The position numbers and the translations under genes are program-made. A stretch of 47,327 bases of DNA, from positions 1 through 47,327 of the forward strand of contig JAMXLF010000093.1 in NCBI GenBank assembly GCA_024281055.1. Reading direction: 5' to 3'. Positions 1 through 47,327 of the stretch are shown in pieces (the first letter of the stretch is position 1; each line of letters begins with the position of its first letter). The stretch comes from Geobacteraceae bacterium (GTDB lineage Bacteria > Desulfobacterota > Desulfuromonadia > Geobacterales > Geobacteraceae). The notes under the pieces are model-generated. The model did not search any database. It had not been told where the DNA came from and saw only the letters and a program-made list of their open reading frames with translations.

Positions 1-197
1 TAGACGTGCAGCCGGTCGTCGATAAAGTCGTTCTGTGCCTTGAAGATGGCGCTGTGCAGGGACCAGTTGACATAGACGGCCCCGATGGCGAGCGTAACCA
101 CCGCCGACAGGGTGTACAGAAACGCGAGCCGCCCGGTTATAGACGAGATCCGGGGGAAGAGATAACGCCTTTTCGCTTCAGCGCTCTTCGAGAACAT
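1..197 (-). CDS. Sensor histidine kinase, N-terminal part (cut by window edge)
   Basis: Only about 65 N-terminal residues lie in the window; the rest runs off the left edge. The start is an ATG at 197 inside the 3' end of the response regulator, overlapping it by 20 bases, which implies translational coupling. The peptide has a short basic head ([12 protein letters not shown]), a T-G-R-L-A-F-L motif and one transmembrane helix at about residues 21-41, then the start of a periplasmic region. This layout fits heavy-metal sensor kinases of the CusS/CopS type, which would phosphorylate the adjacent regulator. The kinase core is not visible, so the assignment rests on the N-terminus and the partner gene. 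Confidence 0.75.
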
Positions 198-849
198 ACC
201 CCACTCCGCGGACCGTATGAATGAGCTTCTGCTCGAAAGGATCGTCCACCTTGGTCCGCAGGCGCCGCACCGCCACATCCACCACATTGGTGTCGCTGTC
301 GAAGTTCATGTCCCACACCTGGTCGGCGATGAGCGACCGGGACAGGACTTCCCCTTTGCGCCTCGCCAGCAGGGAGAGGAGCGCAAATTCCTTGGGAGTG
401 AGATCGAGGCGCGCCCCGCCGCGCGACGCCTTGTGGCGCAACAGGTCGATGGTCAGATCGGCGATCTGGAGCACTTCCGGCTGCCGGAGCGGACCACGGC
501 GCAGAATGGTCCTCACCCTGACGAGGAGTTCGGAGAAGGTGAAGGGCTTCACCAGGTAATCATCAGCCCCCAGCTCCAGCCCCTTGATCCGGTCCTCGAC
601 CGCATCACGCGCCGTGAGAAAAAGGACCGGCATTTCCCGCCCCGACTTCCGGAGCTCGGTGACAACCGACCACCCCGAGCGTTCGGGAAGTCCCACATCG
701 AGGATGATCAGGTCGTACTCCCCGGTGAGCGCCAGGTGAAGGCCATCGTCGCCGGTATGGGCGACATCGACGACGAAACCGTTCTCGGTCAGTCCTTTGC
801 GCAGATAGGTAGCGGTCTTTACTTCATCTTCAACGATCAACAGCCGCAT
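178..849 (-). CDS. OmpR/PhoB-family response regulator (CusR/CopR-like)
   Basis: A 223-residue two-domain regulator. The receiver domain (about residues 1-115) starts MRLLIVEDE, with acidic residues E7/D8, phosphoacceptor D51 in L-D-V-G-L-P and the lysine of D-Y-L-V-K-P-F. A winged-helix DNA-binding domain follows (about 125-220), ending V-R-G-V-G-Y-V-L-E. An upstream in-frame ATG at 861 is rejected because GGGGAG, the ribosome site for the ATG at 849, lies right behind it. The kinase gene overlaps its 3' end, so the two form an operon. Family knowledge suggests control of metal or envelope stress genes; the target cannot be read here. No clear promoter was identified in 850-975. Confidence 0.9.
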
Positions 850-984
850 GCAACTCCCCATGCCGTACTCAACTCGTATTTATCTTAATAGTATCCCGTA
901 AAACATTTTTTGCGCAATCCGTTTTTTAATCTGGCAGCAAAGCGGCCAACAGGAGGTTCCAGCCATATGGTTAGTTCAGAAATA

Positions 985-1021
985 AAAGAGCCGCGTCGGC
1001 ATCCGGCCAACGCGGCTTTTA
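985..1021. terminator. Bidirectional Rho-independent terminator
   Basis: An 8-bp perfect stem AGCCGCGT/ACGCGGCT (989-996 with 1010-1017) is flanked by A-rich sequence on the left and T-rich sequence on the right, so it can terminate either strand. It lies 40 bases past the cydB stop and is best read as the end of the cydAB transcript. Confidence 0.75.
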
Positions 1022-1058
1022 TTGTTGAATAACTTCCGAAACGGCAGCATCAGGCTGT

Positions 1059-2087
<1,029 letters not shown>

Positions 2088-2088
2088 G

Positions 2089-3438
2089 TTACGCCTCCTG
2101 TCTCACCGGTTTGATAATTGCCGAAAGATCATCATCGGGCCCCTTCCGGGCGTACTTGGCGAGGAGATAGATGTCGATCACGCCAAGAGCCCCGTACAGA
2201 AGGGTGAAGCCGATCAAAGAAAAAACGACCTGCCCCAGTTCGAGGGACTTCGACACACCGTCGCTGGTTTTCATGATGCCGTAGACGAGCCAGGGCTGAC
2301 GCCCCACCTCGGCAACCACCCAGCCGAGCTGGTTGGCAATATAGGGGAGCGGAATCGTCAGGACCATGCCCCAGAGAAAGAGCCGATTAGTCTCCAGTGT
2401 CCCCCGCAGAGAGAAGAAAATCCCGAGCAGGGCGGCCAGGATGAAGAAGGTGCCGAGACCGACCATGGCCCGGAAACTGAGGAACGTGGGCAGGACCGGC
2501 GGCCGGAGCTCCCGCGGAAACTCCTTGAGGCCCTTGATCTCGGCATCGGGGGTATGGAACGCGAGCATGCTCACCGCGTTGGGGATGCAGAGTTGCTCGA
2601 CCGTGTTGCATTCCTTGACCGGGTCCGGAATCAGAAGCAGGTTGAGTCCGACCCCTTTTTTCGTATCCCAGATCGACTCCATGGCGGCGAACTTGGTCGG
2701 CTGGGTCTTGGCAACCTCCACCGCATGCAGGTCGCCGAGCACGGCCGACAGGATCACCGACACCAGACCGAAGACGGCGCCGATCCGGAAGGACCTCTTG
2801 AAAAAATCGGGGCGGTTCTTCCTGAGCAGGTGCCACGCGGAGACCCCCATGACGAAGAAAGCCCCCACCGTATAGCCCGACATCAGCTGATGGCCGAATT
2901 TCAACAGGCCGTACGGATTGGTCGCCACAGCGAGAAAATCCGTCATTTCCGCCCGGCCGTTACGCAGCACGTAGCCGGTTGGATGCTGCATCCAGCCGTT
3001 GGCCAGGAGGATCCAGAGGGCGGAGAGGTTAGTGGCGATGGCCGCCAGCCAGATGGAAAGTGCGTGCACCTTCTTCGACACCTTGTTCCAGCCGAAGATC
3101 CAGAGGCCTATAAAGACCGACTCCATGAAAAAGGCCATGGTCGCCTCGATGGCCAGCGGCGCGCCGAAGATGTCTCCCACATACTTGGAATACTCGGCCC
3201 AGTTCATGCCGAACTGGAACTCCATGGTGATCCCGGTGACCACGCCGAGGGCAAAATTGATGAGGAACAGCTTGCCCCAGAATTTCGCCATTTTGAGGTA
3301 GGTCTCGTCGTCCGTCATGACGTAGCGGGTCTCCATGAACGCCGTCAGGATCGAGAGCCCCAGGGTCAGCGGCACGAAAATGAAGTGAAACATGCAGGTT
3401 ACGGCAAACTGCAGTCTGCTCAATGCGAGTACATCCAT
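2089..3438 (-). CDS. cydA: Cytochrome bd ubiquinol oxidase subunit I
   Basis: A 449-residue haem-carrying subunit of cytochrome bd. Visible landmarks are H18 in the first helix (M-F-H-F-I-F-V-P-L), the G-x-x-T-G-x-x-x-E-F-Q-F-G-x-N-W segment, the H-Q-L-M-S-G-Y-T-V-G-A-F helix and the G-W-V-V-A-E-V-G-R-Q-P-W motif. The length points to the short Q-loop form. The ribosome site is AAGGAGA upstream of ATG 3438. The order on this strand is rrf2, cydA, cydB, so the redox regulator probably controls it. In a mostly anaerobic metal reducer the enzyme would serve microaerobic respiration or oxygen detoxification; that role is inferred. Confidence 0.97.
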   Translation of the reverse strand: MDVLALSRLQFAVTCMFHFIFVPLTLGLSILTAFMETRYVMTDDETYLKMAKFWGKLFLINFALGVVTGITMEFQFGMNWAEYSKYVGDIFGAPLAIEATMAFFMESVFIGLWIFGWNKVSKKVHALSIWLAAIATNLSALWILLANGWMQHPTGYVLRNGRAEMTDFLAVATNPYGLLKFGHQLMSGYTVGAFFVMGVSAWHLLRKNRPDFFKRSFRIGAVFGLVSVILSAVLGDLHAVEVAKTQPTKFAAMESIWDTKKGVGLNLLLIPDPVKECNTVEQLCIPNAVSMLAFHTPDAEIKGLKEFPRELRPPVLPTFLSFRAMVGLGTFFILAALLGIFFSLRGTLETNRLFLWGMVLTIPLPYIANQLGWVVAEVGRQPWLVYGIMKTSDGVSKSLELGQVVFSLIGFTLLYGALGVIDIYLLAKYARKGPDDDLSAIIKPVRQEA

Positions 3439-3483
3439 CGAAATTCTCCTTCCCTTGTGTGCTCAGTGACTATTACCGGTAGG

Positions 3484-3497
3484 AAGTGCCTGCACTT
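3484..3497. promoter_or_regulatory. Palindrome upstream of cydA, candidate operator
   Basis: A perfect 6-bp inverted repeat AAGTGC-CT-GCACTT is embedded in a longer imperfect palindrome with GGTA and TACC outside it. It sits 46 bases before the cydA start, between rrf2 and cydA. It could bind the Rrf2 protein encoded just upstream; the assignment comes from position and symmetry only. Confidence 0.4.
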
Positions 3498-3592
3498 ACC
3501 GCGCTTGTCGCACTGGCTCGATAAAAGTTTACCAAAAGATCAAAGAAATACTTAACAAGACCTTTTTTGTCCTTTTTGCGGATAAAAAAATT

Positions 3593-4012
3593 TTACGTGT
3601 TCAGGCCAGCAAGTTCTTCGATGGTCACGCTGTCGAGAATCTGCACCACCTGGCTCTGGACCTTGCGCCAGACCGGGTGTACCCGACAGGACCGCTCGCT
3701 TTTTCCGAATTCGCACGGCTCATCGCCGAGAAGGCAACGGTTCGGCATGATCGGTCCCTCCACGGCCTCCACCACTTCCCGGAGCGTGATCCGGGACGGT
3801 TGCCGGCCGATGGTGAACCCTCCGCCCGTACCGCGATAGGAGTTGACGAGGCCCAGCTTGGCAAAACTCTGGAAAATCTTTGCCAGGAAGGTTGGCGGCA
3901 CTTCCGTCGCCTCGGCGATCTCACTGATCAGGCACATCTTCCCCGGTGGCTGCTGGGCCAGATAGATGATTCCTCTGATCGCGTATTCCCCCTTGCGGGT
4001 AAGCTCCATCAT
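3593..4012 (-). CDS. Rrf2-family transcriptional regulator with three cysteines
   Basis: A 139-residue Rrf2 protein. The winged helix occupies about residues 1-75 (start MMELTRKGEYAIRGIIYLA, recognition segment P-P-T-F-L-A-K-I-F, wing G-G-G-F). C93, C100 and C109 follow in N-R-C-L-L-G-D-E-P-C-E-F-G-K-S-E-R-S-C, the spacing used by IscR/NsrR-type members to hold an iron-sulphur cluster. That suggests sensing of oxygen, NO or cluster status. An AAAGG ribosome site precedes the tandem ATG codons. The next genes downstream are cydAB, which it probably controls. A consensus promoter lies just upstream. Whether it represses or activates cannot be told. Confidence 0.92.
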   Translation of the reverse strand: MMELTRKGEYAIRGIIYLAQQPPGKMCLISEIAEATEVPPTFLAKIFQSFAKLGLVNSYRGTGGGFTIGRQPSRITLREVVEAVEGPIMPNRCLLGDEPCEFGKSERSCRVHPVWRKVQSQVVQILDSVTIEELAGLNT

Positions 4013-4043
4013 AATTATGAACCTTTAGGACCGATTTAGTCTT

Positions 4044-4072
4044 TTTATAAATGATCACTCCGTCTATGTCAA
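4044..4072 (-). promoter_or_regulatory. Sigma70-type promoter of the rrf2 gene
   Basis: On the minus strand TTGACA (4072-4067) and TATAAA (4049-4044) are separated by exactly 17 bases, a near-consensus housekeeping promoter. It leaves a short leader of about 25 bases before the rrf2 start. Confidence 0.75.
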
Positions 4073-4228
4073 GAAATATATGAAATATTTCAGAGACGCC
4101 GGATGATCCGAATTTTTTTTGTTCGGTCCCTTGCTTTTGAATTAACACCAATTAGAATTGATTAAACGTAAAGGTCTTAATACTAATTTGGCGTGTCCTT
4201 TGTACATTTCGGCATCAAGGAGGCGATC

Positions 4229-5353
4229 ATGCGATTCACACGATTGGCGATCATCCTGGCGATCCCGGCAATGCTGTTTGCTCTGGCAGGATGCGGAAGC
4301 AATTCCGGCGGCGGGGTGTTCAATCCCACTTCGCTGGGAACGGGCGGCGGTACGGGCGGTGGCGGTGGCGGCACGGGGGGAACAATTACATCTGCCACGA
4401 TGAAACTGGTCACCGACCGCACATCCGTTGATGCGAACATCGGGCAGGTGCTCGCTACCGCAACGGTCACGGACGCAAACGGCGCAGCGATTGCCGGCAG
4501 ACCCGTTACCTTCAGTGTCGCGGCTGGTCCGGCAACGGTCGATGCAGCCAGCGTCACGACAGATGTGAATGGGATAGCACAGAAGGTCGTCTTACCCGGT
4601 AACGCCTTGACCACCACCAACGTTATCATCAAGGCAACTACGACCGTGGGGACGGAGACCATCACTGCTTACGCGAACTTCCAGCTCATCCGCGGCACCG
4701 GCATCATATCCTTTGGAAGTGGCTTTCTCCAAAAAGTTGATGCTACTGTGAGCCCGGACATTACAAATGAAATTTTCCACCTGCAGGTTCCCATCAAGGT
4801 TACGGATGGCAACGGAAACCCCCGGGTGGGTGTGCCGGTAACCCTTTCGGTATACAGCCAGACGGGGGCATCCATCGTAACAATCGATTATCTCACCTCT
4901 CCTGTTACTGAGCCCGGCCAGAGCACAGTGACGACCGACAGTAACGGGGAGGCGATATACAACATAACCATCAACACTCCCGCCCCAGCTCCAGGGCTAA
5001 CATACGTTGACTCGATTGTTTTCAAAGCTGTCAACAATGATGCCTTCCCCATCACGGCCTATGCAGGGGTGATGGCCACAGTGACCAAATTGCTGCCAGC
5101 CCTTGTCATAGCCCCGGGCAGCGCCTCATTTACAACAGCGGATACAGCAGGCGCTACGCGAACGTTCAGCGTCACAGGGGGCAAAGCGCCCTATAGTGTA
5201 GTTTCCAGCAATCCTGCACGGGTTAGCGTAATCATCTCTGGGGGTACGATCACTGCAACCCTGGTTGATCAATCGCTCTGGAGCGAGGTCGTGACCATTA
5301 CTGTAACGGATCAAACGGGCAAGACTGCAAGCGCTACGATAACAAGACAATAG
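4229..5353 (+). CDS. Ig-like (Big_1-type) surface lipoprotein
   Basis: A 374-residue protein. The start at 4229 is chosen because AAGGAGG precedes it and the peptide then begins with a lipoprotein signal (hydrophobic stretch, lipobox L-A-G-C with C22). A very glycine-rich linker follows at about residues 40-55. Then come repeated beta-sandwich-like modules of the bacterial Ig/invasin kind: V-D-A-N-I-G-Q-V-L-A-T-A-T-V-T-D-A-N-G, K-V-T-D-G-N-G-N-P-R-V-G-V-P-V and a C-terminal V-T-D-Q-T-G-K-T-A-S-A-T-I-T. It is probably an outer-membrane-anchored adhesion or matrix protein. The next gene, 84 bases downstream, encodes a small beta-barrel, and the two may work together. The ligand is unknown. Confidence 0.8.
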   Translation: MRFTRLAIILAIPAMLFALAGCGSNSGGGVFNPTSLGTGGGTGGGGGGTGGTITSATMKLVTDRTSVDANIGQVLATATVTDANGAAIAGRPVTFSVAAGPATVDAASVTTDVNGIAQKVVLPGNALTTTNVIIKATTTVGTETITAYANFQLIRGTGIISFGSGFLQKVDATVSPDITNEIFHLQVPIKVTDGNGNPRVGVPVTLSVYSQTGASIVTIDYLTSPVTEPGQSTVTTDSNGEAIYNITINTPAPAPGLTYVDSIVFKAVNNDAFPITAYAGVMATVTKLLPALVIAPGSASFTTADTAGATRTFSVTGGKAPYSVVSSNPARVSVIISGGTITATLVDQSLWSEVVTITVTDQTGKTASATITRQ

Positions 5354-5437
5354 CTCGATTTCCGCAACCAGCGAGGGCATGGAGCCGTCCTAAACGTACT
5401 GGCAAGCCCATAGAAGTGTTACTAAAGGAGAGCTGCT

Positions 5438-6097
5438 ATGAACAAATTCCTTGCATTGATGATTGGTACTATTCTACTGGCTGCCTCAGTCGGTGCCGCC
5501 GAAGCCGAAAGCATCAAGGGACGGCTCGGCATCACCGGCCAGGTGGGGTTCATGGTCCCGTCCAACAGCGAATATGACCCAAACTTTATCAACGCCGTCA
5601 CAGTTGCCACTGGGACGACTTTACCATCCCAACTGAAGGTCGACACGAACTTTGCCGGCGGTGGCGGCCTGATTTACGGCCTCACCGACAACCTGGCACT
5701 TGAAGCCCATGTGATTTATACTCCCGAGCTGGACGTCAAAAACAGCGCCGGGGTGAAGGTGCTGCAACTGGATACGACCAATGCTTCGCTCGGCATCCAA
5801 TTGCGCAACAATGTCGCCGACAGTGACCTGGCCGCTTACATCGGCGCCGGGGTGGACGTTCTGGTCAGCAACGTCCAGGATGCCAGTGGAGTCGATGGTA
5901 AAGTATCCACAGTGGTCGGCGGCCATGTGAATGCGGGGGGAGACTACTTCATGACGAAACACTGGGCACTGAACCTCGATCTGCGTGGGGTCTTTTTCCC
6001 GGACGCCGATATCAAGGGAAACAACGGAATCAAGGTTGCACAGTACAACCCCATCAGTTTCGTAGCTCTCTTTGGCGTCAGGTTTTTCATCAATTAA
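5438..6097 (+). CDS. Small outer-membrane beta-barrel protein
   Basis: A 219-residue exported protein. A Sec signal peptide ends near residue 23 (A-E-A), followed by alternating amphipathic strands and a last strand ending in aromatic F-F-I-N, the usual barrel-insertion signal. Glycine-rich turns (F-A-G-G-G-G-L-I-Y-G-L-T-D-N-L-A-L-E) resemble eight-stranded OmpW/OmpA-like porins. The ribosome site AAAGGAG lies upstream of the ATG. It follows the Ig-like lipoprotein in the same direction and is closed by a strong terminator, so the pair probably forms one transcript. The substrate is unknown. Confidence 0.8.
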   Translation: MNKFLALMIGTILLAASVGAAEAESIKGRLGITGQVGFMVPSNSEYDPNFINAVTVATGTTLPSQLKVDTNFAGGGGLIYGLTDNLALEAHVIYTPELDVKNSAGVKVLQLDTTNASLGIQLRNNVADSDLAAYIGAGVDVLVSNVQDASGVDGKVSTVVGGHVNAGGDYFMTKHWALNLDLRGVFFPDADIKGNNGIKVAQYNPISFVALFGVRFFIN

Positions 6098-6116
6098 TCG
6101 ATAAACGTACAATCAC

Positions 6117-6151
6117 AAAAGGGGCGTGCATCCATGGTGCACGCCCCTTTT
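6117..6151. terminator. Strong bidirectional terminator
   Basis: A perfect 10-bp stem GGGGCGTGCA/TGCACGCCCC (6121-6130 with 6138-6147) has a 7-base loop, with AAAA before and TTTT after. It separates the plus-strand barrel gene from the convergent minus-strand protease gene and can serve both. Confidence 0.9.
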
Positions 6152-6182
6152 CCATCCGATTGCGACTCCAGCGCCGTCCGGC

Positions 6183-7457
6183 TTAATTCCCTCCGTACTC
6201 TTTCTTCAGGTAATCCTGCCACTCCTGCGCCAGGTCGGCATAACCGATGCCGTAATCCTTGAAGGTTGCCGCGACGGCGCTGTCGGTGGTCATCCCCTTG
6301 CCCAGATTCACGAGGAGTTCCTTCACCTTGTGCCAGCCATAGGTGGAAATCAGGTACGAAACCATGGCATAGCTCTGCCGGTAGGCAACCACGGCCTTCT
6401 GCGTGCCGAGGGACATAAAGGAGCCTTCCAGGGCAGAAAGTGAGAGGAGTTGCCCCTGCTGCACCGCCTTCTGCAACTCGGCAAGGGGAAAGGCAAACTC
6501 CTTGTACTCCTCGATCTGGGCCAGCCCTTCGTTCAGCCAAGTGGGGCAGTTGCCCTTGGTCAACTCCCGAACCACCACATGGGTATACTCGTGGTTGAGG
6601 ACCGCACGCACCCGGGGAGTGATTTCCCGGAGACCGCCGACGGGAAGACGGATCTTCCCGTCGAAGATCCCCCCCGACCATTCGGGGCCGGCGGTCACGG
6701 CGCGAAAATCCTTCCTGGTGTAGAGGAGCACCGGGACAGGCGCCGCGGGATAGCAGTCCAGGTCGGAACCGACTCGATTGTAGGCCGTTTCCAGGGCATC
6801 GAGGATGTCGCCGGCAAACCGCGTGTCGGTTGCCACGTCATAGGTGAGCGTGAAGCGGCCACTGGCATCCTTCTTCATCCGCCCTTCGAGGCTTGCCTCG
6901 CGGCCGGCCTTTTCCACGAGGGCACTAAGCTTCCCATTGCGGGGATCGAGGGCCAGCCCCTTTTTCCAGGCATCGAGCGCCCTGTCCAGGTTCCCGGTGT
7001 CGTAGTAAACCTTTCCGAGAAAGAAAAGGACGTCAACCGTATCGCCGCCGAAGAGCCTGGCCTGTTCCAGCTCGAACAGGGCATCGTCATAATGCTTGCC
7101 GCCGTAGAGGGCAATTCCCCGCCCCAGGCGGTACTCGGGATTGTCCGACTCAAGCTCCCGGGCGTGGTCAAAGCTGGTCGCCGCCTCGTCGAACTGCCTC
7201 CGTTCCAGCTGGCGTCGGCCGACCAGCCCGTATACCCGGGCCAGCTCCTTTTTCAGCGCCATATTGAGCGGAAAGAGATCGTACTCCTTCTGCAGCTGAT
7301 CGAGGGCCTTCTCGTACTCCCCCTTGCGGATCAGTTCATCGACATTGGCAGCGAGCGGTACGGGATCGGCGGCGTTGCCGCGCGATGGCGACAACAAGAG
7401 GCTCTGGGAAAGAAGACAGATCAGGAAGGGGATTGCGAGGAGAGAGCGGTTCATCAT
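6183..7457 (-). CDS. Secreted TPR protein with gluzincin peptidase (MA-like) domain
   Basis: A 424-residue protein with a signal peptide (about 1-29). Tetratricopeptide-like helices follow at about 35-190 (E-Y-E-K-A-L-D-Q-L, D-E-A-A-T-S-F-D-H-A, Y-D-D-A-L-F-E-L). A C-terminal zinc-peptidase domain has H289-E-Y-T-H293 and the downstream glutamate E310 in W-L-N-E-G-L-A-Q, the gluzincin ligand arrangement. The family is usually annotated as peptidase MA-like. It is the last gene after xseA-xseB-ispA-dxs on this strand, with about 100 bases after dxs. The GGGAGGGGG ribosome site supports the first of two adjacent ATGs. The substrate is unknown; a periplasmic location is inferred. Confidence 0.85.
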   Translation of the reverse strand: MMNRSLLAIPFLICLLSQSLLLSPSRGNAADPVPLAANVDELIRKGEYEKALDQLQKEYDLFPLNMALKKELARVYGLVGRRQLERRQFDEAATSFDHARELESDNPEYRLGRGIALYGGKHYDDALFELEQARLFGGDTVDVLFFLGKVYYDTGNLDRALDAWKKGLALDPRNGKLSALVEKAGREASLEGRMKKDASGRFTLTYDVATDTRFAGDILDALETAYNRVGSDLDCYPAAPVPVLLYTRKDFRAVTAGPEWSGGIFDGKIRLPVGGLREITPRVRAVLNHEYTHVVVRELTKGNCPTWLNEGLAQIEEYKEFAFPLAELQKAVQQGQLLSLSALEGSFMSLGTQKAVVAYRQSYAMVSYLISTYGWHKVKELLVNLGKGMTTDSAVAATFKDYGIGYADLAQEWQDYLKKEYGGN

Positions 7458-7553
7458 TCACCCCCTCCCCAGATGGCGAACTGCTTTTGAAGGTCGCTGA
7501 AGGTCATGGCACAACTATACCACAGGAAGCTTCGGAGATAACAGCGCCGATTT

Positions 7554-9431
7554 TTATCCGGCCAGCGCCGTCCGGACCGTCCGGACGATCCCTTCGGCAT
7601 CGAGCCCGTAAATTGCCCGCAGCTCAGGCTGCTCCCCCTGCTCGACGAAGCTGTCCGGGTACCCCATGCGGTGCACCCGCACCTCGTCAAGCCCCTCCTC
7701 TTCGAGAAGCTCGAGGACTGCCGTACCGAATCCCCCCTGGAGGGCATTTTCCTCGGCGGTGAAGAGCCGGCCGCGCCTGGCGAGGGACAGGATCGTCTCA
7801 CGGTCGAGCGGCTTGATGAACCGGGCATTCACCACGGTGAGGTCGATGCCATCCGCGGCGAGCGTCTGCGCCGCCTCGAAGGCCGGGCGGACCATGGTGC
7901 CGACGGCGAGAATCGCGCCGCCCCTACCCTCCCGCAGCACTTCGGCCCTGCCGATGGGGAGAGGCCGGAAGCTCTGGTCGAGGGGCACGCCGTAGCCGTT
8001 GCCCCGCGGATAGCGGACCGCCACCGGCCCGTCGTGCTCGATGGCGGTCTGGAGCATGTGCTGCAGCTCGTTTTCGTCCTTCGGCGCCATGATCGTCATG
8101 TTGGGAAGGATGCGCAAATAGGAGAGGTCGAACACCCCGTGGTGGGTCGGCCCGTCGCTCCCCACCACTCCTGCCCGGTCGATGGCGAAGGTCACCGGCA
8201 AGTTCTGCAGGCAGACGTCGTGGAAGACCTCGTCAAAGGCACGCTGCAGGAAACTTGAATAGACGGCGACCACCGGCCGGAACCCGTCGGCGGCAAGGCC
8301 GGCGGCAAAGGTGACGGCATGCTGCTCGGCGATTCCCACATCGAAGAAGCGATCCGGGAATTCACCCGCAAAGGGGGTAAGGCCGGTACCGTCGGGCATG
8401 GCTGCGGTTATCGCCACCACCCGCTCGTTCTCCGCGGCGATCTTTCGCATCGCCGTTCCGAAGACCGCCGTATAGGAAGCCGCCCCTCCCTTCCCCTTGA
8501 GCACCTTGCCGGTCGCCACCTCGAACGGGCCGACACCGTGGAAAAGGGACGGATTCTTCTCCGCCGGCGGGTACCCCTTTCCCTTACGGGTCACAACATG
8601 GATGAGGACCGCGTCGTCGAAGCGCCTGACCTTCTCCAGGGTTTCCATGAGGAGTTCGATATTGTGGCCATCGATGGGGCCCACGTATTCGAAGCCGAAC
8701 GCCTCGAAGAGCATACCGGGGGTAAAGAGCCCCTTGAGGGACTCCTCGGCCCGCTTGGCCACCTTGAGCACTCCGCGCCCCATGCGGTCAAAGCTTTCCA
8801 GGAACCCTTCCACGTCCTTCTTGATCTTGTGGACGAACTCGTTGGTGATGGTCCGGGAGAGGAAATGGGACAGCGCCCCCACGTTCTCTGCGATGGACAT
8901 CTCGTTGTCGTTGAGGATCACCACGAGGTCGCGGTTGAGGTGACCGGCCTGGTTCAGCCCCTCGTAGGCGATTCCCCCGGTCATGGAGCCGTCGCCGATC
9001 ACAGCCACCACCTTGTTGCGGGCACCTTTCAGGTCGCGCCCGACGGCAAGGCCGAGAGCGGCAGAGATCGAGGTGGAGGAGTGCCCCACGTCGAAGACGT
9101 CATGGGGGGATTCGACCCGCTTCGGGAAGCCGCTGATCCCCCCCATGGTCCGGAGGGTGCGGAACCGCTCCCGGCGGCCGGTGAGAAGCTTGTGGGCATA
9201 GGCCTGGTGCCCCACGTCCCAAACGATCTTGTCCCGGGGCGACTCGAACACCCGGTGGAGGGCAATTGTCAGCTCCACCACCCCCAGGCTCGGAGCGAGG
9301 TGGCCGCCGTTGGCAGCACAGGTCGCGATGATCTCCTCGCGCAGCTCACCGGCCAGCCGGTCGAGCTCGGCCGGAGAGAGGGATTTCACGTCCGTCGGGG
9401 ACTCTATCTGTGCCAGGATCTTCTCCATCAC
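7554..9431 (-). CDS. dxs: 1-deoxy-D-xylulose-5-phosphate synthase
   Basis: A 625-residue thiamine-diphosphate enzyme that condenses pyruvate with glyceraldehyde 3-phosphate, the first step of the MEP isoprenoid pathway. Signatures are [12 protein letters not shown] near the N-terminus, the diphosphate-binding G-D-G-S-M-T-G-G, and [15 protein letters not shown] in the pyrimidine domain. The length is standard. Its start overlaps the ispA stop by four bases (ATGA), so translation is coupled. The neighbouring prenyl synthase uses the C5 units made downstream of this step. Confidence 0.98.
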
Positions 9432-10321
9432 GATTTCCGGTAGACGATGTATTTGGCGATTTCCCTCAGGGGATCGGCTTCCGGACCGAACCCGGCAAGG
9501 GCGGCCAGGGACATCTCCACGAGTTCGTCGGCCCGTTTTTTCGACTCCGCAAGCCCCACCAGCGCGGGATAGGTCGCTTTCCCCCGCGCCTCGTCGCTTC
9601 CGGCGTCCTTGCCGATCTCCTCGGTGGTCCCTTCGATATCGAGGATATCGTCGGCGATCTGGAAGGCGAGCCCGGCCGCCTCGCCATACTTCGTGAGCGC
9701 GGCAACCGCCGCCTCGCCACCGCCGCCGAGAATCGCCCCCGCCTTGATGGAGGCCTTGATGAGGGCGCCGGTCTTGTGGATGTGGATGTACTGCACGGTG
9801 GCCAGGTCGATGTCGTGCTTCCCCTCGCTCTCCATGTCCACCACCTGCCCCCCCACCATGCCGCGGGAGCCGGCGCAGCGGCTGATCTCGTTGCTCACGG
9901 CCAGGAGCGCTTCCGCCGGAACGCCGGCAGCGGCGCCCTGAGTGCTCAGGAGGATAAAGGCCTCGGTGAGGAGAGCATCGCCGGCGAGAATCGCCGTTGC
10001 TTCGCCGAACACCTTGTGGTTGGTGGGGTTGCCCCGCCGGAAATCGTCGTCGTCCATGGCCGGCAGGTCGTCGTGGATGAGGGAATAGGTATGGATCATC
10101 TCCATGGCACAGGCCGCGGGAAGGGCGCGCCTGATATCCCCTCCAACCGCCTCGCAGGCAGCCAGCATCAGGATGGGCCGGACCCGCTTGCCGCCGGCAA
10201 ACACCGAGTAGCGCATGGCTTTATGGAGGGAGGCGGGAAGCTCATCCTCCTTGGGAAGGTAGCGGTCGAGCGCCTCGTCCACCAGCTGGCAACGTTCTTT
10301 GAGGTATTTCTTCAGGTCCAT
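9428..10321 (-). CDS. ispA: Short-chain polyprenyl (geranyl/farnesyl) diphosphate synthase
   Basis: A 297-residue all-helical prenyltransferase that elongates dimethylallyl diphosphate with isopentenyl diphosphate. The first aspartate-rich motif is [14 protein letters not shown] and the second is D-D-I-L-D. G-G-K-R-V-R-P is the diphosphate-binding segment near the N-terminus. The size and the xseB-ispA-dxs order are typical for IspA. The products feed quinones, undecaprenyl phosphate and hopanoids. A palindromic repeat separates it from xseB. Confidence 0.96.
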
Positions 10322-10351
10322 GGGATCACCTTTTGGTTAACTAACCAACCA

Positions 10352-10436
10352 AGGCCCCCACCCCACCCTCCCCCGCTGGGGGAGGGCAAAGTGTTCTCCC
10401 CCCGGAGGGGGGAGGAAGGAGGGGGGCTGTCCAGTA
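10352..10436. repeat. Dispersed palindromic repeat, type B copy 1
   Basis: Two adjacent hairpins: CCCTCCCCC-gct-GGGGGAGGG, then CTCCCCCC-gga-GGGGGGAG, followed by a GGGGGGCT tail. A close relative sits at 20040-20108. It lies in the ispA-xseB gap, so in the RNA it could act as a processing or attenuation hairpin. Confidence 0.8.
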
Positions 10437-10503
10437 GTCAGGTTAGTTGTTAGTATGTTCGTGTTTTTCGTGTATTTCGTGGACAGAAATGCCTTGCGGT
10501 CTT

Positions 10504-10731
10504 TCAATCCTCCGGCCGGAATTCCTCCCGGGCGAAACTGCCGTCCTTCTGCTTGAGGAGTACCTCCACCCGCTTTTCCGCCTCGTTGAGCTTGCGGGTA
10601 CAGAAATTGGCCTGGCGGACCCCCTCTTCGAAGGCCTTCAGGGACTCCTCGAGGGGCAGCTCGCCGCTCTCCAGCCTGCGCACCACCTCTTCAAGCTTTT
10701 TCAGCGCCGTTTCAAATTTTTCGACTGCCAT
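10504..10731 (-). CDS. xseB: Exodeoxyribonuclease VII small subunit
   Basis: A 75-residue acidic helical protein (M-A-V-E-K-F-E-T-A-L-K-K-L-E-E-V-V-R-R-L-E-S-G-E-L-P-L-E-E-S-L, split here only by notation) with the family hallmark L-E-x-G-x-L-P-L-E-E-S-L-x-x-F-E-x-G. Several copies wrap one XseA to form ExoVII, which degrades single-stranded DNA to acid-soluble oligonucleotides. It lies 78 bases downstream of xseA on the same strand. Confidence 0.96.
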   Translation of the reverse strand: MAVEKFETALKKLEEVVRRLESGELPLEESLKAFEEGVRQANFCTRKLNEAEKRVEVLLKQKDGSFAREEFRPED

Positions 10732-10809
10732 GGGGCACCGCCTTACAAAAAGTGAAACGTTATTATACAGATTGGCGCCGGCGAGTCAAGGTCGGCCTGC
10801 GCTGGAGTT

Positions 10810-12150
10810 CTACTTCCTCGTCGATTCCACGCGACATACCGCCCCCCCGCTCCGGAAGCCGACGTCGACCCGGTCGCCCGCCACCAGTTCTCCACCGTCC
10901 CGGACCAGTTCTCCACCGGGGAGGCGGTGGACGATGGCGTAGCCGCGGGCCAAGGTGGCCAGGGGGGAGAGGGCCTGGAGCTTCCCGGCGTTCACTGCTG
11001 TCCGCTCCCGATAAGTCTCCAGGATGCGGTGAAGGGCATGCTCCCCCCGGGCAAGGAGCGCCGCGAGCGTCTCTTTCGTCCGCTCCACCTCCAGGGCGGG
11101 ATTGGTAAGGCGCAGATGGTTGCCGAGATAGGCCAGCCGGTCCCGGCGCCGCTCCATTCCCCCTTGCACGGCAAGCTCCAGCCGGTAGCTAAGATCGTCG
11201 ACCCGTTGCGCCAGATGCCCGAGGAGCATGGTGGGATCCTTGAGGGAGCGGGCAAGCCCGGCCACTTCTCCGCGGAGATTTCCCGGGCGGTGCCGCATCC
11301 CCTGTTCCAGCCTGTGTGTGAGGCTGGCCACCTCGGCGTCCAGCTCCGCCTTGCTCCGCACCACGAGCTCTGCGGCCGCGGAGGGTGTCGGAGCCCGCAG
11401 GTCGGCGACGAAATCGGCGATGGTGAAGTCCACCTCGTGGCCCACCGCAGAGATGACCGGGATTTTCGACTGGTAGATGGCCCGGGCCACCACCTCCTCG
11501 TTGAAGGACCAGAGGTCCTCCAGGGAGCCGCCGCCCCGGCCGACGATCATCACGTCGATCTCCCGGTAGCGGTTAAAGTCGCGGATCGCCTGGGCGATCT
11601 CCGCCGCCGCCCCCTCCCCCTGAACCCGGACCGGGTAGAGAAGTATCTCCAGGTTGGCGTAGCGGCGGTCGAGGACGTTGAGAATATCGTGAATGGCCGC
11701 CCCGGTGGCGGAGGTGACGATGCCGATCCGTTGGGGGAGCTTCGGGAGCGGCTTCTTGTGGGCTTCGTCGAAGAGCCCCTCCCGGGCGAGACGCTCCTTC
11801 AGCTGGATGAACGCCAGTTGCAGCGCCCCTATTCCCTTGGGCTCCAGGTATTCGACGATGAGTTGGTAGTCGCCGCGCGGCTCGAAGACCGAGAGCCGGC
11901 CGCGAACCACGAGCCCCATGCCGTCCTTCGGCCGGAACTTCAGTGCCCGTGCCGAGGCACGGAACATGACGCAACGCATCTGCGCCCCGGCGTCGCGCAG
12001 GGTAAAATAGAGGTGCCCGGAAACCGGCATGGCCAGGTTCGAGACCTCCCCCTCCACCCAGACGTGCTCGAAGTTCTCCTCCAGCACCCCCTTGACGAGG
12101 GCGGTCAGCTGGCTGACGGTCAGGATCCGCTTGTCGGCGAAAAGCTCCAT
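10810..12150 (-). CDS. xseA: Exodeoxyribonuclease VII large subunit
   Basis: A 446-residue nuclease subunit. The N-terminal OB-fold (about 1-105) includes V-W-V-E-G-E-V-S-N and G-H-L-Y-F-T-L-R-D. The catalytic core carries [30 protein letters not shown] and [30 protein letters not shown] long coiled-coil tail follows. All are canonical for XseA. With XseB it processes single-stranded DNA in repair. It is the first gene of the minus-strand group leading to dxs. Confidence 0.97.
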
Positions 12151-12226
12151 GTCACGGTTCTACCACAGCCTCGTCTTGCCTGTCAAACCGGTTGACCTCC
12201 GATCGCGCAGGTCTTTTCCTTTCGCT

Positions 12227-12279
12227 CGTCAGCCTTAGTCTATTGCCTGTGAACAACATCGGAGCCGCTTCTCATCCTG
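12227..12279. repeat. Direct repeat, left copy flanking hpnJ
   Basis: A stretch of about 53 bases starting CGTCAGCCTT and ending CTTCTCATCCTG. It aligns with 13931-13982 in the same orientation, at roughly 80 percent identity by eye with a few one- or two-base gaps. The pair brackets the hpnJ gene. Confidence 0.7.
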
Positions 12280-12291
12280 CGGGCACATGGC

Positions 12292-12342
12292 AGTATCAAG
12301 GTTCTACACTTGTGACAATGTCATAGGTGTAGACCTGATACT
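12292..12342. repeat. Long near-perfect inverted repeat after hpnJ
   Basis: Arms of about 25 bases run from AGTATCA at 12292 to TGATACT at 12342 and meet at TGACA-a-TGTCA, with only a few mismatches or bulges. It lies 37 bases past the hpnJ stop. It could be a transcription terminator or RNA-stabilising hairpin, but it lacks a U-run and could also be a remnant of a mobile element. Confidence 0.7.
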
Positions 12343-12378
12343 GGTGGGGGGGTGGACACTGGTGGTGGGGTGTTTCAG

Positions 12379-13812
12379 CTAGTCATTGCCAACGTTTTTC
12401 GCGAATCGTTTTCTTTTTGCGCGCAGGCTTAGATACTCTTTCGCCTCCTTGAACAGGCGGCGCCTCTCTTTCCCGTCAAACACGGCCTTGCGCAGTATCC
12501 TGAAAATGATCCTCGGCCTGAAGTAGTAACGGCCGTAAAATTGCTCAACGGCATCGACAATCTGATGGCGGTCCAAGCCCGGATATTGAATGTTCGGGAG
12601 TTGATGCCCCAGTTCATCCGACATCTCATGCCTGGTCAGGTAGCCGTGCTTCAGCAGGTAATCGTTGAACGCCGTGCCCGGGTAGGGATGGGCGATCGAC
12701 ACCTGGATCGTTTCGCAGTCGAGCTCCTCGGCGAATTTCATCGTCCGCTCGATCGTCTCGCGGGTTTCGCCCGGAAGGCCGAAAATGTAATCACCATGGA
12801 CCAGTATCCCGAGCTTCTTGCAGTTTTTCATAAACGTTATCGCCTGCTCCACGGTAGCGCCTTTTTCGATATTCTTCAGGACAGCGGGATCGCCTGATTC
12901 AAAGCCGACGATCAGCAGCCGGCAGCCTGCGTCCTTCATCGCCTTCAGCGTTTCATAATCGGTGTGGGCCCGCGCCGTGCAGGACCAGGTAAAATTGATC
13001 GGCTTGAATTTCTCGCATATTTCGAGGACGCGCTGTTTCCCCCAGGCAAAGGTATCATCATCGAAAAAGATTTCCCTGACGTTGGGGAACAGCTCCAGCG
13101 CGCGGCGAACCTCGCCCGCCACGTTATCGCTGCTGCGGGTCCGCCATCTGTGACCGCTGAACGTTTGCGGCCAGAGGCAATAGCTGCATTTCGCAGGACA
13201 GCCGCGAGACGAGTAGAAAGCGATGTAAGGATGGAGCAGAAAAGGAACATTGTATTTCGTTATGTCGAGATCGCGCTTGTAAACATCGACGGCGAACGGC
13301 AGGGAATCCAGGTCGGCTAAGGGCTCGCGATCCGGAGTGTGAACTATCGTGCCGTCTTTCCGAAAGCTGACGCCCTCGATCGTCTCAAGGCTCTTCCCCT
13401 GGGCAAATTCAGTGACCGAGAAGTCGAATTCCTTCCTCGCCACAAAGTCTATCGCCGTTGAGGCGTTGAGGCTCTCCTCCGGCAGAACGCTGACGTGCGG
13501 CCCCACAAAGGCGATCTTGATGTGAGGCTTGGCCTTCTTGATCAACTCCGCCAGATGCACATCGTTTCTGAAACCGGGGGTGCTCGTGAATACCACGACA
13601 AAATCGTAGTCCATGGCTATAGTGACGGTTTGCTCGGGGGTCACGCCGTGTGAAGGCGCATCCAGCAACCTGCTTTCCTTGATCAAGCCGGCGGGATACG
13701 TCAGCCAGACCGGATACCAGAATGAAGTTATCTCCCGCACCGCCGGCCAGCGAGACCCCGCGCCTCCATCAAAGTTCTCGAAAGAAGGAGGATTCAGCAA
13801 TAATGTTTTCAT
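12379..13812 (-). CDS. hpnJ: Hopanoid-associated radical SAM protein HpnJ
   Basis: A 477-residue protein. An N-terminal Rossmann-like segment of the B12-binding class (about 1-170, start MKTLLLNPPSFENFDGG, then G-P-H-V-S-V-L-P) precedes a radical SAM domain with C205-x3-C209-x2-C212 in R-G-C-P-A-K-C-S-Y-C. The N-terminus and F-W-Y-P-V-W-L-T-Y-P-A-G-L-I match my memory of HpnJ, which is needed for the cyclitol ether head group of bacteriohopanepolyols. The start at 13812 is chosen because AAGGAG precedes it; an upstream ATG at 13860 lacks one. No other hopanoid gene is in the window and direct repeats flank it, so it looks like an inserted single gene. Confidence 0.85.
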   Translation of the reverse strand: MKTLLLNPPSFENFDGGAGSRWPAVREITSFWYPVWLTYPAGLIKESRLLDAPSHGVTPEQTVTIAMDYDFVVVFTSTPGFRNDVHLAELIKKAKPHIKIAFVGPHVSVLPEESLNASTAIDFVARKEFDFSVTEFAQGKSLETIEGVSFRKDGTIVHTPDREPLADLDSLPFAVDVYKRDLDITKYNVPFLLHPYIAFYSSRGCPAKCSYCLWPQTFSGHRWRTRSSDNVAGEVRRALELFPNVREIFFDDDTFAWGKQRVLEICEKFKPINFTWSCTARAHTDYETLKAMKDAGCRLLIVGFESGDPAVLKNIEKGATVEQAITFMKNCKKLGILVHGDYIFGLPGETRETIERTMKFAEELDCETIQVSIAHPYPGTAFNDYLLKHGYLTRHEMSDELGHQLPNIQYPGLDRHQIVDAVEQFYGRYYFRPRIIFRILRKAVFDGKERRRLFKEAKEYLSLRAKRKRFAKNVGND

Positions 13813-14260
13813 CGTTACTCCTTGCCGAGGATGAATTCCTCGGCAGTGTGCCATGCGCAATAAAAAGCTGCAATTAAAAAATTATAAGCATGTCAATTAG
13901 GTGCCTGTCCCCCTTATCGCCTCCGTCGGTCGTCAGCCTTCGGTCTATCGCCTGAGAAGCATCGGAGCAACTTCTCATCCTGTGCATGACGGGCAACGGC
14001 GGCCCACTGCCTTTCTGGAACTGCGATAGAATGGCATTCGGGAGAACAAGAAGCATGGAATCTCCTTTGACTTTCATGCATAGACCGTTATATATTGCGC
14101 GTTAATTGAAATTTGTTAAAGACGGTCACCCTTAATCGCCGGATGACAAGTTCAGAGGGATGTTTCTTTGAACAGAAGACCATGAATTCGGGAGATATCA
14201 ACCTTAATTCCCCCAGTCCGGAGAACCATAAAACGTGGGCGATCTGCAACTCCGTAACCT
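13813..14260. other. A+T-rich intergenic stretch with right copy of the direct repeat
   Basis: About 450 bases without a convincing gene. Positions 13931-13982 carry the second copy of the direct repeat found at 12227-12279; this copy has an internal hairpin TGAGAAG/CTTCTCA. The surrounding DNA is richer in A+T than the flanking genes, which suggests a junction of acquired DNA. No promoter could be assigned confidently. Confidence 0.6.
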
Positions 14261-14530
14261 TTAATAGTGATACCGAGCCTGAAGAAAATCGACCCGGTCG
14301 TCGCGGACGAGGTATACGATGCGATGCTCCTGGGTAAGGCGGCGGGACCAGACGCCGGGGGAGAGATATTTGAGCGGTTCGGGCTTGCCGATGCCGGTGA
14401 AAGGATCGCGCATGACCGCTTCTATCATGTCGAAGGCACGCAAAGCGGTCTTGCGGTCGACCTCGACCCAGTAGCGGAGGTCTTCACGGAACTCCGGCTG
14501 GAAGACGGCTTCCCGGCGCTTACTTTTCAA
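14261..14530 (-). CDS. Txe/YoeB-family mRNA interferase toxin
   Basis: An 89-residue toxin of the RelE superfamily, YoeB/Txe branch. Its marks are F-R-E-D-L-R-Y-W near the N-terminus, G-I-G-K-P-E-P-L-K-Y-L, W-S-R-R-L-T-Q-E-H-R-I-V-Y and a C-terminal A-R-Y-H-Y, which carry the basic, acidic and histidine residues used for ribosome-dependent mRNA cleavage. Its start overlaps the end of the antitoxin gene by 11 bases, the usual antitoxin-first arrangement. Length and catalytic residues look intact, so it is probably functional. Confidence 0.93.
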   Translation of the reverse strand: MKSKRREAVFQPEFREDLRYWVEVDRKTALRAFDMIEAVMRDPFTGIGKPEPLKYLSPGVWSRRLTQEHRIVYLVRDDRVDFLQARYHY

Positions 14531-14798
14531 GGCCGACTTCCTTTTGGAGCCTTGCCGACGAGGAAGGCTCTCCCTCCCGTTTCAGGGCGCGTTCCAGCGA
14601 GGCAAGGAGTCGTTGCGCGTTCTTAGGGGACCGCATGAGATGGGCGGTCTCGACCAGGCTTTCAAGCTCATCGGCGGAAATCATGGCAACGCTTTCACCG
14701 CTGCGGCGACCGATGATGACGATTTCCCTGTTTTTCGTCACTTCGTCGCACAATCCGGCAAAATTCGCCCGGGCGTTCGTATAGGTTGTCTTCAGCAT
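14520..14798 (-). CDS. Phd/YefM-family antitoxin
   Basis: A 92-residue antitoxin starting MLKTTYTNARANFAGLCDEV, with I-I-G-R-R-S-G-E-S-V-A-M-I-S-A-D-E-L-E-S-L, the Phd/YefM DNA-binding fold. The disordered C-terminus would mask the YoeB-like toxin. The start at 14798 is preferred over an upstream in-frame ATG because GGGAGG lies just upstream. The complex normally represses its own promoter. It sits next to the hpnJ insertion, in an accessory-looking part of the window. Confidence 0.92.
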   Translation of the reverse strand: MLKTTYTNARANFAGLCDEVTKNREIVIIGRRSGESVAMISADELESLVETAHLMRSPKNAQRLLASLERALKREGEPSSSARLQKEVGLEK

Positions 14799-14924
14799 AT
14801 GTTCCTCCCTTGCAAGTTGTACAGGAATACAGTACAGCATGACTCAACCATTGGCAACAATAATCTTTATAGGGAAAACAACGCATGCTAATGCCAACCG
14901 TGATGAAGTACGACATGGAGAACG

Positions 14925-15857
14925 ATGAAAGTCATATGCCCGGCCTGTTCGGCCACAGGTAACATAGACGAAACCCTGCTCTCCGCTGAGGGGCGGGACA
15001 TAACCTGCCCGCGCTGCCGGCACAGCTTCCACGTGTTGCCGCAGCGGAGCGGCGTGGAGATTATCCAGCAGCGCGAATCCATGGTCTGCCCGAAATGCCG
15101 TGCCGAGCAGGCTGTCTCCGATACCTGCGTCTCCTGCGGCGTGGTGGTGCAGAAATACATCCGTTCCGTAGAGAGCGCCAGGGACCTGGAGCGGCTCGAA
15201 CTGAACAAGCTGAAATCCGACCTGCGCCGGGTCGACTCCTGGTATTCCAGCCTCTTCGACCGGCGGCTGGCGTCGCTCATGGTGCGGGTATTGTCCCTCC
15301 TCGTGCTGCTCGGCATTTTCATGACCTGCTCCATGAACGGCGCCCGGAGGAACAAATTCTACGCCGAAAATACCGAGGCCATGAGGAAGGCGGCGGAAGG
15401 CGGCCCGAACCGGTCGAAGCCCGACGACAACAGAATTCTCCCCCAGCTAGGCGCCTTCGAGCGACTGGTGGGAGAGGCGGCCAACCAGTGCCTGAGCCAG
15501 TGTGACCGGTATTCCATCGCCTGGTATGACAAGAGCGAGCCGGGGATGAACATGTACCGTGATCACTACCTCGACAGCACCATGACCGAGCAACTGGAGG
15601 CGCTGAGGGCGGCAAAGTGCACCGTGGACCGGGATTTCCGGGCACTAGGGACGCCATCGCAGCCCTACTGGCCGTACTACCAGAAGGTCAAGGCCCTGTA
15701 CAACGTTTACAATTCGCTCTATAACCTGGCAACCACGCCGGAGACCCACTATTACGATTTTCGCGGGATCGTCTCCAAAAACGACGCGGAATTGCGGCAG
15801 ATCATCAATGAGCTGGAAGGCCTTCGACCGAAACAGGCATCGGGGGGAGCGCAGTGA
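14925..15857 (+). CDS. Zinc-ribbon membrane protein of unknown function
   Basis: A 310-residue protein. Two CxxC pairs at the N-terminus (C-P-A-C and C-P-R-C, MJ0042-type ribbon) are followed by a second ribbon (C-P-K-C-R-A-E-Q and C-V-S-C-G-V-V-V-Q-K-Y) at about residues 55-85. One transmembrane helix lies at about 123-138 (V-L-S-L-L-V-L-L-G-I-F). The remaining helical domain, of about 170 residues, has no recognised motif. The ribosome site is GGAGAA. It heads a plus-strand group with a small secreted protein and a ParA-like ATPase. The function is unknown; the ribbons suggest structural zinc rather than catalysis. Confidence 0.75.
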   Translation: MKVICPACSATGNIDETLLSAEGRDITCPRCRHSFHVLPQRSGVEIIQQRESMVCPKCRAEQAVSDTCVSCGVVVQKYIRSVESARDLERLELNKLKSDLRRVDSWYSSLFDRRLASLMVRVLSLLVLLGIFMTCSMNGARRNKFYAENTEAMRKAAEGGPNRSKPDDNRILPQLGAFERLVGEAANQCLSQCDRYSIAWYDKSEPGMNMYRDHYLDSTMTEQLEALRAAKCTVDRDFRALGTPSQPYWPYYQKVKALYNVYNSLYNLATTPETHYYDFRGIVSKNDAELRQIINELEGLRPKQASGGAQ

Positions 15858-15930
15858 AACGCTACGTGCTGATGGCTGCCATCATCGTTGTCGCGGATCG
15901 TCTGCAATTAGAGGAAAGGAGGTACAGGCC

Positions 15931-16332
15931 ATGCGGCCGATTTTTCAATCCGTTATCGTTTGCGCCGTCTTTCTCATGGCGACGCCGCTCTCTGCGGCAA
16001 CAGTCCATCTCAAGGACGGCGGCGAGGTCAATTGCGAGAAGGTCTGGCAGGAAAAGGACACGGTTGTTGCCCGGATAAACGGCGACACGATTTCCTTCCC
16101 CGTGGATGACGTAAACCTGAAAAGGACGTTTCCGGCGGCAAAGAGGCCGAAGATTACCAGGAAAAAGAAAACGGAGTCAGCCAAAGAGCCGGCCAAGGAA
16201 GAATTGGTCATCATCGATCCGGACGAGGAAAAACGAAAAGACGAGCAGATGGAGGAGTATAACAGGTTCGTGGAAAGGCTGAACAGACCGGCACACAAGG
16301 CAAAGCTGGCAAAACGGCGAAAGCCGGAGTAA
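15931..16332 (+). CDS. Small secreted lysine-rich protein of unknown function
   Basis: A 133-residue protein. The start at 15931 is fixed by GGAAAGGAGG just upstream and gives a clean signal peptide (about 1-24, ending P-L-S-A-A). The mature N-terminal part (T-V-H-L-K-D-G-G-E-V-N-C-E-K-V-W) resembles short beta-strand modules seen in Geobacter periplasmic proteins. The C-terminal half is highly charged (K-I-T-R-K-K-K-T-E and D-P-D-E-E-K-R-K-D) and probably extended. The preceding 74 bases start with a GTG overlapping the previous stop and an apolar peptide, perhaps the remnant of another gene. No function is assigned. Confidence 0.7.
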   Translation: MRPIFQSVIVCAVFLMATPLSAATVHLKDGGEVNCEKVWQEKDTVVARINGDTISFPVDDVNLKRTFPAAKRPKITRKKKTESAKEPAKEELVIIDPDEEKRKDEQMEEYNRFVERLNRPAHKAKLAKRRKPE

Positions 16333-16362
16333 ACCGGTTGACCGTACCGGGGCATTCATATT

Positions 16363-17766
16363 ATGATGCCCGCCATGGAACAGTACCCTTACATCATTAC
16401 CGTCTCATCGGAAAAAGGGGGGGTGGGAAAGACCACCCTCGCCACCAACCTCGCCATCTTCCTCAAGGCGCTGCACGAGGACCTGCCGGTCACGGTCTTC
16501 TCCTTCGACAACCACTTCTCCGTGGACAAGATGTTCGCCATGGGGAGCGGAAGCCCCCGGGGGGACGTGGCCGACCTCCTCATGGAAACCCCCGGCGTGG
16601 AGCTCCTCCACACCGGGCAGTACGGGGTGAATTACATCCCCTCCTCGACTGCCCTCGCGGACCTGAAGGGGTCGGTCAGGAGCCCGATGACCCTGGCGCG
16701 GCTCTTCTCCCTTTCCCGGATTCCCGGGATCGTCATCGTCGACACGCGCCCGGACCTGGACATCCTGACCGAAAACGCCCTGTACGCGGCCGACCGGGTC
16801 ATCATCCCGGTCAAGGACATGCCCTCCCTGGAGAACTGCCGCAACATCTTCAATCTCTTCGACCGGCGGGGGCTCGACAAGAAGAGCCTGACCCTCCTCC
16901 CCTGCCTGATCGACTCGCGGATCAAGTACGACGGCCCGTTCCGGGACCAGAAGACCCTCCTCAAGGCATACGCCATCAACCGGGGCTACCGTTGCCTGGA
17001 CACGTTCATCGCCAAGAGCCCGAAGGTGGAAAGTCTCAACACCAACCCCACAGGAAAGATCTTCCCGATCCTCACCCACGCCCGCGGCACCGATGTCCAT
17101 CACCAGTATGCCCAGCTTGGGAGGATGCTCCTCGATGAGTTCACCGCCACGACGGAGCCCCGCTCGCACCTCTTCCACCAGTGGCTCACCGCCGAAGACG
17201 CCCGAAAGAAGGAATCGTTCTTCGCCCGGCTGACCGGACTGCAGCCGGACTGTCTCTTCTGTGGCCGGCCCCTCGTGAAGGAGCGCCGGGAGCACGCCTC
17301 CCACTACTTCGCCACCTCCGACGACGCTGCCTGCGGCCTCCTCGGCGAGGAGTGCTTCACCACCTTCCTCATGACGGCGATCTACCAGATGGACAAGGAA
17401 CTCCCCGTCGACGACCCCACCCGGCTCATCATCGAGGAGACCGCCCGGGAATCGGCATTCGCTTTCAAGCCAGCCGAGAACGGCAGCGGCACCATGGTGG
17501 AATTCCACCGTTTCGACCTGAGCGGGGTTCGTCTGGGCACCAAGACCTATCCGTTGCGGGAATTTGCGGGGGGCATCCTGGCCCGCAAGCCAGACCCGCT
17601 CTACACACTTATCAACAGGACCCTTGCGGGGTATGGCGGGGAACTGCGAGACGCCTTCCTGCTCCTTTACCCGGTCAACCGGGAGACCCCCGAGGCTGTC
17701 CTCCAGGAGGAGAGCTACCGGGAGTTCAACCGGCTCCGGAAGCGGGTTGCGGAACAGCTCACCTGA
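16363..17766 (+). CDS. ParA/MinD-like P-loop ATPase with C-terminal zinc-binding-like region
   Basis: A 467-residue protein. The deviant Walker A box K-G-G-V-G-K-T-T (about residues 18-25), the I-V-I-V-D-T-R-P-D segment near 120 and V-I-I-P-V-K-D place it in the SIMIBI class used for positioning cellular cargo. After the ATPase (about 1-255), a C-terminal part carries C-L-F-C-G-R-P and later cysteines (A-C-G-L-L-G-E-E-C), possibly a metal site. This makes it longer than plain ParA. The start is uncertain: no strong ribosome site precedes ATG 16363, and ATG 16375 is also possible. Its stop overlaps the convergent deacetylase gene by 8 bases. The cargo is unknown. Confidence 0.85.
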   Translation: MMPAMEQYPYIITVSSEKGGVGKTTLATNLAIFLKALHEDLPVTVFSFDNHFSVDKMFAMGSGSPRGDVADLLMETPGVELLHTGQYGVNYIPSSTALADLKGSVRSPMTLARLFSLSRIPGIVIVDTRPDLDILTENALYAADRVIIPVKDMPSLENCRNIFNLFDRRGLDKKSLTLLPCLIDSRIKYDGPFRDQKTLLKAYAINRGYRCLDTFIAKSPKVESLNTNPTGKIFPILTHARGTDVHHQYAQLGRMLLDEFTATTEPRSHLFHQWLTAEDARKKESFFARLTGLQPDCLFCGRPLVKERREHASHYFATSDDAACGLLGEECFTTFLMTAIYQMDKELPVDDPTRLIIEETARESAFAFKPAENGSGTMVEFHRFDLSGVRLGTKTYPLREFAGGILARKPDPLYTLINRTLAGYGGELRDAFLLLYPVNRETPEAVLQEESYREFNRLRKRVAEQLT

Positions 17767-18706
17767 CGAGCTGCGATGCGGTGACGAAGGTTATCCCCTC
17801 TTTTTGAAGCTGCGGCATCGCTGCCGTCAAGGCTTGGATGGTGGGCTTGTGGGGGTGGCAGATGGCTATGGCGCTGCCGTGCTTGCGGGCAGCGGCGGCC
17901 GCCTGGTCGAGCTGTTTCCTGATGGCATCGACTTTCTGGGTGTTGTCGAGGAAGAAGCTCCGTGAGGCGGTCTCGATCCCCATCTCCCGCGCCAGCTTCT
18001 CCCCTACCGAGGCCGACGTGGTCTTGCTGTCGATGAAGAACATTCCCTTCCCCTTGAGCACGCCGAGCACCGTGCGCATCTTTGCCGGATCCTCGGTAAA
18101 ACGCGACCCCATGTGGTTGTTGGCGCCGTCGGCATAGGGAACCGTCCGGAAGTAAGAGTCGAGGCGCCGCACGATCTCGTCATCGCTCTGGGCAAGGAGC
18201 AGGCCGTTCTTTTCGAACGGCTTCTTTTCGTACCCCTTGGGTTCCATGGGGATGTGGAGCATCACCTCACGTCCCCCGGCGTGGACCGCTTCGGCAACGG
18301 CCTTCGCCTTCGGCAGCCCCGGAATGATGGAGAAGGTCACGGGAAGGTTGATGGCGAGGAGGGCGCGGGCCTCCTCGACACTGTTCCCCATGTCGTCCAC
18401 GATGATCGCCACGGTCCCCGGGCTCACCTGTTTTGCCTTCTTCGCCGGTTTCGGCGCCGGGGCGACCACAGCCGAGGAGTACCCCTTCTGTCCGGCGGAG
18501 CTCGGCTCGGGACGCGGCGGCATCTTCTGCCGTACCTCCTCCTTCGGAGCCGTTGCCGGCTTCTCGCCCGCTCCCTTTTTCAGCTTCTCCAGGGTGACAA
18601 ACGCCAGGACCAGGACTATGACCGTTATCAGGAGTGCGACAAGCGGTCGGCCACCGCCGCCAGCTTTTTTCCTCCTGTTGACCCCCTTCTTTCTGCGCTG
18701 TGCCAA
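17759..18706 (-). CDS. Divergent polysaccharide deacetylase family protein (DUF610/YibQ-like)
   Basis: A 315-residue protein. A basic N-terminus and one transmembrane helix (about 20-38) anchor it with the rest in the periplasm. A proline/alanine/lysine-rich linker is followed by a catalytic-like barrel: V-A-I-I-V-D-D-M-G-N near 100, V-T-F-S-I-I-P-G-L-P, M-L-H-I-P-M-E-P, N-N-H-M-G-S-R-F-T-E and F-F-I-D-S-K-T-T-S. These are signatures of the divergent polysaccharide deacetylase family. Its substrate is unsettled in the family; envelope glycan modification is the usual guess. The 3' end overlaps the ParA-like gene tail to tail. Confidence 0.9.
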   Translation of the reverse strand: MAQRRKKGVNRRKKAGGGGRPLVALLITVIVLVLAFVTLEKLKKGAGEKPATAPKEEVRQKMPPRPEPSSAGQKGYSSAVVAPAPKPAKKAKQVSPGTVAIIVDDMGNSVEEARALLAINLPVTFSIIPGLPKAKAVAEAVHAGGREVMLHIPMEPKGYEKKPFEKNGLLLAQSDDEIVRRLDSYFRTVPYADGANNHMGSRFTEDPAKMRTVLGVLKGKGMFFIDSKTTSASVGEKLAREMGIETASRSFFLDNTQKVDAIRKQLDQAAAAARKHGSAIAICHPHKPTIQALTAAMPQLQKEGITFVTASQLVR

Positions 18707-18723
18707 TGCTTACCTCCCTGCCT

Positions 18724-18837
18724 TACCCCTCACCCGGCCTTCGGCCACCCTCTCCCACCGCGGGGAGAGGGTTTTCTCCCCTCGTCCCTTGTGGACCCAG
18801 TAAACGGGCCTAAAGGAGAGGGGCGGGGGTGAGGGGA
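18724..18837. repeat. Dispersed palindromic repeat, type A copy
   Basis: The structure is terminal CCCCTCACCC, a small hairpin GGCC-ttc-GGCC, a hairpin CCTCTCCC/GGGGAGAGG, a second pair CTCCCCT...AGGAGAGGGG, and the closing GGTGAGGGG that complements the start. It would fold as a multi-arm cruciform. It lies between tlyA and the deacetylase gene. Confidence 0.85.
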
Positions 18838-18887
18838 AAAGTATCATCTTGAATACAATTTTGAATAAAAGACCTGTTTAAACAGAT

Positions 18888-19637
18888 TTATGCGGCTTTC
18901 CGCAAACAGATGAGAAACTCCCGGTTCCCCTTCGGGCCGAGTATCGGGGATTCGGTCACCCCCAGGACATCTAGACGGAGGCTTTCCGCCAGGGCGCGGA
19001 TGGCGGCGATCACCCCGGCGTGTTTCTGCGTGTCCCGCACCACCCCCCCCTTCCCCACTTCGCCGCGACCCACCTCGAACTGGGGCTTGATGAGGGCGAC
19101 GATCGTCCCGCCGTCCCTGATGAGTGAAATGGTTGCCGGGAGGACCTTGTCGAGGGAGATGAAGGAGGCGTCGATAACGGCCATGTCCGGGGTCTCCGGC
19201 AGCCGGTCCGGGGTCAGGTAGCGGATGTTGGTCTTTTCCAGGTTCACCACCCGCTCGTCCTGGCGCAGTTTCCAGGCGAGCTGGCCGTACCCCACGTCCA
19301 CGGCGATGACCCGGCGCGCCCCGCGCTGCAACAGGCAGTCGGTGAAGCCGCCGGTGGATGCCCCCACATCGAGGAGTACGAGGCCCGCCACATCGATGGC
19401 GAACTCGTCGAGGGCCTTTTCCAGCTTCAGCCCGCCACGGCTGACATAGGGAAGGATCTCTCCCTTGAGACGGACCGCCGCATCGACCGGCACCAGTTCC
19501 CCCGCCTTGGCAACGGCGTGGTCGTTCACCACCACCTGCCCGGCCATGATGAGCGCCCGCGCCCGCTCCCGGGATGGTACCAGCCCCCGCTCCACGAGGA
19601 GCCGGTCGAGTCGCTCTTTTCCTTTCGCACCGCTCAT
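18888..19637 (-). CDS. tlyA: TlyA-family rRNA (cytidine-2'-O)-methyltransferase
   Basis: A 249-residue protein. The N-terminal S4 RNA-binding domain (about 8-70: R-L-D-R-L-L-V-E-R-G-L-V-P-S-R-E-R-A) leads into an FtsJ-like methyltransferase with S-R-G-G-L-K-L-E-K-A-L, the SAM site L-L-D-V-G-A-S-T-G-G-F-T-D-C-L-L-Q, V-D-V-G-Y-G-Q-L and L-I-K-P-Q-F-E-V-G. TlyA enzymes methylate the 2'-O of cytidines in 16S/23S rRNA. The family label is confident; which rRNA positions are modified is not readable. It precedes the deacetylase gene on this strand. Confidence 0.95.
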   Translation of the reverse strand: MSGAKGKERLDRLLVERGLVPSRERARALIMAGQVVVNDHAVAKAGELVPVDAAVRLKGEILPYVSRGGLKLEKALDEFAIDVAGLVLLDVGASTGGFTDCLLQRGARRVIAVDVGYGQLAWKLRQDERVVNLEKTNIRYLTPDRLPETPDMAVIDASFISLDKVLPATISLIRDGGTIVALIKPQFEVGRGEVGKGGVVRDTQKHAGVIAAIRALAESLRLDVLGVTESPILGPKGNREFLICLRKAA

Positions 19638-19824
19638 CCCGATGGCTTTCCCTCCCGTTCAACTCCCGTCACCACGTCCGCGCATCTTACCCTCTTCCCG
19701 GCGACGAATCAAGGAGGACGTGCAAAGAGGCCGTCAGTGCCGCTCAGCCCGCCTGGATTAGGGGTTGACACACCCCGTCCGGGCGGATATCCTTACCTCG
19801 TTAATTGACAGGGGGACGGGCGGC

Positions 19825-20031
19825 ATGGAAGAGACGCGCATCACCGACATCGAGATCCACCTCATGCACCAGGCGAAGGCAATCGAGGAGCTGAACGAGG
19901 TGGTCATCCGCCAGCAGCGGCAGATCGACGAGCTCACCGCGGACGTCGCCCGCATGAGGGAGCAGGTGCAGGGCCTTGCACCCTCGGCGGTCCGGGAGCC
20001 GTCAGAAGAAGAACCCCCGCCCCACTACTGA
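19825..20031 (+). CDS. slyX: SlyX family protein
   Basis: A 68-residue protein forming one long coiled coil (heptads through I-E-E-L-N-E-V-V-I-R-Q-Q-R-Q-I-D-E-L) and ending in the SlyX hallmark P-P-P-H-Y. The start at 19825 is chosen from the conserved M-E-E-T-R-I-T-D-I-E-I-H-L beginning; upstream in-frame codons encode nothing conserved. The ribosome site (GGGGGACGGG) is acceptable. The biochemical function of SlyX is unknown. A type B palindromic repeat lies directly downstream. Confidence 0.88.
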   Translation: MEETRITDIEIHLMHQAKAIEELNEVVIRQQRQIDELTADVARMREQVQGLAPSAVREPSEEEPPPHY

Positions 20032-20039
20032 GGGCGACT

Positions 20040-20108
20040 TCTTTCCTTCCCCTACCCATGGGGGAGGAGATTAGTTCTCCCCCCGGAGGGGGGAGGATGG
20101 AGGGGGGC
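20040..20108. repeat. Dispersed palindromic repeat, type B copy 2
   Basis: Same plan as 10352-10436: a hairpin CCTACCC-at-GGGGGAGG, spacer ending TTAGTT, hairpin CTCCCCCC-gga-GGGGGGAG and a GGGGGGCT tail. It lies just after slyX and may close its transcript. Confidence 0.8.
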
Positions 20109-20142
20109 TTCGAAAGGCAGATTTAGATGTTAGCAACACGCA

Positions 20143-20175
20143 AGACCTCCGAGGTTTCTAAAACCTCGGAGGTCT
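20143..20175. repeat. Perfect 15-bp inverted repeat before the SDR gene
   Basis: AGACCTCCGAGGTTT and AAACCTCGGAGGTCT are separated by CTA, with no mismatch. It ends 23 bases before the start of the downstream gene. It has no U-run of its own and looks like a small mobile palindrome or a leader hairpin. Confidence 0.8.
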
Positions 20176-20198
20176 ATCCGTAATAGGGAGAAACAATA

Positions 20199-21080
20199 AT
20201 GGCCATCGACAACGTACTCATCATCGGCTGCGGCGATATCGGCAGGCGGGTGGCTGCCTTGGCAAAGGAAAAACGGGCGACGGTCACCGCCCTCGTCCGG
20301 TCCGCGGAAAAGGGCGAGCTTCTGCACGAACTGGGGGTCGCCACCGTTCCCGGCGACCTGGACGACCCGGAGACCCTCGGCGCGCTCCCCACCAGCGGGG
20401 CCGTCGTGTTCTACTTCGCGCCGCCACCCGGCGGCGGCATAACCGATCCGCGGGTGCGGTCGTTCTGTGCCGCCGTTTCCCCCAAAAACGAGCCAGGCAA
20501 GGTGGTCTACATCAGCACGACCGGCGTGTACGGCGACTGCGGGGGAGCGGTGGTCACCGAGGAGACCCCGGTCAACCCGCAGACCGCCCGGGCAAAGCGC
20601 CGGCTCGACGCTGAAACGACCCTCCTCGCCTGGGGAGAAGAGCGCAACGTCCCGGTCGTCATTCTCCGGGTGACCGGTATCTACGGCCCGGGACGGCTCC
20701 CCGTCCGGCACATCGCCGAGGGGCAGCCGGTCCTGCGAGCCGAGGAGGCCCCACTCACGAACCGCATCCACGCCGACGACCTGGCCCGGGTCTGCATCGC
20801 AGCAGCCCTGCGCGGACAGGCAGGGGACATCTTCAACGTCAGCGACGGGCAGGCCGGCACCATGACCGACTATTTCAACGCCGTGGCCGACGCAGCAGGT
20901 ATCCCCCGACCGCGACAGGTAACCATGGATGAGGCGCGCCAGGTCATGTCCCCCCTCATGCTCTCCTACGTGACAGAATCGCGGCAGATGGACAACCGGA
21001 AAATGATCGAAAAGCTCGGCATCCGGCTCCTCTATCCCGACCTTGCCTCAGGGCTCAGGGCGAGTCTGGAGAAGGGGTGA
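20199..21080 (+). CDS. SDR-family NAD(P)-dependent oxidoreductase/epimerase (YeeZ-like)
   Basis: A 293-residue extended SDR protein. The nucleotide-binding start is V-L-I-I-G-C-G-D-I-G-R-R-V (about 6-18). V-V-Y-I-S-T-T-G-V-Y-G-D supplies the serine/threonine-tyrosine region, although the usual Y-x-x-x-K is replaced by A-R-A-K-R-R-L-D-A-E. T-G-I-Y-G-P-G-R and the R-I-H-A-D-D-L-A substrate-side motif follow. This pattern fits the YeeZ-like branch of NAD-dependent epimerase/dehydratases, whose substrate is unknown. The ribosome site is AGGGAGAA. It appears to stand alone. Confidence 0.85.
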   Translation: MAIDNVLIIGCGDIGRRVAALAKEKRATVTALVRSAEKGELLHELGVATVPGDLDDPETLGALPTSGAVVFYFAPPPGGGITDPRVRSFCAAVSPKNEPGKVVYISTTGVYGDCGGAVVTEETPVNPQTARAKRRLDAETTLLAWGEERNVPVVILRVTGIYGPGRLPVRHIAEGQPVLRAEEAPLTNRIHADDLARVCIAAALRGQAGDIFNVSDGQAGTMTDYFNAVADAAGIPRPRQVTMDEARQVMSPLMLSYVTESRQMDNRKMIEKLGIRLLYPDLASGLRASLEKG

Positions 21081-21121
21081 CGCGTACTTTTCTGCCCGCT
21101 TTCTTGCCATTATGGCTAAAT

Positions 21122-21156
21122 CATGCTACTAAACCGAAGGAATGCAAAGTAGCATG
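21122..21156. promoter_or_regulatory. Inverted repeat just upstream of hsdR
   Basis: CATGCTACT (21122-21130) and AGTAGCATG (21148-21156) are perfect 9-bp arms around a 17-base spacer. The symmetry extends outward imperfectly to TGGC and GCCA. It lies 23 bases ahead of the hsdR start, next to the AAGGAGG site. It may be an operator for the restriction locus or a leader hairpin affecting hsdR translation. Confidence 0.45.
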
Positions 21157-21179
21157 GTTGATTGCCACAAGGAGGAGCC

Positions 21180-23882
21180 ATGTCAGCCAGGGCCTCGGCT
21201 TCACCCCAAAACTCCGAATGGCTCACCCGTCGCAAACTGGTTGATCCCCAACTGGCTGCTGCGGGATGGAAAGTCGTTGCTTTCGATCCCGCCCTTTCAT
21301 TGGTAGCGTACGACCGCTGCGCCATCGTGGAATTCCCTACCGACAACGGTCCGGCCGACTATGCCCTTTGCGTCGGCGGCAGGATTCTCGGCATTGTCGA
21401 GGCGAAGAAACTTTCCCTTGGTCCCCAGAACGTCCTGACCCAGGCCGAACGGTACTCCAGGGGTGCGTCTGCAAATCCGCTCCATTTTGGTGCCTATTAC
21501 GTTCCCTTCCTCTACTCGACCAACGGCGAGGTTATCTGGTACCACGACATCCGTCACGAATTCAATCGCTCCCGGAAGATAGCCGCGTTTCATTCCCCGG
21601 TTGCGCTGCTGGAGCAGTTGCAGAGCAACTTCGAAGAAGCATGCAGGGCGCTTCTGGCTCTCCCCAATACCCATACGCGGTTGCGGGACTACCAGATCGA
21701 CTGCAACGCGGAGATCGAAAAGGCTATCGACAAGCGAAAGCGGCACATCCTGGTGGCCATGGCAACCGGTACCGGCAAGACCTTTACCATGGTCAACGAG
21801 GTCTATCGCCTGATGAAGTCTGGGGTTGCCCGCCGAATCCTCTTTCTGGTGGATCGCCGGGCGCTGGCAGCTCAGGCGGTGCGGGCATTCGCCTCCTTCG
21901 AGCCGGAGCCGGGGCTGAAGTTCGACAAGATCTACGAAGTCTACAGTCAACGATTCCAGACCGAAGATTTCGATGAAAATGAGAAGTTCGATCCCAAGCT
22001 GCTGCCCAACAGCTACCTGACCGATCCCAGACCGGGGACGACCTTTCTCTACGTCAGCACCATCCAGCGGATGACCATCAACCTCTTCGGCAAGGCAGCA
22101 GCCTTTGGGGACGAGGAAGGAGATGGCGAAGAGGATGCCGTCCAGCTTGCCATCCCTACCCATGCCTTCGATGTCATCATCGCCGACGAGTGTCACCGCG
22201 GCTACACCGCCCAGGACCTGGCCGTCTGGCGGGCGACGCTGGACCATTTCGATGCCATCAAGATCGGTCTTACCGCTACCCCGGCGGCCCACACCACCAC
22301 CTACTTCCGTGACGTGGTTTTCCGCTACGAGTACGAGCGGGCGGTGCGCGAGGGACACCTGGTGGACTACGATGTGGTTGCCATAAGGTCCGAAGTGAGG
22401 ATGAACGGTACGTTCCTGAAAGAAGGGGAGCTGGTCGGCCATGTCGATACGGAAACCGGCTCGGAGCAGATGGACTACCTCGAAGACGAGCGGGCCTTCG
22501 AAGCCTCGGCAATCGAGAAAGAGGTCACGGTCCCCGTATCGAACGAAATGATTCTCCAGGAAATAAGGAAGTACGCCCTTGAGCATGAGGAGAAGTTCGG
22601 GCGCTTCCCCAAAACCCTGATATTTGCCGCCAACGACCTCCCCCATACGTCCCATGCCGACCAGTTGGTGGAAAAGGCCCGTGACGTGTTCGAACGGGGA
22701 GAAGCCTTCGTTGCCAAGATCACCGGTCGTGTGGATCGGCCCCTGCAACGCATCCGCGAGTTTCGCAACCGCCCGCAGCCATCCATTGTCGTGACGGTGG
22801 ACCTCCTCTCAACGGGTGTTGACATCCCTGACCTGGAGTTCATTGTTTTCCTGCGTCAGGTCAAGTCCCGCATCCTCTTCGAACAGATGGTCGGTCGGGG
22901 CACGCGGAAGGGCGAGAAGCACAAGGACAAGTCCCACTTCACAGTCTTCGACTGCTTCGACGGAACGCTTTTGGCGTATTTTCGCAACGCCACCGCCATC
23001 ACCGCCGAGAAACCGGCCCCGAAGAGCAGGACCATCGCCGAGATCATCGAAGACATCTGGCAGAACCGGGATAGGGAGCACAATGTCCGCTGCCTGGTCA
23101 AGCGACTTCAACGGATCGCCAAGGAGATGTCTGGCGCGGCACGGGAGCAGTTTGCCGCCTATATCCCTGACGGCGACGTGGCGCGGTACGCCGAAGAGCT
23201 ACCCGCTGCCCTGAAGAAGGACTTCACCGGCACCATGAACCTGCTCCGTAACAAGGCGTTCCAGGACCTGCTGGTCAACTACCCGCGACCGGAGCGGACC
23301 TTCCTCAAAGGATACGAAGCCGAGGATACGGTGTCGAGCGTCTGGATGGTGCGGGACGCGGATGGGAACGACTACCGGCCGGAGGACTACCTGACCGCCT
23401 TCAGCCGTTACATCGCCGAGCACGAGAATGAGATCGAAGCGATCAGCATCCTGCTCAAACGGCCAGCCAGTTGGGGAATGGAGGCCCTGGCCGAATTGCG
23501 CCGCAAGCTGGTGGCGGCCCCGCAGCGGTTCACTGAAGAGAATCTGCAAAAGGCCCATGAACTGACCTATCACAAGGCGATGGTCGATATCATCTCCATG
23601 GTCAAACATGCGGCCCGGTCGGAAGAAGAGCTGTACACGGCACAAGAGCGGGTACAGCGGGCCATGATGCGGCTCACTGGCAGCCAAAAGTTTACGCCGG
23701 AGCAAATGGATTGGCTGGAGCGCATCCGTATCCATCTCGTGCAAAACCTTTCCATCAGTCGGGATGACTTCGACGACGTCCCGGTGTTTTCCCACGTCGG
23801 TGGCTGGGGGCGGGCCAACAGGGCCTTTACCGGTCATCTGACGGAACTTCTCAAGAGGATAAATGAAGCGGTGGCGGCGTGA
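21180..23882 (+). CDS. hsdR: Type I restriction endonuclease subunit R (EcoEI-like)
   Basis: A 900-residue motor-nuclease. The start at 21180 follows AAGGAGG; an in-frame ATG six codons earlier lacks a site. The N-terminal PD-(D/E)xK nuclease shows D-Y-A-L-C-V-G-G-R-I-L-G-I-V-E74-A-K76-K. The superfamily 2 translocase has Walker A A195-T-G-T-G-K-T201, D336-E-C-H339 and G-L-T-A-T-P. Late motifs are V-T-V-D-L-L-S-T-G-V-D-I-P and Q-M-V-G-R-G-T-R. It cleaves DNA after translocation when the HsdS target is unmethylated. The gene leads the locus hsdR, DUF559, hsdM, AbrB/PIN, hsdS. All key motifs look intact. Confidence 0.97.
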   Translation: MSARASASPQNSEWLTRRKLVDPQLAAAGWKVVAFDPALSLVAYDRCAIVEFPTDNGPADYALCVGGRILGIVEAKKLSLGPQNVLTQAERYSRGASANPLHFGAYYVPFLYSTNGEVIWYHDIRHEFNRSRKIAAFHSPVALLEQLQSNFEEACRALLALPNTHTRLRDYQIDCNAEIEKAIDKRKRHILVAMATGTGKTFTMVNEVYRLMKSGVARRILFLVDRRALAAQAVRAFASFEPEPGLKFDKIYEVYSQRFQTEDFDENEKFDPKLLPNSYLTDPRPGTTFLYVSTIQRMTINLFGKAAAFGDEEGDGEEDAVQLAIPTHAFDVIIADECHRGYTAQDLAVWRATLDHFDAIKIGLTATPAAHTTTYFRDVVFRYEYERAVREGHLVDYDVVAIRSEVRMNGTFLKEGELVGHVDTETGSEQMDYLEDERAFEASAIEKEVTVPVSNEMILQEIRKYALEHEEKFGRFPKTLIFAANDLPHTSHADQLVEKARDVFERGEAFVAKITGRVDRPLQRIREFRNRPQPSIVVTVDLLSTGVDIPDLEFIVFLRQVKSRILFEQMVGRGTRKGEKHKDKSHFTVFDCFDGTLLAYFRNATAITAEKPAPKSRTIAEIIEDIWQNRDREHNVRCLVKRLQRIAKEMSGAAREQFAAYIPDGDVARYAEELPAALKKDFTGTMNLLRNKAFQDLLVNYPRPERTFLKGYEAEDTVSSVWMVRDADGNDYRPEDYLTAFSRYIAEHENEIEAISILLKRPASWGMEALAELRRKLVAAPQRFTEENLQKAHELTYHKAMVDIISMVKHAARSEEELYTAQERVQRAMMRLTGSQKFTPEQMDWLERIRIHLVQNLSISRDDFDDVPVFSHVGGWGRANRAFTGHLTELLKRINEAVAA

Positions 23883-23893
23883 GTTGCGGCGCA

Positions 23894-23979
23894 TCCCTCA
23901 CCCGGCGCTGCGCCACCCTCTCCCAAAGGGCGAGGGGATAGTTACCCTCTCCCGCTGGGAGAGGGGCAGGGGTGAGGGG
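23894..23979. repeat. Type A palindromic repeat, upstream boundary of DUF559 cassette
   Basis: Complete copy: CCCTCACCC, hairpin GGCGC-tg-CGCC, hairpin CCTCTCCC-aaa-GGGCGAGG, spacer, hairpin CCCTCTCCC-gct-GGGAGAGGG and closing GGGTGAGGG. It starts 11 bases after the hsdR stop and ends 11 bases before the DUF559 start. Its GAGGGG tail is the only purine-rich sequence in ribosome-site position for that gene. Confidence 0.9.
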
Positions 23980-23990
23980 CAACCCGGAAT

Positions 23991-24347
23991 ATGGCTGTTC
24001 CACCCAACATACTTCAAAATGCCCGTAGGCTGAGAGCAACACAGACAGATGCGGAGAATTTTCTCTGGTTCCTGTTGCGAAATCGAAGCTTCTGCGGCTT
24101 CAAGTTTCGTCGTCAGCACCCGGTAGGCGGGTATATTCTCGACTTTTACTGCCATCGGGCTCAGGTCGCCATTGAATTGGACGGTAGCGGACATGCCGTT
24201 GAAGAGCAGGCAAATTACAACCGTGAACGCACGAGAGAACTTGAAGGAGCTGGAATCAAGGTTCTCCGCTTCTGGAACAATGATGTTTTGGAGCACACAG
24301 AAGAAGTATTGGAAACGATCCATCAAGCCCTTAACCATCCAACTTAA
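23991..24347 (+). CDS. DUF559 (Vsr-like) endonuclease-domain protein
   Basis: A 118-residue protein covering a whole DUF559 domain of the very-short-patch-repair-like PD-(D/E)xK group. Readable motifs are A-R-R-L-R-A-T-Q-T-D-A-E-N-F-L-W, F-K-F-R-R-Q-H-P-V-G-G-Y-I-L-D-F-Y-C, I-E-L-D-G-S-G-H and G-I-K-V-L-R-F-W-N-N-D-V. The D-F-Y and E-L-D acids and the H would form the catalytic site. It is inserted between hsdR and hsdM and is not a standard type I subunit. Palindromic repeats abut it on both sides within about a dozen bases. Its biochemical role is not established; nicking at hairpins or repeat mobilisation is my hypothesis. Confidence 0.9.
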   Translation: MAVPPNILQNARRLRATQTDAENFLWFLLRNRSFCGFKFRRQHPVGGYILDFYCHRAQVAIELDGSGHAVEEQANYNRERTRELEGAGIKVLRFWNNDVLEHTEEVLETIHQALNHPT

Positions 24348-24397
24348 CCCCTCACCCGGCCTGCGGCCACCCTCTCCCAGCGGGAGAGGGGATTGAT
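24348..24397. repeat. Half type A palindromic repeat, downstream boundary of DUF559 cassette
   Basis: CCCCTCACCC, hairpin GGCC-tgc-GGCC and hairpin CCCTCTCCC-agc-GGGAGAGGG, in the same orientation as the upstream copy but without the closing GGTGAGGGG. It begins at the DUF559 stop codon and ends just before the hsdM ribosome site. Confidence 0.9.
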
Positions 24398-24414
24398 GGG
24401 AAGCAAAGGAACTT

Positions 24415-25869
24415 ATGTCCGACGTAGTAAATAAACTCTGGGGTTTTTGCCATACTCTCCGCCACGACGGCATCGACTATGGCGATTATATCGAGCAGCT
24501 AACCTACCTGCTCTTTCTCAAGATGGCGAATGAACGGGATATCGACCTGAAGCACATTACCTGGAGAAACGAGAAGGGACAGCAGGTAACGACCGACTGT
24601 AGCTGGCCTGCGCTGGAGGCGAAGTCCGGGACCGGACTTTTGGAATACTTCACCGACGTGCTCCGGGCACTCTCCCGCCAGACCGGGCTTCTCGGCGACA
24701 TCTTCGCTCAATCCACCTCCCGATTCAGTAATCCGGTGAATCTCAAGCGGATCGTTGCCCTGATCGACGAAGAAGAGTGGACCTCCATGGATGTGGACGT
24801 GAAGGGGGCCGCCTTCGAGGGGCTTCTGGAAAAGGCCGCCAGCGAAGGGAAAAAGGGGGCGGGACAGTACTTCACTCCGCGGGTGCTCATTCAGTCCATC
24901 GTACGGGTCATGCGCCCCGATCCGCGCGGAAAGAACGAGTTCACGATCTGCGACCCGGCCTGCGGCACAGGCGGCTTTCTGGTCTGCGCCTATGAGTGGC
25001 TCGTGAAAGAGAGCAAGGGCGGCCTCTCTCGCGAAGAGTCCAAGAGGGTCAAGTACCATACCTACTTCGGGCAGGACCTGGTGCCCCGGCCACGGCGACT
25101 CGCCCTCATGAACCTTTACCTGCACAATGTCGAGCCTCACATCTACCTGGGAGATACCATCTACGAGCCCCTGCGCGACGAACACTACGACGTGATCCTT
25201 ACCAACCCGCCTTTCGGCACCAAGGGGGCCAACCAGGCGCCGGAGCGGGAAGACTTCACCATCGAGACGAGCAACAAGCAGCTCAACTTCGTGCAGCATG
25301 TGGTGAACACCCTGAAACCCGGCGGCCGGGCCGCCATGGTGCTGCCCGACAACTGCCTCTTCGAGGGAAAAGCGGGCGAGGTCTTCGAGATCCTCATGCA
25401 TGATTGCAATCTGCACACGGTCCTGCGCCTGCCGCGCGGCACCTTCACTCCCTACAGCCAGGGGGTTAAGGCGAACGTGATCTTCTTCCAGAAAGGGTAC
25501 CCGACGGAGACCACGTGGATCTTTGATGCCCGCTCCAATGTCCCCGGAATCACCAAGAAGGAACGTCCTCTTTCCGATAAGCACTTTGAAGAGTTCGAGA
25601 CCGTCTACGGCAAAGACCCTAACGGCCGCTCTAAGCGCACGGATAGCGGCGAAACAGGACGCTTCCGTTCCTTCTCCATCGGTGAAATCAAGGCGCGAGA
25701 CTACAAGCTGGACATCACCTGGCTGAAGGACGAGTCCCTGGAGAGCGGCGACGAGCTCCCCGAACCGCAGGACTTGGCCGCCGAGGCGATCACCGAACTG
25801 GAAGCTGTGGTGGATGACCTGCGGGAGATCGTGCGGTTGATCGAGCGGGAAGAGGGGGTGGAGGTGTGA
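24415..25869 (+). CDS. hsdM: Type I restriction-modification DNA methyltransferase subunit M
   Basis: A 484-residue N6-adenine methyltransferase. The N-terminal helical domain (about 1-140) contains Y-I-E-Q-L-T-Y-L-L-F-L-K-M. The SAM motif I region is D-P-A-C-G-T-G-G-F-L near 181, motif IV is N264-P-P-F267, and F-T-P-R marks the entry to the catalytic domain. An AAAGGA ribosome site precedes it, directly behind the repeat. It methylates the sequence chosen by HsdS and is required for both protection and restriction. The gene seems intact; a GTGA overlap at its end opens a short further frame. Confidence 0.97.
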   Translation: MSDVVNKLWGFCHTLRHDGIDYGDYIEQLTYLLFLKMANERDIDLKHITWRNEKGQQVTTDCSWPALEAKSGTGLLEYFTDVLRALSRQTGLLGDIFAQSTSRFSNPVNLKRIVALIDEEEWTSMDVDVKGAAFEGLLEKAASEGKKGAGQYFTPRVLIQSIVRVMRPDPRGKNEFTICDPACGTGGFLVCAYEWLVKESKGGLSREESKRVKYHTYFGQDLVPRPRRLALMNLYLHNVEPHIYLGDTIYEPLRDEHYDVILTNPPFGTKGANQAPEREDFTIETSNKQLNFVQHVVNTLKPGGRAAMVLPDNCLFEGKAGEVFEILMHDCNLHTVLRLPRGTFTPYSQGVKANVIFFQKGYPTETTWIFDARSNVPGITKKERPLSDKHFEEFETVYGKDPNGRSKRTDSGETGRFRSFSIGEIKARDYKLDITWLKDESLESGDELPEPQDLAAEAITELEAVVDDLREIVRLIEREEGVEV

Positions 25870-25973
25870 CAGACAATGCTGAAAAGTTTCGTAAAGAAAT
25901 GATTGCGCGATGGGAAGAGCACTGCATTGACTGGGAAGACTGTGCCGCACGACAATGTTATGAGAAGGCTTGA
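25866..25973 (+). pseudogene. Short frame coupled to hsdM, possibly a frameshifted small gene
   Basis: A GTG overlapping the hsdM stop (GTGA) opens 35 codons reading V-T-D-N-A-E-K-F-R-K-E-M-I-A-R-W and on to C-Y-E-K-A-stop. A shift of frame at the end continues sensibly as E-S-W-G-T-D-E-E-L-D-P-P-K-F-S-A. Overlap start, protein-like composition and continuation in another frame suggest a small gene broken by a frameshift. No family is recognised, and it could be chance coding. Confidence 0.35.
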
Positions 25974-26081
25974 ATCTTGGGGAACGGATGAAGAGCTTGA
26001 TCCTCCGAAATTTTCAGCTTGAATGCCCGGCCAAGAAGTATTACAATTTATAAAAAAGGTAATACCCTAAGGGGTGCGTCA

Positions 26082-26318
26082 ATGAAAAAAGCTGCAAAAG
26101 TTACGGTGAAGGGGCAGGTTCTCATCCCCGGCGACATCAGGAAGCGGCATCATATCGAGCCCGGCACCGAAGTACGCTTTGTTGAATACGGGGACATCAT
26201 CTGCATTGCACCTGTTGTCGCAGACCCCGTAGCTGCTGCCTGGGGGATGCTTGCGGGCGGCCCGTCGCTTGCCGAAGAATTACTGGAGGAGCGCAAGCGT
26301 GACAAGGACCGCGAATGA
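26082..26318 (+). CDS. AbrB/MazE-type antitoxin (VapB-like)
   Basis: A 78-residue protein with a swapped-hairpin DNA-binding domain at the N-terminus (K-V-T-V-K-G-Q-V-L-I-P-G-D-I-R-K-R and I-E-P-G-T-E-V-R-F). An acidic/basic tail (L-A-E-E-L-L-E-E-R-K-R-D-K-D-R-E) would bind the PIN partner. The start at 26082 follows AAGGGG; the longer frame upstream lacks support. It overlaps the toxin gene by 20 bases. It sits between hsdM and hsdS in the same direction and would normally autorepress. Confidence 0.88.
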   Translation: MKKAAKVTVKGQVLIPGDIRKRHHIEPGTEVRFVEYGDIICIAPVVADPVAAAWGMLAGGPSLAEELLEERKRDKDRE

Positions 26319-26709
26319 CTACCTTCTGCACAGTTTTGCCCTGCTGCGTTTCATCCAGAAGGAGGCGGGCGACCAACTGGTTAAGGCCATTCTGGAAGAT
26401 GTGCAAAAGGGCAAGGCCCGAGCCCTTCTCAACGTCATCAATCTGGGGGAGATCATCTACACGGTCCAGCGCCGTTTTGGCCAACAGAAAAAGTTAGACG
26501 TAATGATGAATATCGGCCGATTGGGAATTGAGGTGCTGCCGGCGACAAACGACCTGGTTTTCCGGGCTGCCGAATTGAAGGCGCGCTTTGCCATGTCCTA
26601 CGCCAATACCTTTGCCGTTGCCTCGGCCATTGAACACAGGGCAACGGTTGTTACCGGAGATCCCGAGTTCAGACAGGTGGAGCATCTGGTGAAGATTATC
26701 TGGATATGA
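26299..26709 (+). CDS. PIN-domain (VapC-like) toxin with substituted active site
   Basis: A 136-residue PIN protein starting at GTG 26299, with GGAGGA upstream and overlap with the antitoxin. PIN nucleases need four acidic residues. E51 (N-L-G-E-I-I-Y) and D121 (T-G-D-P-E-F) are present. The first, normally in Y-L-L-D-S, is H11 (Y-L-L-H-S-F-A-L-L), and the third, normally Y-A-D-A-F, is N103 (Y-A-N-T-F-A). Each change needs one base (GAC to CAC, GAT to AAT). The fold and flanking residues are conserved, so the protein probably folds and binds its antitoxin but is unlikely to cleave RNA. The substitutions are direct reads; inactivity is inferred. Confidence 0.88.
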   Translation: MTRTANDYLLHSFALLRFIQKEAGDQLVKAILEDVQKGKARALLNVINLGEIIYTVQRRFGQQKKLDVMMNIGRLGIEVLPATNDLVFRAAELKARFAMSYANTFAVASAIEHRATVVTGDPEFRQVEHLVKIIWI

Positions 26710-26719
26710 ATACTGTTCC

Positions 26720-26786
26720 CTTCGCGTACTTTGCGTCTTCGCGGTGCAGAAGTTTTTTCACCGCAAAGGCGCGAAGGGTGCGAAGA
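26720..26786. repeat. Imperfect inverted repeat between the PIN gene and hsdS
   Basis: CTTTGCGTCTTCGCGGTG (26729-26746) pairs with CACCGCAAAGGCGCGAAG (26759-26776) at about 15 of 18 positions, with further GCGAAG-like units outside. It looks like a dispersed intergenic repeat and sits 25 bases before the hsdS start, where no strong ribosome site is seen. Confidence 0.6.
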
Positions 26787-26801
26787 AAGGCGTTTTGATA
26801 G

Positions 26802-28652
26802 ATGAGTGAATTGCCGCAGGGGTGGGCGACTGCGCACCTAGAAGAACTTACGGAAAACCCGAAGCAGGACATAGTTGATGGTCCGTTTGGCTCCAATCTC
26901 AAGGCTTCAGAGTACGTGGATGTTGGCATTCCGATCGTCCGGTTGCAGAATATCGACCGGAATCGTTTTCTGGAGAAAAACATTCGTTGCGTCACCTCGT
27001 TGAAGGCCGACGAGCTTTCACGGCACTCATTCCTGTCTGGCGATGTCATCATAACGAAGTTGGGAGCCCCTGTCGGTAAGGCTTGCATAGTTCCCACTAC
27101 ATTGCCGCGAGGTGTTATCGTTGCCGACGTGGTCAGGGCACGAGTTAACGAACGCAAGGCGCTGAAGGAGTTTGTTTCTTACGCCATCAATTCACCTGAA
27201 GTCGTTTCACAAATCAACTTGGAGGTAAAAGGTTCGACTCGCCCTCGTGTCAATCTTGGACATATTCGCGCACTTGAACTTCCCCTCCCCCCCCTCAACG
27301 AACAACGTCGCATCGTCGCCAAGCTGGAAGAGCTGCTGGGCAGGGTGGACGCCAGCCAGCAGCGGCTGGAAAACATTCCTGTCATCATCAAGCGTTTCCG
27401 CCAGTCAGTGCTTGCCGCTGCCTGCTCCGGGCGGCTGACGGCGGATTGGCGGGAGGAGCAAGCCCCCCTCACCCGGCCTGCGGCCACCCTCTCCCGAGGG
27501 GAGAGGGGAAATGCCCCCTCACCCGGCGCTTCGCGCCACCGTCTCCCGAAGGGCGAGGGTAAGATTTTACCCCCTCTCCCTGAGGGAGAGGGTCGGGGTG
27601 AGGGGGAGGAGTTGCCGGAGGGGTGGGAATACTCAACAATATCAGAGCACTGCCTTGACTCTTTTTATGGCCCAAGGTTTGCCAAAGAGGAATATGCTCA
27701 AGTCGGCATTCCAACAATACGTACGACGGACTTTACCGAAAAAGGTCGCATTGTCCTGAACAATCCACCATGCATAGAAATCCCTCAAGATAAAAAAGCA
27801 AAATTTCTTCTCAATAAGGAGGACCTACTCGTTACAAGAACAGGCAGTATCGGGAAAATGGCTATATTCAGAGAGGATTACGAAGCCTTGCCGAGTGCCT
27901 ATTTGATACGCTTTCGTTTCACTAAAGGAATTTCCGTCGACTACGTCTTTCATTACCTGATGTCTTCAAAGGGGCAAGAATTACTTGGTCTTGGCGCTAC
28001 TTCAGTTACACAGCCCAACATAAATGCGGAAACGATAAAAGCACTACCAATCCCTCTCCCCCCTCTCCCCGAACAAAACGAAATCGTCCGCCGCGTCGAA
28101 GCCCTCTTCACCCTCGCCGACCAGCTCGAAGCCCGCTACCGGACGGCCAAGGCCCACGTGGACAAGCTCACCCAATCCATCCTCGCCAAGGCCTTCCGCG
28201 GCGAGCTCGTGCCGCAGGACCCGAACGACGAACCGGCATCGGTACTGCTGGAACGGATCAGGGCGGAGCGCCCCTCCCCCCTGCCCCTCTCCCGTAGAGA
28301 GAGGGGTTCCAGGAATAACCCTCGCCCTCCGGGAGAGGGTGGCGCGAAGCGCCGGGTGAGGGGTGTTTATGCTGGAGGTGAAGAACCCCTCCCTCTGGCT
28401 GCCGAGCCCATTGTTGCGTACAAAGCGCCTACAGTGGGACAGGCAGCTTTTTCTTCGAAAAACCAGCCTGTCCCCCAGCGCATCCTTGCCGCCATGCAAC
28501 CGGGTCGCGACTACTCCCGCGCCGAGATCATTTCTGCCAGTGACATCTCCGACACCGAATGGACCTGGGCCATCCGCCAGCTCAAGGAGGAAGGCAAAGT
28601 CCGGCAGACGGGAGAGCGGCGCGGGGCGCGGTATAACCGAAAGCAAGAGTAA
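26802..28652 (+). CDS. hsdS: Type I restriction-modification specificity subunit S
   Basis: A 616-residue protein, longer than the usual 400-450. Target-recognition domain 1 starts E-L-P-Q-G-W and is followed by a conserved helix (L-P-P-L-N-E-Q-R-R-I-V-A-K-L-E-E-L-L). Domain 2 starts E-L-P-E-G-W with its own helix (L-P-P-L-P-E-Q-N-E-I-V-R-R-V-E-A-L-F). The C-terminus adds a winged-helix-like segment (R-I-L-A-A-M-Q-P-G-R-D-Y-S-R-A-E-I). Extra length comes mainly from two in-frame palindromic repeats, at codons 222-269 and 489-522, giving low-complexity G-E-G and R-R-E-R-G peptides in the linkers. HsdS sets the recognition sequence; the frame is open throughout, so it may be functional. Confidence 0.95.
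   Translation: MSELPQGWATAHLEELTENPKQDIVDGPFGSNLKASEYVDVGIPIVRLQNIDRNRFLEKNIRCVTSLKADELSRHSFLSGDVIITKLGAPVGKACIVPTTLPRGVIVADVVRARVNERKALKEFVSYAINSPEVVSQINLEVKGSTRPRVNLGHIRALELPLPPLNEQRRIVAKLEELLGRVDASQQRLENIPVIIKRFRQSVLAAACSGRLTADWREEQAPLTRPAATLSRGERGNAPSPGASRHRLPKGEGKILPPLPEGEGRGEGEELPEGWEYSTISEHCLDSFYGPRFAKEEYAQVGIPTIRTTDFTEKGRIVLNNPPCIEIPQDKKAKFLLNKEDLLVTRTGSIGKMAIFREDYEALPSAYLIRFRFTKGISVDYVFHYLMSSKGQELLGLGATSVTQPNINAETIKALPIPLPPLPEQNEIVRRVEALFTLADQLEARYRTAKAHVDKLTQSILAKAFRGELVPQDPNDEPASVLLERIRAERPSPLPLSRRERGSRNNPRPPGEGGAKRRVRGVYAGGEEPLPLAAEPIVAYKAPTVGQAAFSSKNQPVPQRILAAMQPGRDYSRAEIISASDISDTEWTWAIRQLKEEGKVRQTGERRGARYNRKQE
27466..27608. repeat. Type A palindromic repeats (one half, one full) inside hsdS
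   Basis: The half copy (CCCCTCACCC, GGCC-tgc-GGCC, CCCTCTCCC-ga-GGGGAGAGGGG) is followed by a full copy (CCCTCACCC, GGCGC-ttc-GCGCC, GTCTCCC/GGGCGAGG, CCCTCTCCC-tga-GGGAGAGGG, GGGTGAGGG with a variant base). They fall in the linker after the first conserved helix and keep the hsdS frame without a stop. Confidence 0.9.
28266..28365. repeat. Type A palindromic repeat inside hsdS, inverted orientation
   Basis: Read on the minus strand it has CCCCTCACCC, GGCGC-ttc-GCGCC, CCCTCTCCC-gga-GGGCGAGGG, a spacer, then CCCTCTC/GAGAGGGG and a G-rich end. It lies after R-I-R-A-E-R near the end of the second conserved helix and again preserves the reading frame. Confidence 0.9.
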
Positions 28653-28699
28653 GGAGCTGGCTAAGGAAGAAGGCAAAGTCCGGCAGACCGGACAGCAGC
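28584..28699. repeat. Tandem duplicate of the hsdS 3' coding end
   Basis: A 37-base segment coding K-E-E-G-K-V-R-Q-T-G at 28584-28620 recurs at 28663-28699 with about four differences. The second copy lies after the hsdS stop in another frame. It is either a partial duplication or the scar of an exchange at the hsdS end. Confidence 0.8.
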
Positions 28700-28707
28700 C
28701 CAGAGCA

Positions 28708-28749
28708 CAAAAGGCACGACCGAGGTTTCAGAACCGGTCGTGCCTTTAA
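28708..28749. terminator. Terminator closing the restriction locus
   Basis: A perfect 13-bp stem AAAGGCACGACCG/CGGTCGTGCCTTT (28710-28722 with 28735-28747) has a 12-base loop and an A/T-rich exit. It lies between hsdS and the convergent ald gene and can serve both. Confidence 0.85.
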
Positions 28750-28768
28750 ATTTTCAGGCCGGGATACC

Positions 28769-29845
28769 TCACTTATCCTTCGCACGCAGCGCCGGATGCA
28801 TGATCTCGCCGTTGCGGGTATTGACGGCACTGGCGAGTGCGGGATCGCGGGCTATGGCCTCATCGATTCCTTTGTCGGCAATGGCCCGGATGTAGGGAAG
28901 GGTCGCGTTGGTGAGCGCCAGGGTGGAGGTGCGGGGATAGGCGCCCGGCATGTTGCCGACGGTATAGTGGATCACGCCGTCCACGGTGTAGACCGGCTTG
29001 TCGTGGGTGGTGGGAACGGTGGTTTCGGCGCACCCTCCCTGGTCCACCGACACGTCCACGAGCACCGCGCCCCGCTTCATGGTGGCGAGCATCACCCGGT
29101 CGATGAGAAGCGGTGTCCTTCCCCCCGGCACGAGTACGGCACCGACGACCACGTCGGCGGCCCGCAACTCTTCCCGGAGCGCCTGCCCGCTCAGGACCAC
29201 GGTCTTCACCCGCCCGGCGAACAGCTCCTCGACCTTGCGCAGCCGCTCGACCCCACGGTTGAGCACCACCGTGTCCATGCCGAGGCCGTTGGCCACGAGG
29301 GCCGCGTTGGTCCCCACGACCCCTGCCCCGAGGATGAGCGCCCGGGCCGGCCGCACCCCGGCTGTCCCCCCGGGAAGCACTCCCGTCCCCCCGTGGATGC
29401 GCTGGCAGTAGAACGCTCCCATGAGCGGAGCCATGCGGCCGGCAATCTCGCTCATGGGGGCAAGCAGCGGCAACACGCCGTCACTTTCAAGGGTCTCATA
29501 GCCGAGGGAGGTAATCCGCTTCGCCAGGAGCAGCTCGGTCAACGACTTGTTGGGCGCCAGGTGGAGGTAGGTGAAGAGTGCTTGCCCTTCCCGGAGAAGC
29601 CCGTACTCGGCGGAAAGCGGCTCCTTCACCTTGACGACCAACTCGGCCTGCGCAAAGAGTGTTTCGCGGCCAGCGATCTCGGCCCCAGCCTCCCGGTATT
29701 CACCATCGCCGAAGCCGCTCCCCTCCCCCGCTCCGTTCTCGATAATAACTGTATTGCCGGCGTGTTTCAGCTCGGCAACCCCGGCCGGGGTCATGCCGAC
29801 CCGGTACTCATGGGTCTTGATCTCCTTCGGCACACCGATAACCAT
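28769..29845 (-). CDS. ald: Alanine dehydrogenase
   Basis: A 358-residue NAD-dependent enzyme interconverting L-alanine with pyruvate and ammonia. Signatures are V-I-G-V-P-K-E-I-K-T-H-E-Y-R-V-G at the start, V-K-V-K-E-P, the Rossmann motif I-L-G-A-G-V-V-G-T-N-A near 170, the substrate-side H-L-A-P-N and the late M-P-G-A-Y-P-R-T-S-T segment. The start at 29845 gives the canonical N-terminus; an ATG ten codons upstream is not conserved and the GGGGGTGG site fits the chosen one. A TACAAT box at 29881-29876 may be its -10, without a clear -35. It appears monocistronic. Confidence 0.97.
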   Translation of the reverse strand: MVIGVPKEIKTHEYRVGMTPAGVAELKHAGNTVIIENGAGEGSGFGDGEYREAGAEIAGRETLFAQAELVVKVKEPLSAEYGLLREGQALFTYLHLAPNKSLTELLLAKRITSLGYETLESDGVLPLLAPMSEIAGRMAPLMGAFYCQRIHGGTGVLPGGTAGVRPARALILGAGVVGTNAALVANGLGMDTVVLNRGVERLRKVEELFAGRVKTVVLSGQALREELRAADVVVGAVLVPGGRTPLLIDRVMLATMKRGAVLVDVSVDQGGCAETTVPTTHDKPVYTVDGVIHYTVGNMPGAYPRTSTLALTNATLPYIRAIADKGIDEAIARDPALASAVNTRNGEIMHPALRAKDK

Positions 29846-29916
29846 ACCACCCCCTACACATTGGCAGATACCCAAATTGTAGCACAGTCAGGCGCTTCGT
29901 TCCGGAAAGCCGAAAC

Positions 29917-29952
29917 AAAAAGGCCTGCACGGGAAAAATGCAGGCCTTCTTA
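29917..29952. terminator. Rho-independent terminator upstream of ald
   Basis: A perfect 10-bp stem AAGGCCTGCA/TGCAGGCCTT (29920-29929 with 29939-29948) with a 9-base loop. On the minus strand it exits into a T-rich tract and would end the transcript of the small zinc-ribbon gene at 29979-30242 before ald begins. Confidence 0.85.
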
Positions 29953-29978
29953 TCGATAACGGCGTAATGGTCTCTCCG

Positions 29979-30242
29979 TCAGCTGTGGAGACGGGGTCGT
30001 TTGCGCTTGTTCCGCTGGTACTGGCCGACGAGGAACCCGAGGAGCACTGCGGCATATCGGTCGGTGATGGTAACGTACTCCCGGTAGCTCAGGGGACGGC
30101 TGTAACTGCAGGCAGGGCACTCAACCGGCCTCGATGTTTTCAGGTCCCGGGCGATGACCGGAATGGGTGCACCGCACTCCTCGCAGTCAAGGATGATGAC
30201 CGGCACCTCTTCGCCGGCTATTTTTTGGAATTCGAGCTTCAT
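29979..30242 (-). CDS. Small zinc-ribbon-like protein of unknown function
   Basis: An 87-residue protein. It begins MKLEFQKIAGEEVPVIILD, then a four-cysteine knuckle C-E-E-C (about 20-23) and C-P-A-C (about 42-45) spaced like a zinc ribbon. A weakly apolar helix (Y-A-A-V-L-L-G-F-L-V-G-Q-Y) and a basic tail K-R-K-R-P-R follow. It is flanked by a terminator downstream and an A+T-rich region upstream, so it is probably transcribed alone. No function can be assigned; nucleic-acid or protein binding is possible. Confidence 0.7.
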   Translation of the reverse strand: MKLEFQKIAGEEVPVIILDCEECGAPIPVIARDLKTSRPVECPACSYSRPLSYREYVTITDRYAAVLLGFLVGQYQRNKRKRPRLHS

Positions 30243-30504
30243 GGATGTTTAACCACAATAAATATTTTTATTCAGAATAACACACTTTCAAAAAAAAGCG
30301 ACATAAAATTCCAGACCGGACAAATATATTTGTTGTGGTTTCAGGCGAGGGAATAAAGCGAAAAGAAAGAGAACCGTAAGGGGGGGAATCCTTGTGGAAT
30401 GGGATAGCGCGGACAATTCAACTGAGCGCGCTCATAGATTTGACGTACCGGGAAAGGGATGAGTGCTTGGATTTTCAGGAGCGACGCTTGAAGCCGGCTT
30501 CACT

Positions 30505-31626
30505 TCACATGTTTATGCCGGCGACGATCTGTACCTGGCGGTTACCCGGCTCTTCCTTCTTCTCCTGCGGATAGAGGCCCCTCATCTTGCACAGGATATC
30601 GAGGCCGAGGATGCGGGTCTGCCAATCGGGCCTTTCCACGCCTTCCACGTATCTGGTCGCCTCGCAGGCCTCCTGAACCCTGGTGACCACGTAATCTTCG
30701 CTCAGGCCGCGTTCATCGAGCAGGGAGACGATCCCCGGGAGGGATTTCGGCATCGCGTACTGAATGGAGGTCTTCCGCCGATCGGCAATGATCTCGGGGA
30801 CGGGGTGCTGCGCCACGGAAGCCGCCGTGCTGTCAACCGCGGGTTCAGCCTGGAAGCGTTCGGAACGGGGCGAGGCCAGACTTTCCCGTTCAGGAGCGGT
30901 ATCGCCAGCCCGTTCAGTGATGGTAGTGCCAGCCAACTCTCTCTCGGCTGCCGGTGGCGCCTGGGTGTTTGCAACTGCCGCCGCTTCCCGGGCCATAGCC
31001 GGCTTCGGGAGCACTTGATCCGAATCCGTCGAGAGAGTCCCGGCGGATTGCCGCGCCAGGAAATCCTCAAAGGCCTTGTGTGCCGTACTTGTTTCCCCAT
31101 TCTCAGAGTCGCTGGAAAATACGTTAGCGAGGTCATCGGCATCTTCGATCTCGGCAACAATTTCGGGTGAACCGTCGGACTCCTCGATTTCCGTTACGAC
31201 CTCAAAAACAGATTCCGCCGCGTCGATACCGGAACCTTCGGTCCAAAGCGCTTCGTTCCCCTCATCGGCAAAGCTCGAAAAGTCCCAGGTGGCGGCAGAC
31301 GGCGTTTGGGCTGTGGCGGGCAGAGGAGGGGCTGCGGGGACAGTGGGGAGCGCAGCGGTCGCCACTTTCGGCGTCGCGGGCTTTTCGATCCGAGAGGCCG
31401 CAGTGTCTTCAGCCCTTATCCTCACCGGCTCCGGCGTTGCGGAAGCAGCGGCTGCCTGGGCGACGATGGCCTCCGAGCCGAGCTCCACTATATCGGGCGT
31501 ATTGGGCTCTTTTTTCAGATGGAAGCGGTGCGAGCATACGGAACAGCTGGCCATGACACCCGCTGGGGGGATCTTGGCATCGTCAACCTTGAACTTGCTA
31601 TTGCATTTTTCACAATAAATGATCAT
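30505..31626 (-). CDS. Zinc-ribbon (MJ0042-type) protein with long disordered middle
   Basis: A 373-residue protein. The N-terminal MJ0042-type ribbon (M-I-I-Y-C-E-K-C-N-S-K-F-K-V-D-D and C-S-V-C-S-H-R-F, residues 1-40) is a known prefix of deltaproteobacterial regulators and membrane proteins. The middle (about 45-285) is rich in A, E, P, S and T with no predicted fold. The C-terminal 85 residues (S-I-Q-Y-A-M-P-K-S-L-P-G-I-V-S-L-L-D-E-R-G-L) look folded and end L-D-I-L-C-K-M-R-G-L-Y-P. No transmembrane helix is evident. The function is unknown. The gene at 14925 shares the ribbon type but not the rest. Confidence 0.75.
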   Translation of the reverse strand: MIIYCEKCNSKFKVDDAKIPPAGVMASCSVCSHRFHLKKEPNTPDIVELGSEAIVAQAAAASATPEPVRIRAEDTAASRIEKPATPKVATAALPTVPAAPPLPATAQTPSAATWDFSSFADEGNEALWTEGSGIDAAESVFEVVTEIEESDGSPEIVAEIEDADDLANVFSSDSENGETSTAHKAFEDFLARQSAGTLSTDSDQVLPKPAMAREAAAVANTQAPPAAERELAGTTITERAGDTAPERESLASPRSERFQAEPAVDSTAASVAQHPVPEIIADRRKTSIQYAMPKSLPGIVSLLDERGLSEDYVVTRVQEACEATRYVEGVERPDWQTRILGLDILCKMRGLYPQEKKEEPGNRQVQIVAGINM

Positions 31627-31814
31627 GCATCTCCACCCACCGGCACAAATTTCTTCTTCGTCAGCGCCAAAAGGCCGCCCGGCGACCTGTCGCCAGTTTC
31701 ACCTTTATACCTTAATGGGGGAAAAGTGTCAATTCGTTCCCGTTGCCGGTAGTGCCTCAGTCTCAGATTGCAAGGTTTGCAAGAACGGTCAAGGTTGGCA
31801 TGCGTGCGGCATTA

Positions 31815-31917
31815 TTGACAATTAATCTTTCTGCGGTACAGGTAATATTAACCTGCGTAGTGTTTTTCACCTCCTTTGTAGCAGAGCCGAACTCGCCCTC
31901 GGCTCTGCCTTTTTTTA
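31815..31917 (+). ncRNA. Candidate small RNA 1 with anti-Shine-Dalgarno segment
   Basis: Promoter-like TTGACA (31815-31820) with a weak -10 (TACAGG after 16 bases, or TAATAT at 31843-31848). Near the 3' end TCACCTCCTTT (31867-31877) equals the 3' tail of 16S rRNA, followed at once by a terminator: 10-bp stem GCAGAGCCGA/TCGGCTCTGC then seven T after one C. No convincing ORF is enclosed. The RNA would be about 65-75 nt and expose CCUCC as a single-stranded seed. Transcription is not shown by sequence alone. Confidence 0.5.
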
Positions 31918-31928
31918 TTTGTCGTCGC

Positions 31929-32014
31929 TTGCAAACTTTTCTCTTTGCGGTAAATAAATAACGCAGCGATAACCTTGGCCCGGCTCGTTCCCTCCTATGA
32001 GCTGGGCTTTTTTT
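31929..32014 (+). ncRNA. Candidate small RNA 2, sibling of the preceding unit
   Basis: TTGCAA (31929-31934), 16 bases, TAAATA (31951-31956), then about 20 bases and a terminator: stem GCCCGGCTC/GAGCTGGGC (31978-31986 with 31999-32007) followed by seven T. The 12-base loop contains CCCTCCT, again an anti-Shine-Dalgarno sequence. Spacer and -10 region share TCT-T-TGCGGTA-A with unit 1, so the units look like diverged tandem copies. Confidence 0.5.
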
Positions 32015-32047
32015 GTCTGGCTGCTTGACGGGACACCCACGGCCCCA

Positions 32048-33289
32048 CTAATCCCCTGCGTGGCACTTGTTGCAGAGGGAACGCTGGAACAGGGCGAAGC
32101 GGGAAGCAGAGCGGTCGTACATTGCCTTTTTGTATTCGGCCCGCGTCTTGCCGGATGAATTCTCTCCGTCAGCCGCTGCACCAAATGCGTCGATACCCGG
32201 ATAATCGCCGTTGATCGTGAGAAACGTCCCCTTGGCGTTCCAGCGGCCGACGCTGTCCCAGCCCGAGGCGTGGGCACGATGGCAGGTGAGACAGGAGATC
32301 TTGTCGGCAGGTCCCGGTCCAGCCATGGAGGTCGTCAACCCGGCCAGACGGGCTATGTCAGTGGATTCCTCCACCTGGAACGGGACGAGCGAGGTGTAGG
32401 CCTGCCCTTTGTTCCCGGAAAGATCCCCCGATTTGATGTAGGCGTTGTACACGTCGGCAATTCTCCCCAGCTCCACGTTGGACGGATGAAGGTGCGTGCC
32501 ACCCTGGCCGGCCAGCATCCGTCCATGGCAATTGCCGCACCATTCACTCGTCCTCTTGCCATAGGCGACCCGCACCTCGGCAGCGTCCTCGCCCCTGTTG
32601 TAGTTTACGGGTACGACAGCTATCGGTGGATCGCGGTCGAACACCACCGCCGTAGCCGGCGGCTGGTATCCCTGGCCGGCCAGCATCCGGTAACTGCCCA
32701 CTGCACCGGCCGAAGTCGGCACTGCGCCGTACGACCCGGAACTGACGATGGAGGGACCATCGGCAAGCACGGTGCCGGCCACGTCGACGACGCGGTACCT
32801 GCCATGGGGGTCATGACAGCTCGTACAGGCAAAAGCGCTTCCCGGAAATTCGCCGCCCGGCGAGAAGTGGAGCGTCGCATCCGCTCTGTAGCCGTAATCC
32901 CTGGCAACGATATTGTGGCCGTGGCGGTCGCCGGGACTGTAGCCGAGCCTGCCGTTTGAACCGATCCAGGAATAGTGCTTCTGGACATACGCGAAGTCTC
33001 CCCCCGGGGTGAGGGCAAGGGGGGGAATCCCGCTGGCGGGGACAGGATGGGTGGTCATCTGGTGATCGACGGGAACGGGAGCCGCATGGCAGCGCAGACA
33101 GGTCGAGCTCGCATCGCTCCCCTGGAGTTGGTATGCAGCGCTGTCCGCGGAATCCGCGGTGGAATGCATCCGGTGGCAGCCGCCACAGTCCCCGATGGTC
33201 CCGTTATGAAAAGAGGCGGCTGTGCAAGGGTCATCGTGCATCATGACAACAGCTGCAACCGCCGGAATAAAGAGTCTGACCCGCTTCAT
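32048..33289 (-). CDS. Periplasmic hexaheme c-type cytochrome
   Basis: A 413-residue exported protein with six C-x-x-C-H haem sites: C-G-G-C-H, C-L-R-C-H, C-T-S-C-H, C-G-N-C-H, C-L-T-C-H and C-N-K-C-H. The start at 33289 follows AGGAGG and gives a signal peptide (about 1-25); the upstream frame has no site. Paired histidines and D-P-H-G-R-Y-R and C-H-R-A-H contexts resemble multihaem cytochromes with CxxCH-DPHG segments found in Geobacter, which carry electrons to outer-membrane conduits or store charge. It is not fused to a membrane domain. The specific partner is unknown. Confidence 0.93.
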   Translation of the reverse strand: MKRVRLFIPAVAAVVMMHDDPCTAASFHNGTIGDCGGCHRMHSTADSADSAAYQLQGSDASSTCLRCHAAPVPVDHQMTTHPVPASGIPPLALTPGGDFAYVQKHYSWIGSNGRLGYSPGDRHGHNIVARDYGYRADATLHFSPGGEFPGSAFACTSCHDPHGRYRVVDVAGTVLADGPSIVSSGSYGAVPTSAGAVGSYRMLAGQGYQPPATAVVFDRDPPIAVVPVNYNRGEDAAEVRVAYGKRTSEWCGNCHGRMLAGQGGTHLHPSNVELGRIADVYNAYIKSGDLSGNKGQAYTSLVPFQVEESTDIARLAGLTTSMAGPGPADKISCLTCHRAHASGWDSVGRWNAKGTFLTINGDYPGIDAFGAAADGENSSGKTRAEYKKAMYDRSASRFALFQRSLCNKCHAGD

Positions 33290-33703
33290 CCATTCACCTC
33301 CTGGCATTATATGGCACGCGATTGTTACTGGAGTACCGAGCCGGCCTGGATGGTAAAATTCGGCAAATCCTGTTCGGATCGGCTTTCCTGGCAAATAGAT
33401 AACAAGTTATGTGCCAACGACGGACGCTGCCGTGCACACACTAACTTTGCGCTTTTATTGCACATTTTGATGCGACCAACAAATAAGGGACAACGGATGG
33501 CCGACACGGAAGTCATCGGTTTGACACTATTGTTCCAAATGTGTACAGGTACGGTAACTTGCCGGTTGATCGCTTGGGGCCTTGCCTATACCCCCTTGAC
33601 TTACCGTTCATTCCGGTTTAATTTAGCTGCAATTCATTACTGCTGGCTTATTTATCAGGAGAGCAGGTTTCTGTCCCGCAAGGGGTGTATCCAGGAGGGT
33701 GAC
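33290..33703. promoter_or_regulatory. Divergent intergenic region with likely promoter for the DUF5329-like gene
   Basis: About 410 A+T-rich bases between two divergent genes. On the plus strand TTGACT (33596-33601), 16 bases, TTAATT (33618-33623) forms a plausible sigma70 promoter with a leader of about 75 bases. A second TTGACA at 33521 has only a weak -10. No promoter for the cytochrome gene was identified with confidence, and no other gene is seen. Confidence 0.45.
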
Positions 33704-34132
33704 ATGGAAAGAGAATTGAGCATGCGTGGTGTGATACAGCTGGCGGTTCTGCTTCTCGTCCCTGTGATCTTCATTTCCCCGCTTCATGCCAAAGAGGGGG
33801 AGACGGCCCGCATTGAGCGACTCCTGCGCGTGGCAGCAGTTTCCAAGGTATCCTTCGTCATCGAGGGCACCATGTACAATGCTGATGAGATGGCCCGTCA
33901 CCTGCGGGACAAACTGGAGAAATCGGACAAGAAGAGCCTGACCGTCGAGAATTTCATCTCCCACCTGGCCAACAGTTCGTCCCGCAACGGCAGACCGTAC
34001 ATGGTGGTGCTGGAAAACGGCCATACCACTTACGCCGGTCCATGGTTCCGCGGACTCCTCCATGACATTGAAAAGGGGCGTTTCCAGGAGACAACCGAAG
34101 GAACCGCACCGACCTCCCCCATCAGTCCCTGA
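33704..34132 (+). CDS. DUF5329-like small periplasmic protein
   Basis: A 142-residue protein starting after GGAGG. A signal peptide (about 1-29, ending P-L-H-A) precedes a compact domain with I-E-R-L-L-R-V-A-A-V-S-K-V-S-F-V-I-E-G-T-M-Y, A-D-E-M-A-R-H-L-R-D-K-L, F-I-S-H-L-A-N-S-S-S and R-P-Y-M-V-V-L-E-N-G-H. This pattern fits my memory of DUF5329, for which no function is established. A Met six codons in is an alternative start. It precedes the diguanylate-cyclase-like gene by 285 bases; co-transcription is uncertain. Confidence 0.75.
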   Translation: MERELSMRGVIQLAVLLLVPVIFISPLHAKEGETARIERLLRVAAVSKVSFVIEGTMYNADEMARHLRDKLEKSDKKSLTVENFISHLANSSSRNGRPYMVVLENGHTTYAGPWFRGLLHDIEKGRFQETTEGTAPTSPISP

Positions 34133-34417
34133 TCCCCGGCTTTACCCGCCCACCCACATTTCCGGTCAGTTCTCCCCATCCAACGGCAACCTTGCCGGTT
34201 GCAGTTTCGTCCCCTCGGCAATAAGGGAATCAGTTAAGCATCAGGGTCGCAAGACGGTGAACGACGGTTTTCGTCATTACGTAGGGTTTACATGAGACAA
34301 AAGTAATGTAAACTTAGTCCTTGAGAGAAGTCCGTGGTTATGTGATCGCGGTCTGCGGGCAGAAAGCGGGAACATGTGCTGTTCTGCACGGAGACTGTCC
34401 CTGCACGGAAGGTCTTC

Positions 34418-36016
34418 ATGGTCCGTCTGAGTCTGAAAACCAAGATGTCCGTCGCGGTTTCTTTGCTGGTCATCATCCTTATGGCCTGGTCCGCGTCCCT
34501 TATCATCACGCGCTTCGAAAAGAGGTTCAAAGAAACCTTCGCAGTCCAGCACAACGCACTGATAAACGAGATGGCCCGGGATACCGACGATGCCCTCAAG
34601 GACACGCGGCAGGCAATCATCGCCGCGGCATCGACCATTCCCCGGGCCGCGGCGAAAAACCGCGCCCTCGCCCAGCAGGTTCTCGACAGGCGGCGTGGGC
34701 TCCGCAACCTCTTCGACAACGGCATTTTTCTCTTTTCGCCAAACGGAAAACTCATTGCCGAGTCTCCCGACCTCCACCGGAGGGGAAGCGACTTTTCCGG
34801 GCAGAACTATATCCGGAAAACCATCGAGACCGCCAGACCCTTCATATCAAAGCCCTATGTCTCCGCCCAGCCTCACCATCACCCGGCGGTCATGTTCACG
34901 GCGCCGGTCTTCGGCGGCGACGGCAACGTCATCGCCGTGCTGGCTGGAGGGGTCGATCTGACCGGGGACAACTTCCTCGGAGAACGCGCCCGCACGGTCG
35001 GCACGAACGGCTTTGTTTACATCTTCGACACCGACCGGACCATCATCATGCACCCCGACCGGAGCACCATCATGAAACGCGATGAATCGTCGGGGAATAA
35101 CCGGGTGTTCGACGAGGTTATTGCCGGGTTCGACGGCACCGAGGAGACGGTCAACTCCCGGGGGGAGCATGCCCTCACTTCCTTCAGACACCTTAAGACA
35201 GCCAACTGGGTTCTTGCGACGAACTATCCCATCAGCGAAGCCTACGCACCGATTCGCGAAGCAACACGTTATTCGGTCATCGCCGCCGTCATGGGTGTGG
35301 CACTATCGGTCCTGATCGTCTGGCTGAGCATGAGAACTCTCACGGCGCCGCTGGTACGCCTTACCCGGCATATCGGGAACATGGAAGGGAACAGCGACAC
35401 GAAGGAAGTGCATATCGACACGGGGGACGAGATCGGAGAACTGGCAGAAGCCTTCAATGCGATGGTGCGCGACCTTGACCGGAAACTGGACGAATTGCGG
35501 TACATGGGCACCCACGACCTGTTGACCGGCCTCTACAACCGGGCATATTTCATCGACGAGGTGGAGCGGCTCGCGCGGGGACGGCAACTCCCCGTCAGTA
35601 TCGTCAAGGCTGAGGTTAATGGCCTCAAGGCTGTCAACGACGACCAGGGACACGAGGCAGGCGACGCATTGCTCAGAGCGGCCACCGGGATTCTCCTCGC
35701 CGCCTTCCGCACCGAGGACATGGTGGCCCGGGTGGGCGACGACGAGTTTGCCGTGCTCCTGCCCGGAACGACCGCACGAACGACCGCGGATGCAGTCAAA
35801 CGGATCCGGAAATGCCAGAAGGAGGCGAATACGGCAGCCGCCGAATGCGTCGTGAGCCTGTCACTCGGTGCCGCTACCGCGGAAAGCGGTGACGATATCC
35901 CCCATGCTCTGAAACTCTGTGACGAGCGAATGCACCGAAAAAAATTCGCCCGGAAGGAAGCTGCGTCGCCCGATCAGCCACTCGCCCTCAGGGAGAGAGC
36001 GTCGGGAAGCGGGTGA
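34418..36016 (+). CDS. Membrane sensor with HAMP and variant GGDEF domain
   Basis: A 532-residue protein. The start at 34418 follows GGAAGG. A transmembrane helix (about 10-30), a double-Cache-like periplasmic sensor (about 35-285, with F-V-Y-I-F-D-T-D-R-T-I-I-M-H-P), a second helix (about 290-310), a HAMP linker and a GGDEF domain (about 370-510) follow in order. The signature reads V439-G-D-D-E-F instead of G-G-D-E-F, and the usual metal Asp before N-G-L-K is Glu (A-E-V-N-G-L-K). The inhibitory site R431-T-E-D434 is five residues before the signature as in normal enzymes. It would sense a periplasmic ligand and make or bind c-di-GMP; catalysis is uncertain. Confidence 0.9.
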   Translation: MVRLSLKTKMSVAVSLLVIILMAWSASLIITRFEKRFKETFAVQHNALINEMARDTDDALKDTRQAIIAAASTIPRAAAKNRALAQQVLDRRRGLRNLFDNGIFLFSPNGKLIAESPDLHRRGSDFSGQNYIRKTIETARPFISKPYVSAQPHHHPAVMFTAPVFGGDGNVIAVLAGGVDLTGDNFLGERARTVGTNGFVYIFDTDRTIIMHPDRSTIMKRDESSGNNRVFDEVIAGFDGTEETVNSRGEHALTSFRHLKTANWVLATNYPISEAYAPIREATRYSVIAAVMGVALSVLIVWLSMRTLTAPLVRLTRHIGNMEGNSDTKEVHIDTGDEIGELAEAFNAMVRDLDRKLDELRYMGTHDLLTGLYNRAYFIDEVERLARGRQLPVSIVKAEVNGLKAVNDDQGHEAGDALLRAATGILLAAFRTEDMVARVGDDEFAVLLPGTTARTTADAVKRIRKCQKEANTAAAECVVSLSLGAATAESGDDIPHALKLCDERMHRKKFARKEAASPDQPLALRERASGSG

Positions 36017-36086
36017 TGACCGCTCTTCCGTCTCTCCGGGCGGAGCACATTCCTGCGAACCGCTCACCGGCCGGGATTCGCGACGC

Positions 36087-36116
36087 ATAAAAAAGCCTGC
36101 TCGCGCAGGCTTTCAG
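36087..36116. terminator. Bidirectional terminator
   Basis: A perfect 9-bp stem AAAGCCTGC/GCAGGCTTT (36092-36100 with 36105-36113) with a 4-base loop lies between the convergent GGDEF and TraB/GumN-like genes and can end both transcripts. Confidence 0.85.
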
Positions 36117-36154
36117 TCTTCCGATGTTGGGTACAGGCCGGTTCTGCCTCCGCT

Positions 36155-37048
36155 TCACAACTGCTCCACCGTGTACCCCTTCTGCCGGAGGAGCTCGACG
36201 ACCCCCTCCTTGCCGACCAGGTGCGCGGCGCCGACCACGACGAAGGCGGTTTCCTTCGACCGGAGGAACTGCTCTACCTTTGCGGCCATCTCCCGGTTCC
36301 GGGCAAAAAACAGCTTGTCATAGATCGGCCGGGTTTCCGGAGCATCGCGCAGGGTCTTCATCACCAGCGTATCCATGGTCTTCGCATCGCCGGTGCGCCA
36401 TGCCCGCATCAGGTCGCCGATCCCCTGGTCGAGTCCGTCCATGTCCTTGAGGGTGTAAAGAAGGAACAGTTCCTGCTCCCGCTCGCTGAAACCGTCCAGA
36501 AGCTTCAGCTGATAGTCGAAGGATTCGAGCTCGACGATCCGTTTTTTCCCCCGCGCCTTGCCGGCTAAGTAGACATCGAGGCCATTGGCCGGGTTGTAGC
36601 CGATCCGGCCGAACTCCAGGATTTCGATGGTCATGGCAAGGAACCACGGCTTGAACCTGGCGAACTGCTCGATGGGAAGACCGAGCTTCTCCATCTCCTG
36701 CGCGGCCATCTCCCAGGTCTTCGGCGACAGGTGCTGCCGGAGCGTGTCGTTACCCGGATAGGTTGCTGACAGGAGCATCTGCTGCTGCAGGCCCTGGTCC
36801 CCGACCTGGCCGGGATCTGCCTCCACGGCCAGGACTGCCGCCTTGTCGAAGCTTTCCTCGATGGTCTTCGGCAGGGGATAGATGTCGGGCTGCGCCACGT
36901 GAACCGACCCGAACAGGTAGACGGTGGCGGTCTTCGAGTACACTTTCCAGAGGAAGTGCTTCTCTCCCTCGCCCGCCCGGCACCACGGTACGGCAATGAA
37001 AAGCGTCATGCAGCAGATGAGAGCCGTGCAGAGGAATTTTCTGGTCAT
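36155..37048 (-). CDS. TraB/GumN family protein
   Basis: A 297-residue protein with a signal peptide (about 1-25), start chosen at 37048 after AAGGGGAG. The TraB/GumN marks are Y-L-F-G-S-V-H-V-A at the beginning, A-V-E-A-D near 77, a late R-N-R-E-M-A and A-F-V-V-V-G-A-A-H-L-V-G-K-E-G-V. The two G-x-x-H motifs and glutamates are thought to form a metal site related to Tiki-type proteases; activity in bacterial members is poorly known. It is probably periplasmic and transcribed alone between two hairpins. Confidence 0.92.
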   Translation of the reverse strand: MTRKFLCTALICCMTLFIAVPWCRAGEGEKHFLWKVYSKTATVYLFGSVHVAQPDIYPLPKTIEESFDKAAVLAVEADPGQVGDQGLQQQMLLSATYPGNDTLRQHLSPKTWEMAAQEMEKLGLPIEQFARFKPWFLAMTIEILEFGRIGYNPANGLDVYLAGKARGKKRIVELESFDYQLKLLDGFSEREQELFLLYTLKDMDGLDQGIGDLMRAWRTGDAKTMDTLVMKTLRDAPETRPIYDKLFFARNREMAAKVEQFLRSKETAFVVVGAAHLVGKEGVVELLRQKGYTVEQL

Positions 37049-37107
37049 CGTTCTCCCCTTGATGAAGTTTTCGGAACTATAATCCAGACGAAGGCGCCAA
37101 ATCAATA

Positions 37108-37154
37108 CAAAGGCGCAGAGAAGCGAATATCCGCAAAAGCTCTCTGCGCCTTTG
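37108..37154. repeat. Perfect 14-bp inverted repeat
   Basis: CAAAGGCGCAGAGA (37108-37121) and TCTCTGCGCCTTTG (37141-37154) with a 19-base loop lie between the FrnE-like and TraB-like genes. The hairpin may end the minus-strand operon transcript but lacks a T-run. Its sequence resembles the dispersed repeat at 26720-26786 (AAAGGCGC core). Confidence 0.7.
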
Positions 37155-37243
37155 ACTCGAAAAAATGTTGCGTTGGTTCCGTCGTTACCAACGACTTAAA
37201 TTTCGTGACATTTCGTGTCGTTCGTGGACACAAATGGTGTTCT

Positions 37244-37846
37244 TCACCCCTTGCCGATGAGGCGCACGAAATCCTCGTAGGGATGGAAGCCCACGAGCTT
37301 TTCGCCGTCGCAGATGTGCGTGGGAACAGCGGTCACTCCCAGCATTCTGGCCCGCTGCCAGTCGGCGTTCACGGCAGCGCTGAAGGTGTGCTTCGCAATA
37401 ACGGTACGCGCCTCGTACCCGGGGAGTCCGGCATCTTCGGCGATGCGAACCAGGTTCTCTATCCGGGCAATATTCCGATCCTCAACGAAATAGGCATGGT
37501 AGACGGTTCGCCGAAAGGACTCCCCCCGCCCATGGGTCTCGGCCCATTTGCCAAGCTCTTGGGCGTTGCGGGTGTTGAAGCTGCGAATCCGCAGAGACAT
37601 GGGAAGCCCTTCTTGCGCGGCAATATCCATGAGCCGGGCCTGCATTGCCGTTACATCGGCTTTGCTGCTGGCCAGAAGGTGAGTAAGCTCGATCCCTTCC
37701 TCCTGAATCTCCGGGTGGAGCGGAAAGACGCTCCAGCGCAGTGATATGCCGTATTCCCGTTGAAGACGATCAGTACGCACGGTACTAAGATAGCACCAGG
37801 GTCAGCCATAATCGAAGAAGACCTCGACGACGGGCGTATCAGCCAT
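37244..37846 (-). CDS. FrnE/DsbA-like thiol oxidoreductase, probable selenoprotein (UxxC)
   Basis: A 200-residue protein if the in-frame UGA at 37804-37802 is read as selenocysteine. Translation from ATG 37846, with GGAGGGGGG upstream, gives M-A-D-T-P-V-V-E-V-F-F-D-Y-G, then U15, then P-W-C-Y-L-S and on through R-L-Q-R-E-Y-G-I-S-L-R-W-S-V-F-P-L-H-P-E to G-K-G. FrnE-like proteins have C-P-W-C here, so UGA replaces the first catalytic cysteine exactly. Helical insert and cis-Pro loop (T-A-V-P-T-H) are intact. It is the last gene of the doxX-rhodanese-MDR-htrA operon. A seven-pair hairpin lies downstream of the UGA. A nonsense pseudogene is the alternative, made less likely by the second case in the same operon. 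Confidence 0.85.
37770..37788 (-). promoter_or_regulatory. Candidate bacterial SECIS hairpin in the FrnE-like gene
   Basis: In the mRNA the seven-pair stem UUAGUAC/GUACUGA (one U-G pair) closes a five-base loop CGUGC. The loop begins about 20 bases after the UGA and has G at its second position. Both features fit bacterial selenocysteine insertion elements, which sit 3' of the UGA inside the coding region. Confidence 0.6.
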
Positions 37847-37903
37847 TGTTCCCCCCTCCAGTGGTCTGTACAGGGAACTAACCGCACGGGACAGCGATAA
37901 TCG

Positions 37904-39337
37904 CTATTGCGCCTCCAGGGTAACGAAGAACGTCTGTCCTCCCCGCTTGAGAAGGAAGAGGACCGGTGCACCCTTCTCCACCTTCGCCATGACGGCGTTG
38001 AATTCCGCGAGGTTGTGCACCGGCTGCCGGTTTGCCTGGGTAATGACGTCGCCTGGCTGAATCCCCGCCTCTGCGGCGACGCTCCCCGGATCGACGCCCA
38101 CGACGACCACCCCGACCCGCTCCCTGATGCCGAGCATTTTCTGCCACTTGGGAGTGATGTCGTCCAGCTTCATACCGAAGCTCTGTACCGGCGCCTGGCT
38201 CTGGGCGGCCATTCGCTGCTCCGTCAGCTCCTCCACTTTCACCTTGAGATGCTCTTCCTTGCCGTTCCGGATGACGGCAACGTCGACGTCCTTCCCGACG
38301 GGGGTTTCGGCGACGATGCGCGGCAGATCGTTCGAGTTTTTGACATTCTTGCCGTTGAAAGCAACGATGATGTCGCCCTGCTTGATTCCCGCCCTGTCCG
38401 CCGGTCCGCCCTGGAAGACGTCGCTGACGAGGGCGCCCCGCGCCTCCTTCAGACCGAAGGACTTGGCGATGTCAGGGGTTACCAGCTGGATGGTCACCCC
38501 GATCCAGCCGCGCACCACTTTTCCCTTCTCCCGGAGCTGGGAAACTATCGATTTGGCCAGGCTGCTCGGGATGGCGAAGCCGAGCCCCTGGCCGCCGGAG
38601 ATAATCGCGCTGTTGATGCCGATCACCTCGCCCTTCAGGTTGACGAGCGGACCGCCGCTGTTCCCGGGATTGATCGGGGCGTCGGTCTGGAGAAAATTGT
38701 CATAGGGGCCGGAACCGAGCACTCTGCCGGTGGCGCTGATGATCCCCTGGGTCACGGTATGCTCGAGGCCGAAGGGGTTGCCGATGGCGAGGACCCAGTC
38801 GCCGACCCGCATCTTGTCGGAGTCCCCCAGTTCGATGACCGGCAGATTTTCGAACGTGGAGGCGATCTTGATAAGCGCCAGGTCGGTCTTAGGATCCCGC
38901 CCCACAACCTTGGCCTTGAATTCCCGCCCATCGGAAAGCTTCACCTTGATCTCTTCGGCCTTTTCGACCACGTGATTGTTGGTGATGATGAAACCGTCCC
39001 GGTCGATTATGAACCCGGAGCCGAGGCTCTGCTGCTTCATCTCCTGGTCGGGGACCTGACCCTGGCCGAAGAACTGCTTGAAGAAGTCGTCGGGAAGGCC
39101 CTCCTGGGGACCGAAGAAGTGCTGGAACGGCATCCCCGGCACGCGCACCGTGGTCGTCGTACTGATGTTGACCACGGCGGGCCGGACCTTCTCGGCAAGA
39201 TCCGCAAAGGACTGGGGGAAGCCGACGAACTCCGTTTTGCTTCTGCTCTCGCACCCGCCCTGGGTTGCCGTGGTCACGATAACAGACATCACGAGGAGAA
39301 GGATTTTACAAAAATCCATCAGTTTCCACCCGTTCAT
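37904..39337 (-). CDS. HtrA/DegP-family periplasmic serine protease with two PDZ domains
   Basis: A 477-residue protease-chaperone. The signal region ends near C29 (T-Q-G-G-C), which may be a weak lipobox. The chymotrypsin-like triad is H122 (N-N-H-V-V), D152 (T-D-L-A-L-I) and S227 (G-N-S-G-G-P-L). Two PDZ domains follow (about 275-365 and 380-475; G-A-L-V-S-D-V-F-Q-G-G-P-A-D-R-A-G and V-G-V-V-V-V-G-V-D-P-G-S-V-A-A-E-A-G). It clears misfolded envelope proteins. GGGAGG precedes ATG 39337. It sits between the MDR oxidoreductase and the FrnE-like gene, so the operon combines protein quality control with thiol redox functions. Confidence 0.96.
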   Translation of the reverse strand: MNGWKLMDFCKILLLVMSVIVTTATQGGCESRSKTEFVGFPQSFADLAEKVRPAVVNISTTTTVRVPGMPFQHFFGPQEGLPDDFFKQFFGQGQVPDQEMKQQSLGSGFIIDRDGFIITNNHVVEKAEEIKVKLSDGREFKAKVVGRDPKTDLALIKIASTFENLPVIELGDSDKMRVGDWVLAIGNPFGLEHTVTQGIISATGRVLGSGPYDNFLQTDAPINPGNSGGPLVNLKGEVIGINSAIISGGQGLGFAIPSSLAKSIVSQLREKGKVVRGWIGVTIQLVTPDIAKSFGLKEARGALVSDVFQGGPADRAGIKQGDIIVAFNGKNVKNSNDLPRIVAETPVGKDVDVAVIRNGKEEHLKVKVEELTEQRMAAQSQAPVQSFGMKLDDITPKWQKMLGIRERVGVVVVGVDPGSVAAEAGIQPGDVITQANRQPVHNLAEFNAVMAKVEKGAPVLFLLKRGGQTFFVTLEAQ

Positions 39338-39364
39338 TTTTTCCTCCCGATTGCTGAAATATCC

Positions 39365-40372
39365 TTACAAAGTGATGACGATCTTGCCGAAGTGGGCGCC
39401 GCCCTCCATGTAGCGAAGCGCCTCGCGTGCCTCGGCAAAGGGGAAGACCCGGTCCACCACCGGATGAAGCCCATGGAGGGCAATGGCCCGGTTCATCCGC
39501 TCGAACATCTCCCGGGAGCCGACGAAAATCCCCTGAACCCGGATCCCCTTCATCACCGCCGGCAGAGGGTTCACCTCCCCGGTGGTCCCGGTCAGCACGC
39601 CGATGAGGCTGATGCATCCTCCGGTGCGCACGGCGCGCAGCGATCTCGGCAGAGTTCCGGCCCCGCCGACCTCGACCACCAGGTCCACCCCGCGCCCCCC
39701 AGTGCGCTCCCGTGCCGTACGGTCCCACTCGGGGGTCGTGGTGGAGTTGATCCCCTCGGAAGCGCCGAGCTGCAGCGCCCGCTCCAACTTCCCGTCGCTG
39801 CGGGAGGTGGCGAGCACCCGCACCCCGGCCAGCCTGGCGAACTGGAGGGCAAAGAGCGACACCCCGCCGGTCCCCTGGGTGAGGATGGTATCGCCCGGCC
39901 GCACACCCTGCTCGATGACCGCATGCCAGGCCGTCACCGCCGCGCAGGGAAGGGTCGCCCCCTCCTCCCAGGAGAGGTGTTCCGGCAGAGGTACCACTCC
40001 ATCCTCGTGCAGGGTCACGCATTCGGCCAGCATACCATCGATGGCCCCGCCGAGGGCCGTTCCGGCCATCGCCTCGGTAAGCTCGCCCGCCAGCCACCCC
40101 TGCATGAAGATGCCGGCCACCCGGTCGCCCGTCTTCACCCGGCTGACACCGGGGCCAACGGCCACGACCTCCCCGGCCCCGTCCGAAAAGGGAACGAGCG
40201 GCAGGGCGAGCCGGGGATTGTAGAGCCCCTTCACCACCAGCAGATCACGGTAGTTCACGGACACCGCCTTAACCTTCACGAGTACCTGGCCGGTACCGGG
40301 AACAGGATCGGGCCGCTCACCCGGCACCAGGGCGTCAAGACCGAAGCCATCCCTGAGTTCGAAGACCTTCAT
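39365..40372 (-). CDS. Zinc-free medium-chain dehydrogenase/quinone-oxidoreductase-like protein
   Basis: A 335-residue MDR protein. The GroES-like N-terminal domain has V-S-V-N-Y-R-D-L-L and P-L-V-P-F-S-D-G-A-G-E-V. The Rossmann domain carries T-Q-G-T-G-G-V-S-L-F-A-L-Q-F-A and the C-terminal return strand ends G-G-A-H-F-G-K-I-V-I. The structural zinc cysteine cluster is absent, which points to NAD(P)H-dependent reductases of the quinone oxidoreductase type. The substrate cannot be read. It lies 35 bases after the rhodanese gene and 27 before htrA, so it is part of the redox operon. Confidence 0.9.
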   Translation of the reverse strand: MKVFELRDGFGLDALVPGERPDPVPGTGQVLVKVKAVSVNYRDLLVVKGLYNPRLALPLVPFSDGAGEVVAVGPGVSRVKTGDRVAGIFMQGWLAGELTEAMAGTALGGAIDGMLAECVTLHEDGVVPLPEHLSWEEGATLPCAAVTAWHAVIEQGVRPGDTILTQGTGGVSLFALQFARLAGVRVLATSRSDGKLERALQLGASEGINSTTTPEWDRTARERTGGRGVDLVVEVGGAGTLPRSLRAVRTGGCISLIGVLTGTTGEVNPLPAVMKGIRVQGIFVGSREMFERMNRAIALHGLHPVVDRVFPFAEAREALRYMEGGAHFGKIVITL

Positions 40373-40407
40373 CGTTCCCCCTTATTCGCTTTCCGCCGGG
40401 CGGGAGA

Positions 40408-40752
40408 TCAGGCCACGGGGTTTTCCACCTCTTCGAGGGGAAGCCCCGCGCCGGTCCAGTCCGCCTTGCCGCCGGCGTAAACCCGCACGTTTGTGTAGCC
40501 AAGCGCCGCCAGCTCCCGGGCGACGGTCTCAGAGGCGCTTCAGGTGGGGCTTGCACAGTAAACGACGACTTCCGCCCCCTTGTCGGGCACCAGTTCCGGT
40601 GCCAGGTCCTCCACGTGGCCGGGAGGGATATCGACCGCCCCGGGGAGGTGCCCCTCCTGGTACATGAAGGATGGAAGCGCCTCCACGAGCACGAACCGGT
40701 CGCCCCGGTTGATCTTCTCCTTCAGTTCGTCGCGGCTTATTCTTGCCAGCAT
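40408..40752 (-). CDS. Rhodanese-like protein, probable selenoprotein (CASPTU)
   Basis: A 114-residue single-domain rhodanese if the in-frame UGA at 40542-40540 is read through. Before it are I-S-R-D-E-L-K-E-K-I, H-L-P-G-A-V-D-I-P and V-V-V-Y-C66-A-S-P-T. Codon 71 is UGA. After it come S-A-S-E-T-V-A-R-E-L-A-A-L-G-Y-T-N-V-R-V-Y, then G-G-K-A-D-W-T-G-A-G-L-P, a textbook rhodanese end. C66 is the usual active-site cysteine, and U71 sits at the +5 position where relatives carry a second cysteine. GGGGAGG precedes ATG 40752. Without read-through the protein ends in mid-domain. Second gene of the operon, 28 bases after doxX. Confidence 0.87.
40502..40539 (-). promoter_or_regulatory. Candidate SECIS hairpin in the rhodanese gene
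   Basis: Directly 3' of the UGA, AGCGCC pairs perfectly with GGCGCU about 32 bases on. An inner CUCU/GGGAG stem carries a loop starting with G. The fold is plausible for a bacterial SECIS but less clear-cut than that of the FrnE-like gene. Confidence 0.45.
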
Positions 40753-40780
40753 CCGAACCTCCCCAGCCCTAAGGCTGCCG

Positions 40781-41233
40781 CTACCTTTCCTTGAACCGTG
40801 CCGCTATCGCCCGGTCAAGCGAGAACTTGCCGCCGCCGGTCAGGACCAGGGCCATGGCCATGCCGATCACCAGGAGGTGATACTCGAACCCTTCCCCAGC
40901 CTGTTTTCCCGACCAGTTCATGAAAAAGCCATTGCGCCAGTGAACGAGGGCAACGGCACCGATCATGTCGCATAGGATGCCGAATGCCGCCACCCGGGTG
41001 AGGAGCCCGGTTATCAGGCCGAGGCTGCCGGCCGATTCGGCGAGGATCACGAGAACGGCGAGCAGTGCGGGGATATGCATCTTTTCGGTGAACATCCCCA
41101 GCGAGGCCGCAAAACCAAAGCCCCCGAACCAGCCAAACACCTTCTGGGCACCGTGGGAAAACATGACGACCCCGAGAGTGAGGCGCAGGACCAGGCAGGA
41201 CCAGCTGTTTTCCGTCTGAAAGATAAACTTCAT
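40781..41233 (-). CDS. DoxX family membrane protein
   Basis: A 150-residue four-helix membrane protein. The start at 41233 follows GGGAGG; the longer frame is unsupported. Family marks are L-R-L-T-L-G-V-V-M-F-S-H-G-A-Q-K-V-F-G-W-F-G-G-F-G, A-E-S-A-G-S-L-G-L-I-T-G-L and a C-terminal G-G-G-K-F-S-L-D-R. DoxX-like proteins occur with thiosulphate/quinone or thiol-redox partners; the activity of this branch is not settled. It is the first gene of the five-gene operon containing both apparent selenoproteins, which suggests a role in membrane-linked sulphur or thiol oxidation. Confidence 0.92.
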   Translation of the reverse strand: MKFIFQTENSWSCLVLRLTLGVVMFSHGAQKVFGWFGGFGFAASLGMFTEKMHIPALLAVLVILAESAGSLGLITGLLTRVAAFGILCDMIGAVALVHWRNGFFMNWSGKQAGEGFEYHLLVIGMAMALVLTGGGKFSLDRAIAARFKER

Positions 41234-41459
41234 AATGGCCTCCCGTGCCGAAAAATGAGGCGGAGCGAACCGTTTCATAACCCGGCACACTACCCAATTG
41301 CAATTCTACCCTGAACGGACTGCTTGTCAAAAAGGTGGTCGGATGGGGATCGGCTGTCACGATGATGGCTGCGGAACCGCCGGAGAAGACTTGCGGGAGG
41401 GACACCGGTTGGTATACTGGAAGGCGAAACGCCGCGCAGTGACACGACTGAAGGTGAAC

Positions 41460-42755
41460 ATGTCGCACCACACGCTGAAAGCCGGATATCACGAGCTGGT
41501 CGGGCGGCTGAACAGGTTCCCCCAGGGGACGCCCCCGGCGCAGCTCCTCTACGAGATCCTTGCCCTGCTGTTCAGCGAACGTGAAGCGGCCCTCGTTGCG
41601 CAGCTCCCTGTCCGCCCCTTCACCGCCAGGCGGGCCGCCCGCATCTGGCGGATGACAGAACGGGAAACGTCCCAGATCCTCGACGGGCTGGCGGCACGGG
41701 CCATCCTCCTTGACCTGGAGCGGGACGGCAGAACGGTCTATCTCCTGCCGCCCCCCATGGCCGGCTTCTTCGAATTCTCTCTGATGCGGGTCCGTACCGA
41801 CATCGATCAGAAGAGAGTGAGCGAGCTTCTTTACCAGTACCTGAACGTTGAAGATGCGTTCATCCGGGAACTCTTCGCCACGGGGGAAACCCGGCTCGGC
41901 CGAACCTTCGTCCACGAAGCGGCTCTCCCCGCCGGAAGCGCCTCCCGGGTGCTCGACTACGAACGGGCCAGCGAAGTGATCCGAACCGCCTCCCGCATCG
42001 GGGTGGGGCTCTGTTACTGCCGCCACAAGATGGCCCACCTGGGGAGGGCCTGCGACGCCCCGCAGGAAATCTGCATGACCTTCAACGCCGCGGCCGAGTC
42101 CCTGATCCGTCACGGCCATGCCCGCCGCATCGACGCCGCCGAGGGGCTCGATCTTCTCCGGGAGGGGTGGTCGCACGGCCTCGTACAGTTCGGCGACAAC
42201 GTCCGGGAGGGGGTGAATTTCATCTGCCACTGCTGCGGCTGCTGCTGCGAGGCGATGATCGCCGCCCGCCGCCTGGCCCCGCTCCACGCGATCCACACCA
42301 CCAATTTCTTCCCGCGCATCGACACCGGACTCTGCAGCGGTTGTGGCAGGTGCGTCAACGCCTGCCCGGTGGAAGCGATGGCGCTCGTCTCGGCCAATGC
42401 GCCCGGGGAACCGAACCGGCGCAGGGCCGTGCTGCACGAGGATCACTGCCTCGGCTGCGGGGTCTGCGTCCGCGCCTGCCCCGGCGGCGCGCTCAGCCTC
42501 ACCCCCCGGCCGCAACGGGTGCTGACGCCGGTCAACACCGCACACCGGGTGGTGCTGATGGCCATCGAACGGGGTAAACTCCAGCATCTCATTTTCGACA
42601 GCCACGCCCACCTGAGCCATCGGGCCATGGCGGCGGTCCTCGGCGTCATTCTCCGGCTTCCTCCCGCCAAACAGCTGCTGGCGAGCCGTCAGCTGAGGTC
42701 GCGCTATCTGGAACGGCTCCTGACGGGTATCGATCTGGCTGTCTTTCCGCGGTAG
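41460..42755 (+). CDS. Ferredoxin-type 4Fe-4S protein with N-terminal helical (winged-helix-like) part
   Basis: A 431-residue protein. The first 120 residues look like a winged-helix region (A-A-R-I-W-R-M-T-E-R-E-T-S-Q-I-L-D-G-L). A cysteine cluster follows (G-L-C-Y-C-R-H-K, C-D-A-P-Q-E-I-C-M, then F-I-C-H-C-C-G-C-C-C). Two ferredoxin motifs come last, C-S-G-C-G-R-C-V-N-A-C-P and C-L-G-C-G-V-C-V-R-A-C-P. The layout occurs in Fe-S proteins of anaerobes thought to be redox regulators or electron carriers; the partner is unknown. The start at 41460 has only a weak AAGGTG site and upstream Met codons are possible. It diverges from the doxX operon. Confidence 0.8.
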   Translation: MSHHTLKAGYHELVGRLNRFPQGTPPAQLLYEILALLFSEREAALVAQLPVRPFTARRAARIWRMTERETSQILDGLAARAILLDLERDGRTVYLLPPPMAGFFEFSLMRVRTDIDQKRVSELLYQYLNVEDAFIRELFATGETRLGRTFVHEAALPAGSASRVLDYERASEVIRTASRIGVGLCYCRHKMAHLGRACDAPQEICMTFNAAAESLIRHGHARRIDAAEGLDLLREGWSHGLVQFGDNVREGVNFICHCCGCCCEAMIAARRLAPLHAIHTTNFFPRIDTGLCSGCGRCVNACPVEAMALVSANAPGEPNRRRAVLHEDHCLGCGVCVRACPGGALSLTPRPQRVLTPVNTAHRVVLMAIERGKLQHLIFDSHAHLSHRAMAAVLGVILRLPPAKQLLASRQLRSRYLERLLTGIDLAVFPR

Positions 42756-42814
42756 TCATGCATGCTGACCTCCAATCGCAGAGCAACATTACAACGAAAT
42801 ATTTTTAGTTATAA

Positions 42815-42856
42815 TAAAAAAGGGTGCTGCATCCCTGTCGGGTGCAGCACCCAATT
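42815..42856 (-). terminator. Hairpin with the T-run on the minus strand
   Basis: GGGTGCTGCATCC (42822-42834) pairs with GGGTGCAGCACCC (42840-42852) at 12 of 13 positions. A-rich DNA on the left gives a U-run only for minus-strand transcripts. On the plus strand it follows the ferredoxin-type gene without a U-run. Confidence 0.6.
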
Positions 42857-42862
42857 AACCGA

Positions 42863-42891
42863 TTGACATGGTGCACGAACACACGTATAAA
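42863..42891 (+). promoter_or_regulatory. Near-consensus promoter of the carbonic anhydrase gene
   Basis: TTGACA (42863-42868), exactly 17 bases, TATAAA (42886-42891). A leader of about 35 bases with AGGAGAG precedes the start at 42933. This is among the strongest sigma70-type promoters seen in the window. Confidence 0.85.
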
Positions 42892-42932
42892 ACAAAACAA
42901 TGTTTATTTAAAATAAAAAACAGGAGAGCCAG

Positions 42933-43475
42933 ATGACCCTTCTGGACAGCATCATCGAGCACAACAGGAAATTCGTCCGCCCCGGGGCCTTCCCCCCGCT
43001 GCCGAAGAACCCCAAGAAGCAGTTCGCCATCTTCACCTGCATGGACACCCGGCTGGTGGATTTCCTCGAGTCGGCCCTCGGAATCAGGCGCGGCGATGCC
43101 AAGGTGATCAAGAACGCCGGCAACACGGTGATCGACCCGAACGGCGGCGTGGTACGCAGCCTCGTGGCGGCAATCTTCACGCTGGGGGTCGAGGAGGTCC
43201 TGGTCATCGGCCACAAGGACTGCGGCATGGCAGCCGTCGACCCGGAGCAGGTGAAACAGCGGATGATCGAGCGGGGGATCGCTCCCGAGGCGATCGAGTC
43301 CCTCGTGCCCGACCTGGCCCAGTGGATGGGTGCCTTCTCCTGCCCGGTGGAGAACGTGGAACGGGTCGTCGGCATCATCAGGGAGAGTCCCCTCATCCCC
43401 CGGGACGTCCCGGTGCATGGCCTGATCTTCTGCCCCAACGACGGCCACCTGGAGGTGGTCGTCAGGGGGTACTGA
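42933..43475 (+). CDS. Beta-class carbonic anhydrase
   Basis: A 180-residue zinc enzyme interconverting carbon dioxide and bicarbonate. The ligands are visible as C-M-D-T-R (cysteine with the catalytic Asp-Arg dyad) and G-H-K-D-C-G-M (histidine and second cysteine). K-N-A-G-N-T-V and R-S-L-V-A-A-I support the beta class, in the short Cab-like branch. It has its own strong promoter and an AGGAGAG ribosome site, so it is probably expressed independently and constitutively. It is likely to be cytoplasmic. Confidence 0.95.
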   Translation: MTLLDSIIEHNRKFVRPGAFPPLPKNPKKQFAIFTCMDTRLVDFLESALGIRRGDAKVIKNAGNTVIDPNGGVVRSLVAAIFTLGVEEVLVIGHKDCGMAAVDPEQVKQRMIERGIAPEAIESLVPDLAQWMGAFSCPVENVERVVGIIRESPLIPRDVPVHGLIFCPNDGHLEVVVRGY

Positions 43476-43543
43476 CGGCCCCAGAGGCCCCTTGTTTATT
43501 TCCGATCAGCGGTCTCGCGCGGCTGGCTTTCGGCCTTCATCGC

Positions 43544-43897
43544 TCATGGCTGCGTTCCCCACTGCTTTTGGGTATAACGAATCACGTTCACCTTCTCCAG
43601 GGTAATCAGGCCGCTCTCGACCATTTCGTCAACCTTTGGCAGGATGGCGTCGATCTTCTCCTGCTCCTCGACCACCTCGACCACTATGGGAAGGTCGGCG
43701 GAGAGTTCCAGCAGTTTATGGGTGTGGTAGACGTAGTGCGAGCCGAAGCCCGATATCCCGCGCAGGACGGTCGCGCCGGCAAAACCCTCTTGCCGGAACA
43801 GTTCCACCAGCGCCTCATAGAGCGGCTTGTGACCGTACTTCTTCAACTCCCCCGTAAAAATCCGCATGAGAACCTTTTCGCCGATGAACTTGGACAT
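43544..43897 (-). CDS. DUF190 domain protein
   Basis: A 117-residue ferredoxin-fold protein with the DUF190 pattern: G-E-K-V-L-M-R-I-F-T-G-E at the start, K-P-L-Y-E-A-L-V-E-L-F-R-Q-E-G-F-A-G-A-T-V-L-R-G-I-S-G-F-G and L-P-I-V-V-E-V-V-E. DUF190 proteins are frequent neighbours of crcB/fluC fluoride channels and resemble PII-like regulators; their ligand is not established. The gene begins nine bases after the crcB stop, so the two form an operon. Confidence 0.92.
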   Translation of the reverse strand: MSKFIGEKVLMRIFTGELKKYGHKPLYEALVELFRQEGFAGATVLRGISGFGSHYVYHTHKLLELSADLPIVVEVVEEQEKIDAILPKVDEMVESGLITLEKVNVIRYTQKQWGTQP

Positions 43898-43906
43898 GGT
43901 GACCTC

Positions 43907-44278
43907 CTATAGGGAACGTGCTGCAAGTATTCCAACCCAGGTAAAGAGAAGACAGGTGAGGACGCTGGCCAGAACATTCGCCGATGCGATGAGGAACTCC
44001 CCTTCTTCCAGCAGTCTGAAGGTCTCATAGCTGAAGGTGGAAAACGTGGTGAGCCCACCGAGAAAACCGACCGTCAAGCCGGTGCGAAGGTTGGCCGAAA
44101 TGAGCGTGCTGCGCATGCCGGTCTCCATGATGAGGCCGATGATGAACGCCCCCACGATGTTGACGGCGAAGGTCCCGTAGGGGAAGCCCCTCCCGAGGAG
44201 GTTGTAGACCCACCCCGAGAGAAAATAGCGGGTCAGACAACCGAGTGCTCCGAACAAGGCGATTAGCACAACGAGCAT
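43907..44278 (-). CDS. crcB: Fluoride ion channel CrcB/FluC
   Basis: A 123-residue four-helix membrane protein. The start at 44278 follows AAAGGAGAG; an ATG 34 codons upstream is not credible. The Fluc marks are G-A-L-G-C-L-T-R-Y near the N-terminus, G-T-F-A-V-N-I-V-G-A-F (channel Asn) and G-F-L-G-G-L-T-T-F-S-T-F-S-Y-E, the fluoride-path phenylalanine/threonine motif. It exports fluoride as a dual-topology dimer. DUF190 follows in the same operon. I looked for a fluoride riboswitch in the 140 bases upstream and saw none. Confidence 0.95.
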   Translation of the reverse strand: MLVVLIALFGALGCLTRYFLSGWVYNLLGRGFPYGTFAVNIVGAFIIGLIMETGMRSTLISANLRTGLTVGFLGGLTTFSTFSYETFRLLEEGEFLIASANVLASVLTCLLFTWVGILAARSL

Positions 44279-44415
44279 TCGACTCTCCTTTCGAAAAATT
44301 GTTGCATTCAATCCTGCTTTAAGTTCTTGAGAGCGCTTTGGTTTCCGTGGGCAGAGGAGACGCCTCGACTCTGCGGCCATACCGGTTTTGTGTTTTCGTG
44401 TTTTCTAAATATGAA

Positions 44416-45435
44416 TTACTCAGTTTTACCTGATGATGCGATCGACCTGCGGATCATCCAGTCAACTGCTTCATTTGCATTGATATAGGTTATGTGCACT
44501 TTAGGATTTACTTGACAGAAAACTCGAAATATTTCGTCAGCAAAGGCTTGGCCAATTTCGTTCACCCCTCTAAAATCAAGAATGACCTCTGTGAATTTTT
44601 CCACTCGCGCAAGAACTCGTTTTGCTTGAGAACGTGAAATAAGATTTTCATCGCCATATTGCGCTAAATAGACGGGAATATGCGTTTTGTAAAAACCTGG
44701 ATGGTCAACTGTTGCATACTGATCAAAAACTTCACGTACTGTTAAATTACTAGAAATTCTTATATCCATAAAAACCGAAGTACCTTTATGTGGTCTTTCA
44801 TTCTCAAGCAACCAATCATCATATTCCAGGGTATGCGAGGAATACAACTTTCCGGACATGATTGCAAAACGATCAAACATTCTGCTTGTGAAAAAGATAC
44901 CTTCACCACTGTGCTTTGAAGGATCTGAAGTTAATTTACCTTTTGATAGTTCGAGGATTGCATGTTGTTCGTCATCAAGGTTAAAATCCTTAGTTATTTT
45001 ATTAAAAATACCAATACCATCGTCTTTTACCACTAAAGCAATGTGGCATGCTGTTCTAGCTACGCTCACTACTACAGCGGTCCCTTCAGAATGGTCGATT
45101 GCATTGTTGAACATTTCTGTAAAACCATATTGACATATAGAAATGATATTCGCTGGAAGTTTGCCCAATAATGGCCGAACAAATGTACGCCAGGGGAAAT
45201 CCTCTGTCATTTCAGGAGTGAGTATAAACTTTTTCTGCTCATCAATAATATCAACAAAGTCGTACTTAGCCGATTTTGTTGTGCCAACCATGTAGAGTTC
45301 ACCGGCATTAACAAGTTGCTTGATATGTTTTTGCGCTGCTTGCCGTGTTATATTAAATTTCTCGGCCACAGCCTGCGAAAGACTCGTTTTTTTCCCTTGG
45401 AAAATGCTCTCGAATATAAATTCTTTGACGGTCAT
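44416..45435 (-). CDS. Winged-helix / HATPase / STAS-like (DUF4325-type) fusion protein
   Basis: A 339-residue protein, markedly A+T-rich compared with the genes before it. Residues 1-70 form a winged helix (F-N-I-T-R-Q-A-A-Q-K-H-I-K-Q-L-V-N-A-G-E-L). A GHKL ATPase follows (about 95-235) with N-box E-M-F-N-N-A-I-D-H-S, V-V-K-D-D-G-I-G-I-F and S-G-E-G-I-F-F. The C-terminal 90 residues (V-I-L-D-F-R-G-V-N-E-I-G-Q-A-F-A-D-E-I-F-R-V-F) match the STAS-like DUF4325 pattern. No phospho-accepting histidine domain is present. The parts recall a switchable anti-sigma/anti-anti-sigma pair built into one DNA-binding polypeptide. It probably represses itself through the operators just upstream. Confidence 0.85.
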   Translation of the reverse strand: MTVKEFIFESIFQGKKTSLSQAVAEKFNITRQAAQKHIKQLVNAGELYMVGTTKSAKYDFVDIIDEQKKFILTPEMTEDFPWRTFVRPLLGKLPANIISICQYGFTEMFNNAIDHSEGTAVVVSVARTACHIALVVKDDGIGIFNKITKDFNLDDEQHAILELSKGKLTSDPSKHSGEGIFFTSRMFDRFAIMSGKLYSSHTLEYDDWLLENERPHKGTSVFMDIRISSNLTVREVFDQYATVDHPGFYKTHIPVYLAQYGDENLISRSQAKRVLARVEKFTEVILDFRGVNEIGQAFADEIFRVFCQVNPKVHITYINANEAVDWMIRRSIASSGKTE

Positions 45436-45489
45436 AAAATCATCCCTTTAAAGCCATTTGAAAGGAATAGCAACCTCTGGCCATATTAT

Positions 45490-45532
45490 TTGTAAACCAT
45501 TTTACAAAATATTGTCAACCTATAGTTTACAA
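45490..45532 (-). promoter_or_regulatory. Twin operators overlapping the promoter of the DUF4325-type gene
   Basis: TTGTAAA-ccat-TTTACAA (45490-45507) is a perfect palindrome and TTGTCAA-cctatag-TTTACAA (45512-45532) is near-perfect. The gene's minus-strand -35 TTGACA (45518-45513) lies in the second and its likely -10 TACAAA (45494-45489) lies in the first. A repressor bound here would block RNA polymerase. Confidence 0.7.
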
Positions 45533-45536
45533 AAAT

Positions 45537-45701
45537 TTGCGATCTTGCTTCGGAACCGCCTCAGTTAAAGGCGAGTTAAAATTCCTGGTCGCTCTGTTTC
45601 TCTTCATCACGGGATTGTTCATCATCGTCCGGGCCGTGGAAAATCTGACGGCGGTGATCGACCATGCACCCTGTGATGTGCTGCTGCGGGGGCCTCAATA
45701 G
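45537..45701 (+). pseudogene. Fragment coding a hydrophobic peptide, likely gene remnant
   Basis: The intergenic gap 45436-46027 holds the operators of the minus-strand gene and this G+C-rich frame. It reads G-E-L-K-F-L-V-A-L-F-L-F-I-T-G-L-F-I-I-V-R-A-V-E-N-L, then T-A-V-I-D-H-A-P-C-D-V-L-L-R-G-P-Q and stops. One clear transmembrane helix is present but no ATG and no ribosome site. Composition differs from the A+T-rich surroundings, so it looks like a truncated piece of a native gene left at an insertion junction. The remaining bases up to 46027 show no gene. Confidence 0.4.
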
Positions 45702-46027
45702 GATTATTTTCATTCTCGCCCTCGCGAGATCTTCTCCGTTATCATTTCTCTCCCCCGGCCCGCCTCATTGCTCATCCTGGCACCTCTATAACTGCTTGAC
45801 TTGAAAATTGCCGAGGTTTATTTTGAGTCCGTTAATATGTTTTGCTTGAGGTTTGCTACCCGTTATTCATCTCTGCCGGGTTGCTGGTGACAATGTCTAA
45901 TCGGCAGTAGTCCCTTATAACAGGAATCTGTGTGGTTACCTATATCAGTAACAAGTTCCTTTTATAGATAATAAGTTCCGTATATACTGAAACCGGTGAT
46001 TAACGAGTTATCCAGCGAGAATAAACC

Positions 46028-46831
46028 ATGAAAAAAACCTTCTATATTTGGTCATGTTGTTTCGTTCTCTTGATGTTAACAATAGCTACGTTGGGCGCGT
46101 GGGGGCTTGATGTTTCTACAACGAAAGCGATTGCGTTCGCCTTGTGCGGTGCTTCAATTGCTTCCGTAATTATTTATATTTATGTTTCAAAACAAAAATA
46201 CAAGACATCGATTGCTGAATTAAGGAATAGCCCTGATTTAAACAGTATTAAGTCTATGGGTTCTTATAATGCGTATTATTTTGATGGAGACACTTTCAAA
46301 TCAATGATGCTAGGTGATCCGGCAGTGCTGGATTTTAGCGGACAAGGCATAATGTTGAAAGTACTTCCTGATAACAACCCCGACCCTGATGAAATTTTGA
46401 CAGAGAAGTATTATGCAAAAGAAAGATTAGTTGAGTACAAAAGAGAAGGCTCTGAGGTGTTGTGGGTAGGAAATTCTGGCCGATATAAAGATTATTATAC
46501 ATGGCTTGAAATTAAGGATTTTTCGAAAGCATCTCTCGTCTCACTTTATACAGGACAACCGCATTCGCTCTCATATGATACCGAAAGCAAAAGATGTGCT
46601 GCCGAATTATTCTACAAGCTAACAGACCTAGGTTACAAAACCGGAATAGATCCGAAAAAACGTGGATTATTCATGGACGTTTTTGGTGTCATCGCAACTT
46701 TTATCCTTAGCGTTTTTACTCTCATGGACAAGAATTGGTACCCGGCGGCAATCAGCTCAATTGCATTTTTTGTATTACTTTATGGCTTGTTATTCTCAAA
46801 AAAGGGGCCACCACCAAGGAAAATGAATTAA
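46028..46831 (+). CDS. Four-helix membrane protein of unknown function (gene cassette)
   Basis: A 267-residue protein. Two transmembrane helices at the N-terminus (about 5-25 and 33-52) and two at the C-terminus (about 218-235 and 240-258) bracket a soluble domain of about 165 residues with no recognised motif (S-M-G-S-Y-N-A-Y-Y-F-D-G-D-T-F, Y-Y-T-W-L-E-I-K-D-F). The gene is A+T-rich and lacks a strong ribosome site. Its stop codon touches an attC-like site, the arrangement of an integron gene cassette. Many cassette proteins are orphans of this kind; no function is proposed. Confidence 0.75.
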   Translation: MKKTFYIWSCCFVLLMLTIATLGAWGLDVSTTKAIAFALCGASIASVIIYIYVSKQKYKTSIAELRNSPDLNSIKSMGSYNAYYFDGDTFKSMMLGDPAVLDFSGQGIMLKVLPDNNPDPDEILTEKYYAKERLVEYKREGSEVLWVGNSGRYKDYYTWLEIKDFSKASLVSLYTGQPHSLSYDTESKRCAAELFYKLTDLGYKTGIDPKKRGLFMDVFGVIATFILSVFTLMDKNWYPAAISSIAFFVLLYGLLFSKKGPPPRKMN

Positions 46832-46832
46832 T

Positions 46833-46894
46833 GGATAACATTCGGGTGCTGCTGTTGCCGCTTCGCTTCACAGCAGACCCTCAAGCCGTTGGAT
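46833..46894 (+). other. Integron attC recombination site
   Basis: About 60 bases from an AAC triplet (46837-46839) to the core site GTTGGAT (46888-46894), which matches G-TTRRRY. The inner arms GGGTgCTGCTG (46844-46854) and CAGCAGACCC (46871-46880) pair with one extrahelical G; a TTGCCGCTTCGCTTCA loop joins them. Ends, size, unpaired base and GCCGCTTCGC centre agree with attC sites. It follows the stop of one small gene, and the next starts 24 bases beyond. Confidence 0.8.
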
Positions 46895-46917
46895 TATTCA
46901 CTTTAAGTGAGTTTGCC

Positions 46918-47223
46918 ATGAAACGTAAATTATACGGATTAGTTTTAGTTATTTTATTTTCTACGTGTCTAAGCCTGTTTTTCGGCAAGGGCTATTTTAC
47001 TTATAAACTGATGTCGTCTTCCACTTTAGTGGACCCTCCAGTTGAACGTTTCAATAATGCATTTCTCAGCGGCAATAAAATAATCTTGGATTATACCGTA
47101 GGCGTTGGAAATGGAGTTGGCCGAAGCTACGGACCTCCTGGCGATTACTGGTGTGAATTTAAAATTGACAAATCATTCCGCAAAAATTCTAAGGTTCTTG
47201 AATCAGTAGTGTCCCAACGTTGA
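46918..47223 (+). CDS. Small exported or membrane-anchored protein of unknown function (gene cassette)
   Basis: A 101-residue protein starting MKRKLYGLVLVILFSTCLS, a signal anchor or signal peptide (about 6-24), then a hydrophilic domain (V-E-R-F-N-N-A-F-L-S-G-N-K-I-I-L-D-Y-T-V and G-P-P-G-D-Y-W-C-E-F-K-I-D). The start at 46918 is preferred over an in-frame ATG at 46831 because the latter would translate the attC site; cassette genes usually start just after the recombination point. A+T-rich. No family is recognised. Confidence 0.65.
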   Translation: MKRKLYGLVLVILFSTCLSLFFGKGYFTYKLMSSSTLVDPPVERFNNAFLSGNKIILDYTVGVGNGVGRSYGPPGDYWCEFKIDKSFRKNSKVLESVVSQR

Positions 47224-47272
47224 TGAGTTGATAACTCGTAACATCCCGTAAATTCTGAGAGAAAGTAACATC

Positions 47273-47327
47273 ATGGCATTTAACGACTTGAAATTTATCC
47301 GGCGGACCAGTCATCTTCGCACAGCAA
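47273..47327 (+). CDS. Possible start of a further gene, cut by the window edge
   Basis: An ATG behind GAGAGAAAG opens 18 codons (M-A-F-N-D-L-K-F-I-R-R-T-S-H-L-R-T-A) and runs off the window. The frame is open, but the evidence is only a start and a weak ribosome site. An alternative reading is that A-T-T-T-A-A-C within it begins the next attC, since that heptamer fits the RYYYAAC end. Confidence 0.3.
   Translation, partial: MAFNDLKFIRRTSHLRTA

Follow-up and report, generated by a model that had tools for sequence, protein, structure and literature searches.

Does the UGA that interrupts a gene for a thiol-disulfide oxidoreductase in this Geobacteraceae genome end translation, or does it specify selenocysteine? 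The window (the whole stretch of DNA that was analyzed, 47,327 nucleotides) holds a frame that opens at the minus-strand ATG at 37846, reads MADTPVVEVFFDYG-UGA-PWCYLSTVRTDRL... and, after 200 residues, ends in a second UGA (37246-37244) as its stop. Direct reading of the active-site stretch gives FFDYG-U-PWC, with PWCYLS following the UGA. An earlier note on this DNA had described a UGA at the first catalytic cysteine of a FrnE/DsbA-like protein, preceded by a strong ribosome site, and the frame at 37846-37244 (minus strand) reads in just this way, with the GGAGG core of GGAGGGGGG 8 nt upstream of the ATG. The same note held that a standard gene call would begin past the active site, and the ORF listed mechanically for the frame under table 11 does so: it starts at GTG 37780, in the loop of a hairpin, and gives 178 aa from which the active site is missing. 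The features of the locus are listed below.

37244..37846, minus strand: predicted selenoprotein gene for a FrnE/DsbA-like thiol-disulfide oxidoreductase, 200 aa when read via the UGA (Pfam DSBA and structural model).
37802..37804, minus strand: in-frame UGA, predicted selenocysteine codon for residue 15, first position of UPWC; TGA stands here in 78 UPWC genes, this one included.
37793..37795, minus strand: TGC codon for C18, the second (resolving) active-site cysteine, invariant in a 47-protein alignment.
37770..37788, minus strand: predicted bSECIS hairpin of 7 pairs with the 5-nt loop CGUGC (37781-37777), from covariation, synonymous constraint and recoding (p=0.004 for the window copy).
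37851..37859, minus strand: ribosome-binding site GGAGGGGGG, read directly.
37322..37324, minus strand: codon for P175, which we take to be the cis-proline of the thioredoxin fold; P175 is invariant in 47 proteins.
37904..39337, minus strand: upstream neighbor, an HtrA/DegP-type serine protease with two PDZ matches (Pfam).

We hold with near certainty that the gene encodes a FrnE-subfamily oxidoreductase of the DsbA superfamily with a selenocysteine nucleophile (U-P-W-C), its UGA being decoded via SelB and a downstream bSECIS. In the established bacterial pathway, summarized in PMC13188914, a selenocysteine UGA is decoded by SelB, which carries Sec-tRNA-Sec and binds the hairpin. Here, SelB and Sec-tRNA-Sec would bind a hairpin lying 14-32 nt past the UGA, and selenocysteine would be inserted in place of termination. 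Judging from the fold and the motif, disulfides in substrates, or oxidised thiols, would be attacked by the selenolate of residue 15, and the resulting selenenyl-sulfide would be resolved by C18. For the window protein, we infer SelB binding, selenium in the protein, its location, the reductase or isomerase direction and any substrate. The selenoprotein reading put forward in the earlier note is favored by a Sec gene set, a conserved UGA, a covarying hairpin and synonymous constraint, the selenium itself being predicted.

FrnE identity is supported by Pfam DSBA, by the PDB sequence match and by fold comparison. The complete FrnE-like domain that had been described after the UGA is present: Pfam DSBA (PF01323) matches residues 6-196 with 111 bits, and FrnE of Deinococcus radiodurans is the best PDB sequence match (E 2e-18). 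An AlphaFold2 model with an input alignment of 47 proteins (mean pLDDT 95.9, pTM 0.91) predicts an FrnE-type fold with high confidence, the first strand being reached from the N-terminus at residue 6; these 47 proteins come from the 97 references prepared alongside the tree described below. The top Foldseek match is D. radiodurans FrnE (query TM 0.91), followed by SCO1869 of Streptomyces coelicolor, and VIA-align superposes the model on D. radiodurans FrnE with a Z score of 26.7 and an rmsd of 1.9 over 200 residues. D. radiodurans FrnE (DR_0659; PDB IDs: 5cnw, 5cp1, 5xwh) thus shares the fold over 200 model residues and has PWC after its nucleophile, but it has C where the window protein has U, and its 260 residues include a C-terminal CX4C part. 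The window protein ends at residue 200, and a C-terminal CX4C motif is absent from it. According to PMC8945050, CX4C occurs in many FrnE members but not all; it is not required for the subfamily because FrnE of D. maricopensis and of S. roseofulvus lack it. The window protein carries the CP(W/F)C active site of the FrnE subfamily as UPWC, with Sec for the first Cys. The subfamily is predicted to be cytoplasmic, and the window protein is probably cytoplasmic as well.

SCO1869 (PDB ID: 3gl5, chain of 239 residues), presumably a Cys protein, is the next structural relative with a Z score of 26.2 and 28% identity. Kappa glutathione transferases, YjbH and HCCA isomerases score lower than FrnE against the model (Z about 20-21); the kappa transferases and the HCCA isomerases have the DsbA-type fold in common with the window protein but use Ser and glutathione, not CxxC. 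A search of NCBIfam gave solely a C-terminal match to NF041057, below the cut-off (28.5 bits versus 190). Filing the protein under NF041057 was rejected on this account and because the 2026 review PMC13188914 has NF041057 as a DsbG-like family. Comparison of 61 relative loci gave no conserved gene-neighborhood partner, since the biggest recurring flanking group reached just 4 loci; a match to the HtrA/DegP-type neighbor flanks just one of the loci, L072, and lies there on the opposite strand.

We read 102 loci, of which 101 have a readable motif: 78 UPWC (the window gene included), 11 UPFC, 2 UPYC, 2 CPWC and 8 CPFC. L082, whose active-site motif is missing, was left out of these counts. TGA occupies the catalytic position in the UPWC, UPFC and UPYC genes, versus Cys in 10. 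The earlier note had given C-P-W-C as the motif of relatives, which does not hold, close relatives being mostly UPWC; the alignment with Cys homologs that it proposed as a check does place the Cys of CPWC and CPFC proteins at the UGA of the window gene. A scan of a collection of genome contigs gave only five loci: two (L046, L047) that, judging by length, seem to repeat the contigs of G013 and G026, and three distant relatives with betaproteobacterial titles; none was counted.

A seven-pair hairpin with G in its loop, about 20 bases after the UGA, had also been claimed, and this is exact: UUAGUAC-CGUGC-GUACUGA starts 13 nt after the UGA (span 14-32 nt), and its loop starts at 20 nt. Among 57 distinct sequences (columns 17-23 versus 29-35, with the UGA as 1-3), 96.7% of 399 cells are standard pairs, and six of the seven pairs have changed on both sides, the seventh being invariable. 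At the time of this alignment 61 motif-bearing loci had been fetched, and it comprises 57 of them (L043, L045, L078 and L080 were omitted); 40 later loci lie outside it. Shuffled controls scored as high in 0 of 500 draws on four of five measures and in 5 of 500 on the fifth; the shuffles do not keep relatedness, whereas a slid-register control does, and it left 15-48% paired. RNAalifold without a supplied structure gives exactly these seven pairs. A competing hairpin, GGUGCUA/UAGUACC, is best in naked RNA and was rejected because double changes are missing.

The bSECIS model published in PMC13188914, as given in the passage concerned, has 4-16 pairs, a loop of 3-9 nt with G in the first two loop positions, a spacing of 16-37 nt and an MFE of at most -7.5 kcal/mol; there the MFE value is a search cut-off, and some putative elements fail the model. 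The window hairpin has 7 pairs, a 5-nt loop with G and 20-nt spacing, and 77 of the 78 UPWC genes have a G at loop position one or two. In isolation the window hairpin has -5.8 kcal/mol; -7.5 is reached by 38 of the 78 UPWC copies, and the hairpin of L017 has -9.5. For a 45-51-nt stretch, whose best fold contains the window hairpin and a second one, the value is -9.1, and the passage leaves the stretch meant by the -7.5 rule unstated. The naked 51-nt window strand folds otherwise and no better than shuffles (z -0.5). When the 57 nt that follow the UGA were folded for each of the 78 genes, the optimal structure held between five and seven of the pairs in 41 genes and none in the other 37, which include the window gene. 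In the window copy, dropping 6, 9 or 12 nt directly behind the UGA, plausibly the part covered by the ribosome, makes the hairpin the best fold. Rfam, searched with positions 37500-38000 at E values up to 10, returned one chance-level match and no SECIS family.

The energies raise the question of whether the window copy belongs to a former selenoprotein in decay, with UGA decoding no longer efficient. The difference between its hairpin and that of L017 would fit, as would the Gly that precedes its UGA, where Ile or Val is usual in relatives. All seven pairs are intact in the window copy, however, as is the ribosome-binding site, and the match to its nearest relatives (61-63% identity over nearly full length) is interrupted by one stop only, the UGA. 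We regard decay as very unlikely.

Further evidence for a functional hairpin comes from codon choice. When the window copy was recoded with the protein kept and codons drawn from the gene's own usage, the observed number of pairs stood at p 0.004. The same procedure reproduced the observed pairing in no more than 5% of draws for 66 of the 78 genes; 12 fail this 5% level. We then compared, in 75 of the 78 UPWC genes, how often same-residue sequence pairs share a codon with the expectation. Synonymous codon identity is above expectation by 0.38-0.67 at residues 20-24, and the mean excess is 0.39 at residues 20-26 versus 0.05 (sd 0.08) beyond residue 30. Among 7-codon windows, the top eight are confined to residues 15-28, and a smaller excess is found beside the UGA (0.24 at residue 14 and 0.31 at residue 16). 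The predicted hairpin is thus supported by compensatory changes together with synonymous constraint that peaks on the hairpin codons.

The constraint bears on another explanation, that translation truly ends at the UGA, the locus being either a pseudogene or the source of a truncated protein from GTG 37780. The 178-aa ORF does appear in the mechanical ORF list, and broken or partial relatives exist (G096:C59, in two frames; G092:C36, partial; and G049:C2:257710-257841, a fragment with TAG). A true stop is nonetheless at odds with the synonymous constraint in the hairpin, with the same TGA in 78 UPWC genes, and with the residues on both sides of the UGA (F10, D12, Y13, P16, C18 and Y19), which are invariant or nearly so in the 47 proteins. 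We consider this explanation exceedingly improbable.

The earlier note had asked for selA, selB, selC and selD, and all are found in the same assembly (4.44 Mb in 103 contigs, 99.6% complete, 3.4% contamination). Two tRNA-Sec genes in it pass the Rfam cut-off, both with anticodon tca, and it further has one selA, two selB over the cut-off and one selD over the cut-off. This complement speaks against the UGA being read as Cys or Trp, through a variant code or leaky read-through, with the hairpin acting as a read-through stimulator unrelated to selenium. Cys is indeed what all 10 TGA-less homologs have at this position, but the window gene's own terminal stop is UGA, the hairpin matches the bSECIS geometry published in the cited passage, and the SelD match of the same genome (L013 1501-2421) also has one in-frame UGA, near its N-terminus. 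A Cys or Trp reading is in our judgment extremely unlikely, and selenocysteine is the reading that we retain.

The two tRNA-Sec of this genome differ at 9 of 94 bases, mostly in the acceptor stem by eye (C38 (L123), C70 (L125), C89 (L124)), and its two SelB proteins are 74% identical; on C38, a tRNA-Sec lies directly upstream of selB. Two or more tRNA-Sec over the cut-off were also seen in G082, G084 (one contig), G005 and G046, so the duplication may be real rather than contamination. In the other direction, G086 has a TGA gene (L034) with an intact hairpin of the seven-pair type, and no tRNA-Sec, SelB or SelA over the cut-offs; it is a 96%-complete draft, and gene loss and incompleteness are therefore indistinguishable. 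Its genus mates G075, G085, G090 and G095 are likewise without tRNA-Sec over the cut-off and without SelA. No tRNA-Sec over the cut-off was found in G010, G013 and G031, where SelB is present, and SelA was not found in G010 and G016, where the TGA gene is present. Across 97 genomes, the TGA gene occurs in 28 of 88 with detected machinery versus 1 of 9 without, with no significant correlation (Fisher p 0.27). The tRNA-Sec survey of these 97 genomes used stricter filters, by which some weak matches were lost; the SelB search covered the window's own genome and 6 others, and 4 of the 15 genomes without tRNA-Sec over the cut-off were checked.

Every row at E <= 1e-45 was fetched and read, and the TGA is at the residue-15 codon wherever a row has one. 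At the order level, 31 of 33 rows have exactly one TGA (29 of 97 genomes, the window's own included); the two TGA-less rows are the Cys genes L043 and L078, the latter with a TAG near its end. At the phylum level, 49 of 51 rows have one TGA (49 of 395 genomes) and 2 have none. The two samples overlap, by at most six genomes with such rows, the window's own included. A sequencing or assembly error that turned TGC or TGT into TGA, for which the draft state of the assembly speaks and nothing else, is vanishingly improbable, and a base-call error is excluded because the same TGA recurs in dozens of genomes.

Selenoproteins of this kind have been classed under COG2761, which we take to be the FrnE family. 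The statement in the earlier note that selenocysteine-containing Dsb/FrnE-like proteins had been reported is borne out by the literature, where DsbA-like UxxC selenoproteins (COG2761) appear from the Sargasso Sea survey of 2005 onward (PMC1088965), with a predicted bacterial SECIS for the DsbA-like family in a figure legend of that survey. Later papers contain a 2006 tabulation of DsbA-like selenoproteins, in which three Geobacter species are without a DsbA-like entry (PMC1794560), a 2007 stop-codon screen that recovers a DsbA-like selenoprotein with an example from Desulfovibrio desulfuricans (PMC1914089), a 2016 list with a DsbA-like entry bearing the values 41 and 45 (PMC5029168), and further entries in lists of 2008 (PMC2398784), 2022 (PMC9312934) and 2026 (PMC13188914). 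No DsbA is named in the part of PMC12013277 (2025) consulted. Within the main-text portions on DsbA/FrnE selenoproteins that were searched, with supplements outside the search and one list holding the best 10 of 23, there was no description of the gene in the window's order. The published family resembles the window protein in having Sec at the first position of UxxC and, in later lists, PF01323, a likeness drawn from the descriptions in these papers and not from their sequences. The window gene is almost certainly a selenoprotein gene with a bSECIS, of a kind already in print since 2005. Recognizing such genes corrects annotation, as the mechanical ORF begins in the SECIS loop and loses the active site.

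A tree of 98 proteins with the catalytic position masked (98 of 102 loci; L044, L081, L082 and L104 were omitted for length or motif) recovers one clade of 78 rows (98/99). It comprises all UPWC rows save the divergent L120, plus four Cys rows out of ten. Sec genes surround both L043 and L078 in the tree (forks 100/99 and 100/98), L102 and L103 join a Sec gene (99/96), and the Cys label requires 7 changes across the whole tree. L043 (G010:C59) and L078 (G031:C408) are CPWC paralogs, and both genomes also hold a Sec copy. Of the hairpin pairs, L043 retains all seven, L078 five, L102 five and L103 four, L102 and L103 having no stable fold. The hairpin of L043 is possibly a fossil SECIS; for other families, PMC1794560 describes a change from Sec to Cys after which a SECIS-like remnant stayed behind.

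Sec is likely the ancestral state of the UPWC clade; it is not proven because the tree was rooted by midpoint only. On balance, we lean toward the view that a FrnE branch spanning the phylum (UPWC) began with Sec and gave rise to Cys forms two or more times; in one of these, L043, an intact fossil bSECIS would have stayed behind, and the genome of L043 keeps a Sec paralog. If true, the UPWC branch would be a case in which Sec is the default and Cys is derived. Going by the sequences, what appears mildly new is that in the UPWC clade Sec is the rule and the few Cys copies are nested inside it, one with an intact hairpin. Its 78 UPWC genes, the sharp limits of the constrained stretch and the Cys forms nested inside it make the clade a clean data set for asking what SelB requires of a bSECIS and why Sec is retained or lost.

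One member of the clade, the UPWC gene L051 (G122:C6:707406-708005), comes from a genome of another family (f33) and groups inside the genes of the order (98/90), a candidate for horizontal transfer; two genomes of the same family as G122, namely G158 and G317, carry UPFC/CPFC copies that are divergent. A second TGA-bearing set of DsbA-family genes, with UPFC or UPYC (L107-L109, L112, L114-L119, L121, L122 and L080), is 25-34% identical to the window protein. Six or seven pairs are possible at the same position in 11 of these 13, with a different sequence, and in L080 a GCUGGC/GCCAGC complementarity is seen by eye instead.
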